From Caminibacter pacificus (GTDB taxonomy: Bacteria > Campylobacterota > Campylobacteria > Campylobacterales > Nautiliaceae), in assembly GCF_003752135.1 (NCBI RefSeq), contig NZ_RJVK01000001.1, positions 434,001-498,000 of the forward strand: a stretch of 64,000 bases of DNA, written 5' to 3'. The notes beneath the pieces were generated by a model, which did not search any database, had not been told where the DNA came from, and was given only the letters and a program-made list of their open reading frames with translations. A program made the translations under genes and the position numbers. Shown here one piece after another: positions 1 through 64,000 of the stretch. The number at the start of each line of letters is the position of its first letter. Position 1 is the first letter of the stretch.

Positions 1-43
1 TTTATCTCCCCTTTTTCCTCCCAAATCGATACCGACAATCAAA
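1..43 (-). CDS. Possible start of a truncated gene (TTG start)
   Basis: On the minus strand, just after the LysE-type gene, an AAGGA box precedes a TTG codon that overlaps the exporter's stop codon. The open frame then runs off the window edge and begins (M)IVGIDLGGKRGDK. A beta-strand followed by GIDxGG is common at the start of actin-fold/RNase H-fold proteins and DUF429-type proteins. Only 14 codons are visible, so neither family nor reality of the gene is certain. Confidence 0.3.
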
Positions 44-626
44 AAATTTCCTTAAAAGCTTCGAATGCAATTATTAATAATTTAATTGCAAAAAAGACAA
101 AAACGACGCTTGCTATTTTGTTTATTAGATTTAGGAGTTTTTCTTCAAGGTTGATTTTCGAGCTTATTACAGCCCCTGTAAGAAAAGCAAGTGCAATTCC
201 TGTAAAAAGCGCTACAAAACTTAACATAATATTCTTACTCAAAAAAGGTGTAACAACTACCGCGAAGAAAATCATAGCTTTAGGATTACTCAAATTTAAA
301 AAAAGCGCTTCTTTATATATGTTTTTTGTAATATCGCACTCTTTTTTTATACTGACTTTTTCGTTAAAAATTATAACGGCTATCCTAAAAAGATAAATCG
401 CACCTAAAATTCCCACAATAAGCTGAAAATAAGGATTTTTCCCTATCGTCCCAAGCCCTAAATAAACAAGAGATAAATAGACGATATTTCCACTCAAAAT
501 TCCGGCAACGGCTATGAGGGAGTTTTTAATTCCGTTGCATAAACCTTGTCTTATTACGTAAAAAATATCGGGTCCAGGAGTCAAAGCGGCTACAAATCCA
601 ACAAATGCCAAAATCAGATAGTCCAT
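39..626 (-). CDS. LysE/RhtB family amino-acid exporter
   Basis: Inner-membrane exporter of the LysE/RhtB superfamily, 195 aa, the usual size. The N-terminus carries the family's TPGPD motif (residues 16-20) at the end of the first membrane segment, and about five to six hydrophobic segments follow. Family members expel amino acids or related small molecules by proton exchange; the substrate cannot be read from the sequence. It is divergent from cutA, with a 40-bp shared promoter region. Near its middle (221-240) lies one copy of the dispersed TTAACATAATA motif described in the findings. Confidence 0.9.
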   Translation of the reverse strand: MDYLILAFVGFVAALTPGPDIFYVIRQGLCNGIKNSLIAVAGILSGNIVYLSLVYLGLGTIGKNPYFQLIVGILGAIYLFRIAVIIFNEKVSIKKECDITKNIYKEALFLNLSNPKAMIFFAVVVTPFLSKNIMLSFVALFTGIALAFLTGAVISSKINLEEKLLNLINKIASVVFVFFAIKLLIIAFEAFKEIF

Positions 627-666
627 TCTCCCCTCTTTTTGATAAAATTATACAAAAAGGCAAAAA

Positions 667-978
667 ATGTTTATAGTCGTGTATTGTACTATCCCAAAAG
701 ATGATGCAAAGACTCTCGCAAATCTTTTGGTAAAGAACTCTCTTGCCGCTTGTGTAAATATTATCGATGAAGTAAATTCGGTATTTTTATGGCAGGGCGA
801 AATAAAAGAAGAAAAAGAATCTTTGCTTATAATAAAAACAAAACAGGACGTTTTCAAACAACTTGAAATCTTCATCACAAAAAACCACCCGTACGACGTA
901 CCCGAAATTATAGCTTTGCCGATAGTCAATGCAAATCTTGATTATTTAAATTGGCTTGATGATAGCGTAAAGGAGTAA
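667..978 (+). CDS. cutA: CutA-like divalent-cation tolerance protein
   Basis: Small cytoplasmic CutA1 family protein, 103 aa. Visible family features are the opening beta-strand with VVYCTIP, the NSLAACVNI segment, the WQGEI strand, and the HPYDVPEIIALPI stretch near the C-terminus. CutA proteins are ferredoxin-like trimers tied to copper/divalent-cation tolerance, but their biochemical role is unsettled. The ribosome binding site and start of the following aminotransferase sit at its last codons (the next ATG is 1 bp after the stop), so the two are probably co-transcribed. Confidence 0.92.
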   Translation: MFIVVYCTIPKDDAKTLANLLVKNSLAACVNIIDEVNSVFLWQGEIKEEKESLLIIKTKQDVFKQLEIFITKNHPYDVPEIIALPIVNANLDYLNWLDDSVKE

Positions 979-979
979 A

Positions 980-2056
980 ATGAAACCTTTTATTGTAATG
1001 GACGTGCTTAAAAAAGCAAGAGAAATGAAAGATGTGATTCATCTGGAAATCGGAGAGCCGGACCTACTCCCAAGTCCGAAAGTAAAAACGGCTCTTTTAG
1101 AAGCCGTTAAAAACGACAAATTCTTCTATACCGAAGCAAAAGGTTTAAGAAAACTAAGAGAAAAAATATCAAAACACTATAAAAATTTTTACGACGTAGA
1201 AGTAGACCCTGAAAATATTATCATCACTACCGGCACTTCGACCGGATTTTTAATCGCTTTTCATTTTGCAAAAAAAATAGCAACCCCGACTCCAGGATAT
1301 CCGTGTTATGAAAATTTTGCCGAACTTGAAAACAAAGAGTTTATAAAAATCCCGACAAAATTCCCGGAATATAACTTAAAAACAGAAGATTTAGAAAGTA
1401 TCGATTTCGATACTCTTATGATTTCTTCGCCGAACAACCCCACAGGCACTATCTATTCAAAAGAAGAGCTAAAAGAAATATGCGAATTTACAAAAAACAA
1501 TTCAAAACTCCTAATAAGCGACGAACTATACCACGGGCTTGTTTATACGGACAATTATACGACGGCTCTAAAATATAATAAAAACGCAATAATAATAAAC
1601 GGATTTAGCAAATTCTTTTGTATGCCCGGTCTTAGAATCGGCTGGATGATTGTACCTGAGAATTTAAAAAGAGAAGCGGAAATAATTGCCCAAAATATCC
1701 TTATTTCAGCCCCTACCCTATCACAATACGCAGTACTTGAAGCATTTGACTACGAGCATTTGCAAAAAACAAAAGAGGAGTTTCAAAAAAGAAGAGACTT
1801 TTTATATGAAGAACTAAAAGATATTTTTCCTATCGCAAAACCGGAGGGAGCTTTTTATCTTTGGTGTGATATAAGCAAATATTCAAACGACTCTTTAAAA
1901 TTTGCAAACGAAATGCTTGAAAAAGCAAAAGTAGCGACAACGCCCGGGATTGATTTTGGAGAATATAACAATTTCATAAGAATTGCATATACTAAAAACA
2001 TCGAAGAATTGAAAATTGCGGCAAAAAGAATAAAAAATTTCATTAATTCTATATGA
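980..2056 (+). CDS. PLP-dependent class I/II aminotransferase
   Basis: Fold-type I aminotransferase of 358 aa. PNNPTG at residues 151-156, the PLP-ring aspartate in DELYHG (181 onward), the Schiff-base lysine K211 in GFSKFFCMPG and the carboxylate-binding arginine in GLRIGW are all present. The family moves amino groups between amino acids and 2-oxo acids. The substrate is not evident; aspartate/aromatic or methionine-related use would fit the length. It is tightly coupled to cutA, with its AAGGAG inside the end of that gene. A short GCCTT/AAGGC hairpin follows the stop. Confidence 0.9.
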   Translation: MKPFIVMDVLKKAREMKDVIHLEIGEPDLLPSPKVKTALLEAVKNDKFFYTEAKGLRKLREKISKHYKNFYDVEVDPENIIITTGTSTGFLIAFHFAKKIATPTPGYPCYENFAELENKEFIKIPTKFPEYNLKTEDLESIDFDTLMISSPNNPTGTIYSKEELKEICEFTKNNSKLLISDELYHGLVYTDNYTTALKYNKNAIIINGFSKFFCMPGLRIGWMIVPENLKREAEIIAQNILISAPTLSQYAVLEAFDYEHLQKTKEEFQKRRDFLYEELKDIFPIAKPEGAFYLWCDISKYSNDSLKFANEMLEKAKVATTPGIDFGEYNNFIRIAYTKNIEELKIAAKRIKNFINSI

Positions 2057-2062
2057 AAAGCC

Positions 2063-2091
2063 TTGCAAAAGGCCTCAATTTAGCTTATAAT
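2063..2091 (+). promoter_or_regulatory. Sigma70-type promoter of atpE
   Basis: TTGCAA (2063-2068) and a perfect TATAAT (2086-2091) are separated by exactly 17 bp. The predicted transcript starts near 2098, giving atpE an untranslated leader of about 70 nt. The -35 box lies inside the short GCCTTGCAAAAGGC hairpin after the aminotransferase stop. Confidence 0.75.
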
Positions 2092-2099
2092 TTCACTGC

Positions 2100-2146
2100 A
2101 TTACGTGTTAAGTAGGGACACGCAAGCCGAACGGACGTAACGTAAT
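2100..2146 (+). other. Structured 5' leader of atpE
   Basis: The atpE leader can fold in two mutually exclusive ways. A long-range 7-bp stem pairs ATTACGT (2100-2106) with ACGTAAT (2140-2146). Alternatively CGTGT (2104-2108) pairs with ACACG (2118-2122), followed by a CCG-AA-CGG mini-hairpin (2127-2134). The two main stems share bases 2104-2106. It is not a riboswitch class I recognise. Function is inferred only from the pairing potential. Confidence 0.4.
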
Positions 2147-2168
2147 AGAATATCACAAGGAGAACACA

Positions 2169-2474
2169 ATGAAAAAAATCGTAGCACTTATGGCTATTTT
2201 CGCAGCTTTCGCATTCGCAGCTGACGGTGACACAATGATTAAAGCATACAGCGTTGTAGCGGCTGTTGTAGGTCTTGGTCTTGCAGCACTTGGTGGTGCA
2301 ATCGGTATGGGACACGCTTCTGCGGCAACTATCGCTGGTACAGCAAGAAACCCTGGAATGGGTGGTAAACTTATGGGTACAATGTTCATCGCATTAGCGA
2401 TGATCGAAGCGCAAGTTATTTACGCACTTGTACTTGCACTTATCGCACTTTACGCTAACCCGTTCTTAGGTTAA
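2169..2474 (+). CDS. atpE: ATP synthase F0 subunit c
   Basis: Proteolipid c subunit of the F1F0 ATP synthase rotor ring, 101 aa. Two hydrophobic helices flank the polar loop with the invariant ARNP (59-62). The ion-binding glutamate is E80 in MIEAQVIYA. The residue after it is Ala, not the Ser/Thr of sodium-binding rings, so proton use is more likely. The N-terminal 18 residues look like a signal sequence (ending AFAFAADG), as in other long c subunits of Campylobacterota. The gene stands alone, apart from the other atp genes, with its own promoter, structured leader, strong AAGGAG and terminator. Confidence 0.97.
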   Translation: MKKIVALMAIFAAFAFAADGDTMIKAYSVVAAVVGLGLAALGGAIGMGHASAATIAGTARNPGMGGKLMGTMFIALAMIEAQVIYALVLALIALYANPFLG

Positions 2475-2479
2475 TCCTC

Positions 2480-2497
2480 AGCCCTTTTCGGGCTTTT
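2480..2497 (+). terminator. Rho-independent terminator of atpE
   Basis: A 5-bp stem AGCCC/GGGCT with a TTTTC loop is followed by TTT, six bases after the atpE stop codon. Confidence 0.75.
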
Positions 2498-2559
2498 AAC
2501 TTTTACTATCAAATAGTGTCAGTCACAATTTAAAAGCTCTAAATTTCCACTATTACTTA

Positions 2560-2588
2560 TTGAAAAAATAAACTTTCTTTGTTATAAT
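2560..2588 (+). promoter_or_regulatory. Sigma70-type promoter of tRNA-Leu
   Basis: TTGAAA (2560-2565) and TATAAT (2583-2588) with a 17-bp spacer, placed 14 bp before the mature tRNA 5' end, the expected position for a short tRNA leader. Confidence 0.75.
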
Positions 2589-2602
2589 TCTACTCCACAC
2601 AC

Positions 2603-2689
2603 GCGGCGGTGGTGGAATTGGTAGACACGCAAGGTTGAGGGCCTTGTGGGCGTAAGCCCGTGAGGGTTCGAGTCCCTCCCGCCGCACCA
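2603..2689 (+). tRNA. tRNA-Leu (anticodon GAG)
   Basis: An 87-nt class II tRNA with encoded CCA. The acceptor stem GCGGCGG (2603-2609) pairs with CCGCCGC (2679-2685), followed by A and CCA. The anticodon stem CAAGG/CCTTG holds the loop TTGAGGG, giving anticodon GAG (reads CUC/CUU, Leu). A long variable arm containing GGGC-GTAA-GCCC and the T arm with GGTTCGAGTCC complete the fold. The long variable arm is normal for tRNA-Leu. Confidence 0.97.
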
Positions 2690-2717
2690 TAATCACCTAT
2701 TTTGACAAAGGCTACCG

Positions 2718-3257
2718 ATGCACTTCTTGCATTCAATCAACAGCGAAACTTTAAATACGATACTTTTAATCGGCGGCGGGATTATTGTATTTTTTATATT
2801 TTTAAAATCTTTATTAAGCAGCGGCTCTTCAAACGACTATTCTAAAAACGGGTATTATTACTATCAAAGACGCGGTTATTCTTACGAAGAGACAAATCGT
2901 AAAAAAGATAACGATTATAGTTATTACGGATACGATAAAAACTATAGCTACGGAAATTACAACTATAATCAAAACTCAAATAACTCTTATAATAACTCCT
3001 CAAATAACAATTCCTCAAACAATTCAAAAAAAGAGTATCAATCTTTCACTTCAAAAAATCCGTATCAAGTATTGGGATGTAAAGAAACGGACAGCACAGA
3101 TACGATAAAAAAAGCATATAAAAAGCTGATAAAAGCATTTCATCCCGATATCATAGCCGGATATAATCTACACGAAGATTTTATTACTTTTGCAAAAATA
3201 AGAACCCAACAAATAAACGACGCTTACAATAAAATAAGAAAACTAAGAGGTTTTTAA
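2718..3257 (+). CDS. Membrane-anchored J-domain protein with Asn/Tyr/Ser-rich linker
   Basis: 179-aa protein with three parts. Residues 14-33 form a single membrane segment. Residues 38-110 are a low-complexity linker rich in Tyr, Asn and Ser. Residues 113-179 are a J domain (NPYQVLGC, KKAYKKLIKAFHPD) with the catalytic HPD at 142-144. Such proteins recruit and stimulate DnaK (Hsp70) at a membrane site. The layout is like DjlA/DjlB co-chaperones but without a TerB-like region. The linker resembles disordered, possibly phase-separating segments. It lies directly after tRNA-Leu and may be read through from that promoter. Confidence 0.85.
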   Translation: MHFLHSINSETLNTILLIGGGIIVFFIFLKSLLSSGSSNDYSKNGYYYYQRRGYSYEETNRKKDNDYSYYGYDKNYSYGNYNYNQNSNNSYNNSSNNNSSNNSKKEYQSFTSKNPYQVLGCKETDSTDTIKKAYKKLIKAFHPDIIAGYNLHEDFITFAKIRTQQINDAYNKIRKLRGF

Positions 3258-4132
3258 GAAGAAAGTTTTTTTCTTAAAAATCTCACTTCTTCCAAAACAC
3301 CCTCTTCGGGGAGATTTAATTCGATATAGTTTAAGATTCTATTTACTACGTTTTGTATTCCTTTTGACTCTTTTATCTCATCAAGTTCGGTATCGATTCT
3401 TTCAAGTACCGCAAGTATGAAAGGAATATTTTTAATCTCTTTTTTGACTAAAACTTCCAAATTAGGATATTTTTCGTCATATATATATGAAAATTTCTCT
3501 TTTTGTTTGTTAAGTTCTTCTTGTTCGAAATCCACAACTTTATCTTTTACCAAAGAATACTCGATAAAATGTTTATTTTTATAGCTCGGTCTGACTCTAA
3601 AATCTCTAAATATTTTTTTCATTTTCTCAAGCGTTTTAAAATCGACCTTTTCTACGTAAAAAAGTACTTTAAAAAGCTCTATTTCATCAAATTCTCCGGT
3701 TTGGGGATTATAAAAAGGCAAAACGTTCGTTTTTTTTAGGAGATTTAGTTTATCTTTTTCGACAACACCGAAAATAATGTTATCTTTTATGGTAAAAATA
3801 GGAGAAATTTTATTTGTCAAATACCCCAAAAGATAATCCTGTTTTATGTTTTGCATATTGGCATCCACCAAAACTATAAAAAAGTTCTCTTTTTTCTTTA
3901 CCAAATCCAAAAAAGCGTTAAAAGTTAAAAACGACCCGTGAAAATAGTGTTCGTTTTTTTCTACTTTTAAAAGCTCAGTTAGTTTTGTTAAGGTTTTTAT
4001 CAGTTCTTGTTTATTTATTTTTCCAGGTTTTAAAAGTTCTTTTATCAACGATATTGCATATTCGTTTTTTTCTTTTATTTCGTTTATGTCGTTTTCGAGT
4101 TTTTTTATCTTATAAAGTAAAACATCAACCAT
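3254..4132 (-). CDS. Uncharacterised protein downstream of recN
   Basis: 292-aa soluble, Lys/Glu-rich protein that I do not recognise. It starts with a heptad-like coiled coil (residues 6-60). A middle alpha/beta region follows (about 80-180, with strands such as FFIVLVDAN and IIFGVVEKD), then a charged helical C-terminus. The middle part faintly recalls a degenerate GGDEF-type fold, but there is no GGDEF motif. Its start overlaps the end of recN by 8 bp, so it is probably translated with recN and nadK. It ends convergently, 4 bp overlapping the J-protein gene. Confidence 0.75.
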   Translation of the reverse strand: MVDVLLYKIKKLENDINEIKEKNEYAISLIKELLKPGKINKQELIKTLTKLTELLKVEKNEHYFHGSFLTFNAFLDLVKKKENFFIVLVDANMQNIKQDYLLGYLTNKISPIFTIKDNIIFGVVEKDKLNLLKKTNVLPFYNPQTGEFDEIELFKVLFYVEKVDFKTLEKMKKIFRDFRVRPSYKNKHFIEYSLVKDKVVDFEQEELNKQKEKFSYIYDEKYPNLEVLVKKEIKNIPFILAVLERIDTELDEIKESKGIQNVVNRILNYIELNLPEEGVLEEVRFLRKKLSS

Positions 4133-5675
4133 TTCCAGCCTTTAAGAGTTCTTTTGCATATTCGATCGCTTTTTGAGATTTCTCTTTTCCTCCGATTATT
4201 CTTGCAATTTCTTCGATTCTTTCATTTTCGTTTAGTTCTTTGACAAAAGATTTGTTTTCGTTTTTCGTTACTAAAAAGTGTTTATTTGCTATCGACGCAA
4301 GCTGAGGTTGATGAGAAATTGCGAAAATTTGATATTTTTTACTCAAAAGCTTCAATACTTCGGCAACGCTCATACTCTCTTCACCGCTTAGATTCGCATC
4401 AATCTCATCCAAAAAGAGAGTTTTCTCTTCGTCGCTGTATTCAAGTTTGCCTGCCAGCAGTGCGACTCTAAGCCTATTAAATTCACCTGTAGATATCGTA
4501 TTGATATCGATATCATTTACGACAATCTCGGCAATATCCGCACCCAACGGATTTAAGGCTTCTTTTTTTACGTTCACTTCCGCACTTGGCATATATAGTT
4601 TTTTTAGGTAGGAATTTAACTTTTTCTCAAAAATCTCAGCCGCCTTTTTTCTCTTTTCGTGTAAATAATCGGCAATTTCGTGAAGTTTTGTATCTATTTG
4701 TTGTAGTTCTTTTTGTAAGTTTGTCTTTTCAAAAGTTAGATTTTCAAGAAGAGACAATTCCTCTTTTTTCTCTTCGTAATATCTTAAAGCCTCTTCAATC
4801 GAGCCGAATCGTCTTATGAGCTCTTGGAGATTCGATAATCTCTCAAGCACCTCTTCGATATCGACATTTTCCAAAAATTCGGCTTTTTCATGAGCTTTAT
4901 CAATAGCGATTCTAAGCTCGTTCATAGCATTTGAAAAAAACTCGCTATCCTCTTCTATCATATCCAAAAACTCATAAACGCTGTTTTCAAATTCAAAAAT
5001 TCTCTCGACTTCATAAGCCTTTTCTTTTATTTTTTCAATCTTACTTAGGTCTTTTTTTATTTTCATCAGTTCGTCGAATTCATCGGGTTTGGGGTTTATT
5101 TCTTCTATTTTAGAGAGTTCGAATTTTAAAAACTCTATTCTCTCTTTTGCATTTTTTTCGTTTTGCTCTATCTCTTCTAATTTCTTTTTTAGTTTTTTAT
5201 ACTCCTCAAAAAGTTTTTTATATTCTTCCAACTTAACATAATAATCTTTCTCTGCGACTATTTTATCCAATACTTTAATAATATTCTCGCTTTGAAACTC
5301 GTTTATTTCTCTAAGCGATAAATAATCAATAAACTTTTTGGCTATCTCTTTTACAATTTTTTTACTAACTGCTTGATTGTTTATAAAATATCTGCTTTTA
5401 TTTTTTTTGATTTGTTTAAATATTATCTCATCATCCGTCTCTATTCCGTAATCGCTCAAATCAAGCTTGTTATCAATTATTGCTTCGCTTATTTTTGCAT
5501 TTACGTCAAAAAAACCGAAAATCGAAAGAATCCCTCTCATCAATACCGATTTTCCCGCACCGCTTGGTCCTGTAAATACAATCAATCCTTTGCTAAATTC
5601 AAGCTCCACTTCGTTAAATTCAAGCTCGACCTCATCAAAAGTCACATACTCTTTCAGATATACCCTCTCTATCAT
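4125..5675 (-). CDS. recN: DNA repair protein RecN (SMC-like ATPase)
   Basis: RecN, 516 aa, a little shorter than the usual ~550. It acts in recombinational repair of double-strand breaks. The Walker A GPSGAGKS is at residues 36-43. A long coiled-coil arm occupies the middle. Near the C-terminus are the ABC signature ISTGEFNRLRVA, the Walker B TLFLDEIDANL and the H-loop FAISHQPQ. Residues 15-21 and 22-28 are a tandem copy (EVELEFN/EVELEFS) from a 21-bp duplication, see findings. It also contains one copy of the dispersed motif (5233-5250). Its start overlaps the nadK stop by 4 bp. Confidence 0.95.
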   Translation of the reverse strand: MIERVYLKEYVTFDEVELEFNEVELEFSKGLIVFTGPSGAGKSVLMRGILSIFGFFDVNAKISEAIIDNKLDLSDYGIETDDEIIFKQIKKNKSRYFINNQAVSKKIVKEIAKKFIDYLSLREINEFQSENIIKVLDKIVAEKDYYVKLEEYKKLFEEYKKLKKKLEEIEQNEKNAKERIEFLKFELSKIEEINPKPDEFDELMKIKKDLSKIEKIKEKAYEVERIFEFENSVYEFLDMIEEDSEFFSNAMNELRIAIDKAHEKAEFLENVDIEEVLERLSNLQELIRRFGSIEEALRYYEEKKEELSLLENLTFEKTNLQKELQQIDTKLHEIADYLHEKRKKAAEIFEKKLNSYLKKLYMPSAEVNVKKEALNPLGADIAEIVVNDIDINTISTGEFNRLRVALLAGKLEYSDEEKTLFLDEIDANLSGEESMSVAEVLKLLSKKYQIFAISHQPQLASIANKHFLVTKNENKSFVKELNENERIEEIARIIGGKEKSQKAIEYAKELLKAGNG

Positions 5676-6499
5676 TTCCCGTCACCCCAATGCAGTTTTT
5701 TTCTAAGCACGTCAAAATAGTTTCTCTCGACCCTATGAATAAGTTTTGCCGGATTCAACGCTTTTTTTACTTTTATTTTTTCATCCAAATTATAAATTTC
5801 CTGTCCGTCGATAACCAATTTTGCAAAGTTTTCTTTTACTTCTATCTCAAGTACGAAGTTACTCGGCAAAATAAGCGGTCTTTGAGTTAGCGAATGAGGA
5901 CATATAGGCGTCAAAACGAACCCTTCTGTTAAAGGATAGACGACAGGTCCGCCCGCACTTAGATTATAAGCCGTAGAACCCGTCGGCGTCGATACTATAA
6001 GGCCGTCTCCATAATACGTATTGAGATAGGATTCGTTGGTATCGACTCTTATATGAATCATAGAAGAGATTACTTCTTTTGAAATTACGATATCGTTAAA
6101 AGCATAAAGTTTTTTGTCTTTATATTCCACTTCTATAACCATTCTCTCGTCAATCCTATACTCACCCTTTAAAAATTTATCAATAAACTCCTCGATATTA
6201 TCGGGATTTATATCCGTCAAAAACCCTAAATTACCGGCGTTTATCCCTAATATAGGCTTATTGAATTTATAGCTTCTTCTTGCAAGTGAAATAAGGGTAC
6301 CGTCACCCCCAAGCGCCACTAAAAAGTCGGCCGCCTCGCACATATCGTTAAACTCGACACCCAAAAGCCCGATAGCCTTTGCCGATACGCTGTCTATCAA
6401 CACTTCGATATTTCTACTCTCGAAAACTTTTTTTATTTTCAAAAAAGTCTCTTTCAGTTTTATCGTATCTTTTGGTTTTAAAACGAACCCGGCAGTCAT
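5672..6499 (-). CDS. nadK: NAD kinase
   Basis: ATP-NAD kinase, 275 aa, makes NADP from NAD in the cytoplasm. Visible are the GGDGTLISLAR nucleotide motif, the NxGxLGF segment (INAGNLGFLTD) and the TPTGSTAYNLSAGGP substrate loop, the family's diagnostic region. It is first of a minus-strand operon nadK-recN-unknown, with 4-bp and 8-bp overlaps; the nadK-recN pairing is common in bacteria. Confidence 0.96.
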   Translation of the reverse strand: MTAGFVLKPKDTIKLKETFLKIKKVFESRNIEVLIDSVSAKAIGLLGVEFNDMCEAADFLVALGGDGTLISLARRSYKFNKPILGINAGNLGFLTDINPDNIEEFIDKFLKGEYRIDERMVIEVEYKDKKLYAFNDIVISKEVISSMIHIRVDTNESYLNTYYGDGLIVSTPTGSTAYNLSAGGPVVYPLTEGFVLTPICPHSLTQRPLILPSNFVLEIEVKENFAKLVIDGQEIYNLDEKIKVKKALNPAKLIHRVERNYFDVLRKKLHWGDGK

Positions 6500-6551
6500 T
6501 ATTCGCCTTTTTTTCAGTAATTATACCAAGTTATTACTTTTGCTTATATTT

Positions 6552-6590
6552 GGAAAAATATTTTCCGTTAATAACAAATCGTGCTATAAT
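6552..6590 (+). promoter_or_regulatory. Promoter of the bacterioferritin gene with candidate operator
   Basis: A consensus TATAAT lies at 6585-6590, 24 bp before the ATG. The perfect inverted repeat GGAAAA-ATA-TTTTCC (6552-6566) covers the expected -35 region, a position suited to a repressor. A Fur- or PerR-type regulator is a guess from the iron-storage role of the gene. Confidence 0.5.
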
Positions 6591-6614
6591 GATAAAAAGC
6601 AAAAAGGAGAAAAA

Positions 6615-7115
6615 ATGAACAAAGCAAAATCAATCGAACTTTTAAATAAAGCAATAGCCGAAGAGCTTAGCGCAATACACCAATATATGTATTTTCATTT
6701 CGTACTTGACGATTTGGGATACGACCTATTAGCAGGTATTTTCAAAAAAACCGCAATTGATGAAATGCTACACACCGAAAAATTCGCCGAAAGAATACTT
6801 TTTTTGGGTGGAGAAATAGAAATGAAACCGGCTCACGAAGTAGAACACATCAGAGACCCTAAAAAAATGCTCGAATGGGCTATGAAAAGCGAAGAAGAAG
6901 CAATGGATATGTATAATGATTTTGCGGTTGAGTGCACAAACGCAAGAGACGCCGGAACAAAACAGATTTTCGAACAAATTATCGCCGATGAAGAGAGGCA
7001 TTTCGAAGGTTTCGAGCAAGAGTTCGACAACCTTGAAAAATTCGGAGATAGATACCTCGCCCAACAAGCGATGGAGAGAAGCAAACGTTTAGGAGCTATG
7101 AATCAAGGACTTTAA
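6615..7115 (+). CDS. bfr: Bacterioferritin-type iron-storage protein
   Basis: 166-aa four-helix ferritin-like protein. Di-iron ligands are visible as EELSAIHQY, EMLHTEKF (ExxH) and ADEERHFEGF (ExxH). The length and sequence match bacterioferritin rather than Dps. It would oxidise ferrous iron and store it as ferric mineral inside a 24-mer. The ATG at 6615 was chosen because AAGGAG sits 5 bp before it. The 3' end overlaps the convergent CHAD gene by 20 bp inside a shared hairpin. Confidence 0.93.
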   Translation: MNKAKSIELLNKAIAEELSAIHQYMYFHFVLDDLGYDLLAGIFKKTAIDEMLHTEKFAERILFLGGEIEMKPAHEVEHIRDPKKMLEWAMKSEEEAMDMYNDFAVECTNARDAGTKQIFEQIIADEERHFEGFEQEFDNLEKFGDRYLAQQAMERSKRLGAMNQGL

Positions 7116-7695
7116 GGACCTTGATTCTTTTCTTTTCGGCTTTTTTTAACCATTTTAGTTTTTTCTTAACGGCGGTTTTCGGGTTTTGGTTTAGTTTTAA
7201 AAGCAATCTTTCGCAGTTGTAATAGTCATGCATTTTTCCTAAAGTATCTTGTAAAAGCTTGAATTTTTTTTCGTATTTCGGGTTGGTATATCTGCATTTT
7301 TTTATCTCTATTCTTATTTTATGCAAGCTCTTTTCATCTTTATTCAAAAACGATTCGCTAAGTATCTCTTTGCATTTTTTAAGTGATATTTCTTTATGTT
7401 TTTGAGGCTCCAACGTAATTACGAGAGATTTGAAATCTTTCAACCACTTGAGGAATTTTTTTCTTAGTTTTTTATGCTTTTGTTTTAGGTATTTTTTGGC
7501 TTTTTTGTTTTTGCATATTTCAAGAAGTACGTCGGTATCTCTTAGTTTTGAGGATTTTTTAAGAAGTTCTTTCAATCCCAAATCGATTTTTCCCTCTTTT
7601 TCAAGGTTGCTTAAAACTTTTCTTGCATAAACTCTCAAATCGTGCAAAGTTTCGGGGTCGTCTTTTTTTATATATCGTTTTATTAATTTTTCCAT
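7096..7695 (-). CDS. CHAD domain protein
   Basis: 199-aa, strongly basic, all-helical protein with the CHAD pattern of repeated His/Lys/Arg helices: LHDLRVYARKV near the N-terminus and LHKIRIEIKKCRY in the second half. CHAD proteins bind inorganic polyphosphate. No CYTH domain is fused. It overlaps the start of the MscS gene by 13 bp, so the two are co-translated. The polyphosphate link is notable because a PPK2 kinase is encoded at 59.7 kb. Confidence 0.85.
   Translation of the reverse strand: MEKLIKRYIKKDDPETLHDLRVYARKVLSNLEKEGKIDLGLKELLKKSSKLRDTDVLLEICKNKKAKKYLKQKHKKLRKKFLKWLKDFKSLVITLEPQKHKEISLKKCKEILSESFLNKDEKSLHKIRIEIKKCRYTNPKYEKKFKLLQDTLGKMHDYYNCERLLLKLNQNPKTAVKKKLKWLKKAEKKRIKVLKVLDS
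7101..7130. terminator. Bidirectional terminator inside the convergent bfr/CHAD gene ends
   Basis: AATCAAGG (7101-7108) pairs with CCTTGATT (7119-7126), followed by CTTTTCTTTT on the plus strand. Both stop codons (bfr at 7113-7115, CHAD at 7096-7098) lie in or next to this element. Confidence 0.65.
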
Positions 7696-8780
7696 AGGTT
7701 TTTCCTTTCATCGTAAAAGATGACGTTGGTAGGATATGCAAGCTCCAATTTCGAATTTTTAATAATATCGAGTACTTTTAACATTACGTCTTGTTTTACT
7801 CTAAGCCACTCCTCCCAATCCACGGTAATAGAAAAAGCGTATATCAAAATATCTATCGAATATTCGTCGAATTTATCCACATAAACAAGAAGCGTTTTTC
7901 TAACTCCGTATTTATCTTCTATGGAAAAGAGTGCGTTTTTTTGCATTTTTTTTCTAAGACGGCTTTTGATTTTATCATCCGTTACTATAAACGGATGTTT
8001 TTGAAGCATTACTCTAATCTCGTTTACGACACGTCTAAGTTCGTCGGTATCTGTTGTGTATTTGATTTTTAGCCAAAATTTTATTCTTCTGCCTATCATC
8101 CTACGAGACCAATTTTTTACCCATTCGTTTGCAAGTTTGGAATTCGGAATGACTATAAGCCCGTTATCAAACGTCCTGATTTGAGTGGCCGTAAGTCCTA
8201 TTTCGGTCACAAACCCTTCAAAATCTTTTGTCTCTATCCAATCTCCCACATGAAAAGCGTCTTCACTAACAAGCCTGATAGAATCGAAAAAGTTACCGAT
8301 TGTTTCTTTTGCGGCAAGCCCTATAATCACACCGCCGATACCAAGAGAGGTGATAATTGCCGTAACGTTAACTCCCAAGTGAGAAAGAACCGCTACGAAA
8401 ATAACGATTACGATAAGCACTTTCGTTAGGTTTATAACCAAAGAAAAAAGCTCACGCCTTACGTTTTCTTTTTTCGAAACCTTTATCGTAATAGCCGTAT
8501 AGATGATATATTTCAAAACTTCATAAAACAACCACGAAATTAAAAACAGATTCAAAAAAAACTTAACGTTGCTATTCGGAAATCGGTCGTCAAAGAGATA
8601 AAAAAACGTATTTACGTCTATTAAAAACAAAAAAGGTATTCCTATTTTATATACTCTTGAATAAAGGAGTCTTAAAAAGATATTTTTTCTTTTTTTGAAA
8701 AAGAAATATTTGAGGTTTTTGGTAAAAAAGAGATAAAGCAGATTTAAAACCACAACCCCGATTGCTATATAGAGTTTCAT
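7683..8780 (-). CDS. MscS-family mechanosensitive channel
   Basis: 365-aa inner-membrane channel. About four hydrophobic segments cover residues 1-165. The pore-lining TM3 and MscS beta domain follow: a Gly/Ala-rich stretch ITSLGIGGVIIGLAAKETIG, then GDWIETKDFEGFVTEIGLTA and the IPNSKL motif. These channels open under membrane tension and release solutes in osmotic downshock. It shares a divergent region with aspS and an overlap with the CHAD gene. Confidence 0.93.
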   Translation of the reverse strand: MKLYIAIGVVVLNLLYLFFTKNLKYFFFKKRKNIFLRLLYSRVYKIGIPFLFLIDVNTFFYLFDDRFPNSNVKFFLNLFLISWLFYEVLKYIIYTAITIKVSKKENVRRELFSLVINLTKVLIVIVIFVAVLSHLGVNVTAIITSLGIGGVIIGLAAKETIGNFFDSIRLVSEDAFHVGDWIETKDFEGFVTEIGLTATQIRTFDNGLIVIPNSKLANEWVKNWSRRMIGRRIKFWLKIKYTTDTDELRRVVNEIRVMLQKHPFIVTDDKIKSRLRKKMQKNALFSIEDKYGVRKTLLVYVDKFDEYSIDILIYAFSITVDWEEWLRVKQDVMLKVLDIIKNSKLELAYPTNVIFYDERKNLWKN

Positions 8781-8816
8781 TTTTTCTCTTTTTTCGTAAA
8801 TTATATCACAATTTGT

Positions 8817-8822
8817 TATAAT
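8817..8822 (+). promoter_or_regulatory. -10 element of the aspS promoter
   Basis: TATAAT 21 bp before the aspS ATG. No good -35 hexamer is visible, which is normal for Campylobacterota promoters. Confidence 0.5.
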
Positions 8823-8843
8823 TGCGCCTAAAAAAGGAAATTA

Positions 8844-10610
8844 ATGAGAAGCCATTACTGCGCGGAGCTAAACGAACTGAATGTAGGCGAAGAAGTAGAA
8901 CTTGTCGGATGGGTTAATTCTCACAGAGACCACGGAGGAGTAATCTTCATCGACCTTAGAGACAGAAGCGGGATTATTCAAATAGTTGCCGACCCTGCGG
9001 ATAGCAAAAAAGCTCATGAAGTTGCGGAGCAAGTAAAAGACGAATACGTTATCAAAGTAAAAGGAAAAGTCAGATTAAGAGGCGAAGGTCTTGAAAATCC
9101 TAAGCTAAAAACCGGAAAAATCGAAGTGGTAGCCGATGAAATTGTTATCGAAAACAAAAGTGAAGTATTACCTTTCCAAATCGGAGATAAAAGCGTAAAC
9201 GAAGAACTCAGACTAAAATACAGATATTTAGACCTTAGAGACCCTGATATGCTTGAGACTTTCATTTTAAGAAGCAAAGTCGTAAAAGCTATTAGAGACT
9301 ATTTCGACAAAGAAGGGTTTATCGACGTAGAAACTCCCGTACTTACAAAATCAACACCTGAGGGTGCGAGAGATTATTTGGTACCGAGCAGAATTCATCC
9401 GGGAGAATTTTACGCACTTCCCCAATCACCTCAATTATTCAAACAAATCTTAATGGTAGCCGGATTTGACAAATACTACCAAATCGCGAAATGTTTCAGA
9501 GACGAAGACCTAAGAGCCGACAGACAGCCTGAATTTACTCAGGTTGACGTTGAGATGAGCTTCGTAGAACAAGACGACGTTATTAAAACTATAGAAGGTA
9601 TGGTAAAAGAGGCGTTTGCGGTTGCCGGAATAGACGTAAAAACACCTATCAAAAGAATCTCATATCACGACGCGATGGAAAAATACGGAAGCGATAAGCC
9701 TGATTTGAGATACGACTTGGCAATGGTGGACGTAATTGATGAATTTGTAGATTCAAACAACGAAATTTTTGCGGAAATTGCAAAAGACAAAAAAAACAAC
9801 CGCTTTAAAGCTCTAAAAGTTCCGGGCGGAGACAAATTCTACAGCAGAAAAATGCTAAAAGAGCTTGAAAATTTCGTCAGAAAATTCGGAGCGAAAGGTC
9901 TTGCATATATTCAGGTAAAAGAGGAAGGATTAAAAGGTCCTATTCTTAAATTTATGAGCGAAGAGTCGCTAAACAGAATGATTAACAAACTAAAACCTGA
10001 AGTGGGAGACATTATATTCTTCGGTGCGGGAGATAAAAAAACGGTTCTTGATTATATGGGAAGATTAAGAGCGAAAATCGCAAAAGATATGAACCTTTAC
10101 GACCCGAAAGCTTACGAATTCGTATGGGTTGTGGATTTCCCGATGTTCGAAAAAGACGAAAACGGCAACCCTACTCCGCTTCACCATCCGTTTACAATGC
10201 CGAATATGGAAACTTGGGATGAAGAAAACTTCGAAGATATCAAATCAATCGCATACGATTTAGTGCTTAACGGATATGAAATCGGTGGTGGAAGTATCAG
10301 GATTCATAAAGAAGAGATTCAAGAAAAAGTATTCAAGCTTCTCGGAATCGACGAAATGGACGCAAGAGAGAAATTCGGATTCTTGCTTGACGCGCTTAAA
10401 TTCGGTGCGCCGCCTCACGGAGGATTCGCACTCGGGCTTGATAGGGTTATTATGCTTATGAGACACACAGACAACATCAGAGACGTAATAGCATTCCCTA
10501 AAACTCAAAAAGCTCAATGTTTGCTAACGGGTGCGCCTGGTGAAGTTGAAAAAGAACAATTAAAAGAACTTCACATCAGAGTAAAAAAACCAAAAACGGA
10601 AAATGAATAA
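8844..10610 (+). CDS. aspS: Aspartyl-tRNA synthetase (probably Asp/Asn non-discriminating)
   Basis: Class IIb synthetase, 588 aa, full bacterial length. An OB-fold anticodon-binding domain with [14 protein letters not shown] is followed by catalytic motif 2 ([16 protein letters not shown]) and motif 3 ([13 protein letters not shown]). A bacterial-type GAD insertion lies between. It charges tRNA-Asp, and in most Campylobacterota also mischarges tRNA-Asn for GatCAB amidation; that broader role is family knowledge. It overlaps feoA by 8 bp. Confidence 0.97.
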
Positions 10611-10863
10611 AGTAGTAGCGCAGGCAAGACTGAGCGAACTTAAAAACGGAGATGTTTTTAAAATTATCGGTTTTGATGAGAGTTGCGGTAATTTCAAACA
10701 CAGAATGCAAGAGATGGGTATAGCAAAAGGCCAAATGGGACAGATAATCAACAAGTCCTTTTTCGGTCCTATCGAAATAGACATCGAAGGCAGAAAATTA
10801 GCCGTCGGTAGAGGAATGGCAAAAAAGATTTACGTTAAAAAATTCGAATGTCCGATTTTGTGA
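10603..10863 (+). CDS. feoA: FeoA-domain protein
   Basis: 86-aa SH3-like FeoA protein, with the pattern [26 protein letters not shown] and [14 protein letters not shown]. FeoA assists the FeoB ferrous-iron transporter at the inner face of the membrane. No feoB is adjacent here. The start overlaps aspS by 8 bp. Its stop codon lies inside the first unit of an 8-bp tandem array. Confidence 0.88.
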
Positions 10864-10939
10864 AGAAGTGAGTTTGTGAAATAGTAAAATAGTAAAATTG
10901 TGAAGTTGTGAAATTGTGAATTAGTGAAATTGAGAGAAG
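10860..10939 (+). repeat. Degenerate 8-bp tandem array (consensus GTGAAATT), ten units
   Basis: Starting in the last base of the feoA coding region, ten octamers follow without interruption: GTGAAGAA, GTGAGTTT, GTGAAATA, GTAAAATA, GTAAAATT, GTGAAGTT, GTGAAATT, GTGAATTA, GTGAAATT and GAGAGAAG. Most units carry TGA or TAA. Because 8 is not a multiple of 3, the array holds stops in all three forward frames. The array fills most of the feoA-adk gap. Confidence 0.85.
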
Positions 10940-10970
10940 TGGAAAAATCAACTAAAACAAAGGAGAGAAT

Positions 10971-11552
10971 ATGAAGAAAAAATTATTCTTAATCATCGGA
11001 GCGCCGGGAAGCGGAAAAACAACTGACGCGGAGCTTATCGCACAAAGAAACCCTGATTTGGTAGTGCACTACTCTACAGGTGATTTACTAAGAGCCGAAG
11101 TTGCAAGCGGAAGCGAGCTTGGAAAAGAGATTGCAAGCTACATCGACAACGGAAAATTGGTACCTTTAAATATCGTTATCAATACAATCAAAAGCGCTAT
11201 CGAAAAAGCGGATAAGCCTATCGTATTAATCGACGGATTCCCAAGAAGCGTAGAGCAAATGGAAGCTCTTGATAAAATGCTAAAAGAAAATAACGACATC
11301 GACCTTGTTGCAGTTATCGAAGTGGTGGTAAGCGAAGACGTGGCAAGAGAGAGAGTTCTTGGAAGAGCAAGAGGCGCTGATGATAACGTAGAAGTTTTCA
11401 ATAACAGAATGAAAGTATTTTTAGAGCCGCTTACGGATATCGAAAAATTCTATGAATCTCAAGGAAAACTTATCAAAATCAACGGTGAGAGAACTATCGA
11501 AGAAATCGTAGACGAAATGGAAAAAATCGTAAAAGAAAAAGCAGGAGTGTAA
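10971..11552 (+). CDS. adk: Adenylate kinase
   Basis: 193-aa adenylate kinase (ATP + AMP = 2 ADP). The P-loop GAPGSGKTT is at the N-terminus, [10 protein letters not shown] forms part of the AMP site, and [11 protein letters not shown] is the conserved DGFPR motif. The lid is short and lacks the four cysteines of zinc-type enzymes. AAGGAG precedes the ATG. It overlaps the next gene by one base (TAATG). Confidence 0.97.
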
Positions 11553-12271
11553 TGAAAATATTTCAAGTCATAATCGGCACGGAAATACTCCAAAACAGAA
11601 GAAAAGACAAACATTTCGATTTTCTAAAAGACCTACTATTACAAAGAGGCTACGAACTTTTCGCCTCTTTCATCATAAAAGACGACCCGAAACTCTTAGA
11701 GGATACTTTCAAACTCATAAAAAACACCGAAAATTCGTATCTTTTTTGCTATGGCGGCATAGGTGCTACACCTGATGATTTTACAAGAGAAGTAGCGGCA
11801 AAAGTATTTAGCGATTCGCAAATGGAATATAACGAAGAATTCAAAAATCTTATCGACAAAAAATTCCCCGACGAAGACAATACGAAAAAATACCTTTTAG
11901 CTTATTGGCCGAAAAACTCCAAACCGATTTGGAATAACCCTATTAACGGCTATCCGGGATTTATGGTGGATGAGAGATACTTTTTTATGCCGGGATTTCC
12001 GCAAATGTCTCATCCTATGACCGAATGGATAGTGGATAAATATTTTCCTAAAAAACAACAAAAACAAAGATTTACTCTCATCGCTTATGCAAAAGAGTCC
12101 GAAATGCTCGATATAATGAAAAAAATCCCTCAAAACGTCGAATTTTCCACACTGCCAAAATTAGACTACACCTCCGAAATCTCATTTGCCGGTGAAAACG
12201 CAAAAGAAGTTTTCGAGTGGTTTAAAAAAGAGCTTGATAAAAAATCGATAAGTTACGAAGTGTTACAATAA
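11552..12271 (+). CDS. CinA/MoaB-like molybdopterin-binding domain protein
   Basis: 239-aa protein whose first ~165 residues fit the MoCF-biosynthesis fold (MoaB/MogA/CinA N-domain): VIIGTEIL at the start, the CYGGIGATPDDFTRE motif typical of this superfamily, and a proline-rich YFFMPGFPQM loop. CinA-type proteins act in pyridine-nucleotide salvage or ADP-ribose hydrolysis. The deamidase domain of full-length CinA is absent, so a short CinA-like role is the best label. It is coupled to adk through a 1-bp overlap. Confidence 0.75.
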   Translation: MKIFQVIIGTEILQNRRKDKHFDFLKDLLLQRGYELFASFIIKDDPKLLEDTFKLIKNTENSYLFCYGGIGATPDDFTREVAAKVFSDSQMEYNEEFKNLIDKKFPDEDNTKKYLLAYWPKNSKPIWNNPINGYPGFMVDERYFFMPGFPQMSHPMTEWIVDKYFPKKQQKQRFTLIAYAKESEMLDIMKKIPQNVEFSTLPKLDYTSEISFAGENAKEVFEWFKKELDKKSISYEVLQ

Positions 12272-12304
12272 TCTTACAAAAATTTTACATTTTATATTAA
12301 CCGC

Positions 12305-12338
12305 CCTCTTCTTTTGCCGATTGTAAAAGAAAAAGAGG
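12305..12338 (+). promoter_or_regulatory. Hairpin covering the ribosome binding site of the TPxDVY-repeat gene
   Basis: CCTCTT-CTTTT (12305-12315) pairs with AAAAG (12325-12329) and AAGAGG (12333-12338), with a 3-nt bulge. The paired AAGAGG is the Shine-Dalgarno sequence of the ATG at 12343. If formed, the stem would hold back translation of the first gene of the signalling cassette. Confidence 0.5.
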
Positions 12339-12342
12339 TAAA

Positions 12343-14139
12343 ATGAAAAGGGTTTTGGTATTAATCTTCGCAGTTAACGCACTTTTTGCATATATGGTGA
12401 AAACTCCAAGCGACGTATATTCTTACGCTATGCTTTTAAAACAAAAAGTAAAATATCTAAGAGAAAAAGCGGGCATAAACAAGCCGTTTCCAAACGTTCC
12501 GCCCCAAACGAACAAATACCCGAGACACGTTATTCAAAAAGCACTCGAAATATTAAGCAAAATCAACCTTTACAGAGTGCGTCACGGATACGGAAGTATT
12601 TTTATTCCTCCATATCCGGCGCGTGAAATTACCCCGAGCGACGTTTATGAAATGGTAAAAAGAGACGACGCCGAAATCACCGTCTTTATTAAAGATATCA
12701 AATTTCTAAAAAGCCTCAAACTAAAAAAATACAAAGGCAAAACACCAAACGACGTTTATAGACTTTTGTGGTCTATTTCTCTTGCAATGGACGATTTGTT
12801 GGGTATTCGCGGCTACACCCCTACACAAGTTTACGGGCTTGCGAGCAAACTTCTTAAAATCGTCGAATTTTTAAGACAAACCCAAAATATCTACGTATTG
12901 CCGCCTATGCCGCCAAAACTCCCAAACAGACACCCGAACCACGCTCTTTATAAGTCGTACGAGTTTTTGGATAAAGTCAGAAAAGCTGAAATAAACCTAT
13001 GGATAAACAACCCGACAGACGTACCCAAAACCCCTCATAAAGTTATCACCCCTACCGAAGTTTACGACTCGATACAATACAACATCGCTGAACTACAAAG
13101 AATAAAATACAGACTCGGTGTTGAGAGATATTTTAAAAGCGAAATTCCAAAAGAGACTAAAACTCCAAGTGACGTTGTGCAAATATTAAGCTACGCAAGC
13201 GAAATTATGCCGCTTTTTGATTTCAAAAAGACATTAATCCAATACCCTCCTTCATCTCTTGCAAAAACACCAAATAACGTATACGCGGTAACTCAAGTCA
13301 TCCTAAAAAAACTGAATATCCTAAAAAACCTAAAAGGAATCCAAGCCGTACCGAAAAACCCTCCGTACATCCCGGGACTAAAACCGATTTACGCCTACCA
13401 AAAAGCAATAGAAGCGACCGAAAAAGCTATAAGATTAAAAACTCAAATGGGATTTTACCCATCGCAAGTCCCGGAAGCGCCTCTTAGAAAAATCACACCG
13501 AACGAAGTATATGAAATGGTAATAAGACTTGACGGAATTATTACGATACTTTTGAATTCAATGGGATACAAAACCGAAGAATACATCTATATGACAGACA
13601 AAAAAATACCTCGAGGCAAAACACCAAGTGATGTTTATTTTAACTTATGGAAAATATCAAACACAATCGACGTATTACTAGCAAGCGAATACACCCCGAA
13701 CGAAACATTCCTATTATCTAAAAAAATGAAAAATAAAATTTTAGTGCTATTAAAACATATGCACATCAAAAAAAGCGCAATACAACACACTCTTCAAAGA
13801 AGCGAAACATATATCAACAAAACCCCAAAAGACGTCTTTTTGCTAACGGAAAAGCTCTTTTCTTTAATCAAAAAAACTCAAAAAAGATTTAACATAGAAA
13901 TAAGCAACATCGTAATTCCGCAAGAAAAAATCATAACCCCGAATACCGTTTATAACGCACTTCGTATCACAAACGCGTCTATTAACGAGCTTTTGATCAA
14001 AAAGAATGTAAATGAAGAAGAGATTCCTAAAATCTACGAAATACCGAAAAACAAAACGCCTGACGACGTATATAAAAACGTAGAGGATATGATAGAGCTT
14101 TTAAAACTTCTATTTAACGAGGCGGATTATGAAAATTAG
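12343..14139 (+). CDS. Exported TPxDVY-repeat protein with internal eight-unit duplication
   Basis: 598-aa protein of unknown family. Residues 1-16 are a signal peptide (MKRVLVLIFAVNALFA). The rest is a chain of helical units of roughly 25-45 aa, most opening with TP[ST/N]xVY. Thirteen clear motifs start at residues 21, 97, 134, 159, 236, 274, 309, 385, 427, 451, 494, 532 and 572. Degenerate units near 60, 197 and 347 (e.g. KPIYAYQKA) bring the total to about sixteen. Units 1-8 (21-308) align in order with units 9-16 (309-598) at an offset of 288-298 residues. No cysteine or catalytic motif is visible. Secreted or periplasmic location is inferred. It overlaps the histidine-kinase gene by 11 bp, suggesting a shared sensory function. 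Confidence 0.85.
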   Translation: MKRVLVLIFAVNALFAYMVKTPSDVYSYAMLLKQKVKYLREKAGINKPFPNVPPQTNKYPRHVIQKALEILSKINLYRVRHGYGSIFIPPYPAREITPSDVYEMVKRDDAEITVFIKDIKFLKSLKLKKYKGKTPNDVYRLLWSISLAMDDLLGIRGYTPTQVYGLASKLLKIVEFLRQTQNIYVLPPMPPKLPNRHPNHALYKSYEFLDKVRKAEINLWINNPTDVPKTPHKVITPTEVYDSIQYNIAELQRIKYRLGVERYFKSEIPKETKTPSDVVQILSYASEIMPLFDFKKTLIQYPPSSLAKTPNNVYAVTQVILKKLNILKNLKGIQAVPKNPPYIPGLKPIYAYQKAIEATEKAIRLKTQMGFYPSQVPEAPLRKITPNEVYEMVIRLDGIITILLNSMGYKTEEYIYMTDKKIPRGKTPSDVYFNLWKISNTIDVLLASEYTPNETFLLSKKMKNKILVLLKHMHIKKSAIQHTLQRSETYINKTPKDVFLLTEKLFSLIKKTQKRFNIEISNIVIPQEKIITPNTVYNALRITNASINELLIKKNVNEEEIPKIYEIPKNKTPDDVYKNVEDMIELLKLLFNEADYEN

Positions 14140-16150
14140 TTTGTCGATTAAAATTGCGGTACTTGTAATGATTACGTCTTTTATAGGGATTATAACACTC
14201 TCTTACGTTTCGTATTCTCAAGCCGAAAAAATCTTCATCCAAAACTCAAAAGACAGACTAAACCAAAAAATCAACCAATACACCGAGTTTATAAAAAACC
14301 AAATCACATCTTTCAAATACGACATCAACACCCTTAGCTATAATCCTTTAATCAAAGGACTTGTAAGAGCTTACAACGACCCGTATAAATACGACCCGCA
14401 AGACAACAAAACCTACTCCCAATTCATCCAAGACGTAATTTCGACTTTTAATATTATGCTAACTCAAAACAAATCTTACTATCAAATAAGAATCTTGGAT
14501 ATTAAAGGAAACGAACTTATCAAACTCATAAAAGACAAAAACAAAATCATTTCACTCAAAGAAAATTCACTCCAAAACAAATCGAATATGAAATATTTCA
14601 AAGAAACGATCAAATACCCTATCAATAAAATATACATCTCCGAAATAAACCTCAACAGAGAATACGGACAAATCGAATTTCCTATAAAACCTACAATCAG
14701 AATCGCAAAAATCATCGAAAACAACACAAAAACAGGTGCAATCGTTATTATAAACATCAACATAACGAAAGCATTCGATTTTGAAAAATTAAGAAAATCC
14801 CCTATAAAAACCTATATCGCAAACAACGAAGGGTATTATATTTTCAACTCCACAAACCCGAATAAAGAGTTCGGATTCGAGTTTGGCAAAGATTTTAAAA
14901 TAACTAACGACTTTCCTTTTATCAAAGAGCTTTACAACTCGACAAAAGACGTTATTTCATTTATCGACACAAAACAAAACAAAATTTACGAAGCGAAAAA
15001 AGTATATCTCTCACCCGATAGGTTTTTAGTGATTCTTCAAGTGGCAAACGCTTCACTTTTCAAACAAAAAGCAAACGACTATTTCAACACGATTGCAATT
15101 TATATTTTCGGAAGTTTGATTTTTATTACGTTAATTACGATTATTTCGGTAAAAATCCTAACCAATCCTATCAAAAAACTAACCGAAACGGCTGATAAAA
15201 TAGCAAAAACAAAAGGTAAAAAACATATAAAAATAGACATAAAATCAAATGATGAAATCGGAGAGCTCGCCAATGCTTTTCAGATTATGCTAAACGCTCT
15301 GACCAAATCCCAAAAAGAGATAGAACATTTCGCTCAAAACCTTGAAAAAGAAGTTGAGAAAAAGACAAAAGAACTTCAAAAAATAAACAAAAACCTCCAA
15401 AAAATGGTAGAAGAGAAAGTAAACGAACTAAGAGAAAAAGACAAAGCCCTTATTCAACAATCAAAAATGGCGGCAATGGGTGAGATGATAGGAGCAATAG
15501 CTCATCAATGGCGCCAACCGCTAAACGCTTTGGCTTTAAATATTCAAATGCTTGAGGATTTAGCGGAAGACGAACACCTTGATAAGGAAACCCTAAAAGA
15601 ATTTATCAAAAAAAATATGGAAACTATCAAGTTTATGAGTAATACGATTGATGATTTTAGAAACTTTTTTAGAAAAGATAAGGAAAAAACGATTTTCGAT
15701 ATCAAAGATATAATCCAAAACACTCTTCATTTACAAAGAGCTCAGCTGAAAAACCACGATATCGAAGTAATCGAAAACTTAGAATCGGCAAAAATCGAAG
15801 GATATAAAAACGAGCTTATGCAAGCGATATTAAATATCATCTCAAATGCAAAAGACGCAATTGACGAGCGTAGAAAAAAAGAAAAAATAAAAGGAATTAT
15901 CAAAATTTCGACAAAAAAAGACGGCGATAACGTTATAATTGAAATCGAAGACAACGGAGGAGGAATAGACCCTCACTATCTTGATAAAATATTCGAACCG
16001 TATTTCACAACCAAAGAAGAAGGAAAAGGTACGGGTATGGGGCTATATATGGTAAAAGAAATCATCGAAAGAAACGGAGGTAAGATTGAAGTTGCCAACA
16101 CAAAAGAAGGTGCTAAATTCAAAATCATATTAAAGGCGAAACGTGATTAA
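14129..16150 (+). CDS. Sensor histidine kinase with periplasmic sensor domain and HAMP
   Basis: 673-aa membrane kinase. A first membrane segment lies at about residues 7-27 and a large periplasmic domain, probably dCache-like, at about 30-320. A second segment (FGSLIFITLITIISVKIL), a HAMP linker and a long coiled coil follow. The HisKA H-box is MGEMIGAIAHQWRQPLNAL, with the phospho-accepting H459. The HATPase domain has ILNIISNAKDAI (N box), DNGGGI (G1) and GKGTGMGLYMVK (G2). It should phosphorylate the response regulator encoded by the overlapping next gene. Its ATG overlaps the repeat-protein gene by 11 bp. Confidence 0.94.
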   Translation: MKISLSIKIAVLVMITSFIGIITLSYVSYSQAEKIFIQNSKDRLNQKINQYTEFIKNQITSFKYDINTLSYNPLIKGLVRAYNDPYKYDPQDNKTYSQFIQDVISTFNIMLTQNKSYYQIRILDIKGNELIKLIKDKNKIISLKENSLQNKSNMKYFKETIKYPINKIYISEINLNREYGQIEFPIKPTIRIAKIIENNTKTGAIVIININITKAFDFEKLRKSPIKTYIANNEGYYIFNSTNPNKEFGFEFGKDFKITNDFPFIKELYNSTKDVISFIDTKQNKIYEAKKVYLSPDRFLVILQVANASLFKQKANDYFNTIAIYIFGSLIFITLITIISVKILTNPIKKLTETADKIAKTKGKKHIKIDIKSNDEIGELANAFQIMLNALTKSQKEIEHFAQNLEKEVEKKTKELQKINKNLQKMVEEKVNELREKDKALIQQSKMAAMGEMIGAIAHQWRQPLNALALNIQMLEDLAEDEHLDKETLKEFIKKNMETIKFMSNTIDDFRNFFRKDKEKTIFDIKDIIQNTLHLQRAQLKNHDIEVIENLESAKIEGYKNELMQAILNIISNAKDAIDERRKKEKIKGIIKISTKKDGDNVIIEIEDNGGGIDPHYLDKIFEPYFTTKEEGKGTGMGLYMVKEIIERNGGKIEVANTKEGAKFKIILKAKRD

Positions 16151-17285
16151 TCGGTATTTAAAAAACCTCATTTGTTTATACGTAGAAGACGACGAAATGA
16201 TACGGGATATATTCGCATTGATGCTAAAACGATACTTTAAAGAAGTGATAATAGCGACAAACGGAAAAGAAGGTTTGGAACTATTCAAAACCCGCAAACC
16301 CGATATAATCATAAGCGATATAAGAATGCCAATTATGGACGGCATAGAAATGGCACGCGATATAAAAAAAATAGACCCGAGCGCTTATATAATTTTCGTA
16401 ACCGCATTTAGCGATAGCGAATACCTCCAATCAGCCCTTGAACTCGGAGCGGAAGGCTACATAACAAAACCGGTGGAAAAAGAAAAACTCCTGCAAAAAC
16501 TAAACTTTTTAGCAGAAGTAATCAAAAACAAAAGAGAAAACGAAGAGCTCACAAACGCTTTGAAAGTTATTTTTGAAAACCAAACCGAAGCTACGGCACT
16601 TTATATAGATAAAAAACTAAAACTTGCAAACAAAAAATTCAAATTCTTGCTCGGACAATTATCTCTTGAAGAATTAATTGAAAAACTGAATATAAAACTT
16701 AATGAAAAAAAACAGATAGTAAAATACGACGATAAAATTTTAAAAATTAAAATCATTAAATTCAACCACAACTCCATTTTGATTTTCATAAACGATATTA
16801 CGAAATACGAAGAAAAAATCCAAAAAGACCCTCTAACAGGAGTATATAACAGAAATATTTTGGAAAAAATTCTAAAAGAGAATATTAATAAAAATATTTG
16901 CGTAATTTTTGCAGACATCGATCATTTCAAAAAAATAAACGACACATACGGACATCAATTCGGTGATACGGTACTCCAAACTTTCGCACAAATTTTAAAA
17001 AATTCACTTAGAAAAAATGATATAATTGTACGCTACGGAGGCGAGGAGTTTTTGATTTATATTCAAAACGTCGAATCGATCAAATATGCCCAAAAAATCG
17101 CCGAACAACTAAGAAAAGTCGTAGAAAATTTCGACTTTAACGGCAAAAAAATAACGGCTTCTTTTGGTGTGTGTTGTAAATACATCTCATCAAAAGAGAG
17201 TTTTGAAGAATTAATCAAAAACGCCGACAAAGCCCTTTATAAAGCAAAAAATAACGGAAGAAATCGAGTTGAGGTGTGCGAATGA
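16143..17285 (+). CDS. Response regulator with GGDEF output (diguanylate cyclase)
   Basis: 380 aa in three parts. The receiver domain (about 8-125) has acidic pocket D16/D17, phospho-acceptor D59 (ISDIRMPIMDG) and K109. A linker (about 135-222) resembles a small PAS-like fold. The GGDEF domain (about 223-380) has an intact GGEEF at 299-303 and an inhibitory-site RxxD at 290-293. It should make cyclic di-GMP when phosphorylated, with product inhibition. The start is GTG at 16143, 8 bp inside the kinase gene and preceded by AAAGGCG. Confidence 0.93.
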   Translation: MINRYLKNLICLYVEDDEMIRDIFALMLKRYFKEVIIATNGKEGLELFKTRKPDIIISDIRMPIMDGIEMARDIKKIDPSAYIIFVTAFSDSEYLQSALELGAEGYITKPVEKEKLLQKLNFLAEVIKNKRENEELTNALKVIFENQTEATALYIDKKLKLANKKFKFLLGQLSLEELIEKLNIKLNEKKQIVKYDDKILKIKIIKFNHNSILIFINDITKYEEKIQKDPLTGVYNRNILEKILKENINKNICVIFADIDHFKKINDTYGHQFGDTVLQTFAQILKNSLRKNDIIVRYGGEEFLIYIQNVESIKYAQKIAEQLRKVVENFDFNGKKITASFGVCCKYISSKESFEELIKNADKALYKAKNNGRNRVEVCE

Positions 17286-17743
17286 TATTGTATTACGGAT
17301 TAATTGCCGTGAGTGTTGTTATTATAGCTATCGCTATAAAAAACTTCTATTCGGCTACAAAAATCGAAAAAAATATGGATAATTATCTTTTTGTCGTAAC
17401 TTCGTCAAAAGCATATTATATTGGAGCTACGCTTTTTGCGCTTGCATTGCTTGTAATTACCGCTTTTCAGGCGATGCCTTACGTTTTTGATATTAGAGTG
17501 TTTTCTATTGTACTGTTTTTCGGTAGTATATTTTTATTATCTTTTTCTCACTATGTCTATCACACGCTTGCAAGCAAAAAGCTTAACGATTACGAAGAGT
17601 TTTTTAAACAATTCGGCGTGGATTTAAACAACAAATGCGAGAAATTGATGTTAAAATATATCTATTCCAAAGAAAAAGACCTTAAAAAGGTAAAAGAGGT
17701 ATTTGAAATGAATAAGGAAAAGTGCAAGGAGTTTAAAAAATAA
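17282..17743 (+). CDS. Small membrane protein of the TPxDVY signalling cassette
   Basis: 153-aa protein with three hydrophobic segments (about 3-23, 48-68 and 75-95) and a charged Lys/Glu-rich cytoplasmic tail. I do not recognise the family. The ATG at 17282 forms an ATGA overlap with the diguanylate cyclase stop and has GAGGTG 8 bp upstream, which decided the start. Its position as the fourth coupled gene suggests a partner or modulator of the kinase/cyclase pair. Confidence 0.8.
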   Translation: MILYYGLIAVSVVIIAIAIKNFYSATKIEKNMDNYLFVVTSSKAYYIGATLFALALLVITAFQAMPYVFDIRVFSIVLFFGSIFLLSFSHYVYHTLASKKLNDYEEFFKQFGVDLNNKCEKLMLKYIYSKEKDLKKVKEVFEMNKEKCKEFKK

Positions 17744-17977
17744 CTACTTCTTCTCGCACTTTAGTTTTTCTATATTCTTGATTTGCTCCACTCTTTCAAT
17801 CAAACTATCAAGCTCTTTTAACTGCTCTTCGCATTTTTGTTTGAGTTCGTCTCTTTTTTCTTTTAGGATTTGAAGTTGTTTTTCGATTTGCTCCATAGGA
17901 ATTTCACAATTTTTTGCCGCTTCTTCCTCTTTTTCTAAAGCCCACTCCGTCATTTTTTTAATAAATTCTTTTAGCAT
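17744..17977 (-). CDS. Small coiled-coil protein
   Basis: 77-aa, highly charged protein made almost entirely of heptads (EQIEKQLQILKEKRDELKQK and similar), with three cysteines. I do not recognise it. The ATG at 17977 was chosen over an upstream possibility because GGGGC/AAGG lies just before it. Its stop codon abuts the stop of the convergent membrane-protein gene with no spacer. Confidence 0.65.
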   Translation of the reverse strand: MLKEFIKKMTEWALEKEEEAAKNCEIPMEQIEKQLQILKEKRDELKQKCEEQLKELDSLIERVEQIKNIEKLKCEKK

Positions 17978-18033
17978 TTTTGCCCCTTTTTGCTTATTAT
18001 ATCTTATAATTAACAAAATAAAAAGGAGAAAAA

Positions 18034-18387
18034 ATGAAAATTGCACTCCCTACCAACGACAAAAAAACATTAGCGCCCCGTATCGGAATGGCAAAAGGAT
18101 TTTTAGTCATAGATACCGACACTAACGAAACCACTTATATTCAAAACGAAGCATTGAAAGAATATATAAAAGAGCACAAAAAACTCCACGGAGACTGCGG
18201 AGAACACGGTCTTGGAGTCGGACAAGTATTACCTAAAAAACTAAAAGAATTAGGAGTCGAAATATTCGTAGCTAAATTTTTCGGAGAAGGAATGCTCGGT
18301 AATTTAGACCTATATCAAATCAAAACGTATGTCTCAAAAAAACATAAAATAAAAGACGTTATCGAGGAGGTACTAAATGGTGATTAA
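18034..18387 (+). CDS. NifX/NifB-C-terminal-like (dinitrogenase Fe-Mo cofactor) domain protein
   Basis: 117-aa single-domain protein of the Nitro_FeMo-Co family: beta-strand MKIALPTND, RIGMAKGFLVID, a CGEHGLGVGQVLP loop and FFGEGMLGNL. Family members bind iron-sulfur or metal-cofactor fragments; many occur outside nitrogen fixation with unknown role. It is a paralogue of the gene at 23369. TATAAT (18005-18010) and AAGGAG precede it. It overlaps cobB by 11 bp, so the two are coupled. Confidence 0.85.
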   Translation: MKIALPTNDKKTLAPRIGMAKGFLVIDTDTNETTYIQNEALKEYIKEHKKLHGDCGEHGLGVGQVLPKKLKELGVEIFVAKFFGEGMLGNLDLYQIKTYVSKKHKIKDVIEEVLNGD

Positions 18388-19126
18388 CGACTACCAAACA
18401 GCCGCCAAAATCATAAAAGATTCAAAATTTCCCGTAGCTTTCACGGGAGCCGGTATTTCGGTTGAGAGCGGAATCCCGCCTTTTAGGGGTCCTACGGGAC
18501 TTTGGAGCAAATACGACCCGAAAATTTTAGATATCGATTTTTTTATGAGTAATCCGGCCGAGAGTTGGAAATATATAAAAGAGATTTTTTATGACTATAT
18601 GGGAAACACCCAACCAAACGACGCACATAAATTCCTCGCTTGGCTTGAAGAAATAGGAAAACTAAAAGGCGTAATCACTCAAAATATCGATAATCTTCAT
18701 CAAAAAGCGGGAAGCAAAAAAGTAATAGAATTTCACGGAACGGCAAACAAAATGGAGTGTATTGATTGCAAAAGAAAATTTTACTCAGATTCTATTTCTC
18801 TTGAAACCCTACCTCCTCTATGCCCCGAATGCCAAGGAATATTAAAGCCTGATTTCGTATTTTTCGGCGAACCCATTCCACCAAAAGCTTTTGAAGAATC
18901 AATAAGACTTTGCGAAAATGCCGACTGCCTCATTGTAGTCGGTACCACGGGAGAAATAATGCCCGCAAGCCAACTACCGATACTCGCAAAACAAAACGGA
19001 GCGAAAATCATCGAAATAAATATCGAGCCGTCCAACTATACAAATAGTATCACGGACATTTTCCTAAACGACAAAGCCACAGTTGCAAGTAATAAATTAA
19101 AAGAAGAACTAAAAGGGATTATATAA
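18377..19126 (+). CDS. cobB: NAD-dependent protein deacylase, sirtuin (CobB/SIR2)
   Basis: 249-aa class III-type sirtuin. The NAD fold has FTGAGISVESGIPPFRG, ITQNIDNLHQ and the catalytic histidine in EFHG. The zinc site is formed by CIDC and CPEC. Sirtuins remove acyl groups from lysines using NAD, often controlling acetyl-CoA synthetases. It is coupled to the NifX-like gene, with GAGGAGG before its ATG. Its 3' end meets the HNH gene inside a 16-bp palindrome. It looks like a metabolic deacylase, not a SIR2 defence effector. Confidence 0.93.
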   Translation: MVINDYQTAAKIIKDSKFPVAFTGAGISVESGIPPFRGPTGLWSKYDPKILDIDFFMSNPAESWKYIKEIFYDYMGNTQPNDAHKFLAWLEEIGKLKGVITQNIDNLHQKAGSKKVIEFHGTANKMECIDCKRKFYSDSISLETLPPLCPECQGILKPDFVFFGEPIPPKAFEESIRLCENADCLIVVGTTGEIMPASQLPILAKQNGAKIIEINIEPSNYTNSITDIFLNDKATVASNKLKEELKGII

Positions 19127-19130
19127 TCCC
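19115..19130. terminator. 16-bp perfect palindrome at the cobB/HNH convergent ends
   Basis: GGGATTATATAATCCC is fully self-complementary and spans both stop codons (cobB at 19124-19126, HNH at 19119-19121). It may fold as a hairpin in transcripts from either side. No long T-run follows, so terminator activity is only possible, not clear. Confidence 0.45.
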
Positions 19131-20048
19131 AAGCTCTTCTGATATGTCTTTTATGAGTTTCGAGAGTGGGCGTTTGTTTATTTCACTATCACTTACATAC
19201 CCACCACTGACTAATCTCATTAAATCCTCTAAGTTTTTAAAAAAAGTACCCTCATATTTTTTAAAAAGCTCATTAAGATAATCTTCGTTATACATATATT
19301 TTTTTTGAATAAGTTCTAGGACTATGTCTTTATGCTTTTTATATATTGACTCTAAATTGAAAACATCGATATGATTTTCTGCCCTTTTATTATTATTTAC
19401 AAGATTAATTTCTATATCAAAGCCTTCTTTAGAATAATAAAAATTTGAATTTATTAATTTTAAACTAAACTTTAACTCTTTATCAATATCATCAAAAAAA
19501 GGGTGCAAATGCCTTCTATCATCATTTCGCTTTTTATGATTACATGTACGACAACTTGGAATTAAATTATATAAATTTAATGCTAAAAATGGATATTTTT
19601 CTTTTGGATAATAATGATCCAATTCTACTGTAGTAACATATTTATTTTTATCTTTAATAAAATTAAATACATAATTTCTGTTACAATAGGGACATACCGA
19701 AGTATTTGTAAGTTCTATAAGCTTATATCCCCATTTTTTTCTTAATGAATTATATGCTTCTTTAACTATTTCATCATTTATATTAGTAGTTCTTTTATTT
19801 TTTTGATAATTAATAATCAGTTCATCAATATTATCTGAAAGCAAAAGCTCTGCTAAAATACTTTCATCATATTTTTCTAAAAAAATTGTAATATTTTTTA
19901 AAAAAGGAAATTTTTTATTTCCTATCTTTATATAATTTGATTTGATTTCAATTTCACTTAATTTAAAATTATCTATCTTATAATTTCCATTTACTAAACA
20001 TTTTATAAACTCTTTTTTTATGTCTTCAGAAATAACAATTTTTTTCAA
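19119..20048 (-). CDS. HNH endonuclease, PtuB-like (Septu-type defence)
   Basis: 309-aa nuclease. The HNH/zinc core has C119-x2-C122 (CPYCNRNY), the catalytic D144-H145 (ELDHYYPKE), N161 and C166-x2-C169 (CRTCNHKKRND). About 110 extra N-terminal residues and a C-terminal tail ending KRPLSKLIKDI flank the core; this tail is typical of HNH partners of AAA ATPases. It overlaps the ATPase gene by 4 bp. In Septu systems the PtuA ATPase controls PtuB nuclease, which attacks DNA or RNA on phage infection. Base use is clearly more AT-rich than in neighbouring genes, a sign of transfer. Confidence 0.85.
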   Translation of the reverse strand: MKKIVISEDIKKEFIKCLVNGNYKIDNFKLSEIEIKSNYIKIGNKKFPFLKNITIFLEKYDESILAELLLSDNIDELIINYQKNKRTTNINDEIVKEAYNSLRKKWGYKLIELTNTSVCPYCNRNYVFNFIKDKNKYVTTVELDHYYPKEKYPFLALNLYNLIPSCRTCNHKKRNDDRRHLHPFFDDIDKELKFSLKLINSNFYYSKEGFDIEINLVNNNKRAENHIDVFNLESIYKKHKDIVLELIQKKYMYNEDYLNELFKKYEGTFFKNLEDLMRLVSGGYVSDSEINKRPLSKLIKDISEELGII

Positions 20049-21652
20049 GAATTTTTCCTTAATATTTCCAAACGTTCTTTTAATATAGTTATTTTTTCTT
20101 CTATTTCATTTATTTTATTTAGTTTTTTACTGTCAAGTTTTCTTTGAAGCTCTTTTTTAATTATAGGCTCACCTATAATATTGATAATTTTTTGAGCTTC
20201 CTCATCAGAAGCTATTTTTGACTCTTCATTATTCAAATATTTAATAACTTCATCTATCTTACTTTTTGCATACCCACCCATAAGCCCGTCTTCCATAAAA
20301 AACCCGTGGGTCAAAAGAGTATGAATATTAGCACCAAACGTTTCAATATTTATTTCATTACTTACGTTTTTACCGTCTTTCATAAAAATAATATTTTCTT
20401 TTGGAAGGTCTGAGAGGATAAATGGGGAGTGAGTCAAAAAAAATAAAGAAAAATTGTATTCTTTAAATATTATATTTAAAACATTCTCAAATATAAATAA
20501 AAGATTTTTTTGAAAAGCGGGATGAAAACCTGTTTCAACCTCGTCTAAAAAAATAAAAATATTTTTTATTTTTCTTCCATCACAATACAGTAAAATATTA
20601 TTAGCAATTATTCCAATATAACTTAAAATGATTTTCTGTCCAGTACTTAATTTTGAATATGTAAAATATTCTTCTTGATATTCAAATTCCAATTCAACAG
20701 GAAAAATATTATTTAAAATCTCCAATATTATTAAATCTTCCTTATTTTTAAAAAAAGAAAAATCTGTATCTAAAATATACTGTTCATCATTTTGTGAAAG
20801 TTTAAAATAATTCTTTATAGAATCTTTAATTTTTGTGATTTCATTTTCATGATTTTCTTTTTTGCCTTTTTTCAATATTATGTTTAATTTATCTAAAATT
20901 TCTTTTAAAAAGTTCTGATAATTATCACCTTTCAGATTTTCATTTTTTAAACCCGTTTCTATGATAGAAATTATTTTTTTTACATCTCTTAGCAGTTTTT
21001 TATTATTTATTTTTACTTTTTTTATAGCTGGTAAATTTAATTTATTTAATAAATTTTTGTTTTCATTAGCTAAAAAATAAAAATATAAAGATTTCATTTT
21101 CAAATTGGCATGTATTGATACGGGTTCAACTTTTGAAATTTGATTTCCGGTTTGAAAAGTCCTGCTTGGCTCAATGGAATAAAATTTTTTATAAACTTCG
21201 CCGCCTTCATTACTGATAGTATGAAAAATAGTAAAATCAAAAAAAATTGAATAACTTAAATTTAAAAATTTTTCTTTTTCTATATATTGATAATCTGATT
21301 TTATATTTTTTTTTGTAATATGAAAAAGTTTATTATTTTTATCTTTACACACAATAAAACATTTATTTAAATTATCTCTGTTTTCTTTTGCATATAAATA
21401 TCCATAAAAAACTTCCAAAACACTGCTCTTCCCAGCCCCATTCTTTCCAACTATTGCCGTTACATTGATATTATCGGGAAATATATTAACATAATCTTTT
21501 TTCTCTTCTATTATTAGTTCGCTTTCTTCAGGTATTAACTCATCCTTTTCGTTATATTTTGGCTTAAATTCACATTTGAATCTTGGAGAAAAAGTAAATC
21601 CTTGACGTTTAATGTTTTTGTAGTCTTCTATCCATAAATAAACGAGTTCCAT
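20045..21652 (-). CDS. AAA/ABC-type ATPase, PtuA-like (Septu-type defence)
   Basis: 535-aa OLD/SMC-like ATPase. The Walker A is GKNGAGKS (69-76). The ABC signature is LSTGQKIILSY, the Walker B is IFLDEVETGFHPAFQ and the switch histidine is in FLTHSPFILSD. Near the C-terminus GANIHTLLTHGFFMEDG is a stretch characteristic of ATPases paired with HNH nucleases in Septu and some retron systems. No reverse transcriptase is nearby. It is the first gene of the AT-rich two-gene unit, between a terminator hairpin and a palindrome. Confidence 0.87.
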   Translation of the reverse strand: MELVYLWIEDYKNIKRQGFTFSPRFKCEFKPKYNEKDELIPEESELIIEEKKDYVNIFPDNINVTAIVGKNGAGKSSVLEVFYGYLYAKENRDNLNKCFIVCKDKNNKLFHITKKNIKSDYQYIEKEKFLNLSYSIFFDFTIFHTISNEGGEVYKKFYSIEPSRTFQTGNQISKVEPVSIHANLKMKSLYFYFLANENKNLLNKLNLPAIKKVKINNKKLLRDVKKIISIIETGLKNENLKGDNYQNFLKEILDKLNIILKKGKKENHENEITKIKDSIKNYFKLSQNDEQYILDTDFSFFKNKEDLIILEILNNIFPVELEFEYQEEYFTYSKLSTGQKIILSYIGIIANNILLYCDGRKIKNIFIFLDEVETGFHPAFQKNLLFIFENVLNIIFKEYNFSLFFLTHSPFILSDLPKENIIFMKDGKNVSNEINIETFGANIHTLLTHGFFMEDGLMGGYAKSKIDEVIKYLNNEESKIASDEEAQKIINIIGEPIIKKELQRKLDSKKLNKINEIEEKITILKERLEILRKNS

Positions 21653-21680
21653 TTTGTTTCCTCTGACACTTTTGATATTT

Positions 21681-21700
21681 AAAAGGGCAAAAGCCCTTTT
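21681..21700 (-). terminator. Terminator between the SQR-like gene and the defence operon
   Basis: AAAAGGGC and GCCCTTTT form a perfect 8-bp stem with an AAAA loop (20 bp in all), symmetrical enough to work in both directions. It lies 16 bp after the SQR-like stop and 28 bp before the ATPase start. Confidence 0.8.
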
Positions 21701-21716
21701 GAAAAATTATACCAAA

Positions 21717-22913
21717 TTACATTCCAGGGATTCTTGGGATTTTGTTGAGTTTTGAGTTTTTGAAATACCAGCCCCAACCTTTTTTCATCCAGTGACCGAT
21801 AATAGGTAGAGGTATTAAAATAGCCTTTTTATTGTCTCTATATACGAATGCAGCTCCATCACCGCTATCCATCAGACATAAAATATTTATATGAGAAATA
21901 TACTCTTTTCTGGCTTCTTTACTTTCTTCCATCATTTTGATGTTATATGCCGCAACTCTTGCCATAACTTCGGCTAAGTGTCCTTGTTTAGCTCTCCAAT
22001 CCGGTCCGTCGATAGCAGCACTATCACCGATTGCGAATATTGGGAATTTATCAGAGCTTGTTTCGTCAAAATCGTGCATTACTTCGCAGTATTCGTTTAT
22101 TTTGATAAATCCGGCTTCATTTAACGGAAGTCCGGTATCTTTAAATAAAGCGGGTCCGTTTCCGGCAGGAATAAACATAGTCAAATCACTCTCAAGCTTG
22201 CTTCCGTCTTCAAAAATCACTCCGTCTTCTACGAATTCGGTGATTTTTTTACCTTTTATTTGTTTGATATCGAGTTTGTTAAACCACATATCCATAACTT
22301 TTAGAGCTTTTTCGCCCATTCTTGCACCAGGTTTTGGCATAGGAGCGAAAAATGTAATATCGAATTTGTTTCTGATTCCTAATTTTTTTAGTTTGTTGTG
22401 AATATTAAACATTACCTCAAAAGCAGGCCCGCCTCTAACATTGCTCGGGTCTTTAGGATTACCGCCAAATCCGAACGCAAGTTTACCCTCGCCTCTTTTA
22501 ATAAGTTCGTCAAGTTTTTCTTTTATTTTTAGTGATTCTTCAGGAGCGCCGCAAATAGACATGAAATGTTCGCTGCCTTTGTGTTTTACTTTATCTGCTC
22601 CGATTGCAATAATCAGATAGTCAAAATCGCAGTTTTTCTCTTCGCCTTCACAATATACGGCTTTGTTGTTGATATCGATTTTCGTAACTTTTTTAAATTT
22701 TACGTCAAATCCGTGAACTTTGCTAAGCTCTTTCCAATCAAGAGTACAATCTTCAAAACTTATCTCACCTGTCGGAATCCAAATAGAAATAGGATATACG
22801 TACATATATTCTCTATTTGTAATAACCGTTACGTCAAATCCATATTTTCTCAGCCAAATCGCACTTTCAAGCGCAGCAAAACCACCACCTAAAACCAATA
22901 CTTTCTTTGCCAT
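21717..22913 (-). CDS. FAD-dependent oxidoreductase, sulfide:quinone reductase-like
   Basis: 398-aa two-dinucleotide-fold flavoprotein. GGGFAALESA (9-18) binds FAD, IIAIGADK closes the first fold, and FAIGDSAAIDG is the second FAD contact. C121 (SICGAP) and C346 (NILCLMDSGDG) fall where canonical SQRs carry their first and third redox cysteines. The second, in the FGPAYE-like segment, is absent (NVRGGPAFEV). The C-terminal amphipathic helix fits membrane attachment. It probably passes electrons from reduced sulfur to menaquinone, but the missing cysteine leaves the substrate open. Confidence 0.82.
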   Translation of the reverse strand: MAKKVLVLGGGFAALESAIWLRKYGFDVTVITNREYMYVYPISIWIPTGEISFEDCTLDWKELSKVHGFDVKFKKVTKIDINNKAVYCEGEEKNCDFDYLIIAIGADKVKHKGSEHFMSICGAPEESLKIKEKLDELIKRGEGKLAFGFGGNPKDPSNVRGGPAFEVMFNIHNKLKKLGIRNKFDITFFAPMPKPGARMGEKALKVMDMWFNKLDIKQIKGKKITEFVEDGVIFEDGSKLESDLTMFIPAGNGPALFKDTGLPLNEAGFIKINEYCEVMHDFDETSSDKFPIFAIGDSAAIDGPDWRAKQGHLAEVMARVAAYNIKMMEESKEARKEYISHINILCLMDSGDGAAFVYRDNKKAILIPLPIIGHWMKKGWGWYFKNSKLNKIPRIPGM

Positions 22914-23017
22914 TACGCCTCCCTTAAAAAATTTTAGAAGTATATCATTTTTTCTTATCGTGTTAATAAGTTTTAATAATAAAACCCCTATTTTTAAAAA
23001 ATTATATCAAAAAATAC

Positions 23018-23064
23018 TTGACATATGTTAAAATAAGATGTATAATTTCAACGAACATATGTCA
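23018..23064 (+). promoter_or_regulatory. Consensus promoter with two ACATATGT operators
   Basis: TTGACA (23018-23023) and TATAAT (23041-23046), both perfect, are 17 bp apart. TGACATATGTT (23019-23029) and its exact inverse AACATATGTCA (23054-23064) flank the core. Each holds the 8-bp palindrome ACATATGT; the centres are 34 bp apart, about three helical turns. One operator covers the -35 box and the other the start region. The likely reader is the DUF134 protein encoded next. Confidence 0.8.
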
Positions 23065-23079
23065 GAAAGGAGCATTAAA

Positions 23080-23358
23080 ATGCCAAGAAGAATCAGAAGA
23101 AGGATTAGAGGAAATTTCGACAGAGTATGTTTTAAACCGTGTGGTGTACCGGGACATTCTCTTGAAAAAGTCTTTTTAAACGAAGACGAACTTGAAGCTA
23201 TAAGACTTATGGATTACGAAGGGCTTTATCAAGAGGATGTGGCAAAAGAGATGGGTGTTTCTCGTCCGACTATCAGCCGCATTCTCAAGGAAGCCAGAGC
23301 AAAAATAGCGGATGCACTGCTAAACGGGAAATCAATTGAAATCAAAAAAAACTTTTAA
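23080..23358 (+). CDS. DUF134 family HTH regulator
   Basis: 92-aa basic protein. It opens with PRRIRRRI, has the CFKPCG motif (possible metal or Fe-S ligand) at about 24-28, and a sigma-70 region 4-like helix-turn-helix in LYQEDVAKEMGVSRPTISRI. DUF134 proteins are predicted DNA-binding regulators that often sit next to NifX-like genes, as here. The ATG at 23080 is preceded by AAAGGAG; earlier in-frame codons lie within the operator. Self-repression through the ACATATGT sites is inferred. Confidence 0.9.
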   Translation: MPRRIRRRIRGNFDRVCFKPCGVPGHSLEKVFLNEDELEAIRLMDYEGLYQEDVAKEMGVSRPTISRILKEARAKIADALLNGKSIEIKKNF

Positions 23359-23368
23359 GGAGGGCAAA

Positions 23369-23932
23369 ATGAGAGTAGCATTTCCTACAAACAACCAAAA
23401 AACAGTTGCAAACCATATCGGTCTTGCAAAAGGATTTTTAATTATTGATACTAATACCGGAGAAAAATATTACATAGACAATCCGGTACTTAAAAAAATC
23501 AACGAAGAACATATCGACCTTAAAGAACTACCTGAAGGACAAAGAGGCCTTGGTACGGGTAGAATTTTGCCTGCTTTGCTTAAAGAAGCTGGAGTTGACG
23601 TGCTTGTAGCAAGAGATTTCGGTGAAGGTATGATTAGAAACCTTGAATTTGAAGGTATCAGACCTCTTCTTACCGAAGAGAAAGATATCCAAGCCGTACT
23701 AAACGATATCGACTCTTTAAAAGAGCCTGAAATCGAAGAAGATTATTACCCAAGAGGCGTAGGATACTCAAGAAGATACGCTTATGGTTTCGGATATGGC
23801 AGAGGATACGGAAGAGGTATGGGATTTGGAAGAGGTTTTGGCAGAGGCCAAGGCTTCGGATACGGAAGACGCGGCAGAGGTTTCGGTCGCGGTTTGGGAT
23901 TTGGTAGAAGATTTAGAGGGGATTTTGACTAA
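23369..23932 (+). CDS. NifX-like domain protein with Gly/Arg/Tyr/Phe-rich tail
   Basis: 187 aa. Residues 1-115 are a Nitro_FeMo-Co domain close to the one at 18034 (shared HIGLAKGFLIIDTNT-type core, GLGTGRILP and DFGEGMIRNL). Residues 125-187 are a low-complexity tail of GFGRG, GYGRG and GRGFGR units, rich in Gly, Arg, Phe and Tyr. The cysteine of the paralogue's loop is missing here. It follows the DUF134 gene by 10 bp with AAGGAGG, so the regulator and this protein form one operon. The tail resembles RNA-binding RGG segments, but its role is unknown. Confidence 0.87.
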   Translation: MRVAFPTNNQKTVANHIGLAKGFLIIDTNTGEKYYIDNPVLKKINEEHIDLKELPEGQRGLGTGRILPALLKEAGVDVLVARDFGEGMIRNLEFEGIRPLLTEEKDIQAVLNDIDSLKEPEIEEDYYPRGVGYSRRYAYGFGYGRGYGRGMGFGRGFGRGQGFGYGRRGRGFGRGLGFGRRFRGDFD

Positions 23933-24092
23933 TCCCTCTCTTTTATATCTTTTAGTAATTCTTCAAGGAACTTTGATTCTTATTTAAAAAATCCACTTCA
24001 AAACTTTTAATTCAACCTAAAAACAACACTATATCAAACCACCCTCTTTCAAATAAGTTTGGATTTTAAATTAAATTATTTTATTGTTTTTA

Positions 24093-24127
24093 ATGTTAAT
24101 ATATTAACATAATAATTTTACTCTTTA
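24093..24127. repeat. 18-bp AT palindrome joined to a copy of the TTAACATAATAAT motif
   Basis: ATGTTAATATATTAACAT (24093-24110) is a perfect palindrome. Its right arm runs into TTAACATAATAATTTTACTC (24104 on), and the 24-bp copy ends at 24127 on the MFS stop codon. The same 24 bp with one change occurs at the queC 3' end (30377-30400). The rest of the 190-bp convergent gap (23933-24124) is AT-rich with no other feature that I can see. Confidence 0.7.
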
Positions 24128-25333
24128 CTCCGCTTTTAGTCTCGTCGCAAAAAACAGACCTATCATAAGCATAATAATCGTAAATACATAAAGCACGTTA
24201 TATCCGAACGCTTTTAAAATAAATCCGCCCGGAATAGCGAAAAACAGACCTATTGAAGTTAGGTTGTTTTGCAATGCTACATAAATAGGTCGTTTATCTT
24301 CAGGAGCTATTTCAAACAACAAATTCATCCCCGCAATTTTAAATCCGTCCATTGCAAAACCGATTAAGAAAAAGACTAAAGCGTACATAATTGCATTTTT
24401 TGCAAAAAGAGCGATAACAAATGCACTTATCATAGAAATAAAAGCCGAAATAATTATAAGTTTATATTTAGGAGCAAGCTTTTTCCAAACCAAATTTCCA
24501 AGCAACGCTCCGAACATCTGAACGGTAACAAAGCCACCGATAAGCCAACCTGTGAGATGAATCGTTTGATTGGCTTTTAGAATAACAAACGGAAAAGCAA
24601 ACAAAAACGAATAACTAAAAAGTATAGTTAAAATCTGAATTTGCAAAGCTTTGTCTTGTTTTAGGAAGACAAAAGCGTTTTTTAGGAATTTTATAAAACT
24701 CTCTTCTTTAACTCTAACATTTTCTTTTACAGGCTCTTTGATTGTAGAAAAAGCATATAACCCGATACCGAGCAAAAAACTACTAATTATAAATAAATAG
24801 GCATAACTTTTCGGAGGCTCGAACGCACTAAGCACCCAACCTGCGATACCTCCACTGATAATTGCACCTATAGCAGCAAAAAACTGCCTGTTTGCCATAG
24901 ATTTTCCACGCTCTTTTTTATCAAAAATCTTAGCAATTATTTCACTAAAATAGATACTCCCAAAACCTGCCGAAAAACTAAATATAAAAAGCCCTATCCC
25001 GAAAACTATCAACGTTAATGTAGGATTTTTATCGCCTATAATCAAAATAGCCAGCCCGATAGCAAGCCAACTCAAAAATCTCGCCAAAAATACACGCTTC
25101 AAATACGGCATTACTTTTTTATAGCTCTGAGCATAAAAAGCGGCAAAAAGCTGCACAGCAATCGCCCCACCCCTCAAAAGTGAAGCAAAAACACCTACAA
25201 GCACAACACTTTCGCTAAAATGATGAACAATAAGCGGCAAAATCGTAGAAGGGTCCGCAACACTCATCGCCACCGCTAAGAAAAATCCGTGAAGTATGTT
25301 TTTTAGATTGTTTTCTTTATAATTTGCTGACAA
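24125..25333 (-). CDS. MFS transporter
   Basis: 402-aa major facilitator with about twelve hydrophobic segments. The loop between TM2 and TM3 is unusual; a cytoplasmic RGKSMANRQFFAA stretch occurs in the middle of the N-half. Sequence gives no substrate. Members with this look are often drug or metabolite exporters. It is a single gene, convergent with the NifX-like gene and sharing no operon. Confidence 0.85.
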   Translation of the reverse strand: MSANYKENNLKNILHGFFLAVAMSVADPSTILPLIVHHFSESVVLVGVFASLLRGGAIAVQLFAAFYAQSYKKVMPYLKRVFLARFLSWLAIGLAILIIGDKNPTLTLIVFGIGLFIFSFSAGFGSIYFSEIIAKIFDKKERGKSMANRQFFAAIGAIISGGIAGWVLSAFEPPKSYAYLFIISSFLLGIGLYAFSTIKEPVKENVRVKEESFIKFLKNAFVFLKQDKALQIQILTILFSYSFLFAFPFVILKANQTIHLTGWLIGGFVTVQMFGALLGNLVWKKLAPKYKLIIISAFISMISAFVIALFAKNAIMYALVFFLIGFAMDGFKIAGMNLLFEIAPEDKRPIYVALQNNLTSIGLFFAIPGGFILKAFGYNVLYVFTIIMLMIGLFFATRLKAE

Positions 25334-25507
25334 ATGTTTCCTTTTTTGGAGCGAATTTTAACACAAAATTTAGAATTGATATAAAACTCCTCTAAAAATA
25401 GAGTATTAAAATTAATAAAATATTTTATTTTCAAAATATGTATTAGAATACACTTTTATACTTTAGACAGATTTCCAACAAAAATTTTATAAATTTAAAC
25501 CAACAAC

Positions 25508-25525
25508 TTAACATAATAACTTTAC
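25508..25525 (-). repeat. Copy of the dispersed TTAACATAATAAT motif
   Basis: TTAACATAATAACTTTAC, one difference in the core from the consensus TTAACATAATAATYTTAC. It lies 77 bp beyond the helicase stop codon, on the far side of the 7-bp array, with the same orientation as all other copies. Confidence 0.6.
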
Positions 25526-25536
25526 CCTGAAACACT

Positions 25537-25599
25537 CATCACCCAATACCTATCATCCATCACCCAAAACCCATCACCCAACACCTACAACCCAATACC
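25537..25599 (-). repeat. Degenerate 7-bp tandem array, nine units
   Basis: On the plus strand the units are CATCACC, CAATACC, TATCATC, CATCACC, CAAAACC, CATCACC, CAACACC, TACAACC and CAATACC. In the direction of the helicase gene they read GGTGATG/GGTATTG. The array ends 3 bp from the helicase stop codon (25603-25605). The TGA in many units, with period 7, gives stops in several frames. The remaining gap 25334-25507 is plain AT-rich sequence. Confidence 0.85.
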
Positions 25600-25602
25600 C
25601 TT

Positions 25603-27621
25603 TTAAACCTTATACCCCGCTTCTTTTAAAAACCTACTCGGCTCGTAAGTGATATTTTTTATTCTGTCGTTTTTTGCAAGTGCGAAAAAAAGCCTGTCTT
25701 TTGCACGCGTGACTGCTACGTAAAAAAGTCTTCTCTCTTCTTCTATACCTCCGGCAGGTTTTGAAAGTTTGATATTTGGAAAACGCCCCTCCATCATATC
25801 TACGATATAAACTTCTTCGAATTCAAGACCTTTGCTTGCATGTACGGTCAATAAGTTCACTCCGCTCCCCTCACTCATTTCGCTCGCACCAAGCACCATA
25901 GCGTTTAAAAACCTCTCCAAATCCGAATAATTTTTTAAAAGATTGCCTAAAATTTTGACTTTGTTTTTTATTTTTTCTTTCGCTTCGTGATATCTCTCTT
26001 CGTCTATTTTTCCGTTTTTGTCTTTTGCGCGTTCTTTTGCTATGTTCGAAATAATATGATCGAAAATTTTCGAATTTATTAATTCGTTAAAAATAGCTTG
26101 AGGATTTTTAAATCGCTTTATTCTCTTTAAGAATTGATAAAAATTATGTAAAAATTCGGCACCTTCAATAGATAGTTTCGGGTGTCTTAGTATCGGATTT
26201 GCCAAAAATTCTTCATCAAACCCCAAATTTACGAACTTACTCACACTCCCTAACGTAACGAAATCATCAAAAAGCCCCAACTGATATGAAGTTCTTTTTT
26301 TGGTAAAGACTTTTTTTGAAGTATCGGGATTTAAAAACCCCTTTATCGCATCACCATCGCCAAGCGTCATTAGAGCTTCGAAGATTTCGCCGGCAATTGC
26401 ACTTCCGACACCTTTAGCGTATTCGAAAATATGAATAAAAGCCATAATATCTTTCGGGTTTATTAGAAAAGTGAGCAAATCAAGAGTTATTTTAATTTCT
26501 CTGCTGTCAAAAAAACTCATACCGCCTTTTCTTTTGCACTCTATTCCTTTTTCTCTAAGCATCGCTTCAATCGCATCGGCTGAAGAGTTGTTTCTAAAAA
26601 GTATTGCTATTTCTTCTCTTTTTGTAGTGCTTGTTAAAATCCTGCTTGCGATATCCCTATACTCTTCAAAAGTATCGTTATACATCAAAACTTTCGGATA
26701 CTCACCGCTGTATCCTCTGGTAACTTCAAGGGTTTTGGGATAAATTCTCGGGTTGTTTTTGATAACCCTATTTGCAATATCCAAAATTTCGCCGTAACTT
26801 CTATAGTTTTTCTTTAAAGTAAAAACTTTTGCGTTTTCGTATCTCTTATCAAAAGTGGAAATAATAGAAATATCCGCTCCGTTAAAAGCATAAATACTTT
26901 GGTCGTAATCACCCACACAAAAAAGCCCCTCTTGTTTTACCGACTCAATAAGTTCGTTTTGTAAAGGATTGGTATCTTGATATTCATCTACGAGCACTTC
27001 TCTATAAGGATTTTCTATTCCGTTTTTTAGGTGGTTTGTCATTTCGATCAATAAAGAATTGAAATCGACCAAATTGTGCTCTTTTTTTATGTTTTCATAC
27101 TCGTCGAAAATATCTTCGTATATTAATGCATACGGCTCGTGAGAGGGAGCTTTTTGCAACAGCCACTCTTCAAAAGAGGGAGCGTTTGAGTTTAGGTATA
27201 AAGAGTACAAATCAAAAAGATAATTGGCACTATAAGGTTTTTCTTCTATTCCGAGACGAGAAAAATCTCTTTTGTCGTATATGGACTTAAAAAGAATTTT
27301 CAAATCTTTGGGAGTTTTTAGGGTTATGTTTTTATTGAGTTTTTTTAGCCATCTGTAGCTTACCGAGTGAAAAGTGCCGGCTTCTATATTTTTTGCGCTT
27401 GGAATCACACGCGCGACTCTCTCTTTCATTTCGGCTGCGGCTTTATTGGTGAATGTAAGGAGTAAAATTTCTTCGGGTTTTATACCTTCTTCTAAAAGAT
27501 AAGCGATTCTTCCTACAATCGTAGAAGTTTTACCCGTCCCGGCACTCGCAATTACCAAATTATGCCCCAAAGGAGCGGTTGCGGCTTGGAGTTGTTCTTT
27601 GTTTAATTTACTTAACGGCAA
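25603..27621 (-). CDS. UvrD/PcrA/Rep-like superfamily 1 DNA helicase
   Basis: 672-aa 3'-5' helicase. Motif I ASAGTGKTS is near residue 25, Ia is LLLTFTNKAAAEMKERV, II is VDEYQDTNPLQ, III is VGDYDQSIYAFNGAD, IV is LKKNYRS, V is LLTVHASKGLEFEEV and VI is VAVTRAKDRL. It removes proteins or strands during repair and replication restart. The start is TTG at 27621, because no ATG precedes LSKLNKEQL. The Shine-Dalgarno sequence lies in a hairpin. Confidence 0.94.
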   Translation of the reverse strand: MPLSKLNKEQLQAATAPLGHNLVIASAGTGKTSTIVGRIAYLLEEGIKPEEILLLTFTNKAAAEMKERVARVIPSAKNIEAGTFHSVSYRWLKKLNKNITLKTPKDLKILFKSIYDKRDFSRLGIEEKPYSANYLFDLYSLYLNSNAPSFEEWLLQKAPSHEPYALIYEDIFDEYENIKKEHNLVDFNSLLIEMTNHLKNGIENPYREVLVDEYQDTNPLQNELIESVKQEGLFCVGDYDQSIYAFNGADISIISTFDKRYENAKVFTLKKNYRSYGEILDIANRVIKNNPRIYPKTLEVTRGYSGEYPKVLMYNDTFEEYRDIASRILTSTTKREEIAILFRNNSSADAIEAMLREKGIECKRKGGMSFFDSREIKITLDLLTFLINPKDIMAFIHIFEYAKGVGSAIAGEIFEALMTLGDGDAIKGFLNPDTSKKVFTKKRTSYQLGLFDDFVTLGSVSKFVNLGFDEEFLANPILRHPKLSIEGAEFLHNFYQFLKRIKRFKNPQAIFNELINSKIFDHIISNIAKERAKDKNGKIDEERYHEAKEKIKNKVKILGNLLKNYSDLERFLNAMVLGASEMSEGSGVNLLTVHASKGLEFEEVYIVDMMEGRFPNIKLSKPAGGIEEERRLFYVAVTRAKDRLFFALAKNDRIKNITYEPSRFLKEAGYKV

Positions 27622-27624
27622 AAG

Positions 27625-27641
27625 CCACCCTTTTTGGGTGG
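27625..27641 (-). terminator. Hairpin between fliW and the helicase, covering the helicase RBS
   Basis: CCACCC and GGGTGG form a 6-bp stem with a 5-base loop. On the minus strand it is followed by CTTTTG, where TTG is the helicase start. It may terminate the fliW transcript, and it pairs the GGGTGG that would serve as helicase Shine-Dalgarno. Confidence 0.55.
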
Positions 27642-27648
27642 AATTTTA

Positions 27649-28008
27649 TCATTTTTTTATAAAATCTTTTATAGGAGCGTAGTCGTAATCTTCCAATATC
27701 ACCTGAGCTAAGGTATGATTTTTCGGATTTAGCAAAATCGGCGCTTTAAAATTAACGATAGAATCCTTAAACGGCTCTTGTCTGACGAGATTGCAATATA
27801 CAAGAGGAGGATTTTTTTCGTCTATATCCAGCAAAACCTTCACATCGGCCGGAATCTCGAAAGAGTAGTTTTTATCAAGCGCAAAAGGATTGACAAGCGT
27901 GAAGATGTAGTCGTTTATTTTTAAAAGAGCGAAACTTTCGTCTATCAACTGAAAAGTAGCTTCGTTAAAGTTCTCAAACCCCGGTATCGGCTTTTTTATT
28001 TTATACAT
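27649..28008 (-). CDS. fliW: Flagellar assembly factor FliW
   Basis: 119-aa FliW. The family pattern is visible: PIPGFENF at the start, FALLKINDYIFTLVNPF, and the C-terminal VNFKAPILLNPKNHTLAQVIL. FliW binds flagellin and the RNA regulator CsrA, relieving CsrA repression of flagellin mRNA, so it implies a motile cell. Its AAAGGAG lies inside a palindromic hairpin (28013-28031), see findings. Confidence 0.93.
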   Translation of the reverse strand: MYKIKKPIPGFENFNEATFQLIDESFALLKINDYIFTLVNPFALDKNYSFEIPADVKVLLDIDEKNPPLVYCNLVRQEPFKDSIVNFKAPILLNPKNHTLAQVILEDYDYAPIKDFIKK

Positions 28009-28012
28009 TTTC

Positions 28013-28031
28013 TCTCCTTTTTAAAAGGAGA
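28013..28031 (-). promoter_or_regulatory. Palindromic hairpin over the fliW ribosome binding site
   Basis: TCTCCTTT and AAAGGAGA pair across a 3-nt loop. On the minus strand the right arm is the fliW Shine-Dalgarno sequence AAGGAG, 5 bp before the ATG. It also lies just after the antiporter stop codon, so it may serve as an attenuator or weak terminator. Confidence 0.5.
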
Positions 28032-28039
28032 AGCAAAAA

Positions 28040-29248
28040 CTATTCCGATTCGTAAATAGGCTTGTACCATTTCAAAAGAAGAGGTACGGAAATGTTAAGC
28101 AAAAACGTCACGAACATGAGCGTATAAAACTCTTCTTGAGAGATGAGATGATTTTGGACATACGTGATATTAAGCACGATAAAAGCAAGCTCGGCACGCC
28201 CGAGCATCCCAAAGCCGATAAGCCAGCTGTCTTTTGATGAATATCCGCCCGTATATTTTGCGGCAAAAGCGGCGGAGAGTACCTGAAAAACTAGCACTAA
28301 AACAAAAAGTGTAAGTGTCGGTATAATCACTTCTTTTAGAATATGCGGTTCAAAGATTATTTTTCCGCCGAGCAAAATAAAAAATACCGGTCCGAATACC
28401 GTAAAAGCCATAGTATTGGTGATTTTTTCTATCTCTTTGGCTCTATTTTGATTTCCCACTTCAAAATATTCGGCTTTAAGTATCAACCCAGCAAAATATG
28501 CGCCTATCGCCGGATGAAATCCCAAAATATGTGCAACGTCTCCGAATAAAAAGACCAAAATAAAAACACCCAAAACAGCATAATTACCTCTATCGACGAT
28601 AAAAAGATATCTTATTCCTTTTTTGTGAGGGACGATAAATTTACCCACCAAATAAACAAACCCGAAAAACGCCAATACGTCAAAAAACGTATTCATTAAT
28701 TTTTCAAAATCGACTACCAAATTCCCGTTTTGAGTGTTTCCGCTAAGAATAATAGGCAAAAGTACCGCAACTCCTATTAAACTAAGCACATCATCCACAA
28801 CGGCACTCGTCATAATACCGGTAGCCGCCGGAGTTTTTTCAAGTCCCAAAGACTTTAAACTCACCATAGTAAGCGATACGGCCGTAGCCGTCATCGTAAG
28901 TCCCCAAATTAGAGCGGAATTAGTAGAAAACCCGAAAAATTTGGCACTCAAAAATCCTGCCAAAAAAGGAAAAATCGCACCGATAATCGCAATTCCCCAC
29001 GCTTTTTTGACGCCTTTTAAAAAATTACTCAGATTCTCTTCGAATCCGAGCGCGAACATAACAAGAATAATCCCTATCTCACCCAAAAACTCGATTCTGT
29101 GGTCTTCGCTTAAAATATGCAAATTTCCAAGTACCGCACCGAGCACGATATACCAAAGTACATCGACCGTATTCGTCTTTTTTGCAAGAATTTTTGCGAC
29201 GAATATCGTCAAAAAAAGTATAAAAAGCTCGGTCCAGATGTAGTGCAT
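28040..29248 (-). CDS. Cation:proton antiporter (CPA2, KefB/Na+-H+ exchanger type)
   Basis: 402-aa membrane protein with about 12 segments and the CPA2 Na_H_Exchanger pattern: MFALGFEEN, a conserved acidic pair in TSAVVDDVLSL, and FHPAIGAYFAGL with the charged GRAELAF stretch late in the protein. There is no TrkA-N or NAD-binding domain at the C-terminus. It exchanges Na+ or K+ for H+ and helps pH and salt balance. Its ATG overlaps the argB stop. Confidence 0.9.
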   Translation of the reverse strand: MHYIWTELFILFLTIFVAKILAKKTNTVDVLWYIVLGAVLGNLHILSEDHRIEFLGEIGIILVMFALGFEENLSNFLKGVKKAWGIAIIGAIFPFLAGFLSAKFFGFSTNSALIWGLTMTATAVSLTMVSLKSLGLEKTPAATGIMTSAVVDDVLSLIGVAVLLPIILSGNTQNGNLVVDFEKLMNTFFDVLAFFGFVYLVGKFIVPHKKGIRYLFIVDRGNYAVLGVFILVFLFGDVAHILGFHPAIGAYFAGLILKAEYFEVGNQNRAKEIEKITNTMAFTVFGPVFFILLGGKIIFEPHILKEVIIPTLTLFVLVLVFQVLSAAFAAKYTGGYSSKDSWLIGFGMLGRAELAFIVLNITYVQNHLISQEEFYTLMFVTFLLNISVPLLLKWYKPIYESE

Positions 29249-30090
29249 TATTTCTCCTTGATTTCAGTACCTATACCCTCACTCGTCAATAGCTCGAGCA
29301 ATATGGAGTGCTCCACTCTTCCATCGATTATATGGGCTTTTTCGACTCCTCTTTTCACTGCGCTAAGAGCGGCATCCACTTTCGGAATCATCCCCCCTGC
29401 AATTGTTCCGTCTTTTTTTAGATTTTCAATTTCACCTGCCGTTAGAGAGCTTATTAGGTTTTTGTTTTTATCAAGCACTCCCGGCGTATCAGTTAGGAAA
29501 ATAATTCTTTTAGCACCGATAGCTGCGGCAATTTCGCTTGCTGCGGTATCAGCGTTTATGTTGTATCCAGGGTGTGTCGGAGAGTCTCCGGCCGCAATAG
29601 GCGCAATTACGGGAATAAGATTTTCGCTTAGAAGTTTATTGATAAACACTCCGTCAATCGAAGTAATCTCTCCCGTATATCCGACAAGCGATTTTGCTTT
29701 CATAAAGCTCATATCTTTTCCGTTGATTCCGATAGCTTTTGCTCCGTGCTGATTTAACATATTTACAATTTCTTTATTAATTTCGCCGCTTAGTACCATT
29801 TCGGCGATTTTAATCGAATCTTCCGTAGTTACCCTAACTCCGTCTTTAAATTCGGTCTTGACGTTTAGGGCATTTAGAATTTCAGTAATTCTTTTACCGC
29901 CTCCGTGAACAATAACGGGCTTAATTCCCACCATATAAAGCATCAAAATATCAATTGCAAAACTCTCTTTTAATTTTTCATCAATCTGCGCCGCACCTCC
30001 GTATTTTATAACTATGGTTTTTCCGTAAAATTTTCTAATAAACGGAAGTGCGTCAAGTAAGGTTTTTACCGTTTCTATTTTCTTTTGCAT
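29248..30090 (-). CDS. argB: Acetylglutamate kinase
   Basis: 280-aa amino-acid kinase, step 2 of arginine synthesis. Visible: VIKYGGAAQ (ATP site), IKPVIVHGGGKRI, a substrate region AIGINGKD, DTAASEIAAAIGAKRIIFLTDTPGV and the lysine in GGMIPKVDAA. Its N-terminal helix (QKKIETVKTLLDALPFIR) is of the kind found in arginine-inhibited hexameric enzymes, so feedback control is likely. It overlaps the antiporter by one base. Confidence 0.96.
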   Translation of the reverse strand: MQKKIETVKTLLDALPFIRKFYGKTIVIKYGGAAQIDEKLKESFAIDILMLYMVGIKPVIVHGGGKRITEILNALNVKTEFKDGVRVTTEDSIKIAEMVLSGEINKEIVNMLNQHGAKAIGINGKDMSFMKAKSLVGYTGEITSIDGVFINKLLSENLIPVIAPIAAGDSPTHPGYNINADTAASEIAAAIGAKRIIFLTDTPGVLDKNKNLISSLTAGEIENLKKDGTIAGGMIPKVDAALSAVKRGVEKAHIIDGRVEHSILLELLTSEGIGTEIKEK

Positions 30091-30307
30091 GGTACTCCTT
30101 TTTTTTATTTTAATGTAATCGGTTAATTTTTTTTAATCTTTTTTGTCATATGCCAAAAATTTATTTAAATGTGAAATTTTGTAATAAAAAATCACTCCAA
30201 AACCACAACTTAACTCTAAGTCTACCCTATTCAGGATTTTTTAAACAATAACTCCAACTTAAAATCATCTTATAAAACCTTGCAAAATATTCACCATATT
30301 TAACATA

Positions 30308-30347
30308 TTCAACATAAATTCATAAATTCATAAGTTCACAAATACAT
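30308..30347 (-). repeat. Degenerate 8-bp tandem array in the queC 3' region, five units
   Basis: On the plus strand: TTCAACAT, AAATTCAT, AAATTCAT, AAGTTCAC and AAATACAT. In the queC direction they read ATGAATTT/GTGAACTT, matching the feoA array consensus. Together with a TTAACATAATAAT copy at 30377-30400 this is the only structure I see in the 300-bp gap 30091-30390. Confidence 0.75.
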
Positions 30348-30376
30348 AAATGAAAAAAAATTATATGCACATCAAA

Positions 30377-30400
30377 TTAACATAATAATCTTACTCTTTA
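30377..30400 (-). repeat. 24-bp copy of the dispersed motif at the queC 3' end
   Basis: TTAACATAATAATCTTACTC and the next TTTA match the copy at 24104-24127 at 23 of 24 positions. It includes the queC stop codon (30391-30393) and the last two codons. Confidence 0.75.
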
Positions 30401-31059
30401 TATGGTATTTTATCTTTCATTCCCGCTTTTTCGAAACCTTTTAGTCTCAACCTACAACTATCACAAACCCCGCACGCTTCATCTTCGTTTTTATAACAAC
30501 TCCAAGTCAGTTCCAACGGCACGCCAACCTCAGCCGCTTTTTTTACGATATCCTCTTTTTTTAGATGAATCAAAGGAGTTTTTATCTCTACTTTCGTTTC
30601 CGGTTTGGTTCCGGCGTTTATTGCTTTTTGCATATAATTTATAAACTCCTCCCTACAATCCGGATATCCGCTGCTATCCTCTTCCACAACACCGATATAA
30701 ATAGCTTCAGCTCCCTCTTTTTCAGCAACAGCTGCCGAAATAGACAAAAAAATCCCGTTTCTAAAAGGTACGTAAGTTATCGGAATACCCGGTTTCAATC
30801 CGTCAGTAGGCACTTCCAAACTCTCATCCACAAGAGCACTCGCTCCTATTTGCTTGAAAAAAGGAATATCGATAATATATCTTTTATTTTTTTCGATTTT
30901 TAAATAATCGCAAATATCATTAAATGCTTTTAGCTCTCTTTTTTCCGTTCTTTGCCCGTAGTTAAAATGAAGAGGAATAATCTCATATCCCTCTTGCTTT
31001 GCAATAAACGCGGCGGTTGTAGAGTCCATCCCACCACTCAAAATCACCACAGCTTTCAT
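30391..31059 (-). CDS. queC: 7-cyano-7-deazaguanine synthase QueC
   Basis: 222-aa PP-loop ATPase that converts carboxydeazaguanine to preQ0 for queuosine. The PP-loop is [12 protein letters not shown]; the zinc site near the C-terminus is SC-x8-[21 protein letters not shown] and WSCYKNEDE are typical of the family. It is flanked on both sides by degenerate 8-bp arrays, both reading GTGAA in its own direction. Confidence 0.96.
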
Positions 31060-31135
31060 ATTCTTCCTTTATTCAGTATTGTACTGTTTTTACCCATACC
31101 AATCTCACTTATTTTCCCTTTTTTACAAACCCACC

Positions 31136-31159
31136 ATTTTCACCATTTCACAACTTCAC
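31136..31159 (-). repeat. Degenerate 8-bp tandem array between queC and ybeY
   Basis: Plus-strand units ATTTTCAC, CATTTCAC and AACTTCAC read GTGAAGTT, GTGAAATG, GTGAAAAT on the minus strand, the same consensus as the feoA array. Looser copies extend on both sides (about 31108-31190). It sits 77 bp ahead of the queC start, and nothing else is visible in the 31060-31225 gap. Confidence 0.7.
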
Positions 31160-31225
31160 TATCCCTCCCCTCTCTTCCATTTCAACACCATACTTTTATA
31201 TAATTTTACTAAAAAAGGCCTGTTA

Positions 31226-31642
31226 ATGATAGATTTTGACAATAGAACGGATTATGAGTTTGACATCGAAGAACTAAAAGAAATTTATGAATATCTCACA
31301 AATAAAGATATCGAGCTTATTTTGACAACGGATGAAGAGATAAAAGAGCTAAACAAAGCCTACAGAAACAAAGACAAAGCAACCGACGTTTTAAGTTTTC
31401 CACTTGAAGATATGCCCGGTATGCCGCTTGGCAGTATCGTAATCTCAATCGACACTGCAAAAAAAGGAGCACAAGAGTTCGGCCATAGTGTTAATGACGA
31501 AATAAAACTGCTTTTTATTCACGGACTTTTACATCTTTTGGGATACGACCACGAAACCGACAACGGAGAGATGAGAGAAAAAGAAAAAGAGTTAATAGAA
31601 AAGTTCAATCTTCCAAAAAGCCTGATTATAAGAAACGATTAA
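31226..31642 (+). CDS. ybeY: Endoribonuclease YbeY
   Basis: 138-aa single-domain metallo-endoribonuclease for 16S rRNA 3' maturation and ribosome quality control. The zinc motif HGLLHLLGYDH is intact, preceded by LSFPLEDMPG and LGSIVIS. The ATG at 31226 was chosen because the conserved protein starts there; the upstream open frame crosses the repeat array. It ends convergently with rpoN, overlapping by 4 bp. Confidence 0.94.
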   Translation: MIDFDNRTDYEFDIEELKEIYEYLTNKDIELILTTDEEIKELNKAYRNKDKATDVLSFPLEDMPGMPLGSIVISIDTAKKGAQEFGHSVNDEIKLLFIHGLLHLLGYDHETDNGEMREKEKELIEKFNLPKSLIIRND

Positions 31643-32868
31643 AATTTCACCCCCACCTTATAAAGTCTTTTTCTCTCCCTGCTGCTTGGGATTTTTAATG
31701 ATTCGCGGTATTTCGTAATAGTCCTTCTGACAAGTGACAAATTATATTTTTTATTGATAATATCACAGATTTTGTCATCGCTTAAAGGTTTGTTTTCATC
31801 TTCGTTTTTGATTATATTTTTTATCTCTTCTTTTATCTGGTTTGCAGAAACTTCCTCATCAAGTGCGGTTGAAAAGAAGTTTTTCAGAGGTATAATTCCT
31901 CTATCGCACAAGAGATATTTGTTAGCAATCGCGCGGCTGATTGTAGAAGGGGCAAACTCCAAAGCATCGGCGATATCTTGGATTTTCATAGGTTTTATAA
32001 CCCCGCCTTGAAAAAAGTCATACTGAAACTCCACAATCATTAAAGCGATTTTTTTAAGAGTCGATTTTCTCATTTCAAGAGCGTCGATAAGACTTCTTGC
32101 TTCTTTTAGTTTTTCTTTTGAGTACTCATCCTCGGCAGGGTCGTCTTTTATGTAGATTTCGGGGTAGTGTTCGTCGTTTAGTTTTATCTCAAGCATTCCG
32201 TCGTTATTTATGATTATAATTTCCGGAATTATCTCTTCATCCGGCAAAAACTCGAGATTCGGAGTTACTTTAAATTGTTTTATTATTTTCATCGCTTCTT
32301 TAAAACGCGGATGATTAAAATATTTTTCGATGTTTTCGATATTTTTTATAATCTCTTTTGTCAAGGCAAAAAGCTCTTCGTCTATATCTTCGGTATTATA
32401 AAGCTGAAAAAGCATAGCTTCTTTTATGTCTTTTGCCCCGACTCCCACAGGATTTAAATACATAAATCTCTCTCTAATAGCCTTTACTTTCTCGACACTC
32501 GTGCCTGTAAGCATTGCTATTTCCTCTTCATCGCCTTCAAAAAAACCTTGAGGGTTTATATCTTCTATTATCATCATCGCTATCATTTTCGATTTTTCGG
32601 TTGGGAAGAGATTTGAATTTTCAACTTGTTCTATCAACTCTTCCAAAAGAGTGGTTTTTGAAGTGCTAAGCGCTTCTATTTCGTTAGTTATGGCGTTTTT
32701 TAGGTTGCTTGCAGTTATGAATTTTTTACTTTTAACTTCCAAAAAAGGATTTTGAGAGGATTGTTCTTTTAATTCCTCATAAAGTTCGTCGATTCCCGCT
32801 TTTAGTATAGGCAAAAAACTGATAAGTTTGGTTGAAAGTTTTTGGGTTGTTTTTTGTTTTAGTTTCAT
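31639..32868 (-). CDS. rpoN: RNA polymerase sigma-54 factor
   Basis: 409-aa sigma-54. Region I starts with QKTTQKLSTKLISFL-type sequence, shorter in glutamines than usual. The core-binding domain (about 70-230) is followed by the DNA-binding region and a C-terminal RpoN box, here as ERKRLYKVG rather than the canonical ARRTVAKYR, because RRTITKYRESL provides that motif just upstream. In Campylobacterota it controls flagellar middle and late genes. It overlaps lptB by 4 bp; the rpoN-lptB-tsaE order is conserved in this phylum. Confidence 0.95.
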   Translation of the reverse strand: MKLKQKTTQKLSTKLISFLPILKAGIDELYEELKEQSSQNPFLEVKSKKFITASNLKNAITNEIEALSTSKTTLLEELIEQVENSNLFPTEKSKMIAMMIIEDINPQGFFEGDEEEIAMLTGTSVEKVKAIRERFMYLNPVGVGAKDIKEAMLFQLYNTEDIDEELFALTKEIIKNIENIEKYFNHPRFKEAMKIIKQFKVTPNLEFLPDEEIIPEIIIINNDGMLEIKLNDEHYPEIYIKDDPAEDEYSKEKLKEARSLIDALEMRKSTLKKIALMIVEFQYDFFQGGVIKPMKIQDIADALEFAPSTISRAIANKYLLCDRGIIPLKNFFSTALDEEVSANQIKEEIKNIIKNEDENKPLSDDKICDIINKKYNLSLVRRTITKYRESLKIPSSRERKRLYKVGVKF

Positions 32869-33584
32869 AGCCTAAACTCTTCTCCCAAATAATGTTTTTT
32901 AACTTCCGGATGATTTACGATATGATTCGCATCTCCGTGAGTTAGGATATTTCCGTCTTTTAGTACATACGCCCTATTACAAATCGAAAGCGTTTCTCTT
33001 ACGTTGTGGTCGGTGATGATAACACCGATATTTTCTTGACTTAGGAATTTCACAAGCTCTTTGATATCGTTAACGTTTACCGGGTCCACCCCAGCAAACG
33101 GCTCGTCCAAAAACAAAAACTTAGGTCTTGGCACAAGCGCTCTTGCTATTTCGACCCTTCTTCTTTCACCACCGCTTAGATTAATCCCTTTTCTTTTTCT
33201 GATAGGCTCGATATTAAACTTCTCAAGCAAGTCTTCGACCACTTTTTTTTGAGTATCTTTATCATAATATTGCTCGGCTACGATATAGAGATTATCTTCA
33301 ACACTCAAGTCCCTAAAAACCGAACTTTCTTGAGGTAAATATCCGATTCCCATTCTCGCTTTTTTATGAAGAGGATATTTTGTAATATCTTGTTCTTCAA
33401 GCGTCACTTTCCCCTCATCCGGTTCCAAAAGTCCGCAAATAAGATAAAAAGTCGTCGTTTTTCCGGCTCCGTTTGGTCCTAAAAGCCCTACGACTTCACC
33501 CGTATTTACTTCAATACTGACACCTTTTATAATAAGCGTCTTTTTGAATGATTTTTTTAAATTTTCAGCTTTTAATTTTGACAT
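32865..33584 (-). CDS. lptB: LPS export ABC transporter ATPase
   Basis: 239-aa ABC ATPase. Walker A LGPNGAGKTTT, signature NLSGGERRRVEIA and Walker B FLFLDEPFAGVDP are intact, and the FLPxES-like Q-loop (GYLPQESSVFRDL) is characteristic of LptB. With LptFG it lifts LPS from the inner membrane across the periplasm. It overlaps rpoN by 4 bp and tsaE by 13 bp. Confidence 0.96.
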   Translation of the reverse strand: MSKLKAENLKKSFKKTLIIKGVSIEVNTGEVVGLLGPNGAGKTTTFYLICGLLEPDEGKVTLEEQDITKYPLHKKARMGIGYLPQESSVFRDLSVEDNLYIVAEQYYDKDTQKKVVEDLLEKFNIEPIRKRKGINLSGGERRRVEIARALVPRPKFLFLDEPFAGVDPVNVNDIKELVKFLSQENIGVIITDHNVRETLSICNRAYVLKDGNILTHGDANHIVNHPEVKKHYLGEEFRL

Positions 33585-33976
33585 TCAAATATCCTTTTAT
33601 CACCCTCAAGCGTAATTTTTATAAGCAGATAATCAATCCCGTAAAGTTTCAAAATATCTTCAAGACCCTCTCCCCACTCCAAAAAGTGATAGCCCTCTTT
33701 TTCAAGCTCTTCAAGCATCCCAAGAGCCAAAAACTCATCAACTCCTTTATTATAAAGGTCGTAATGATAAACTTTTTCACCATAAACGTTTTGAATGGCA
33801 AACGTAGGAGACGTCACTTCATCACTTAATCCCAATAATTTGACGAACTCTTTTACAAGTGTGGTTTTTCCGCTGCCAAGAGTCCCACTTAGGATTATTA
33901 TATTTTTTCCGCTATTTTTTATACATTCGACGACATTTTTCAAATCTTCGATATTTTTTACCTCGATTTGCATCAA
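33572..33976 (-). CDS. tsaE: tRNA threonylcarbamoyl adenosine modification ATPase TsaE
   Basis: 134-aa P-loop protein of the t6A pathway. Walker A is LSGTLGSGKTTLVKEF; VTSPTFAIQNVYG and YHYDLYN are the family's substrate-side motifs; HFLEWGEG follows. It drives the TsaB-TsaD complex that places t6A at position 37 of ANN-decoding tRNAs. It is the first gene of the tsaE-lptB-rpoN run. Confidence 0.95.
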   Translation of the reverse strand: MMQIEVKNIEDLKNVVECIKNSGKNIIILSGTLGSGKTTLVKEFVKLLGLSDEVTSPTFAIQNVYGEKVYHYDLYNKGVDEFLALGMLEELEKEGYHFLEWGEGLEDILKLYGIDYLLIKITLEGDKRIFECQN

Positions 33977-34025
33977 ACCCCCGATGTTTTTTATTATTAT
34001 AACAAATAAGATTTTAAGGACGCCG

Positions 34026-34859
34026 ATGAAATTCGCGATTTTATTCGTTTTTAGTTATCTTTTCGCAATAAGTGATTACAGAGTCGTTAATTTTTGCATA
34101 TCAAAACATACCTTAGCCATAAGAGAATTCAAACAAAACGACAAAGAAAAACTACTCATCGTAAATACCAACACTCTAAAAACATCAATAATCCTAAAAA
34201 TCGACCTAAAAACACAATGTGACCTAAAAGCTAAATATTTCAAACTCCTAAACCAAAAACCGAAACTTCAAAACGCCGGTGTCACAAAATCAAAACATCC
34301 CGTATTAAGCGTTGATTTTTGTCCCTCAAGTAAAAGAGGTTTTGATAAAATCATTTTTACATCGCTTATAAAAAAACAAAAAAACGCTCCCGTTATAGTT
34401 TTTATGAGTAAAAATTGGATAAAACACCACAAAAAATCATTCGAATTATTAAAAAAATAGCAAAAAGAGAAAAAATTAAATATCCTCTGGGGAAACCACA
34501 CGGCGACTCACCCATATATCAAACACCTCCCTCTTAATAAAAATTTCGTACTTATCAAAGGCTACGACCTAAAAAAAGATATCTTAAACAACGAAAGATA
34601 TCTAATAAACAACGGAGTAACTCCGTCGATTTTCTTTAGATTCCCGGGACTCATAAGTGATAAAAAAACTTTAAAAATAGTAAATTCTTTAGGATTAATC
34701 GCAATAGGCTCCAATGCGTGGCTTGCAAAAGGAGAAAAAGTCACAAATCATTCTATAATTTTAATCCACGGCAACAAAAACGAAGAAAAAGGAGTAAAAA
34801 TCTTCCTCCAAAAACTTAAAAACATAAAAAAACTTTACCCTCTAAACGAATCGTTATAA
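34026..34859 (+). pseudogene. Polysaccharide deacetylase gene interrupted by one in-frame TAG
   Basis: A 277-codon frame from ATG 34026 to TAA 34857-34859 is broken only by TAG at 34458-34460 (codon 145). Frame is kept across it, so this is one point change, not a frameshift. The first part has a signal peptide (MKFAILFVFSYLFA) and a NodB-like first motif VDFCPSSKRGFD. After the TAG comes the NodB metal motif WGNHTATHPY, then FRFPG and the closing motif SIILIHGN. The intact product would be an exported deacetylase of cell-wall or matrix sugars. As written, the active-site histidines lie after the stop. It may be a recent pseudogene, a sequencing error or a readthrough case. Confidence 0.8.
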
Positions 34860-35336
34860 ATATTTTTTCGAAATTTCTTTTATCTCTTCAAAAATCTTAT
34901 CAAAATCCGCACTATAAACCCTGGTATTAAAAACGGTCGTCATCATATTGGTATCTCTTTTAAATCTCGGTACCAAATGAAGATGTATATGCCCCGGAAT
35001 CCCGGCTCCCGCATCAAAACCCAAATTCCAGCCCATATTTATACCATCAGCTCCGAAATCTTTTAGGATTTTGCACCCTTTTTGAGCCATTTTGGCAATA
35101 TGACATACCTCTTTTTCACTCAAATCTTCATACTCTCCCACGTGACGGATAGGAATAATCATAAAATGTCCCGGATTATAAGGAAACCTATTCATCACAA
35201 AAAAGCAGATATCGTCTCTATAAAAAACGTGATTTTCATCGTCGTTTTCAGCAGAAGCGGCAATATCGCAAAAAACACAGCCGGTTTGTTTTTTTACGTG
35301 ATACTCTCTTCTCCACGGTGCATAAAGTCTATCCAT
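34854..35336 (-). CDS. HIT family nucleotide hydrolase
   Basis: 160-aa HIT protein. Zinc-like CVFCDI is near the N-terminus and the catalytic triad motif is HIHLHLVPR. NPGHFMIIPIRHVGEYEDL fits the Ap4A-hydrolase-like branch. The start at 35336 was chosen for its AGGAG 7 bp upstream and the conserved DRLYAPWR opening. It overlaps the ABC ATPase end by a few bases upstream, and its stop overlaps the broken deacetylase. Confidence 0.92.
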   Translation of the reverse strand: MDRLYAPWRREYHVKKQTGCVFCDIAASAENDDENHVFYRDDICFFVMNRFPYNPGHFMIIPIRHVGEYEDLSEKEVCHIAKMAQKGCKILKDFGADGINMGWNLGFDAGAGIPGHIHLHLVPRFKRDTNMMTTVFNTRVYSADFDKIFEEIKEISKKYL

Positions 35337-36024
35337 AAAATCTCCTGTAAATTTTTTCATCAATCCCAAAAAGTTCGATGATATCCTCTTTTTCCACTCT
35401 ATTTGCGACTTTAAAAATCTTACCTTTACTTAACATAATAATCTTACCATACGAAAAAACTTCACTAAAATCGTGTGTTATCATTATCTTTTTAACATCA
35501 AGCCCCTCAATCAACTCCAAAAACTGATGTTTAGCTTTTATATCAAGCCCGTTTGTCGGCTCGTCAAGACATAAAATTTTAGGATTATGAACCAAAGCCC
35601 TTGCAATCAAAAGTTTTTTCATCTCTCCAAGAGACAACGTACTTACCGCCTGATTCGGCTTAAGAGAGAAAAAATCCAAAATCTCTTTTGTTTTATTTTT
35701 CTCTTCATCTGAAAAATCAAAAAAATTATAAACCACAAGCGCATTTTTAAAAGAGCTGATAACCGCATCGAATACCGAAATATTTTCATTTTTATAAAAA
35801 TATTCAAGAGTGTTATTCACAACTCCGAATGTCTCTCTTGCCTCCTTTAATGTTAAAGTTTTACCGAAAACCTCTCTTTTAAAAAGCTTTTGAGGATATA
35901 ATTCGTGAGTTATTACGCTTAAAAGCAGACTCTTCCCGCTGCCGTTGGGCCCTAAAATAGCAAAACTATCCTCCGCTTCAAGTTCGATATCCAAAAACAG
36001 ATGTTTAAATTTAAGCTTTAGCAT
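35329..36024 (-). CDS. ABC transporter ATP-binding protein
   Basis: 231-aa ABC ATPase with Walker A ILGPNGSGKSLLL, signature TLSLGEMKKLLIA, Walker B ILCLDEPTNGLD and H-loop MITHDFSEV. It resembles ModF/ZnuC-like single ATPases. No permease gene is adjacent. It contains an exact core copy of the dispersed motif (35430-35447, reading as codons for GKIIMLS). It overlaps the thiamine-binding protein by 14 bp. Confidence 0.85.
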   Translation of the reverse strand: MLKLKFKHLFLDIELEAEDSFAILGPNGSGKSLLLSVITHELYPQKLFKREVFGKTLTLKEARETFGVVNNTLEYFYKNENISVFDAVISSFKNALVVYNFFDFSDEEKNKTKEILDFFSLKPNQAVSTLSLGEMKKLLIARALVHNPKILCLDEPTNGLDIKAKHQFLELIEGLDVKKIMITHDFSEVFSYGKIIMLSKGKIFKVANRVEKEDIIELFGIDEKIYRRFYG

Positions 36025-36328
36025 TCACTTCGCCGATTTTTTTCTTTATCGATTCGATTTTTTGCTTCATTCTGTTTGATTTATTTTTTCTTATATCCAT
36101 TTTTATAGTCGTATAAACTCTATTGCAATCCGCTTCAAGCTGTTTATAGGCGTTGTTTATTACGTTTGTAGCTTCTTCAATCGTATCCACTTCAAAAACC
36201 GTCCCCATAGGAGTGAGCTCATACGCAATATCGCTATCTTTAAACATTTTGATTATTCTGCTAACATATTCGCTTACGCTCTCACCCTTATCGGTCGGAA
36301 ACATCGCAAATTCAACCAAAACGCTCAT
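36011..36328 (-). CDS. MTH1187/YkoF-like thiamine-binding protein
   Basis: 105-aa ferredoxin-like protein: MSVLVEFAMFPTD, GESVSEYVSRII, YELTPMGTVFE and EATNVI are typical of the MTH1187 family, whose members bind thiamine or related ligands and form dimers. The role is often linked to thiamine supply. It is coupled to the ABC ATPase (14-bp overlap) and to the membrane protein before it (4-bp overlap). Confidence 0.85.
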   Translation of the reverse strand: MSVLVEFAMFPTDKGESVSEYVSRIIKMFKDSDIAYELTPMGTVFEVDTIEEATNVINNAYKQLEADCNRVYTTIKMDIRKNKSNRMKQKIESIKKKIGEVNAKA

Positions 36329-36912
36329 TTACCCTCCTTATTTTTTGTTGCAGATATAATCCATACGATGCCAATTAACAACACTGCCGGGATTAAATAA
36401 TACAAAATAAATTTACTCAAATAGTAATGATTCCAAATATTATATTTCACAGCACCAAAAAGTATATAAATCAAACATAAAACTACAGTTATCCGAAAAT
36501 AAAAAACATTGTGTTCACGAACTCTATTTACTAATGAAAATAATATATCTTTTAAAAAACAATATAACTTTTCAACAGGTTTAAACGTAACATATTTTAA
36601 TAAATAAGAAAAAATAAAAACTCCAAAATATAATACAGTATAATATAAGGCTAATTTTTTCCATTTTTTTATATATACTTTTTCATTTTTCATATCATCA
36701 GATAATTTTTCGCATTGAGGCGTTAGTCTATATAAACTAAATTTACCATTTGATGCGACAAAACATGACGTGTTATATTCTTTTTCTATTATTTTCAGAT
36801 TTTCATTATGTAAATCTATTTTCTGAAAAAAAACCGATACAGTAACCAAATAAAAAAAGACAATAATGAATATTGCCATAATTTTATTTATTATTATCCT
36901 AGTTTTACTCAT
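36325..36912 (-). CDS. Uncharacterised membrane protein
   Basis: 195-aa protein with hydrophobic segments at about residues 10-30, 88-108, 135-155 and 165-187 and an extracytoplasmic loop (about 31-80) with two cysteines. I do not recognise the family. Its base composition is more AT-rich than the core genes around it, much like the defence operon, so horizontal gain is possible. It overlaps the MTH1187 gene by 4 bp. Confidence 0.7.
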   Translation of the reverse strand: MSKTRIIINKIMAIFIIVFFYLVTVSVFFQKIDLHNENLKIIEKEYNTSCFVASNGKFSLYRLTPQCEKLSDDMKNEKVYIKKWKKLALYYTVLYFGVFIFSYLLKYVTFKPVEKLYCFLKDILFSLVNRVREHNVFYFRITVVLCLIYILFGAVKYNIWNHYYLSKFILYYLIPAVLLIGIVWIISATKNKEGK

Positions 36913-36961
36913 AATACGACCTTAATTAAACTGTATTTATAAAAATATACAAAAAAACTTG

Positions 36962-37468
36962 TTATTTTTCAAAGTATTTTTTCAAAAGTGTGTAATCTTC
37001 ATCTTTGTATCCGTAAATTACCACCTCACAATCAAAATCTACATTTTTAAAAAAAAACTCTTTATAAATTTTAATAACTTCTTCTTTATCAAGACCCCCG
37101 ACTCCTACTCCCATTAACGGCAAAACAATCTTGCAAGGAGTATGATTTTTAATGATTTTTTCAATATTTTGTAATGATTTTTTAATGACTTCAAGTGTAG
37201 GAGAAGGATTATTCGAAGTATAGTCCATTATTGCAACGTGAAGAGCCTTTTTATATTCCGGATGTCCCGGGCAGTCGGTAACAGCAACCTCTCCTTGCTT
37301 TATCGGTGCTAATTTTCTCATCTCATTTTGCAAAGCACTACCACAAACTCTTCTAAAAGCACCGCTAACACCGCTACCTAAAATAAGCTCGGTATTGGAA
37401 GGATTTACAATAAAATCAGCGCTCTTTTCACTAAAAATATCCCCTTTTTTAATCACTACCTTATACAC
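36962..37468 (-). CDS. Macrodomain (ADP-ribose-binding) protein
   Basis: 168-aa single macrodomain. FIVNPSNTELILGSGVSGAF carries the ADP-ribose loop, followed by CPGHPEYKKALH and LPLMGVGVGGL (phosphate loop). Macrodomains bind or hydrolyse ADP-ribose and O-acetyl-ADP-ribose; the latter is a sirtuin product, and a sirtuin is encoded 18 kb away. It is divergent from ade, with only 45 bp between starts. Confidence 0.88.
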   Translation of the reverse strand: MYKVVIKKGDIFSEKSADFIVNPSNTELILGSGVSGAFRRVCGSALQNEMRKLAPIKQGEVAVTDCPGHPEYKKALHVAIMDYTSNNPSPTLEVIKKSLQNIEKIIKNHTPCKIVLPLMGVGVGGLDKEEVIKIYKEFFFKNVDFDCEVVIYGYKDEDYTLLKKYFEK

Positions 37469-37497
37469 TTGAATTTCTCCTTTAAAAGTTTTATAAT
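37469..37497 (+). promoter_or_regulatory. Sigma70-type promoter of ade
   Basis: TTGAAT (37469-37474) and TATAAT (37492-37497) with a 17-bp spacer, 16 bp before the ade ATG. The -35 box starts at the first base beyond the divergent macrodomain start codon. Confidence 0.7.
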
Positions 37498-37513
37498 AAA
37501 TAAAGGATTGAAA

Positions 37514-39121
37514 ATGAAAGTAACTGCAAATTTAGTAGATATTTTACAACAAAAAATCTATCCCGCACAAATCACAATCCGAAATCAAAAAATCACTTCC
37601 ATAAAAAGAGTATCAAAAGCAAAAAGCTACATACTACCCGGATTTATCGACTCTCACATACATATCGAAAGCTCGATGCTGCCGCCCTCTTCCTTTGCAA
37701 TGCTTGCTCTAAAACACGGCACAATAGCAACTATCAGCGACCCTCACGAAATTGCTAACGTTTTAGGATTAAAAGGCGTTTATTATATGCTCGAAAATGC
37801 AAAAAAAACGCCTCTAAAAATATATTTCGGAGCGAGTCCCTGCGTACCGGCGACACGATTTGAAACAAGCGGAGCGAAACTCGGAGTAAAAGAAATAGAA
37901 GAGTTGCTAAAAAGAGATGATATTTTATATCTTAGCGAAGTGATGAACTTTCCGGGTGTAATCGCTAATGAAAAAGAGATAATGCGAAAAATAGCTATTG
38001 CAAAAAAATACAAAAAACATATCGACGGACACTGCCCGGGTCTAAGAGGCGAAAATTTAAGCAAATATATCTCAGCCGGAATCGAAACGGACCATGAAAG
38101 TTTTACTCTTGAAGAAGCCGAAGAAAAGATAAAAAAAGGACTGAAAATTGAAATAAGAGAAGGAAGTGCTGCAAAAAATTATGAAGCGCTTCATCCGCTT
38201 ATTGCAAAATATCCCGACAAATTAATGTTTTGTTCGGACGATAGACACCCTGACGATTTGGAAAAAGAGCATATTAATTCGCTTGTAAAAAGAAGCCTAA
38301 AAAAAGGTTACGACCTTTTTGACGTATTAAAAATCGCTTGTATTAATCCTGTTATCCATTACGGACTTGATGTAGGAATGCTTAGAGTAGGAGACAAAGC
38401 CGATTTTATAATCGTCGATAATTTAGAGAATTTCGAAGTTCAAAAGACAATAATAGATGGCAAAATCGCTTACAGTAAAGAAGAAAAAGATAGTTTTTCA
38501 GTTCCTGAAATCATAAACAATTTTCACACTTCCCCAAAAAAAGAAGAAGATTTCGAAATAGAAAAATGTGAAGAATATTTGGTAATAAAAGCAATTGATA
38601 AACAACTGATAACCGAAAAAAGATATTTTAAAGGCGAAGTTCCTAATATAAAAAACGATATTTTACTCTTTAGCGTAGTAAACAGATACCAAAACGCAAA
38701 ACCGGCTCTCGGCTTGATTGAAGGTTTCGGATTAAAAAAAGGAGCGATAGCCTCAAGCGTCGCCCATGATTCTCACAATATCGTAGCTGTGGGATGTGAT
38801 AAAAAATCTTTATCTATCGTAATAAACGAAATCATTAAACACAAAGGCGGAATTTGTGTATATGACGGGGAAAAAACGGATATTTTAGAGCTTGATATCG
38901 CGGGACTTATGAGTTCGAAAGAGCCTCATTTCGTAGCGAAAAAATATGCGAAACTACAACAAAAAGCAAAAAATTTAGGCTCATCTCTTACATCACCTTT
39001 TATGACTCTTTCATTTATGGCGCTTTTGGTGATTCCTAAATTAAAATTATCGGACAAAGGACTTTTTGATAGTGAAAAATTCGAATTCACTAAAATATGC
39101 AAAAGCCAAAAAGGCTTTTAG
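37514..39121 (+). CDS. ade: Adenine deaminase
   Basis: 535-aa amidohydrolase converting adenine to hypoxanthine. Motifs: [18 protein letters not shown] (metal HxH), [10 protein letters not shown], and GHCPGLRG; the C-terminal domain has [12 protein letters not shown] typical of this enzyme. It belongs to purine salvage and sits beside purH. The ATG at 37514 fits the AAAGGA box; the earlier in-frame codons overlap the promoter. Confidence 0.95.
39101..39119. terminator. Bidirectional terminator shared by ade and purH
   Basis: AAAAGCC/GGCTTTT form a 7-bp stem with an AAAAA loop, encoded within the last codons of ade; the stops of the two convergent genes overlap by 4 bp. Confidence 0.75.
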
Positions 39122-40638
39122 TGTAAGAAGTGTCTCTTTCCTGTGAAATACATAGCGATTCCGGCTTCATCAGCCGCTTGAATCACCTCGTCGTCTCTTA
39201 TAGAGCCGCCAGGTTGGATAATAGCTTTTACTCCTACCTCAGCCGCGTAATCTACGCTATCGCGGAATGGGAAGAAAGCTTCGCTTGCAAGTGACGCGCC
39301 TTTTATATCAAGCCCCAAGCTTTTTGCTTTTTCAACCGCACATCTTGTAGCGTCAACTCTGCTTGTCATACCCATACCGATAGCTACAAGTTGAGAATCT
39401 TTTACAAAAGCTACGCAGTTTGATTTTGTAAGAGCGGCGATTTTCCACGCCATTTCCAAATCTCTTTTATCATCAACGCAAACTTTAGTTACGCATTTAG
39501 CATTTGCCACTTCATCTTCAAGCACTCTATCGGCATCTTGAAAAACAAATCCACCCTCGATATGTTTGAAATCCCAAACATCACCCGGAATTTCAAGCTT
39601 AGGCTGACCTAAATCGAAAAGTTTTATTCTTTTTTTCTTTTCAAATACTTTTACCGCTTCTTCGGTGATAGTCCCGGCTATAAGTACTTCTACGAAAATT
39701 TTATTAATCTCTTCGGCAAGTTCTTTTGTCACCACTCCGTTTACCGCAACAACTCCTCCGTATGCACTCACAGGATCGCATTCAAGCGCTTTTTGCCATG
39801 TAGTTACCAAATCTTCTTTTTTTGCCGCACCGCATGGGTTTGCGTGTTTGATAATCGTAATCGCTCCTTCTCCAAGACTAACGGCAAGTTTTACAGCTCC
39901 GTTAATATCTGTTAGGTTATTGAAACTTGCTTCACCTTTTAGAGTTCTTAGGTTTTCATAAAAATCTTCAAATTCATAAAGCGCACCTCTTTGGTGAGGG
40001 TTTTCTCCGTATCTTGTGTTAAATACTTTTTTACCGACTATAAATCTTTTATCTCCGAATCCGTCTTTAAATCTTTCGTTCATATAGTTTGCAATCATAC
40101 TATCATACGCAGCCGTATGCTCGTACGCTTTTATCATCAAATCTCTTCTGAATTCATACGTATCTTTGCCGTCTCTCAAAGCCTCCACCACCACGTCGTA
40201 ATCGGCAGGGTCGGTTACGATAATTACGTCTTTGAAGTTTTTTGCGGCACTTCTAACCATCGTAGGTCCGCCGATATCTATGTTTTCGATAATCTCATCA
40301 AAATCATCCGTTCTTTCAATCGTCTCTTTAAAAGGATATAAATTTACGGCCACCAAATCTATTCTTTGAATTCCGAGTTTCTTTGCTTCTTCATCATCAA
40401 TCCCGCTTCTATATAAAATCCCCCCGTGCACGTAAGGATTAAGAGTTTTAACTCTTCCGCCGAAACACTCAGGAAATTTTGTAATTTCACTAATATCTAT
40501 AGCGTTAATTCCGTTTTCTTGTAAAATTCTTTTAGTCCCGCCAGTTGAGATGATTTCGAATCCCAAATCAACCAAATTTTTTGCAAAATCAACGATTCCG
40601 GTTTTATCACTAACACTTAAAAGCGCTCTTTTTGCCAT
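39118..40638 (-). CDS. purH: Bifunctional AICAR transformylase/IMP cyclohydrolase
   Basis: 506-aa PurH, last two steps of IMP synthesis. The N-terminal IMP cyclohydrolase has [10 protein letters not shown] and STGGTKRIL; the transformylase has the RYGENPHQ motif, KHANPCG with the catalytic Lys-His, and [10 protein letters not shown]-like [10 protein letters not shown] near the end. Length is normal. It is a single gene with AAAGG before its ATG. Confidence 0.97.
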
Positions 40639-40665
40639 TGTTGTCCTTTTTTTATGAAATTTTAC

Positions 40666-40671
40666 TATAAT
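40666..40671 (+). promoter_or_regulatory. -10 element ahead of the 20-kb pgi-ppk2 block
   Basis: TATAAT 27 bp before the pgi start codon, in the divergent purH-pgi gap. A TTGTCC further upstream (40641) is 19 bp away, a poor -35 match. It is the only promoter-like site I see before the first seven bases of the block's leader. Confidence 0.5.
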
Positions 40672-40698
40672 TTTAATATTACTTGAAAAAGGGGTTAA

Positions 40699-41874
40699 AT
40701 GGAATACAATCTTTATTTTGATTACGAAAACAAAAAAGCCGAAAAAGAAGCTTTTGAGAACGTATTAAAAGAGTACGAATCTCAAGAAATAGGCTATTAT
40801 CACCTGCCTGAGAGTTCTATGAAATTCAAAGATATAAATTTTGAAGATTTTAGCGAAATAGCGATTATCGGTATCGGTGGAAGTTCGCTTGGTACGAAAG
40901 CCATTTATGAAATGATAAAAAATAAATTTCCTCTTAAAAAAATGGTTTTTCTGGAAAATCCCGACCCTATCGATTTGATTGGAAAATTCAAAGAGCTGAA
41001 AAATCCTCTCTTTTTTGTCATCTCAAAATCGGGAAAAACAATAGAAACTATCTCGATTTTCAAAAAAGTAATAGAACACTTCAAACTAAAACCAAAAGCT
41101 AAAAACCTAAAAATCATAACCGACCCCGGAAGTCCTCTTGAAAAATTCGCAATAGATTGGGGAATTGAATGTTTTAATCTCCCAAAAAACGTAGGAGGAA
41201 GATTTTCGGTATTAAGTGCGGTAGGGATGATACCTCTAAAAGCCGCAGGAGCGGATATAGTCTCTATTTTGCAAGGTGCAAAAGACTTTAGAGACCGATT
41301 TTTTGAAAAAAACGAACTTCATTTATTAAAAAAAGCTTCGTTTTATGCAAGAAATTACAAAATCTACCCCGTAAACGTACTTTTTGCATATGCGACGATT
41401 CTTAGTGCTTTTAAAGAGTGGTTCGTTCAGCTTTTCGGAGAATCTCTTGGCAAAAACGGAAAAGAGATTATGCCTGTGGGTCATATAGGAAGTATCGATC
41501 AGCATTCTTTTTTGCAACTTTTAATGGAAGGAATGGGTCATAAAACGATAACTTTCTTACAAATCAAAAACTTCGACCCCGATTTCAAAATCCCGAATAT
41601 CAACCTCCCATACCTTAACGCTACCGATTTCGTAAACGACCACACTTTTGCCGAGCTTATCAACAAAGAGTGCGAAGCGACAAAAGAAGCCCTGCTCGCA
41701 AAAGAGTATCCGGTGGATGAGATAATAATGGAGAGTTTAAACCTAAAAAATATCGGCGAACTGATTATGTATTACGAGATTTTAACCTCAGCAATAGGTA
41801 GTCTTCTTGAAGTAAATACATACAATCAGCCGGGGGTCGAAATTGGAAAAACAATTCTCAGAAATAAATTTTAA
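40699..41874 (+). CDS. pgi: Glucose-6-phosphate isomerase
   Basis: 391-aa short-type PGI, well below the ~550 aa of E. coli but typical of thermophiles and Campylobacterota. [13 protein letters not shown] binds sugar phosphate, [11 protein letters not shown] is the phosphate loop, [12 protein letters not shown] and the late QPGVEIGK carry the catalytic glutamate and lysine regions. It interconverts glucose-6-P and fructose-6-P. The last 32 bp overlap lipB. Confidence 0.95.
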
Positions 41875-42448
41875 AGATTTAGGTTTAATTGAATACGAAA
41901 AGTTCCTAAAAATCCAAGAAAAACTGACACCTCTTAATCAAAATTTCCTCCTTTTTGCCACTCACTATCCCGTTTTTACGGTGGGAGAGAGCGAAGCAAA
42001 AGCATTTCCTTTTGCCGTACCGGTAAAAAGAGGCGGAAGCATTACATATTTTGACGAGGGGACTTTAATGCTCTATTTTATTTTCAACGTCAAATCCCCT
42101 CCTCTTTTTTTCAAAAAAGTACGCCTTGTGTTAAATAGATTTTTTTCAAATTTCAATTTACCAATTTATTACGATAAAAATAGACCGGGATACTATATCC
42201 AAAACAGAAAAATAGCATCTTTGGGATTTTCATACATAAAAAACCGCTCGAATCACGGAGTTTCGATACACCTTAATCCCAATTTGACCACTTTTAACCA
42301 AATTAGACCATGCAATTTAAGCCAAGTCAAAGCAACTTCGTTGTATAATGAGGGAGTATATATCAATCAGGAAACGGCTAAGGAAATGTTAAAAGAGTAT
42401 ATAAAAGAGGTGTTTTATGAAACCAAAAGTAAAGGCTCCCTCATTTGA
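41843..42448 (+). CDS. lipB: Octanoyl-[ACP]-protein N-octanoyltransferase
   Basis: 201-aa LipB, transfers octanoate from ACP to lipoyl domains. RKIASLGFSYIKN with the catalytic lysine region, HGVSIHLNPNL and the cysteine in IRPCNL match the family. The start is TTG at 41843, since no ATG lies upstream of the conserved LGLIEYEKF; a GGGGG box precedes it. It overlaps pgi and lipA by 32 bp each. Its placement supplies lipoate for the PDH E2 encoded downstream. Confidence 0.92.
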   Translation: MEKQFSEINFKDLGLIEYEKFLKIQEKLTPLNQNFLLFATHYPVFTVGESEAKAFPFAVPVKRGGSITYFDEGTLMLYFIFNVKSPPLFFKKVRLVLNRFFSNFNLPIYYDKNRPGYYIQNRKIASLGFSYIKNRSNHGVSIHLNPNLTTFNQIRPCNLSQVKATSLYNEGVYINQETAKEMLKEYIKEVFYETKSKGSLI

Positions 42449-43232
42449 GGCTATCTCAAAAACTTTAAGCATAATCGAAAAATACTCTCTTAGTACCGTA
42501 TGCTACTCTTCAAAATGCCCCAATATCAGCGAATGTTTCAAAAGAGGCACGGCTACATTTATGATTATGGGAAATATCTGCACGAGAAACTGTAAATTTT
42601 GCAACGTCACAAGCGCAAAACCTCTACCTCTTGATGAAAACGAACCCCTAAAAATAGCAAAAGCCGTAAAAGAGCTGAATCTAAACTACGTCGTAACAAC
42701 ATCCGTTGATAGAGACGATTTGAGCGATTACGGAAGCACTCATTTTTATAACGTAATAGAAAAAATAGCCGCTTTAAACCCCAATACCAAAATAGAAAGC
42801 CTAACCCCCGATTTCAGAGGAGACATCAACGCACTAAATTTAATGATAAGCTCCAAAAGCTATAAATTGGCTCACAATATCGAAACGACTAAAAGACTTC
42901 ACAAAAAGCTAAAACCGAAAAGCTCTTATACTTTAAGCTTAAAAGTTTTGGAATATTATTCGAAATTTAAAATCACAAAATCATCTATAATCGTCGGATT
43001 CGGCGAGACATTCGAAGAGATTGAAGAGACTATGAGAGATTTAAAAAACGCAGGCCTTTCACAACTAACGATAGGTCAATACCTAAGACCATCACCAAAA
43101 CACTATCCGGTAAAAAAATATTATTCAAAAGAAGAATTCGAGCTATTAGAAAATATGGCTTATTCGATAGGTTTTAAAGCGGTAGTTGCTGGTGAGCTTG
43201 TCAGAAGCAGTTATTTTGCTGATAAACTATAA
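42417..43232 (+). CDS. lipA: Lipoyl synthase
   Basis: 271-aa radical SAM enzyme that inserts two sulfurs into octanoyl groups. The auxiliary cluster cysteines are in CYSSKCPNISEC; the radical SAM triad is CTRNCKFCNV. VTTSVDRDDLSDYGS and the closing VRSSYFADK are conserved. It is translated from an ATG inside lipB, preceded by GAGGTG. Confidence 0.96.
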   Translation: MKPKVKAPSFEAISKTLSIIEKYSLSTVCYSSKCPNISECFKRGTATFMIMGNICTRNCKFCNVTSAKPLPLDENEPLKIAKAVKELNLNYVVTTSVDRDDLSDYGSTHFYNVIEKIAALNPNTKIESLTPDFRGDINALNLMISSKSYKLAHNIETTKRLHKKLKPKSSYTLSLKVLEYYSKFKITKSSIIVGFGETFEEIEETMRDLKNAGLSQLTIGQYLRPSPKHYPVKKYYSKEEFELLENMAYSIGFKAVVAGELVRSSYFADKL

Positions 43233-43241
43233 GGAGGAGAA

Positions 43242-44201
43242 ATGAATATAGCGATACTAACCAGCGGAGGTGATAGCAGCGGAATGAATCCCGCTATTAA
43301 AAAATTCGTCGAATGCTGTTACGAAAAAAACTACACTCCCTATTTCATATATGACGGCTTAGAGGGAATGATTGATGGAAAAATAAAAAAAGCTTCTTAC
43401 AAAGACGTCGCCGGAATAATTTATAGAGGCGGTACTATTATTCGCTCAAGCAGAAGCAAAAGGTGGTATGAAAAAAAATATAGAAAAATAGCCTACGAAA
43501 ACCTAAAAAACAACAAAATAGACGCTCTTATAATTTTAGGAGGTGACGGAAGTTTTAGAGCGCTTGATGTTTTTTATGATGAATTCAAAATACCTTTTAT
43601 GGGAATTCCAGCAACAATAGACAACGACATACCTCTAAACGAGTACACCATAGGAGTCGATACGGCTCTAAACGTCATAAGAGAAGCGGTAGATGACATC
43701 AGAGATACCGCAAGCAGCTTCAGCCGTGCTTTCGTAATCGAAACTATGGGAAGAGAGTGCGGATATTTAGCGCTAACAAGTGCCGTGGCAAACGGAGCTG
43801 AGATGTGTTTAATACCGGAAGTAAAATATAACCTCGACAATCTCAAAAAAAGATACCTCGACGAAATAAAAAACGGCAGAAGTTATTTTTTGGCAATTGT
43901 CGCGGAGGGACTTAATATTTCATACAAAATAAAAGAGTGGTTTGAAAAAGAGATAGGATTTGAGAGCAGAGTTACGATACTCGGTCATATCCAAAGAGGC
44001 GGCTCACCTACGGTGATAGAGAGACTAAGAACTGCGGAATTTGTAAAAACCGCCCTTGATAATATCGAAAAAAACCCTGACAAAATCGTAACTTATTATG
44101 ATGATAAATTCGTACTTAGAGATTTAAAAGATATCGTAAATTCAAAATACGAACTCGATGAAAATATGCTTGCTTTAGCAAAAAAATTAATGGGGATTTA
44201 A
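43242..44201 (+). CDS. pfkA: 6-phosphofructokinase (ATP-dependent type)
   Basis: 319-aa PfkA. TSGGDSSGMN is the ATP site, GGDGSFRA keeps the glycine that marks ATP over pyrophosphate enzymes, and PATIDNDIPL holds the catalytic aspartate. METxGR appears as IETMGRECG. PFK is uncommon in autotrophic Campylobacterota, so it points to true glycolytic flux. AAGGAGG lies 6 bp before the ATG, directly after lipA. Confidence 0.94.
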   Translation: MNIAILTSGGDSSGMNPAIKKFVECCYEKNYTPYFIYDGLEGMIDGKIKKASYKDVAGIIYRGGTIIRSSRSKRWYEKKYRKIAYENLKNNKIDALIILGGDGSFRALDVFYDEFKIPFMGIPATIDNDIPLNEYTIGVDTALNVIREAVDDIRDTASSFSRAFVIETMGRECGYLALTSAVANGAEMCLIPEVKYNLDNLKKRYLDEIKNGRSYFLAIVAEGLNISYKIKEWFEKEIGFESRVTILGHIQRGGSPTVIERLRTAEFVKTALDNIEKNPDKIVTYYDDKFVLRDLKDIVNSKYELDENMLALAKKLMGI

Positions 44202-44210
44202 GGAGAAAAA

Positions 44211-46118
44211 ATGAAAGAAGCAGAAGTTTATAAACTACTCGATAAATACGGAATTTCACACCCTAAATACAAACTTTTCAAATTAAATGAAGAGGTGAGT
44301 TTCGATACTTTTCCTTGCGTAATAAAAATCCACAGCGACAAAGTGGTTCATAAAAGCGATGTGGGAGGAGTCATTACCAATATTCAAAACAACAGAAGTC
44401 TCAAATCCGCAAAAAAAGAGATTATTAAAAACCTAAAAAAACACTCGATAACCCTCGATGAAGACGATGAATTTATAGTCGAAGAAGAGATTAAGGGAAT
44501 CGAGCTTTTCTTGGGCGGGGTTTTCGATACTATTTTTGAAGAGACTATCGTTTTTGGAAAAGGCGGCACTCTTGTAGAGATAGAAAAAGACATAACCTAC
44601 ATCGACACCGAATCGGATGAAAAAGAGATACTGAAATCTATCGAAAAAACAAAAATTTCAAAAATTTTTCCTCAGTTTAGAGGCAAAAAATACGACCTGA
44701 AACTTTTGATAAAAACGATAAAAAAATTCCAAAAAATGTTTAAAAACGAAGATATTTTAGAAATAGACATAAACCCGCTGATAATCAACGAAAAAGGGAT
44801 ATTCGCTGTCGATGCGAGAATAAAAAAAGGTGAAAAACAAAAAAAAGAGTTCGTTAAAAAAAACAACTCGCTTTTTAATATAAAAAACGTCGCAATTTTC
44901 GGTGCAACCGACAAAAAAGAAAAAGTCGGCTACGCAATAGCCAAAAACGCCCTAAAAAGCAAAGCGAATATCTATTTTGTCAATCCGAAACTAAAAACTC
45001 TTTTTAACAAAAAAGTCTATAACTCTCTAAATCAACTACCTCAAATCGATACAGCGGTTATCGCCATTCCGACAAAATACGTACTCGAGAATGTCAAATC
45101 ACTAATCAAAAAGGGAGTTAAAAATATAATTATTATCTCAGCAGGGTTTAAAGAGAGCGGAAATATTCAAGCCGAAGAAGAATTAAGCCGCCTTGCAAAA
45201 GAAAACGACATAAATATCGTAGGCCCGAACTGCCTTGGGATTTATTATTCAAAACTAAACCTCAACCTAACTTTTGCAAAAAGCAAAATTTATAAAGGAA
45301 AAATCGGACTTATCTCTCAAAGCGGAGCTGTTTTGACTGCGCTTATGGATAAGGCATCAAAATATAAAATCGGTTTTTCTCATATCATTTCTATGGGGAA
45401 TATGGCGGATTTCAATTTCGCACACGCAATAAAAGAGCTAAACGAACAAAAATCATGTGAAGTTATCGCAATTTATGCAGAAGGCATGCAATTCGGAAAA
45501 GCGTTTTTAGAAGCCATAAGAAACTCTAAAAAACCTATTTTACTCTTTAAAGCCGGAAAAAGCGACGCGGCCAAAAAAGCCGCCTTTTCTCATACCGGAA
45601 ATATCGCCGGGGATTATGAAATGATTATGACCTTAAGCGAAATAGCAGGAGCCAAAATAAAAGACTCTATTGAGTCATTAATTTTCTCACCGAAATTCTT
45701 AAACGAACAAAACGTTATAATCCTCACAAACGCGGGAGGTCCCGGTACGATTCTTACCGACCTTGTAAGCAAACACAAAGACCTCTTAGAACTCGATAAA
45801 AAAACAATTGAAAAACTAAACGCCATCCTCCCTCCGACATGGTCTCACAACAACCCTATCGACATCATAGGCGACGCTACGGCAAAAAGATACAAAAACG
45901 CTCTTGAAATTATTAAAAATCTAAGCGATATAATTTTTGTAATTATTACTCCTCAATATATGACAAACGCAAAAGCTATTGCAAAAGAGCTTCTAAACTA
46001 TAAAAACACTATCCCGATACTTCTTGGAGACAAATCGTTTGAAAGTGCGAAAAAATTACTTGATAAAAACAAAAAACTCTACTTCACTTCATTAGAGGAG
46101 GCTTCAAAAATCCTATAG
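44211..46118 (+). CDS. ADP-forming acyl-CoA (acetyl-CoA) synthetase, fused beta-alpha order
   Basis: 635 aa. The ATP-grasp beta part is N-terminal (1-215; HKSDVGGV with H47). A CoA-binding Rossmann domain follows (about 222-345, VAIFGATDKKEKVG), then the ligase domains (about 350-635) with the phospho-histidine H461 in FSHTGNIAGD. Most fused enzymes are alpha-beta; this order is reversed. It would make ATP from ADP while splitting acetyl-CoA to acetate, or the reverse. No GNAT domain is attached, so it is not a protein acetyltransferase. It sits between pfkA and the PDH genes. Confidence 0.88.
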   Translation: MKEAEVYKLLDKYGISHPKYKLFKLNEEVSFDTFPCVIKIHSDKVVHKSDVGGVITNIQNNRSLKSAKKEIIKNLKKHSITLDEDDEFIVEEEIKGIELFLGGVFDTIFEETIVFGKGGTLVEIEKDITYIDTESDEKEILKSIEKTKISKIFPQFRGKKYDLKLLIKTIKKFQKMFKNEDILEIDINPLIINEKGIFAVDARIKKGEKQKKEFVKKNNSLFNIKNVAIFGATDKKEKVGYAIAKNALKSKANIYFVNPKLKTLFNKKVYNSLNQLPQIDTAVIAIPTKYVLENVKSLIKKGVKNIIIISAGFKESGNIQAEEELSRLAKENDINIVGPNCLGIYYSKLNLNLTFAKSKIYKGKIGLISQSGAVLTALMDKASKYKIGFSHIISMGNMADFNFAHAIKELNEQKSCEVIAIYAEGMQFGKAFLEAIRNSKKPILLFKAGKSDAAKKAAFSHTGNIAGDYEMIMTLSEIAGAKIKDSIESLIFSPKFLNEQNVIILTNAGGPGTILTDLVSKHKDLLELDKKTIEKLNAILPPTWSHNNPIDIIGDATAKRYKNALEIIKNLSDIIFVIITPQYMTNAKAIAKELLNYKNTIPILLGDKSFESAKKLLDKNKKLYFTSLEEASKIL

Positions 46119-46133
46119 TTTAGGACTCTTTTT
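46111..46133 (+). terminator. Weak terminator after the acyl-CoA synthetase
   Basis: TCCTA-TAGTT-TAGGA (46111-46125) overlaps the stop codon and is followed by CTCTTTTT. The stem has only 5 bp, so read-through into the PDH genes is likely. Confidence 0.45.
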
Positions 46134-46208
46134 ATCCCCTTTATACGACTTATATCAATTTTCTTGAATTATTCTTCATTTTTAAGCTTTCTTTAAAGTT
46201 TGGAGAGT

Positions 46209-46214
46209 TATAAT
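46209..46214 (+). promoter_or_regulatory. -10 element ahead of the PDH gene group
   Basis: TATAAT in the 145-bp gap before the AhpD-like gene, 50 bp from its ATG. The -35 region is weak. With the hairpin at 46111 it suggests that the PDH genes can be expressed separately from pgi-pfkA. Confidence 0.5.
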
Positions 46215-46263
46215 AAATTAAAGGCTAAAAAAAGTTTAGTCAAATCGATTGAAGGAGGGTTCA

Positions 46264-46599
46264 ATGATGAGAGAAAAACTACAAGAAATTGAAGAATTAG
46301 TAAAAAAATTACAACAAAACGCACCTGAAGAGACAAAAAATTTCTTTAATTTCCTAAAAAGCGTCGAAAAAGACGGGGCTGTTAGTGCCAAAAATAAAGA
46401 GTTAATCAATATCGCTTTGGCAGTAGCAGCTCAGTGCGAATGGTGTATAGCTTTTCATACCAAAAACGCTTTGAAACTCGGAGCGAATAAAGAAGAGATA
46501 ATCGAAGCCGCAATGCAAGCGGTACTGATGCACGGAGGTCCGGCTTTGATGTATATGACTCCTCTTTTTAAAGCGATAGAGGAGTTTTCAAATGAATAG
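46264..46599 (+). CDS. AhpD/carboxymuconolactone-decarboxylase-like protein
   Basis: 111-aa helical protein with the CEWC redox pair followed by HTKNALKLGA, the AhpD-type active-site pattern (CxxCxxxH). In AhpD this disulfide takes electrons from the lipoyl group of an E2 subunit to reduce a peroxiredoxin. Here it lies directly before the PDH genes, fitting a lipoate-linked peroxide defence. The ATG at 46264 is preceded by GGAGGG; a second ATG follows at once. It overlaps pdhA by 8 bp. Confidence 0.85.
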   Translation: MMREKLQEIEELVKKLQQNAPEETKNFFNFLKSVEKDGAVSAKNKELINIALAVAAQCEWCIAFHTKNALKLGANKEEIIEAAMQAVLMHGGPALMYMTPLFKAIEEFSNE

Positions 46600-47563
46600 C
46601 GCAAGGGTTAAAAAATTTTATTATCTTATGAAATTGGGCCGTGAATTCGAGCTTGCCGCAAAACGCGAATATATGAACGGAAACATAGCCGGATTTTTAC
46701 ATCTTGATATAGGACAAGAAGCAGTAAGTGTGGGGACTATGCAAGCTTTTGACAAGGGAGACGTCTTTACGCACTACCGCGAACACGTCTTAGCTCTTGC
46801 CAGAGGAATGGAGCCAAAAAGAGTAATGGCCGAACTTTTCGGTAAAAAAACGGGAATCAGCAAAGGAAAAGGCGGCTCGATGCACCTATTCGAGCCGAAA
46901 CTCGACTTTTACGGAGGAGACGCGATAGTAGCCGGGCATCTGCCAATAGCAGTAGGCTGTGCGTATGCCAGGAAAATCCAAGGAGAAAACGCCGGGGTTT
47001 TTGCAATATTCGGTGATGGCGCAAGTAACGCCGGAGCTTTTTTCGAGAGTATAAATATTGCGAGTGCCTGGAAACTTCCTATTATTTTCTTTTGCGAAAA
47101 CAACTACTACGCAATAGGGACTCATATTTCTTGGGTTAGTCCTTTTGTCGAGCTATATAACAAAGCAAAAAACTATATGCCGACAAAAAGAATAAACGGA
47201 ATGGACGTTTGCGAGGTTTATAACGCCGTTATGGAAGCAAAAACTCATATCGAAAACGGGCTTGGGCCTTATTTTATCGAAGCGGAAACCTACAGATACG
47301 AGGGTCACAGTATGAGTGACGCCGGAAAATACAGAAGCGAAGAAGAGCTTGAAATATTCAAACGCCGAGACCCTATAGAAAACCTAAAGAAAAAAGCGAT
47401 AGAACTCGGAATCGTAGATGAAAAGTATTTTCAAGAAGCGGACGCAAAAGTTCAAAACGTAATAGAAGAAGCCGTCAAATTCGCCGCCGAGTCACCTGAA
47501 CCTGAAGATTACGAACTATTTGAAGACGTTTTTTGTAAGGAGTGTGAAAATGCTTTACCGTGA
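46592..47563 (+). CDS. pdhA: Pyruvate dehydrogenase E1 alpha subunit
   Basis: 323-aa thiamine-diphosphate enzyme subunit. FGDGASNAGAFFESINIASAW is abbreviated here to its GDGASNAGA start, the TPP motif, and it ends in the ENNYYAIGTH stretch. HYREHVLALARGM and GKGGSMHLF are E1-alpha hallmarks, and RYEGHSMSDAGKYRS includes the phosphorylation-loop equivalent. With E1 beta it decarboxylates pyruvate. It overlaps pdhB by 14 bp. Confidence 0.94.
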   Translation: MNSARVKKFYYLMKLGREFELAAKREYMNGNIAGFLHLDIGQEAVSVGTMQAFDKGDVFTHYREHVLALARGMEPKRVMAELFGKKTGISKGKGGSMHLFEPKLDFYGGDAIVAGHLPIAVGCAYARKIQGENAGVFAIFGDGASNAGAFFESINIASAWKLPIIFFCENNYYAIGTHISWVSPFVELYNKAKNYMPTKRINGMDVCEVYNAVMEAKTHIENGLGPYFIEAETYRYEGHSMSDAGKYRSEEELEIFKRRDPIENLKKKAIELGIVDEKYFQEADAKVQNVIEEAVKFAAESPEPEDYELFEDVFCKECENALP

Positions 47564-48524
47564 GGCACTCAATAAAGCGATAGACGAATCAATGGCGGCG
47601 GATAACAGCGTAGTTATTTTAGGTGAAGATGTCGGAAGATACGGAGGAAGTTATAGGGTCAGCGAAGGACTTTTTAGCAAATACGGAGAAAAAAGAGTAA
47701 TCGATACGCCTATTGCGGAGCTAAGTATCGTTGGTAACGCAATAGGTATGGCAATTGCAGGTCTAAGACCGATAGCCGAAATAATGACGGCAAATTTTTC
47801 ACTTCTTGCAATGGACCAAATTATAAACCACGCATCAAAATTCAGATATATGAGCGGCGGTAAAATGACGATACCTCTAACTATCAGAATGCCTGGTGGT
47901 GTAAGTCGTCAGCTTGCAGCTCAACATAGCGAAAACTATGAAACTCTATATTCAAGCGTCCCGGGACTTATTGTCCTTGCCGCAAGCAACGCGACATATG
48001 CATACTACGGACTTAAAAGCGCAATTTTTATGAACGACCCGGTCGTATTTTTAGAACACGAGCTTTTATATCCTATGGATATGGAATTTAAAGAAATTAA
48101 AAATTTCGACCCGTTCAAAGCAGAAGTGGTAAAAGAGGGAAAAGATTTGACAATTATCACTTACCTAAAAATGAGATACGACGTACTCGAAGCCCAAAAA
48201 GCTCTACAAAAAGCGGGAATTGACGCTGAAATTATCGATTTGAATTCACTAAGACCTATAGACATCGAAACTATCGCAAAATCAATCAAAAAAACAAAAA
48301 AATGCGTAATCGTAGAAGAAGACCACAAAACCGGCGGAATGGGCGCTGAAATAGCTGCTCAAATTATGGAAAACTGCTTTTACGACCTTGACGCGCCGGT
48401 ATTAAGAATAGCCGGTGAGGACGTACCTATTCCGTACAATAGAAAACTTGAACTTTTATCAATCCCTACTCCTGAGAAAATCGTTAAAAAAATTCTAAAA
48501 TGGAAGGCTGAAAATGGAATATAA
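47550..48524 (+). CDS. pdhB: Pyruvate dehydrogenase E1 beta subunit
   Basis: 324-aa partner of E1 alpha. LGEDVGRYGGSYRVSEGL, the conserved FPTPEIAE-type region as IDTPIAELSIVGNA, and RPIAEIMTANF are characteristic. The heterotetramer transfers the acetyl group to the E2 lipoyl arm. The ATG at 47550 follows AAGGAG; it overlaps pdhA by 14 bp and pdhC by 11 bp. Confidence 0.94.
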   Translation: MLYREALNKAIDESMAADNSVVILGEDVGRYGGSYRVSEGLFSKYGEKRVIDTPIAELSIVGNAIGMAIAGLRPIAEIMTANFSLLAMDQIINHASKFRYMSGGKMTIPLTIRMPGGVSRQLAAQHSENYETLYSSVPGLIVLAASNATYAYYGLKSAIFMNDPVVFLEHELLYPMDMEFKEIKNFDPFKAEVVKEGKDLTIITYLKMRYDVLEAQKALQKAGIDAEIIDLNSLRPIDIETIAKSIKKTKKCVIVEEDHKTGGMGAEIAAQIMENCFYDLDAPVLRIAGEDVPIPYNRKLELLSIPTPEKIVKKILKWKAENGI

Positions 48525-49713
48525 AGTAACGATGCCGATACTTAGCGATACTATGGATAAAGGGAAACTTATCAAATGGTACGTAAAAGAGGGAGATAGG
48601 GTCAAAAAAGGAGATAAACTCTGCGAAGTCGAAAGCGACAAAGCGACAATGGATATCGAAAGTTTCGTAAACGGCAGGGTTAAAAAAATATTGGTAAAAG
48701 AAGGTGAAGAAGTACCTGTAAAAAGCGTAATAGCAGTAATTGAAAGTGAAGAATCAAAACAAGAAACAAAAAACGAACAAGAAGAAATTAAAGAGACAAA
48801 AGAAAAAAGCAGCAAAACGAATACTGATAGCTCAATAGACATAGACGAGCTTATAAACTCTATCGTCAATGAACCGAGTAAGAAAGTTTCCGGCAGCGCT
48901 TCGCCGGCTGCAAAACAAAAAGCCAAAAAATTGGGAATAGATATCGAATCACTTCAAAAAAGCGGAGAATTACCTACTCCGGCTCACGAAAAAGATATCG
49001 ACGAAGTGATTATCAAAAAATATTTCTCACCAAAAGCTGCAAAATTAATAAAAGAGTACGGGCTTGATTTTGACATATTCGAATTGAACCGTAAAATAGA
49101 AAGCGATGAGGTGATGAAATACATAAAAACAAACAACATCCCGAAAATCACAAAATTATCTCCAAACCAAATCGCAGTTATAAAAACGGTCCAAAACGCA
49201 ATAAAAAAACCTACGTTTTTCGTTTTTGAAGAGGTAGAAATAACAAAAAAAGAAAACATCAAATTAACAGCACAAATTATAAAAGCACTCGCTACTGCTA
49301 TGCAAAAACATCCTTTAACGCGTAGTATTTTAAAAGACAACGAACTTCTAACCTACCCTACTTCCAATATTTCGGTAGCGGTAGCAAGAGATGACGGACT
49401 TTTTATGTGTGTGATTAAAAACGCCGAAGATAAAAGCCTTGAAGAGATAAACGAATGGCTAAAAGAGATAAAAACTAAAAAATTGAGTATCGAAGATTTA
49501 AGCGGCTCGACTTTCGGAATTAGCAATCTCGGAATGTTTAACATAAAAAGCTTTACGGCTCTTATTAATGACAACGACGCCGGAATTGCGGCTTTTGGTG
49601 CGTTAAACAATAATAAAATGGAAGTATCTTTTACAATCGACCATAGAATCCTAAACGGAGTTGACGCGGCAAAATTTATCAACGATTTTAAAGAGGAGTG
49701 TAAAAATGTATGA
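48514..49713 (+). CDS. pdhC: Dihydrolipoamide acetyltransferase (E2) of PDH
   Basis: 399 aa. A lipoyl domain (1-78) carries lipoyl-lysine K43 in VESDKATMDIES. An acidic linker follows. Two regions then resemble peripheral-subunit-binding domains: SPAAKQKAKKLGIDI (about 130) and SPKAAKLIKEYGLDF (about 172); one is usual. The catalytic domain (about 215-399) has FGISNLGMF and ends with DHRILNGVDAA, where the common DHRxxDG aspartate is Asn. It builds the PDH core and forms acetyl-CoA. It overlaps lpdA by 8 bp. Confidence 0.92.
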   Translation: MEYKVTMPILSDTMDKGKLIKWYVKEGDRVKKGDKLCEVESDKATMDIESFVNGRVKKILVKEGEEVPVKSVIAVIESEESKQETKNEQEEIKETKEKSSKTNTDSSIDIDELINSIVNEPSKKVSGSASPAAKQKAKKLGIDIESLQKSGELPTPAHEKDIDEVIIKKYFSPKAAKLIKEYGLDFDIFELNRKIESDEVMKYIKTNNIPKITKLSPNQIAVIKTVQNAIKKPTFFVFEEVEITKKENIKLTAQIIKALATAMQKHPLTRSILKDNELLTYPTSNISVAVARDDGLFMCVIKNAEDKSLEEINEWLKEIKTKKLSIEDLSGSTFGISNLGMFNIKSFTALINDNDAGIAAFGALNNNKMEVSFTIDHRILNGVDAAKFINDFKEECKNV

Positions 49714-51001
49714 CGTAATAGTAATAGGAGGGGGACTCGGATATGCGGCTGCTATAGTTTTAAGCAAAGCCGGGAAAAAAGTGGCTCTTATTGAAAGAAA
49801 CTTGGAACATTTAGGAGGTACGTGCCTTCATAACGGCTGTATTCCTTCAAAAAATCTCTTACACAGAGCAAAAACCCTGCTTGAATTAAAAGAAGGATTT
49901 TTCGATGGTGAGGTGAGTTTGAATCTAAAAAAACTCCAAAATCACATATCAAAAATAATAACCTCACACACAAAAGCCGTCAAAAATCAACTACTTATGG
50001 CAAAAGTTGAGCTTATCGAAGATGAAGGGTATGTTACTGATGATGGAGTTTTATTAAAAAACCAAAACAAAACCCTACAAGCAAAATACATAATAATCGC
50101 AGACGGCTCCAAACCTCGAATTCCTGAGGGAATAGAATATGACGGCAAAAGAATTATTACTTCAAAAGAAGCGCTTGAATTAAAAAACGCTCCAAAAGAG
50201 ATAACAATTTACGGAAGCGGTGCAATAGGACTTGAAATGGCTTCTTTTTTCAGTACGATAGGCACAAAAGTAAATCTTTTATACAGACATTCGAACATTT
50301 CAAAAAAATTTCCTCAAATCATTACCGAAAAGCTCGAAGAGCAGTTAAAAAATATAGGCGTAAATCTAATGCCTAACAGCGAAATAAAAGAAGCTAAAAC
50401 CGAACATTCAAAAGTGATTTGCAACATTAACGGCAAAGAATTTTCAACCGACTATCTTTTGGTAGCGGCCGGAAGAGTACCGAAAACCGATATCGTTCAA
50501 ACCGACAAAATCAAAATCCAAAAAGGCATTGTAACGGATGAGTATTTTCAAACCACCATGCCAAACGTCTATGCCGTAGGAGATTGCAACGGCAAACTGA
50601 TGCTCGCACACGCCGCAAGAGCTCAGGTTCTTAACGTTGCAAATCAGATTTTGGGCAAAAAAGAAAAACTAATCCTCGAAAACATCCCGAAATTCATCTA
50701 CACACTGCCGCTAAGTTATGCAAATATCGGCACAAAAGGCGTAAAAGAAGCGGAGTTTCCTATTAATTATTTAGGAATTGCGGGCAGTTTATACGGAGAC
50801 GAACTCGGGATTGTAAAAATATACGCCGATGAAGAAAATTTCATAACGGGAGCTGATATTTTAGCTCCGAACGCCGAAGAGCTTATCGGTATCTTCTCAA
50901 GCGCACTTGCCGCAGAAGTTGATATCGATACCTTAAAAAAAGCGGTTTTCCCGCATCCTACATATAGTGAAGCTATAGATAGAGCATTAAGGAGGTTTTG
51001 A
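49706..51001 (+). CDS. lpdA: Dihydrolipoamide dehydrogenase (E3) of PDH
   Basis: 431-aa flavoprotein. The redox disulfide is GGTCLHNGCIPSK (C40, C45). NAD fold: IYGSGAIGLEMASFF; second FAD contact: VYAVGDCNGKLMLAH; the C-terminal catalytic His-Glu is HPTYSEAIDRA. It reoxidises E2 dihydrolipoamide with NAD. It is somewhat shorter than the usual ~465 aa but complete. Its TGA overlaps the next gene's start by one base. Confidence 0.94.
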   Translation: MYDVIVIGGGLGYAAAIVLSKAGKKVALIERNLEHLGGTCLHNGCIPSKNLLHRAKTLLELKEGFFDGEVSLNLKKLQNHISKIITSHTKAVKNQLLMAKVELIEDEGYVTDDGVLLKNQNKTLQAKYIIIADGSKPRIPEGIEYDGKRIITSKEALELKNAPKEITIYGSGAIGLEMASFFSTIGTKVNLLYRHSNISKKFPQIITEKLEEQLKNIGVNLMPNSEIKEAKTEHSKVICNINGKEFSTDYLLVAAGRVPKTDIVQTDKIKIQKGIVTDEYFQTTMPNVYAVGDCNGKLMLAHAARAQVLNVANQILGKKEKLILENIPKFIYTLPLSYANIGTKGVKEAEFPINYLGIAGSLYGDELGIVKIYADEENFITGADILAPNAEELIGIFSSALAAEVDIDTLKKAVFPHPTYSEAIDRALRRF

Positions 51002-53673
51002 TGAAAACGGACGATTACAAAAATATACCGATTGACAAAGTTGCAAGCGAGTTCGGAGTCGATATAAATAGAGGATTGAGCGAAGAAGAAGCAAAAGAGA
51101 GACTCAAAAAATACGGACCTAACGAAATCCCCGAATACAAAGAGCCGCTTTGGCATAGAATTTTCAGAAGATTTTGGGGACCTATTCCTTGGATGATTGA
51201 AATTGCGGGCATTTTAAGCGCACTCGTTCATAGGTGGGAAGATTTCACGATTATTATGATTATGCTCTTTACAAATGCCTTTTTGGATTTTTATCAAGAA
51301 CACAAAGCCTTAAACGCAATCGAAGTTTTAAAAAAGAAATTGGCAAGAAAGGCTTTGGTATTAAGAGACGGAAAATGGCAAGAAATACCTGCTCGTGAAA
51401 TAGTACCCGGGGATATCATAAAAATCAAAATCGGTGATATAATCCCTGCCGATGTCAAACTAATCGGAGGCGGAGAGTTTTTATCGATCGACCAATCGGC
51501 ACTAACGGGTGAGAGTTTGCCTGTTACGAAAAAACCCGGAGACATTGCATATTCAAATTCAATCGTAAAACAAGGTGAAATGATTGCTTTAGTCGTAGGT
51601 ACCGGGCTTAATACCTATTTCGGAAAAACGGTCGGACTCGTTGCAAAAGCCGAACAAAACCAAAGAAGCCATTTTCAAAAAATGGTTATCAACGTCGGAA
51701 ATTTTTTGATTATTATTACCGTTATTTTAGTGGCGTTGATTATATTCGTCGGCGTAAAAAGACACGAAAATATTTGGGAACTTCTTGAATTTTCACTTGT
51801 TTTGACTGTAGCGGCGATTCCTGTGGCATTGCCTACGGTCCTAACAGTCGTAATGGCGGTAGGTGCTTTGAACCTTGCTAAAAAACAAGCGATTGTAAGT
51901 CGTTTGGCGGCTATCGAAGAGATGGCGGGAATGGATATTTTATGTAGCGACAAAACCGGAACGCTTACCCAAAACAAAATGACCGTCGGTGAGCCGTATG
52001 TAGAGGAAAACCACGACATAAACGAACTTTTCATATATGCATTGCTTGCGAGCAAAAAAGAAAACAACGACCCTATCGAAAAACCGCTTTTCGAATGGGC
52101 TGAAAAACACAATCTAAAACTCCCTGAATTCAAACTAAAAAAATTCATTCCGTTCGACCCTGTTAGAAAAAGAACGGAAAGTTATGTAGAAATTAACGGC
52201 AAAGAAGTGGTAGCAACAAAAGGCGCTCCGCAAGTAATTATCGAAATGTGCGATTTGGACGCCGAACATAAGAAAAAAGCTTACGAAAAAGTAGAAGAAT
52301 TCGCCCAAAACGGATTTAGAACTTTAGGTGTTGCATATAAATATAGCGATGAGAGCGCTTTTCACTTTTTAGGTCTGATTCCATTATACGACCCTCCAAG
52401 ACCGGATAGCAAAGAAGCGATTGAAGAAGCAAAAGCCAAAGGCGTAGAAATTAAGATGGTTACGGGTGATAACGTAGCCGTTGCGAGATATATCGCAAAA
52501 ATTTTGGGTATCGGAGAAAATATCTACTCAATTCGCGAATTAAAAAACGAAACTCACGACGAATATGTAGAACTTGCAAAAATCATCTCAACCGCTCTAC
52601 TTAAAACGATGAAACTAAGCGAAGAGGAGATACAAAAAAAAGTAAACGAAATAATCGACCAAGTAAAAAAAGAGGTCGAAAAAAGTGCGAAATTAGTAAA
52701 AGGTAGCGTAAAAAGACACGAAAGCGAGATTATAAAAATAATCGAAGAAGCAAACGGATTTGCGGAAGTATTTCCCGAAGATAAATATTTTATCGTCGAT
52801 GAACTTCAAAAAGCGGACCATATCGTCGGAATGACGGGTGATGGCGTAAATGACGCACCGGCTCTTAGAAAAGCGGATACCGGTATTGCCGTCAGCGGTG
52901 CGACGGATGCCGCAAGAGCCGCCGCGGATATAGTACTTTTGGCACCGGGGCTTAAAGTAATTGTGGATGCAATAAAAGAAGCGAGAATTACATTTGAGAG
53001 AATGAAAAGCTATACGATTTACAGAATTGCCGAAACAATCAGGGTAATTTTATTTATGACTCTTTCAATCGTAATTTTCAACTTCTATCCGGTAACGGCT
53101 TTGATGATTATTTTACTTGCACTATTTAACGACATTCCTATTTTATCAATCGCATACGACAACACCAAAATCGAAAAAAAACCTGTACGCTGGGATATGC
53201 ACGAAATGCTCGTACTCTCAAGCTGGTTAGGGATTGCGGGAGTGCTTAGTAGTTTTACTATTTTTTATTTTACAATGGTGTGGCTAAAAGCACACCCTCT
53301 AAATCCTGTATTCATGCCGCCTCTTCCTCATTGGATCGATTATAAAGACCCTAAAGCGTTTTTGGCGTTCGTTCAAAGCGCATTTTTTACAAAACTCGTA
53401 ATGGCGGGGCACTGGACTATTTTCAATACAAGAACAAGCGATTGGTTTTTCAAAAAACCTTATCCTAGCTGGGTACTTTTAACTGCGTCATTATCAACAG
53501 CGTTTTTAGGCTTGATTTTAGGAGTTTACGGATTCGGAATCATTACGCCTATCGGTTGGGAATGGGGACTTTATCTTTTAGCATATACTCTTGTTTGGTT
53601 CGTATTTAACGATTTTGTCAAAAGAGCGGTTGTCAAATATTATAGAAAAGCGAAAGGAATCGACGTACTATGA
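51001..53673 (+). CDS. P-type (PMA1-like) plasma-membrane H+-ATPase
   Basis: 890-aa type IIIA P-ATPase. Actuator loop DQSALTGESLPVTK, phosphorylation site CSDKTGTLTQNKMT, KGAPQVI nucleotide site, and hinge MVTGDNVAVAR and MTGDGVNDAPALRKAD are all intact. Ten membrane segments are expected; the E1-E2 M4 region has VAAIPVALPTVLT. It pumps protons outward at ATP cost, unusual in this phylum. The E3 stop and this ATG overlap by one base (TGATG), which decided the start over a TTG 3 bp upstream. Confidence 0.93.
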   Translation: MKTDDYKNIPIDKVASEFGVDINRGLSEEEAKERLKKYGPNEIPEYKEPLWHRIFRRFWGPIPWMIEIAGILSALVHRWEDFTIIMIMLFTNAFLDFYQEHKALNAIEVLKKKLARKALVLRDGKWQEIPAREIVPGDIIKIKIGDIIPADVKLIGGGEFLSIDQSALTGESLPVTKKPGDIAYSNSIVKQGEMIALVVGTGLNTYFGKTVGLVAKAEQNQRSHFQKMVINVGNFLIIITVILVALIIFVGVKRHENIWELLEFSLVLTVAAIPVALPTVLTVVMAVGALNLAKKQAIVSRLAAIEEMAGMDILCSDKTGTLTQNKMTVGEPYVEENHDINELFIYALLASKKENNDPIEKPLFEWAEKHNLKLPEFKLKKFIPFDPVRKRTESYVEINGKEVVATKGAPQVIIEMCDLDAEHKKKAYEKVEEFAQNGFRTLGVAYKYSDESAFHFLGLIPLYDPPRPDSKEAIEEAKAKGVEIKMVTGDNVAVARYIAKILGIGENIYSIRELKNETHDEYVELAKIISTALLKTMKLSEEEIQKKVNEIIDQVKKEVEKSAKLVKGSVKRHESEIIKIIEEANGFAEVFPEDKYFIVDELQKADHIVGMTGDGVNDAPALRKADTGIAVSGATDAARAAADIVLLAPGLKVIVDAIKEARITFERMKSYTIYRIAETIRVILFMTLSIVIFNFYPVTALMIILLALFNDIPILSIAYDNTKIEKKPVRWDMHEMLVLSSWLGIAGVLSSFTIFYFTMVWLKAHPLNPVFMPPLPHWIDYKDPKAFLAFVQSAFFTKLVMAGHWTIFNTRTSDWFFKKPYPSWVLLTASLSTAFLGLILGVYGFGIITPIGWEWGLYLLAYTLVWFVFNDFVKRAVVKYYRKAKGIDVL

Positions 53674-54917
53674 ATACTTTAAGCTTTATCCCCCAAGATT
53701 TGGTCTACTTTTTTATCGTAGTAGCCCTCTCTTTTCTTGTGGGGCTCGAACTTAAAGCTTACAGACTCCATAAAGAGCCAAAACCCCATTTAGGTTCCGC
53801 AAGAACTTATACTTTTATCGGAATTATCGGGTTTGTTTTTTATAAAATTTCTTTAAATTTATACATCACCGGATTTATAACCCTTAGCGTTTTGTATGCG
53901 ATTCATTATTATTTTAAAAACGAAGAGCAAAGAACGTCGATTCTTTCGTTTTTGATAATGGCAATCGTTTATAGTTTCGGAGCTTTGATAAACATCTACC
54001 AAAACATCTGGATGCCTGCACTACTATTCGTGCTTATCGTATTTATTCTTAACTACAAAAGCTATTTAGGAAGAGCCCTAAACGAAATAAACGAAAAAGA
54101 GTTCGAAACACTCGGAAAATTCGTACTTTTAAGTGCAGTAATTTTGCCGATACTACCAAATACTCCAATCAAAACGATAGGAATTTCTCCTTTTAAAATC
54201 TGGCTTGTCGTGGTTGTGATTTCGGCAATATCATACGGCAGTTATTTAGCTCAAAAATTCATTTTCAAAAACAAAGGCTATTTGCTAACGGGAATTTTCG
54301 GAGGACTTTACAGCTCTACGGCCACTACCGTGGTTTTGAGTAAAAAAGCCCTTAGCATAAACGCAAGCGGAAATATTTTGAGTATTATAAATTCGGCGAT
54401 AATCATCGCAACTTCCATGATGTATTTAAGACTTCTCGTAATCGCTTTTATTTTCAATTCCGAAGTTGCAAGAAAAATTCTTATTCCTATGGTTTTATTT
54501 GCGCTAATCGGAGTGATAATTTCATTTTTCCTCTACAAAAAAAACGTAGCCGCAGACGCACCGATTGATGATAGAAACCCGCTTGAGCTTGGGACCGCTT
54601 TTGTTTTTGCGTTTCTTTTCGTGGCGATGATGGTTATTACTCACTACGTAACGAGTCATTTCGGAAACGTGGGACTTAAAATCTTATCTTTCATCATAGG
54701 TTTTACCGATATCGACCCTTTCGTACTTTCTTTATTAACCGGAAAATTTCATATTACACTTAACGACATAGCTTCCGCAATTGTAATAGCCGCAGGAAGC
54801 AACGACATCCTAAAAGCGATATACGCTCTTGTATTTAGCAAAAAAATCGCCAAAACATCGGCTTTTTGGCTTTTTGTTTTGGGTGTTTTGACAATTATTT
54901 ACGGATTATTATTCTAA
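53670..54917 (+). CDS. MgtC/DUF4010-type membrane protein
   Basis: 415-aa protein with about twelve hydrophobic segments. The N-terminal quarter matches MgtC/SapB (FLVGLELKAYR, GSARTYTFIGIIG). The rest matches DUF4010, with GGLYSSTATTVVLSK and the late FTDIDPFVLSLL. MgtC-related proteins are linked to magnesium limitation and to membrane-ATPase control. It is coupled to the H+-ATPase by an ATGA overlap, so a supporting role for that pump is a reasonable inference. Confidence 0.85.
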   Translation: MNTLSFIPQDLVYFFIVVALSFLVGLELKAYRLHKEPKPHLGSARTYTFIGIIGFVFYKISLNLYITGFITLSVLYAIHYYFKNEEQRTSILSFLIMAIVYSFGALINIYQNIWMPALLFVLIVFILNYKSYLGRALNEINEKEFETLGKFVLLSAVILPILPNTPIKTIGISPFKIWLVVVVISAISYGSYLAQKFIFKNKGYLLTGIFGGLYSSTATTVVLSKKALSINASGNILSIINSAIIIATSMMYLRLLVIAFIFNSEVARKILIPMVLFALIGVIISFFLYKKNVAADAPIDDRNPLELGTAFVFAFLFVAMMVITHYVTSHFGNVGLKILSFIIGFTDIDPFVLSLLTGKFHITLNDIASAIVIAAGSNDILKAIYALVFSKKIAKTSAFWLFVLGVLTIIYGLLF

Positions 54918-54927
54918 GGAGGAGACA

Positions 54928-55833
54928 ATGCTTGAAAAATATATCCCGGCGGACGTACCGGTAGATAAAAGAAAAGAGTTTTTAGCGACACTTGAAGAAG
55001 TGACAAACGGCAGCGGAAGACTTATGCTTTTTGCTGGAGACCAAAAAGTAGAACACCTAAATAACGATTTTTACGGCAAAGACATCCCACTTGAAGACAA
55101 CGACCCCGAACATCTTTTTAAAATCGCAAGTAAAGCCAAAATAGGAGTATTCGCTACACAATTCGGACTTATTAGCAGATACGGAGTGGATTATCCGAAT
55201 ATTCCTTATCTTGTAAAACTAAACTCAAAAACAAACCTCATCCCCTACTCCGCAAAAGACCCATATTCCGAGCAGTGGCTAAGTGTTGAGGATGTTATCG
55301 AATTTAAAAACTATAGCGGATTGAATATAAAAGGTGTGGGATATACCGTCTATTTGGGAAGCGAACATGAACACTCAATGCTTAAAGAAGCTGCAAATAT
55401 CGTACATAAAGCCCATAAAGCCGGAATGCTTGCCGTACTTTGGATGTATCCTAAAGGCAACTTCGTAAAAGACGAACACGACCCTCACTTAATAGCCGGA
55501 GCAGCTGGCGTTGCCGTGTGTTTGGGAGCTGATTTTGCAAAAGTGAAAGTGCCTTATAAAAATGGAAAATTCGACCCTACTTTACTAAAAGAAGCTACAA
55601 CTGCCGCCGGGAGATGCGGAGTGTTGTGCGAGGGCGGTAAAAAAATAGACGAAGCGGAGTTTTTAAGAGAATTGTACGAACAAATTCATATCGGAAAAAC
55701 AAGAGGAAACGGAACGGGCAGAAACATCCACCAAAGACCTCTAAACGAAGCGATAAAAATGGCAAATGCGATATATGCGATAACTTCGGAAAACAAAAAC
55801 TTAGAAGAAGCGCTTGAAATTTTGACAAGTTAA
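54928..55833 (+). CDS. Class I fructose-bisphosphate aldolase, archaeal (DhnA) type
   Basis: 301-aa TIM-barrel aldolase. The Schiff-base lysine lies in LGADFAKVKVPY; WMYPKGNFV holds the Tyr/Lys region; FAGDQKVEHLN is the N-terminal substrate loop with Asp. No zinc-binding class II motif is present. It cleaves or forms fructose-1,6-bisphosphate. It sits ten bases after the DUF4010 gene with AAGGAGG. Related DeoC/LacD-like aldolases are less likely. Confidence 0.85.
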   Translation: MLEKYIPADVPVDKRKEFLATLEEVTNGSGRLMLFAGDQKVEHLNNDFYGKDIPLEDNDPEHLFKIASKAKIGVFATQFGLISRYGVDYPNIPYLVKLNSKTNLIPYSAKDPYSEQWLSVEDVIEFKNYSGLNIKGVGYTVYLGSEHEHSMLKEAANIVHKAHKAGMLAVLWMYPKGNFVKDEHDPHLIAGAAGVAVCLGADFAKVKVPYKNGKFDPTLLKEATTAAGRCGVLCEGGKKIDEAEFLRELYEQIHIGKTRGNGTGRNIHQRPLNEAIKMANAIYAITSENKNLEEALEILTS

Positions 55834-55891
55834 GGAAACTCAAAGTTTAAAAGAGTTATAATTGATTAAACGAAAATTAAAAGGAGAAGTT

Positions 55892-58291
55892 ATGAGTGCG
55901 TTTATTAAATGGTTTAGGGAAATAGGAATCCAAGATACTGCGGAAGTGGGTGGAAAAAACGCAAGTTTGGGAGAGATGTATAATCACTTGACTCCTCTTG
56001 GAGTAAAAGTACCAAACGGATTTGCGGTTACCGCTACTGCGTACAAACACTATCTGAGTGCGAATAATTTATGGGAACCTTTAAGCAAACTTTTCGAAAA
56101 CTTCAATCCCGATGATATAGACGAGCTTAAAAACGTCGGAAAAGCGGCGAGAAAACTAATAATGGACGCCGAAATTCCGGAAGATTTGAAAAAAGAGATT
56201 TTACAAGGATATGCGGAGCTTAAAAAAGAGTACGGAGATGACGTAAGCTTGGCGGTCAGAAGCTCGGCAACAGCGGAAGATAGCCCAACAGCATCATTTG
56301 CGGGACAAAACGAAACATACTTAAATATTAAAGGCGAAGATAATCTTTTGTGGGCTTATAAAATGTGTATTGCAAGTAACTTTACCGACAGAAGTATCAG
56401 CTATAAATATACTCATAACTTCGACCCGATGAAAGTTTATCTCTCAGTCGTTATTATGAAAATGGTAAGAAGCGACCTCGGAAGCAGCGGCGTTATGTTC
56501 AGTATCGACACCGAAAGCGGATTTAGAGACGTGGTATTTATAAACGCCGCTTGGGGTCTTGGTGAAAACGTGGTACAAGGTACAATCGACCCGGATGCCT
56601 TTTACGTACACAAACCTACATTCAAAAAAGGCAAAAAAGCGGTGCTTAAAAGAAAACTCGGAAGTAAAAATTTAATGATGATTTTTAGTGAAAAACTCGA
56701 AGTCGCAAATCTTGCCGAACAATTCACAAAAAACATAAAAACGCCTATAGAAAAAAGAATGAAATTCGCAATTACTGATGATGAAGTGCTAAAACTTGCC
56801 GACTGGGCGATAAAAATAGAAGAACACTACAGCGAAGTTAGAGGAAAATACACCCCAATGGATATGGAATGGGCAAAAGACGGAATCGACGGAGAACTTT
56901 ATATGGTACAAGCCCGTCCCGAAACCGTACACTCTCAAGAAACGCTCACCGAATTCGAAATCTACAGACTTCTTGAAAAAGGAAAAGTTTTAGTTACCGG
57001 AAACGCCGTGGGAGAAAAAATAGGAGCCGGAAAAGTTTGTATATTAAGAAGTATGGCAGAAGCGGATAAATTCAAAGAAGGAGACGTGTTAGTAGCACAC
57101 ACCACAAGCCCGGATTGGGAACCTGTTATGAAAAAAGCAAGCGCGATTATTACCGAAACGGGCGGTAGAACATGCCACGCGGCGATTGTAAGTAGAGAGC
57201 TTGGAAAACCGGCTGTAGTGGGAGCGAAAGACGCCAAAAAAATCCTAAAAGACGGACAGGAAGTGACAGTCAGCTGTGCCGAGGGTGAAATCGGAAAAGT
57301 GTATGAAGGTATATTGAAATTCGAAGTCGAAAAAGTGGATGTCAGCAAACTTCCTCGCCCAAAAACAAAAATTATGATGAACTTAGGAAACCCGGAACTT
57401 GCATTTAGCTTGGCAAAACTTCCGGTTGACGGTATCGGATTGGCAAGAATGGAATTTATCATAAACAACTACATAAAAGCGCACCCGATGGCTATCAAAC
57501 ACCCTGAAATGTTAAGCGAAACGGAAAAAGCTTTAATTGACGAGCTTGCTTTTCCGTTTGACGGGGACGGCGAAGAGTTTTTTATTAAAACTCTTAGCGA
57601 AGGTGTGGCAACTATCGCAGCTGCTGTTTATCCTAAAAAATGTATCGTTAGAATGAGTGATTTTAAATCGAACGAATACGCAAATCTGCTTGGAGGTAGA
57701 CATTTCGAGCCTATTGAAGATAACCCGATGATAGGATTCAGAGGTGCGGCAAGATATACTCATCCGAGCTACAAAGAAGGGTTCGAGCTTGAATGTAAAG
57801 CGATGAAAAGAGCGATTTTCGATATGGGATTTGACAATATTCATCTTATGATTCCGTTTTGCAGACGCGTAGAAGAAGGAAAAAGAGTAAAAGAAGCGCT
57901 TATCGAAAACGGGCTTGGCGATGTTCCGCTTTATGTAATGTGCGAGATTCCTAATAACGTAATTTTGATTGATAAATTTTTGCAAATTTTTGACGGAATA
58001 AGTATCGGTACGAACGATTTGACCCAATTGACTTTAGGTGTGGATAGAGACTCTCAAATCGTTGCGTTTGATTACGACGAAAGGGATGAAGGAGTCAAAA
58101 CAATGGTAAAAATGGCCGTAGAAGGCGCAAAAAGAAACAATAAATACTCAGGCCTTTGCGGTCAAGCACCGAGTGATTATCCTGATTTTGCCGAATTTTT
58201 GGTTTCTATCGGAATTGAAAGTATGAGTTTGAACCCAGATAGCGTACTTAAAATCATAAAAGATATTGCGGAAATGGAAAAAAATCAATAA
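55892..58291 (+). CDS. ppsA: Phosphoenolpyruvate synthase
   Basis: 799-aa PEP synthase (pyruvate + ATP to PEP + AMP). ATP-grasp region: AVRSSATAEDSPTASFAGQN. The phospho-histidine motif is TGGRTCHAAIVSREL. The PEP-utiliser C-terminal barrel has GIGLARMEF and ends with the catalytic cysteine in GLCGQAPSD. It provides the gluconeogenic entry from pyruvate. TATAAT at 55857-55862 suggests its own promoter; AAGGAG fixes the ATG. Confidence 0.95.
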   Translation: MSAFIKWFREIGIQDTAEVGGKNASLGEMYNHLTPLGVKVPNGFAVTATAYKHYLSANNLWEPLSKLFENFNPDDIDELKNVGKAARKLIMDAEIPEDLKKEILQGYAELKKEYGDDVSLAVRSSATAEDSPTASFAGQNETYLNIKGEDNLLWAYKMCIASNFTDRSISYKYTHNFDPMKVYLSVVIMKMVRSDLGSSGVMFSIDTESGFRDVVFINAAWGLGENVVQGTIDPDAFYVHKPTFKKGKKAVLKRKLGSKNLMMIFSEKLEVANLAEQFTKNIKTPIEKRMKFAITDDEVLKLADWAIKIEEHYSEVRGKYTPMDMEWAKDGIDGELYMVQARPETVHSQETLTEFEIYRLLEKGKVLVTGNAVGEKIGAGKVCILRSMAEADKFKEGDVLVAHTTSPDWEPVMKKASAIITETGGRTCHAAIVSRELGKPAVVGAKDAKKILKDGQEVTVSCAEGEIGKVYEGILKFEVEKVDVSKLPRPKTKIMMNLGNPELAFSLAKLPVDGIGLARMEFIINNYIKAHPMAIKHPEMLSETEKALIDELAFPFDGDGEEFFIKTLSEGVATIAAAVYPKKCIVRMSDFKSNEYANLLGGRHFEPIEDNPMIGFRGAARYTHPSYKEGFELECKAMKRAIFDMGFDNIHLMIPFCRRVEEGKRVKEALIENGLGDVPLYVMCEIPNNVILIDKFLQIFDGISIGTNDLTQLTLGVDRDSQIVAFDYDERDEGVKTMVKMAVEGAKRNNKYSGLCGQAPSDYPDFAEFLVSIGIESMSLNPDSVLKIIKDIAEMEKNQ

Positions 58292-58301
58292 AAGGATAGT
58301 T

Positions 58302-59699
58302 ATGAAACAATCATACGAACAAAGCTTCGGAGCCGCCAAAATCGTAACCGGCTCCGCTCATATGCTCGATACGGGAAATAGTAAAATTTTGATTGATTGC
58401 GGAATGTTTCAAGGCCTAAACGAACACCTAAACTACGACCCGCTCGGATTCGACCCAAAAGAAATAGACGCATTGATTATCACTCACGGACATCTTGATC
58501 ATGTAGGAAGAATACCTCTTTTATACAAATACGGATTTAAAGGAAAAGTTTTCGCTCATCCGGCAACTTTCGATATTGCAAAAGTAGTTTTAATGGATAG
58601 CGCCAAACTCCAAGAAGAAGATTACGAAACAAGATTCAGAAAAGCCCAAAGAAGAGGAAAAGAACATCTTGTCAGAAAACCTCTTTACACAAGAGACGAC
58701 GTAAAAGCCATATTTAAAAAAATGGATAAAGTAAAAATAGATTACGACAAAAAAATAAAAATTACAAAAGATATAAAAGCGGTATTTAAAGACGCCGGGC
58801 ATATTTTGGGAAGTAGTTTCGTAGAACTTGAATTTGAAAATTTAGGAATAAAAAAACATATCGTTTTTAGCGGGGATTTGGGGAATAAAGACAATGAAGT
58901 ACTGCCACCTCCTCAAAAACCTACAATCGCCGATGCGTTATTTATCGAATCGACTTACGGAGACAGAAACCATAAAAGCTTTGAAGAGAGCAAAATCGAA
59001 TTTAAAAAAGTGATAATCGATACGCTTCTTAGCGGCGGAAACGTTATTATTCCTACTTTTGCAATAGAAAGAGCCCAACAAGTACTTTGTCTTTTAAAAG
59101 AGATGAGCGAAGAAGGCTCGCTTCCAAGAGAAGCTAAAGTATTTCTTGATTCGCCTATGGCGAATAAAGTTACGGCCGTATATAAAAAATGGAGTCATCT
59201 GTTAAGCAAAAATTGTCAAAAATACAAAAAACATCCTTTTGAGTTTCCGCAACTAAGACTCGTAAAAGATGTAGAAGAATCAAAAAAAATCAACGAAATA
59301 AGCAGAGGCGCCGTAATAATTGCCGGTAGCGGAATGTGTACGGGAGGTAGGATTTTACATCATCTAAAACACAGAATATGGAATCCGAAAAACTCCGTAT
59401 TATTCGTAGGATATCAGGCAAAAGGAACAATGGGCCGCGATATTGTTGACGGAGCGAAATTTATAAAAATTTTCCACGAAGAGATAATCGTCAGGGCAAA
59501 AATCCACACTATCAACGGCTTTTCGGCACACGCCGACCAAAAAGAACTGCTTGAGTGGATGAACGAATTCGATAATCTTGACAGAATCTTCTTAATACAC
59601 GGCGAATACGAAAAACAAGTCGTATTCAAATCGGTAATTAGGAATTTCTTTAATAAAAAAGCTCATATTGTCGATATGGGAGAAAAGATATATTTATAG
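58302..59699 (+). CDS. Beta-CASP metallo-beta-lactamase RNA nuclease
   Basis: 465 aa. The MBL core has THGHLDHVGRIPLL (HxHxDH), DAGHILGSS and FSGDLG; the beta-CASP domain has IESTYGDRNH, IPTFAIERAQ, and GSGMCTGGRILHHL; the RMMBL end is INGFSAHADQKEL with LIHGE. This is the CPSF/Ysh1-like RNA exonuclease type rather than RNase J. KH domains are absent. It follows ppsA by 10 bp. Role in RNA turnover is family knowledge. Confidence 0.9.
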   Translation: MKQSYEQSFGAAKIVTGSAHMLDTGNSKILIDCGMFQGLNEHLNYDPLGFDPKEIDALIITHGHLDHVGRIPLLYKYGFKGKVFAHPATFDIAKVVLMDSAKLQEEDYETRFRKAQRRGKEHLVRKPLYTRDDVKAIFKKMDKVKIDYDKKIKITKDIKAVFKDAGHILGSSFVELEFENLGIKKHIVFSGDLGNKDNEVLPPPQKPTIADALFIESTYGDRNHKSFEESKIEFKKVIIDTLLSGGNVIIPTFAIERAQQVLCLLKEMSEEGSLPREAKVFLDSPMANKVTAVYKKWSHLLSKNCQKYKKHPFEFPQLRLVKDVEESKKINEISRGAVIIAGSGMCTGGRILHHLKHRIWNPKNSVLFVGYQAKGTMGRDIVDGAKFIKIFHEEIIVRAKIHTINGFSAHADQKELLEWMNEFDNLDRIFLIHGEYEKQVVFKSVIRNFFNKKAHIVDMGEKIYL

Positions 59700-59707
59700 G
59701 ATAAAAA

Positions 59708-60616
59708 ATGAAAACGATTTTCCAAACGCTAAACGACCTCAAAAACGAGGTAAAAGAGACCAATCTAAAAGAAAAAATCCTCTTTTTAGAGGATAGTTTT
59801 AGAAAACTTCGCACGAAAACCGGTTTAAAAGGACTTATCAGAAAAAAGAAACTTAGAAAAATCCTAAAAGAAGTCGAATATGAAGAGGAGCTTCAAAAGC
59901 TACAAATCGAACTTATAAAACTTCAAAACTGGGCTTATGAAAACAAAAAAAGAGTTATGATTATTTTCGAAGGCAGAGACGCCGCAGGAAAAGGCGGAGC
60001 TATAAAAAGATTCACCGAACACCTGAATCCAAGAAAATATAGAGTCGTAGCACTACCGAAACCGACAGAAGTGGAAACCGGGCAGTTTTATTTCCAAAGA
60101 TACTTCAAACACCTCCCGGACCCCGGAGAAATAGTCTTTTTTGACAGAAGCTGGTACAACCGTGCAATTGTCGAGCCGGTTTTCGGGTTTTGTACAAAAG
60201 AGCAATACGACAAATTTATAAAAGAAGTACCCGAAATAGAACACGCGCTTATCGACGACGGGATTATTATGATTAAGTTTTGGTTTAGTATCTCAAAAGA
60301 GACACAAAAAAAACGTTTTGAAGAGAGAATGAAAAATCCGCTAAAACAATGGAAACTCTCTCCCGTAGATAAAAAAGCTCAAAAATTATGGGATAAAATC
60401 ACATACTATAAAGAAGAGATGTTTAGCAAAACTCATACGAGTTATTCGCCTTGGATTATTGTAAATTCAAACGACAAAAAAACGGCAAGACTCGAGAGTA
60501 TCAGATACGTTTTATCGCAGATTGATTATGACGGAAAAGAAAAATCAAAAGTTTCACTACATCCGGACCCCGATATCGTCCAAAGATATCACAGAAAAAA
60601 TCTACAAATAGATTGA
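59708..60616 (+). CDS. ppk2: Polyphosphate kinase 2 (PPK2 family)
   Basis: 302-aa single-domain PPK2. Walker A: FEGRDAAGKGGAIKRF; the lid region has PDPGEIVFFDRSWYNRA (Walker B and DRSWYNR motif); PKPTEVETGQFYFQRYF is the conserved segment. It transfers phosphate between polyphosphate and nucleoside diphosphates (class I), or from NTP to polyphosphate. It is the last gene of the plus-strand block. The CHAD protein at 7.1 kb is a likely polyphosphate partner. Confidence 0.94.
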   Translation: MKTIFQTLNDLKNEVKETNLKEKILFLEDSFRKLRTKTGLKGLIRKKKLRKILKEVEYEEELQKLQIELIKLQNWAYENKKRVMIIFEGRDAAGKGGAIKRFTEHLNPRKYRVVALPKPTEVETGQFYFQRYFKHLPDPGEIVFFDRSWYNRAIVEPVFGFCTKEQYDKFIKEVPEIEHALIDDGIIMIKFWFSISKETQKKRFEERMKNPLKQWKLSPVDKKAQKLWDKITYYKEEMFSKTHTSYSPWIIVNSNDKKTARLESIRYVLSQIDYDGKEKSKVSLHPDPDIVQRYHRKNLQID

Positions 60617-60632
60617 GAAGGTCTTACCCTTC
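60617..60632. terminator. Possible hairpin between ppk2 and purL ends
   Basis: GAAGG (60617-60621) pairs with CCTTC (60628-60632) across a TCTTAC loop. It has only 5 bp and no T-run; it spans the convergent stops. Confidence 0.35.
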
Positions 60633-62846
60633 CCAAATCGTATCTGCAAAATCTATTTCGTTTTTCATAATTTTAGGGAAAGTGTTGAAATAGATATCTT
60701 TAGCTTTGTCCAAATCAACCTCGACGTCGTTGATTTTGATTTTATCTCCGCCTATTTTTCCGATTTTTTCAAAATAGATACCTTTTTGTTTGCATAGCTC
60801 TTCAAAAGCTTTTTCGTTTTCAGGTGCGATTTCGACAAATGCCCTACTTAAACTCTCGGCAAAAATATCTTCTGGATTTTGTACTTTTACGTTGATATCA
60901 AGCCCTTTATTGCTTACACAAGCCCATTTATAAGCAGCCATTGCAAGACCGCCAGTGCTTATATCTTTTGCGCTTTCTATCAAATCGCTCTCTAAAACGT
61001 CCCAAAGTTTAAGTTCTTTTTCAAAATCCACTTCAGGATGTTCTCCCGCAACTTTTCCTCCGAATACTTTTAGATACAAGCTTCCTCCGAATTCAGGTTT
61101 TGTTTCTCCTAAAATATATAGAGTGTTTCCTTCTTTTTTAAGTTCGCTGCTTCTAAAATCATCACTCGCACCGACCATTGCAATTTCAGGAGTCGGATAA
61201 ACACCCTCGCCTTCGTTTTCGTTATATAGCGATACGTTTCCGCTAACAACAGGCGTATTTAGAGCTTTACACGCTTGTTTGATTCCTTCGCACCCTTCTT
61301 TAAACTGCCACATAATTTCAGGATTTTCAGGGTTTCCGTAATTCAGACAATCGGTAATTGCAAGAGGTCTGATTTTTTTAACGGCGATGTTTCTTCCGGC
61401 TTCCATAACCGCAGCCGCTGCTCCTAAGCGAGGATTGATATAGTTAAATCTCGCGTTACAATCCGCACTCATACCAAGGTATCTTCCGTTTTCTTTCACT
61501 CTGATAACGGACCCGTCCACTCTTTTGGTATCGACCGTATTTGTTTGAACCATACTATCGTATTGCTCGTAAATCCAAGCTTTATCTACTATCTCACTCT
61601 CGCTCATAAGTTTTTCAAAAGCTTTTTGAGGGTCAATTTTCGGGATTTGAACGTTTTTGATTTCTTTTAGATATTCCGGCTCTTTTACGGGACGGCATAG
61701 TTCAGGCGCTTCTTCGGTAATAGGCGCTACCGGGATTTCGGCTACTTTTTCTCCGTGCCAGAAAAGCTCCACATTGCCAGTATCCGTAACTTCTCCGATA
61801 ACTTCAGCATCAAGGTCGTATTTTTTGAAGATTTCGATAACTTTGTCTTCATATCCTTTTTTAGCACAAATAAGCATTCTCTCTTGAGATTCGCTAAGCA
61901 TTAATTCATATGGATTCATACCCTCTTCTCTCATCGGCACTTTATCAAGATACATTTTTAATCCGCTACCGCTTTTACCTGCCATTTCAAAACTACTTGA
62001 CGTTAAGCCGGCCGCTCCCATATCTTGAATACCTACGATATAATCTGTCTTAAACAATTCCAAACACGCTTCCATTAATAATTTTTCAGTAAAAGGGTCT
62101 CCCACTTGGACCGTCGGTCTTTGGTCTTCGTCTCCCTCTTTAAAACTATCACTACTCATAACAGCACCGCCAAGTCCGTCGCGTCCTGTTTTAGACCCTA
62201 CGTAAATTACGGGATTTCCCACACCTTCGGCTTTTGCATAGAAAATCTCATCTTGAGGACAGATTCCAAGAGAAAAAGCGTTAACTAAAATATTTCCTTT
62301 ATAGCACTCTTCAAATGCCGTTTCACCGCCAATTGTAGGCACTCCGATACAGTTTCCGTATCCTGCAATCCCGGCAACGACACCGCTTAGAAGATGTCTA
62401 TGGAGTTTTGCGATTTCGTCGTTTCCTTTAATATGAGCGAATCTGATAGCGTTTAAATTCGCAACAGGTCTTGCTCCCATTGTGAAAATATCTCTTAATA
62501 TCCCACCAACACCCGTAGCAGCACCTTGATAAGGTTCGATAAAACTCGGATGGTTATGAGATTCCATTTTAAAAACAGCCGCCATTCCGCCGCCGATATC
62601 GATAACTCCGGCATTTTCACCAGGTCCCTGAATAACCCAAGGAGCCTCTGTAGGAAATCCTTTTAAATAACATTTACTTGATTTATAAGAGCAGTGCTCA
62701 CTCCACATCGCAGAAAAAATCCCGAGTTCCACAAGATTAGGTTCTCTTCCCAAAATCTTAACTATATGCTCATAATCCTCTTTTGTAAGTTTATGTTTTT
62801 CCAAAATTTCATCAAGCTGAGATTTATCAATTTCCATATATCCCAT
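60624..62846 (-). CDS. purL: Phosphoribosylformylglycinamidine synthase II
   Basis: 740-aa small-type PurL (needs separate PurS and PurQ). ATP/substrate motifs: [10 protein letters not shown] near residue 48, [24 protein letters not shown], and [12 protein letters not shown]-type [26 protein letters not shown] and [11 protein letters not shown] mark the two AIRS-like halves. It carries out step 4 of purine synthesis. The first ATG (62846) has AAAGG 6 bp upstream; a second in-frame ATG 9 bp later is less well placed. Confidence 0.96.
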
Positions 62847-62875
62847 ATCAGACCTTTTTTAATTGAATTTTACCA

Positions 62876-63838
62876 TTAAAATTCAATATTCTCAATATTT
62901 TTCTTTTCGGCAAGTTTCGTTATCAGTTTTTGTGAGAAAAGTTCATGGCAGTTAGGACATCTCGTAGAATAAAGAGGAAAGACCTTTTTACAAGCGTTAC
63001 AGATATATTCGAATTCAAGCTCACCTAAATTTTTAGGAATATATTTTAAAACTTCAAGCTCAAATGGCGCTTTAATATCGCATTTGGTTTCTTTTTTTGC
63101 GGCTAAAATATTACAAAACTTTTCGTTTTTAGGAATATCGTTCCTGTAAAAATATAAATCCAAATCCTCATAAACATCCAATACCTCATAAGCTTTTCGA
63201 GGGTCGTACTTAAAAAGATACGCAACATACTCACGTCTTACAAACGGATATTTTTTGTAGATATCTTCAAAACTCTCAAACCCTTTACAAAAGTCCTCTA
63301 TATTACATCCGCCGTGAGTTATGAGCTTGATTAAAGCGTTGGCTTTCTCTTTTGGCAAATCGACCCCAAGCTCGTTAAATACATCCAAAACATCGACTAT
63401 TTCTTTGTAATTGCCCAATTTTTCATCTATCCAAATAAGAAGTTTCAATGCCTCTTTGTCTCTTGGTTTTACTTTTAAAATATTATAAACCACCTTTTTG
63501 GATTTTTCCAAAAACCCGGCTTTAAAATACAAAAAAGCGATATTTCTCAAAATATCGATACTCTCATCGTTTTTGTTTATCCACAAATATATTTTCAAAG
63601 CCTTCTCATAATCTCCCGTCTTTTCATAAGCTTTAGCAAGAAGTAAAAGAGCGTTTTTGGAGGCTTTATCAAGTTTTAAATCCTCAATTTCGACATATTC
63701 GAAATCCAAAAGCAGTTTTTCAATCTCTTTTTGTCTGAAGTATTCCCGGATTCTACCTGCTATAAGAGTTACTATTACGCTTAAAAGTACAATAACGAAA
63801 AAAACTATTACACTAAAAAGCGGGTCTCTAAAATCCAT
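62876..63838 (-). CDS. Membrane-anchored TPR protein with C-terminal zinc ribbon (LapB-like)
   Basis: 320 aa. One membrane segment (about 8-27) is followed by TPR helices (about 55-255), with LLLLAKAYEKTGDYEKALKI as the clearest repeat. A rubredoxin-like zinc ribbon lies at about 280-305 (CNACKKVFPLYSTRCPNCH). This order matches LapB/YciM, which brings LpxC to the FtsH protease and limits LPS synthesis. The protein is shorter than E. coli LapB (389 aa). It is divergent from dnaG. Confidence 0.82.
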   Translation of the reverse strand: MDFRDPLFSVIVFFVIVLLSVIVTLIAGRIREYFRQKEIEKLLLDFEYVEIEDLKLDKASKNALLLLAKAYEKTGDYEKALKIYLWINKNDESIDILRNIAFLYFKAGFLEKSKKVVYNILKVKPRDKEALKLLIWIDEKLGNYKEIVDVLDVFNELGVDLPKEKANALIKLITHGGCNIEDFCKGFESFEDIYKKYPFVRREYVAYLFKYDPRKAYEVLDVYEDLDLYFYRNDIPKNEKFCNILAAKKETKCDIKAPFELEVLKYIPKNLGELEFEYICNACKKVFPLYSTRCPNCHELFSQKLITKLAEKKNIENIEF

Positions 63839-63867
63839 TTTTCCCTCGATGTTTTTTAAAATTATAG

Positions 63868-63873
63868 TATAAT
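63868..63873 (+). promoter_or_regulatory. -10 element immediately before dnaG
   Basis: A perfect TATAAT ends only 5 bp before the dnaG ATG, which places the expected transcription start at or next to the start codon. No Shine-Dalgarno sequence is present. Confidence 0.5.
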
Positions 63874-63878
63874 TGCGT

Positions 63879-64000
63879 ATGATTTCTAAAGCTTCTATCG
63901 AAAACCTAAAAAGTATAATTGATATCGTCGATGTTATCGGTAATTATCTGCAATTAAAAAAACAAGGCAGCAACTATACCGCACTTTGTCCTTTTCATGC
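63879..64000 (+). CDS. dnaG: DNA primase DnaG (5' part, cut by window end)
   Basis: The first 40 codons of primase. The sequence (MISKASIENLK, VDVIGNYLQLKKQGSNY, then ALCPFH) matches the N-terminal zinc-binding domain of bacterial DnaG, including the first cysteine and histidine of the zinc site. Primase makes RNA primers for replication. The start ATG at 63879 matches the conserved beginning of the family. The remainder lies outside the window. Confidence 0.93.
   Translation, partial: MISKASIENLKSIIDIVDVIGNYLQLKKQGSNYTALCPFH

Follow-up and report, generated by a model that had tools for sequence, protein, structure and literature searches.

What does an exported repeat protein of no recognizable family do in front of a transmembrane histidine kinase and a diguanylate cyclase, when its gene overlaps that of the kinase? 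This question is raised by a locus within a 64,000-nucleotide stretch of Caminibacter pacificus DNA (hereafter, the window), which lies on contig 1 of a 1.86 Mb genome in 8 contigs (genome G000). An earlier note, made from the sequence alone, had described four genes here as a cassette and had suggested that the repeat protein senses or presents an outside signal to the kinase. After comparison with other loci of the phylum, our best reading is that the repeat protein, termed rep here, is a new partner-protein family within a known signaling architecture. We consider it reasonably probable, at roughly 0.6, that rep is a periplasmic co-receptor and acts upon the sensor domain of the receptor whose gene comes next.

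Organization of the locus

The genes in question are all encoded on the forward strand and consist of rep (12343-14139; 598 aa), a transmembrane histidine kinase (14129-16150; 673 aa), a response regulator/diguanylate cyclase with a GTG start (16143-17285; 380 aa), and a small membrane protein conserved in the host family (17282-17743; 153 aa, ATG at 17282), referred to below as the 3-TM gene. Their open reading frame coordinates match the overlaps of 11, 8, and 4 bp that had been claimed for the rep/kinase, kinase/cyclase, and cyclase/3-TM junctions, respectively, the last of which becomes 10 bp if an upstream GTG at 17276 serves as the start. Hydropathy yields a single N-terminal hydrophobic segment for rep, two membrane segments for the kinase, and two to three with overlapping peaks for the product of the 17282 gene, and finds no segment in the cyclase; the positions of all four genes are as described previously. 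On the other flank of the locus lies a gene encoding a MoCF_biosynth domain (moco; 11552-12271, forward strand; Pfam PF00994), which is syntenic with the 17282 gene in genomes G002 and G012. A predicted RNA hairpin at 12303-12356 covers the rep ribosome-binding site with a z of -2.0 and was set aside at this score, none being found before homologous genes. Within scans for promoters and terminators, promoter-like sites were no commoner than in shuffled sequence and the count of terminator-like sites was close to expectation.

The kinase has two membrane segments around a large outside domain, followed by Pfam HAMP, HisKA, and HATPase domains. Its H, N, G1, F, and G2 boxes are intact, the motifs AHQWRQPLN, NAKDAI, DNGGGI, and GKGTGMGL being present. 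The outside domain belongs to the double-Cache-type sensor family PF21623 (HK_sensor_dom_bact), which it matches at 52.6 bits against a cut-off of 27 over kinase residues 103-263 (14435-14917, forward strand), and its nearest solved structures are 2p7j and 3lid of V. parahaemolyticus (E 2e-10). The cyclase is composed of REC, linker, and GGDEF (Pfam Response_reg and GGDEF), and its phospho-acceptor motif ISDIRMP, its I-site RKND, and its GGEEF at residues 299-303 are all intact. Both the kinase with a large periplasmic domain and the response regulator with GGEEF and I-site had been recognized in the earlier note and are borne out by these matches. Judged by domains and motifs, the pair would constitute a two-component system with c-di-GMP output and a PleD/WspR-like regulator.

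Arrival of the module as an insertion

Comparison with relatives indicates a unit of three genes instead of the four-gene cassette proposed earlier, which was rejected given an empty site in G002 and the widespread occurrence of the fourth gene in the host family. In G002, a member of the same genus, the moco and 3-TM genes abut, the former overlapping the latter by ATGA, and the two are likewise adjacent in G012. By blastn, positions 898-2197 and 2214-3708 of the G002 locus (L186) correspond to window positions 10955-12251 and 17282-18732, respectively, leaving 16 bp between the two aligned blocks of G002 as opposed to ~5.03 kb in the window (12252-17281, forward strand). Furthermore, rep was not found in 20 other genomes of the host family, congeners among them, and its relatives with 60-69% identity occur in other families; the 3-TM gene is present in 15 of the 21 genomes that represent this family, including all 12 of the near-complete ones. 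Since the moco and 3-TM genes abut in G002 and G012 and rep is missing from relatives, the rep-kinase-cyclase segment at 12252-17281 was gained as a block, the alternative of loss in all relatives being less simple. The fourth gene is a resident in front of which the three-gene insertion landed, and its 4-bp overlap with the cyclase is a product of the insertion point and no sign of a fourth member. In line with arrival by transfer, the window kinase is the only PF21623 protein in G000. A phage or plasmid origin was rejected, as rep has no match among phage or plasmid records, and viral contigs searched with the 300-aa form of rep also yielded no match.

Sequence, units, and predicted fold of rep

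The rep protein begins with a putative Sec-type signal peptide (residues 1-16, MKRVLVLIFAVNALFA; 12343-12390, forward strand), which was assigned from sequence and hydropathy with its cleavage placed by eye. It has no lipobox cysteine, nor a Cys anywhere in the protein, and is probably exported as a soluble periplasmic protein. The motif TPx[DENQT][VT][YFV] occurs in 13 copies, compared with a mean of 0.014 and a maximum of 2 in 20,000 shuffles, and a search of the open-access literature for the TPxDVY-type motif found nothing. Searches of Pfam, NCBIfam, PHROGs, and PDB sequences returned no family match of credible score, in agreement with the previous description of a repeat protein of unknown family. 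Weak PexRD54_WY and uL13-type matches were far under cut-off and not credible, and membership in a known helical-repeat family was rejected.

Alignment resolves a unit of ~290 residues, present twice in the ~600-aa proteins and once in the ~300-aa proteins. In the window, unit A was delimited by half-unit alignment at 12391-13251 and is followed on the same forward strand by unit B at 13252-14136. On the unit tree, the A units (one clade, 99 SH-aLRT), the B units, and the single units form one group each, although the single units of G224 are placed there by way of long branches. Because each kind of unit groups together, a single old duplication would explain the long form of rep. AlphaFold2 modeled unit B with a mean pLDDT of 90.0 and a pTM of 0.85 from an input of 6 rows (an A half and a B half from each of three proteins). 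The model has eight helices of ~20 residues and one short helix, and the helix starts coincide with TPx[DE]VY-type motifs, which suggests that the motif may serve as a helix-capping box. Modeling of the full-length protein from 3 rows gave a poor result (pLDDT 64, pTM 0.43), and for this reason the one-unit model alone was used. Foldseek with the unit B model found no match in PDB or BFVD at E<=0.001, although the lack of a match does not in itself establish a new fold. The window protein shares the features of its family, i.e. a signal peptide, a ~290-aa unit with eight capped helices in one or two copies, and a membrane receptor encoded directly downstream.

CpxP is also all-helical, and the predicted all-helical structure of rep favors the explanation that rep is a CpxP-like modulator, which would have no ligand of its own, keep the receptor off, and depart upon envelope disturbance. 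We regard such a role as unlikely, and it is opposed by the results of the searches, as rep has no match to CpxP/Spy in Pfam and none to PDB chains by sequence or by Foldseek at E<=0.001. A second explanation inverts the relationship between the two proteins: rep could be a monitored target, such as an envelope scaffold, whose amount or state the receptor reports and whose levels or state the c-di-GMP output then adjusts. The duplicated helical units and the predicted pI, which is mostly 9-10 across the loci, would suit a scaffold binding anionic envelope material, and the genomic evidence presented below is identical to that for a co-receptor. However, no envelope partner is known and the pI varies, with values of 5.7-6.3 in L120, L124, and L125; we judge this explanation very improbable.

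rep loci across the phylum

When the phylum is sampled evenly with 397 genomes, 10 of them contain rep and 60 contain PF21623 (97 loci), the rep homologues being patchily distributed within this one bacterial phylum. Ten of the 13 rep genes in this sample lie directly upstream of a PF21623 receptor on the same strand, and the other 3 all belong to G224; for rep to adjoin 10 of only 97 PF21623 loci is beyond chance. With deeper samples added, 47 rep loci were read, among which related genomes are over-represented, so that they are not independent and comprise about ten family codes. A membrane receptor gene is found directly downstream of rep in 45 of the 47, and 42 of these 45 receptors possess a PF21623-type sensor. 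Of the 42, 39 have a recognizable kinase domain, two are cut or broken before that domain, and one is a SpoIIE protein. In most loci a diguanylate cyclase response regulator comes next, and the 11-bp overlap of rep and receptor is seen in 10 loci. The earlier note had asked whether a dCache-type kinase always lies next to the repeat protein; what proved nearly constant is the receptor and, in 42 of 47 loci, its PF21623 sensor, but not kinases as such. It had also held that homologues usually found without kinase neighbors would count against its proposal, and the 39 loci with a kinase domain show the opposite.

Two arrangements account for the majority of the loci. Type I (22 loci, including the window) consists of a double rep, a receptor kinase, and usually a REC-(PAS)-GGDEF protein, and type II (19 loci) consists of a single rep, a ~1170-aa hybrid kinase (GAF, REC), and, if the contig extends far enough, CheB-CheR and REC-GGDEF. 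The type II CheB-CheR fusion lies between the hybrid kinase and REC-GGDEF genes in L049, L050, L106, L114, L115, L218, and others, a hint that a kinase may adapt through methylation. In L051 (G342:C38, 4880-9083), a SiaB-family gene, a single rep, and a PF21623-GAF-SpoIIE phosphatase are encoded consecutively. This locus resembles SiaABCD in that rep is flanked by the gene of a SiaB-family kinase and that of a SiaA-related phosphatase, and it could represent a Sia-like switch with a rep partner. Unlike SiaABCD, the L051 phosphatase scores under the SiaA equivalog cut-off, and the window has a histidine kinase in its place. In the three G224 loci, two reps adjoin PAS/GGDEF(-EAL) receptors and one adjoins a chemotaxis receptor; the latter, L128 (G224:C28, 5628-8341), is the only MCP pairing seen and combines a 299-aa rep with a 605-aa chemotaxis receptor (HAMP, MCPsignal) through a 4-bp overlap. 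Several loci are disrupted: rep is interrupted by a stop in L127 (7553-9367), the receptor gene of L123 (2527-6937) is in two reading-frame pieces with a shortened rep, and a GGDEF-type receptor gene is split in L054 (11197-12950). The locus L055/L011, with 42% over 48 residues, was judged to match by chance and left out.

Two loci are exceptions to the arrangement. In L215 (1770-2690), rep has no receptor neighbor and converges on a REC-GGDEF gene; in L217 (2575-4284), rep has degraded motifs and no clear signal peptide and is followed by an unrelated gene. These two genes favor the explanation that rep is a separate envelope or surface protein, structural or adhesive, that is co-regulated with the receptor without touching it. 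Adjacency need not mean partnership, as three solute-binding proteins of P. aeruginosa whose genes adjoin kinase genes failed to activate those kinases, and neighboring genes are therefore not always partners (PMC11113362). Nevertheless, an order that is kept in nearly all loci, in several families and before different outputs, and often with an identical overlap, is difficult to reconcile with a bystander, as is the tendency of rep to track the sensor domain. We accordingly consider a separate surface protein quite unlikely.

Linkage of rep to the sensor rather than the output

Only about one tenth of the PF21623 receptors of the phylum have rep, and 40 neighborhoods of PF21623 receptors from loci unlinked to rep contained no rep upstream. 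On the sensor tree, the rep-linked label requires 3 changes compared with 24 in shuffles, and type I and type II form separate supported groups; this tree wrongly took in L127_7553, the row with the stop-interrupted rep, which was left out of the residue-conservation comparison. Among type I loci, the partial correlation of rep distances is 0.71 with the sensor versus 0.13 with the kinase, and among type II loci it is 0.68 versus 0.53, the bootstrap 95% intervals of the difference including 0, so that it is not significant. It is only suggestive, then, that rep distances track the sensor more than the kinase. Type I rep sequences share a mean identity of 54%, compared with 40% for the accompanying sensors, and such conservation of rep beyond that of its sensor is more readily explained by a constrained binding surface than by a loosely acting modulator of the CpxP kind.

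The rep-linked sensors keep the PF21623-wide core residues R121, G127, E129, Y156, S171, N176, and R191, which suggests that they may still bind a small ligand directly, with rep adding to that. The same residues favor a CpxP-like modulator, since the sensor could bind the ligand and rep would only tune it. In three of the receptors next to rep, the periplasmic domain is of an unrelated kind. Because the output varies while the sensor is constant, rep belongs with the periplasmic half of the receptors and with no single output; its association is not with kinases as such, as rep also precedes a SpoIIE phosphatase, two GGDEF-type receptors, and a chemotaxis receptor.

Proposed role and comparison with known systems

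Several lines of evidence lead us to favor a co-receptor. Nearly all loci keep a receptor directly downstream of rep, and the constant part of this receptor is its periplasmic half, since PF21623 is combined with kinase, hybrid kinase/GAF/REC, or GAF/SpoIIE outputs. The recurring 11-bp overlap points to translational coupling, the rep-linked sensors cluster on the tree with rep more conserved than the sensor, and rep, kinase, and cyclase entered the genome together. Against a co-receptor stand L215 and L217, which indicate that rep can persist without a receptor neighbor, although L217 looks degraded, as well as the kept PF21623 core residues, by which the sensor may bind a ligand without rep, and the three rep-adjoining receptors with unrelated periplasmic domains. 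As a co-receptor, rep would be exported and fold into one or two eight-helix units, and outside the membrane it would bind the double-Cache sensor, either bringing a bound signal or tuning the response. The state of the sensor would presumably be relayed through HAMP to the kinase, leading to phosphorylation of the REC domain, whereupon the GGEEF domain would produce c-di-GMP subject to product inhibition via the RKND I-site.

The closest parallels are LuxP-LuxQ, TorT-TorS, and HptA-HptS, in which a transmembrane kinase is encoded together with a periplasmic protein that acts on its periplasmic domain. Unlike LuxP, TorT, and HptA, rep is predicted to be all-helical, and neither Pfam and PDB sequence searches nor Foldseek related it to solute-binding proteins, with no Pfam or NCBIfam family over cut-off and no PDB match. 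LuxQ and HptS have double-PDC/Cache sensors (PMC8534201), and the Cache domain of LuxQ is itself listed as not binding a ligand (PMC8694187), in contrast to the rep-linked sensors with their kept core residues. The sensor of the window kinase is in the same PF21623 domain family as VP0354 (vpHK1S-Z8; PDB 3LID, 2P7J), a double PDC/dCache structure that holds phosphate (PMC8534201, PMC8694187). VP0354 differs in being a sensory box/GGDEF protein, and about nine tenths of the phylum's PF21623 receptors lack rep. CpxP, which regulates negatively from the periplasm and binds both a sensor domain and misfolded proteins, offers a precedent for a modulator, and rep is proposed, like CpxP on CpxA, to be a periplasmic adaptor on a kinase sensor domain (PMC12802237). 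The two differ in gene order, as cpxP is usually divergent from cpxAR (PMC12802237) whereas rep is overlapping and in the same direction as its receptor gene, and rep has 8 or 16 capped helices. Thematic searches of the open-access literature found no described system with this content.

For most bacterial receptors the signal is not known, and a recurring exported partner tied to one sensor-domain family would provide a handle on what PF21623 receptors sense. If contact between rep and the sensor is true, rep would add to the few periplasmic co-receptors a family that is distinct from solute-binding proteins and had no solved-structure match in the searches performed here. It is possible, though doubtful at present, that rep founds a class of general periplasmic co-receptors, a modular helical adaptor outside the solute-binding proteins that serves all main kinds of transmembrane receptors, namely histidine kinases, SpoIIE phosphatases, c-di-GMP enzymes, and chemoreceptors. 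In that case, a duplicated rep may act as one molecule per receptor dimer and a single rep as two molecules. The rep family would likewise offer a handle on how one periplasmic protein feeds phosphorelay, phosphatase, c-di-GMP, and possibly chemotaxis outputs.
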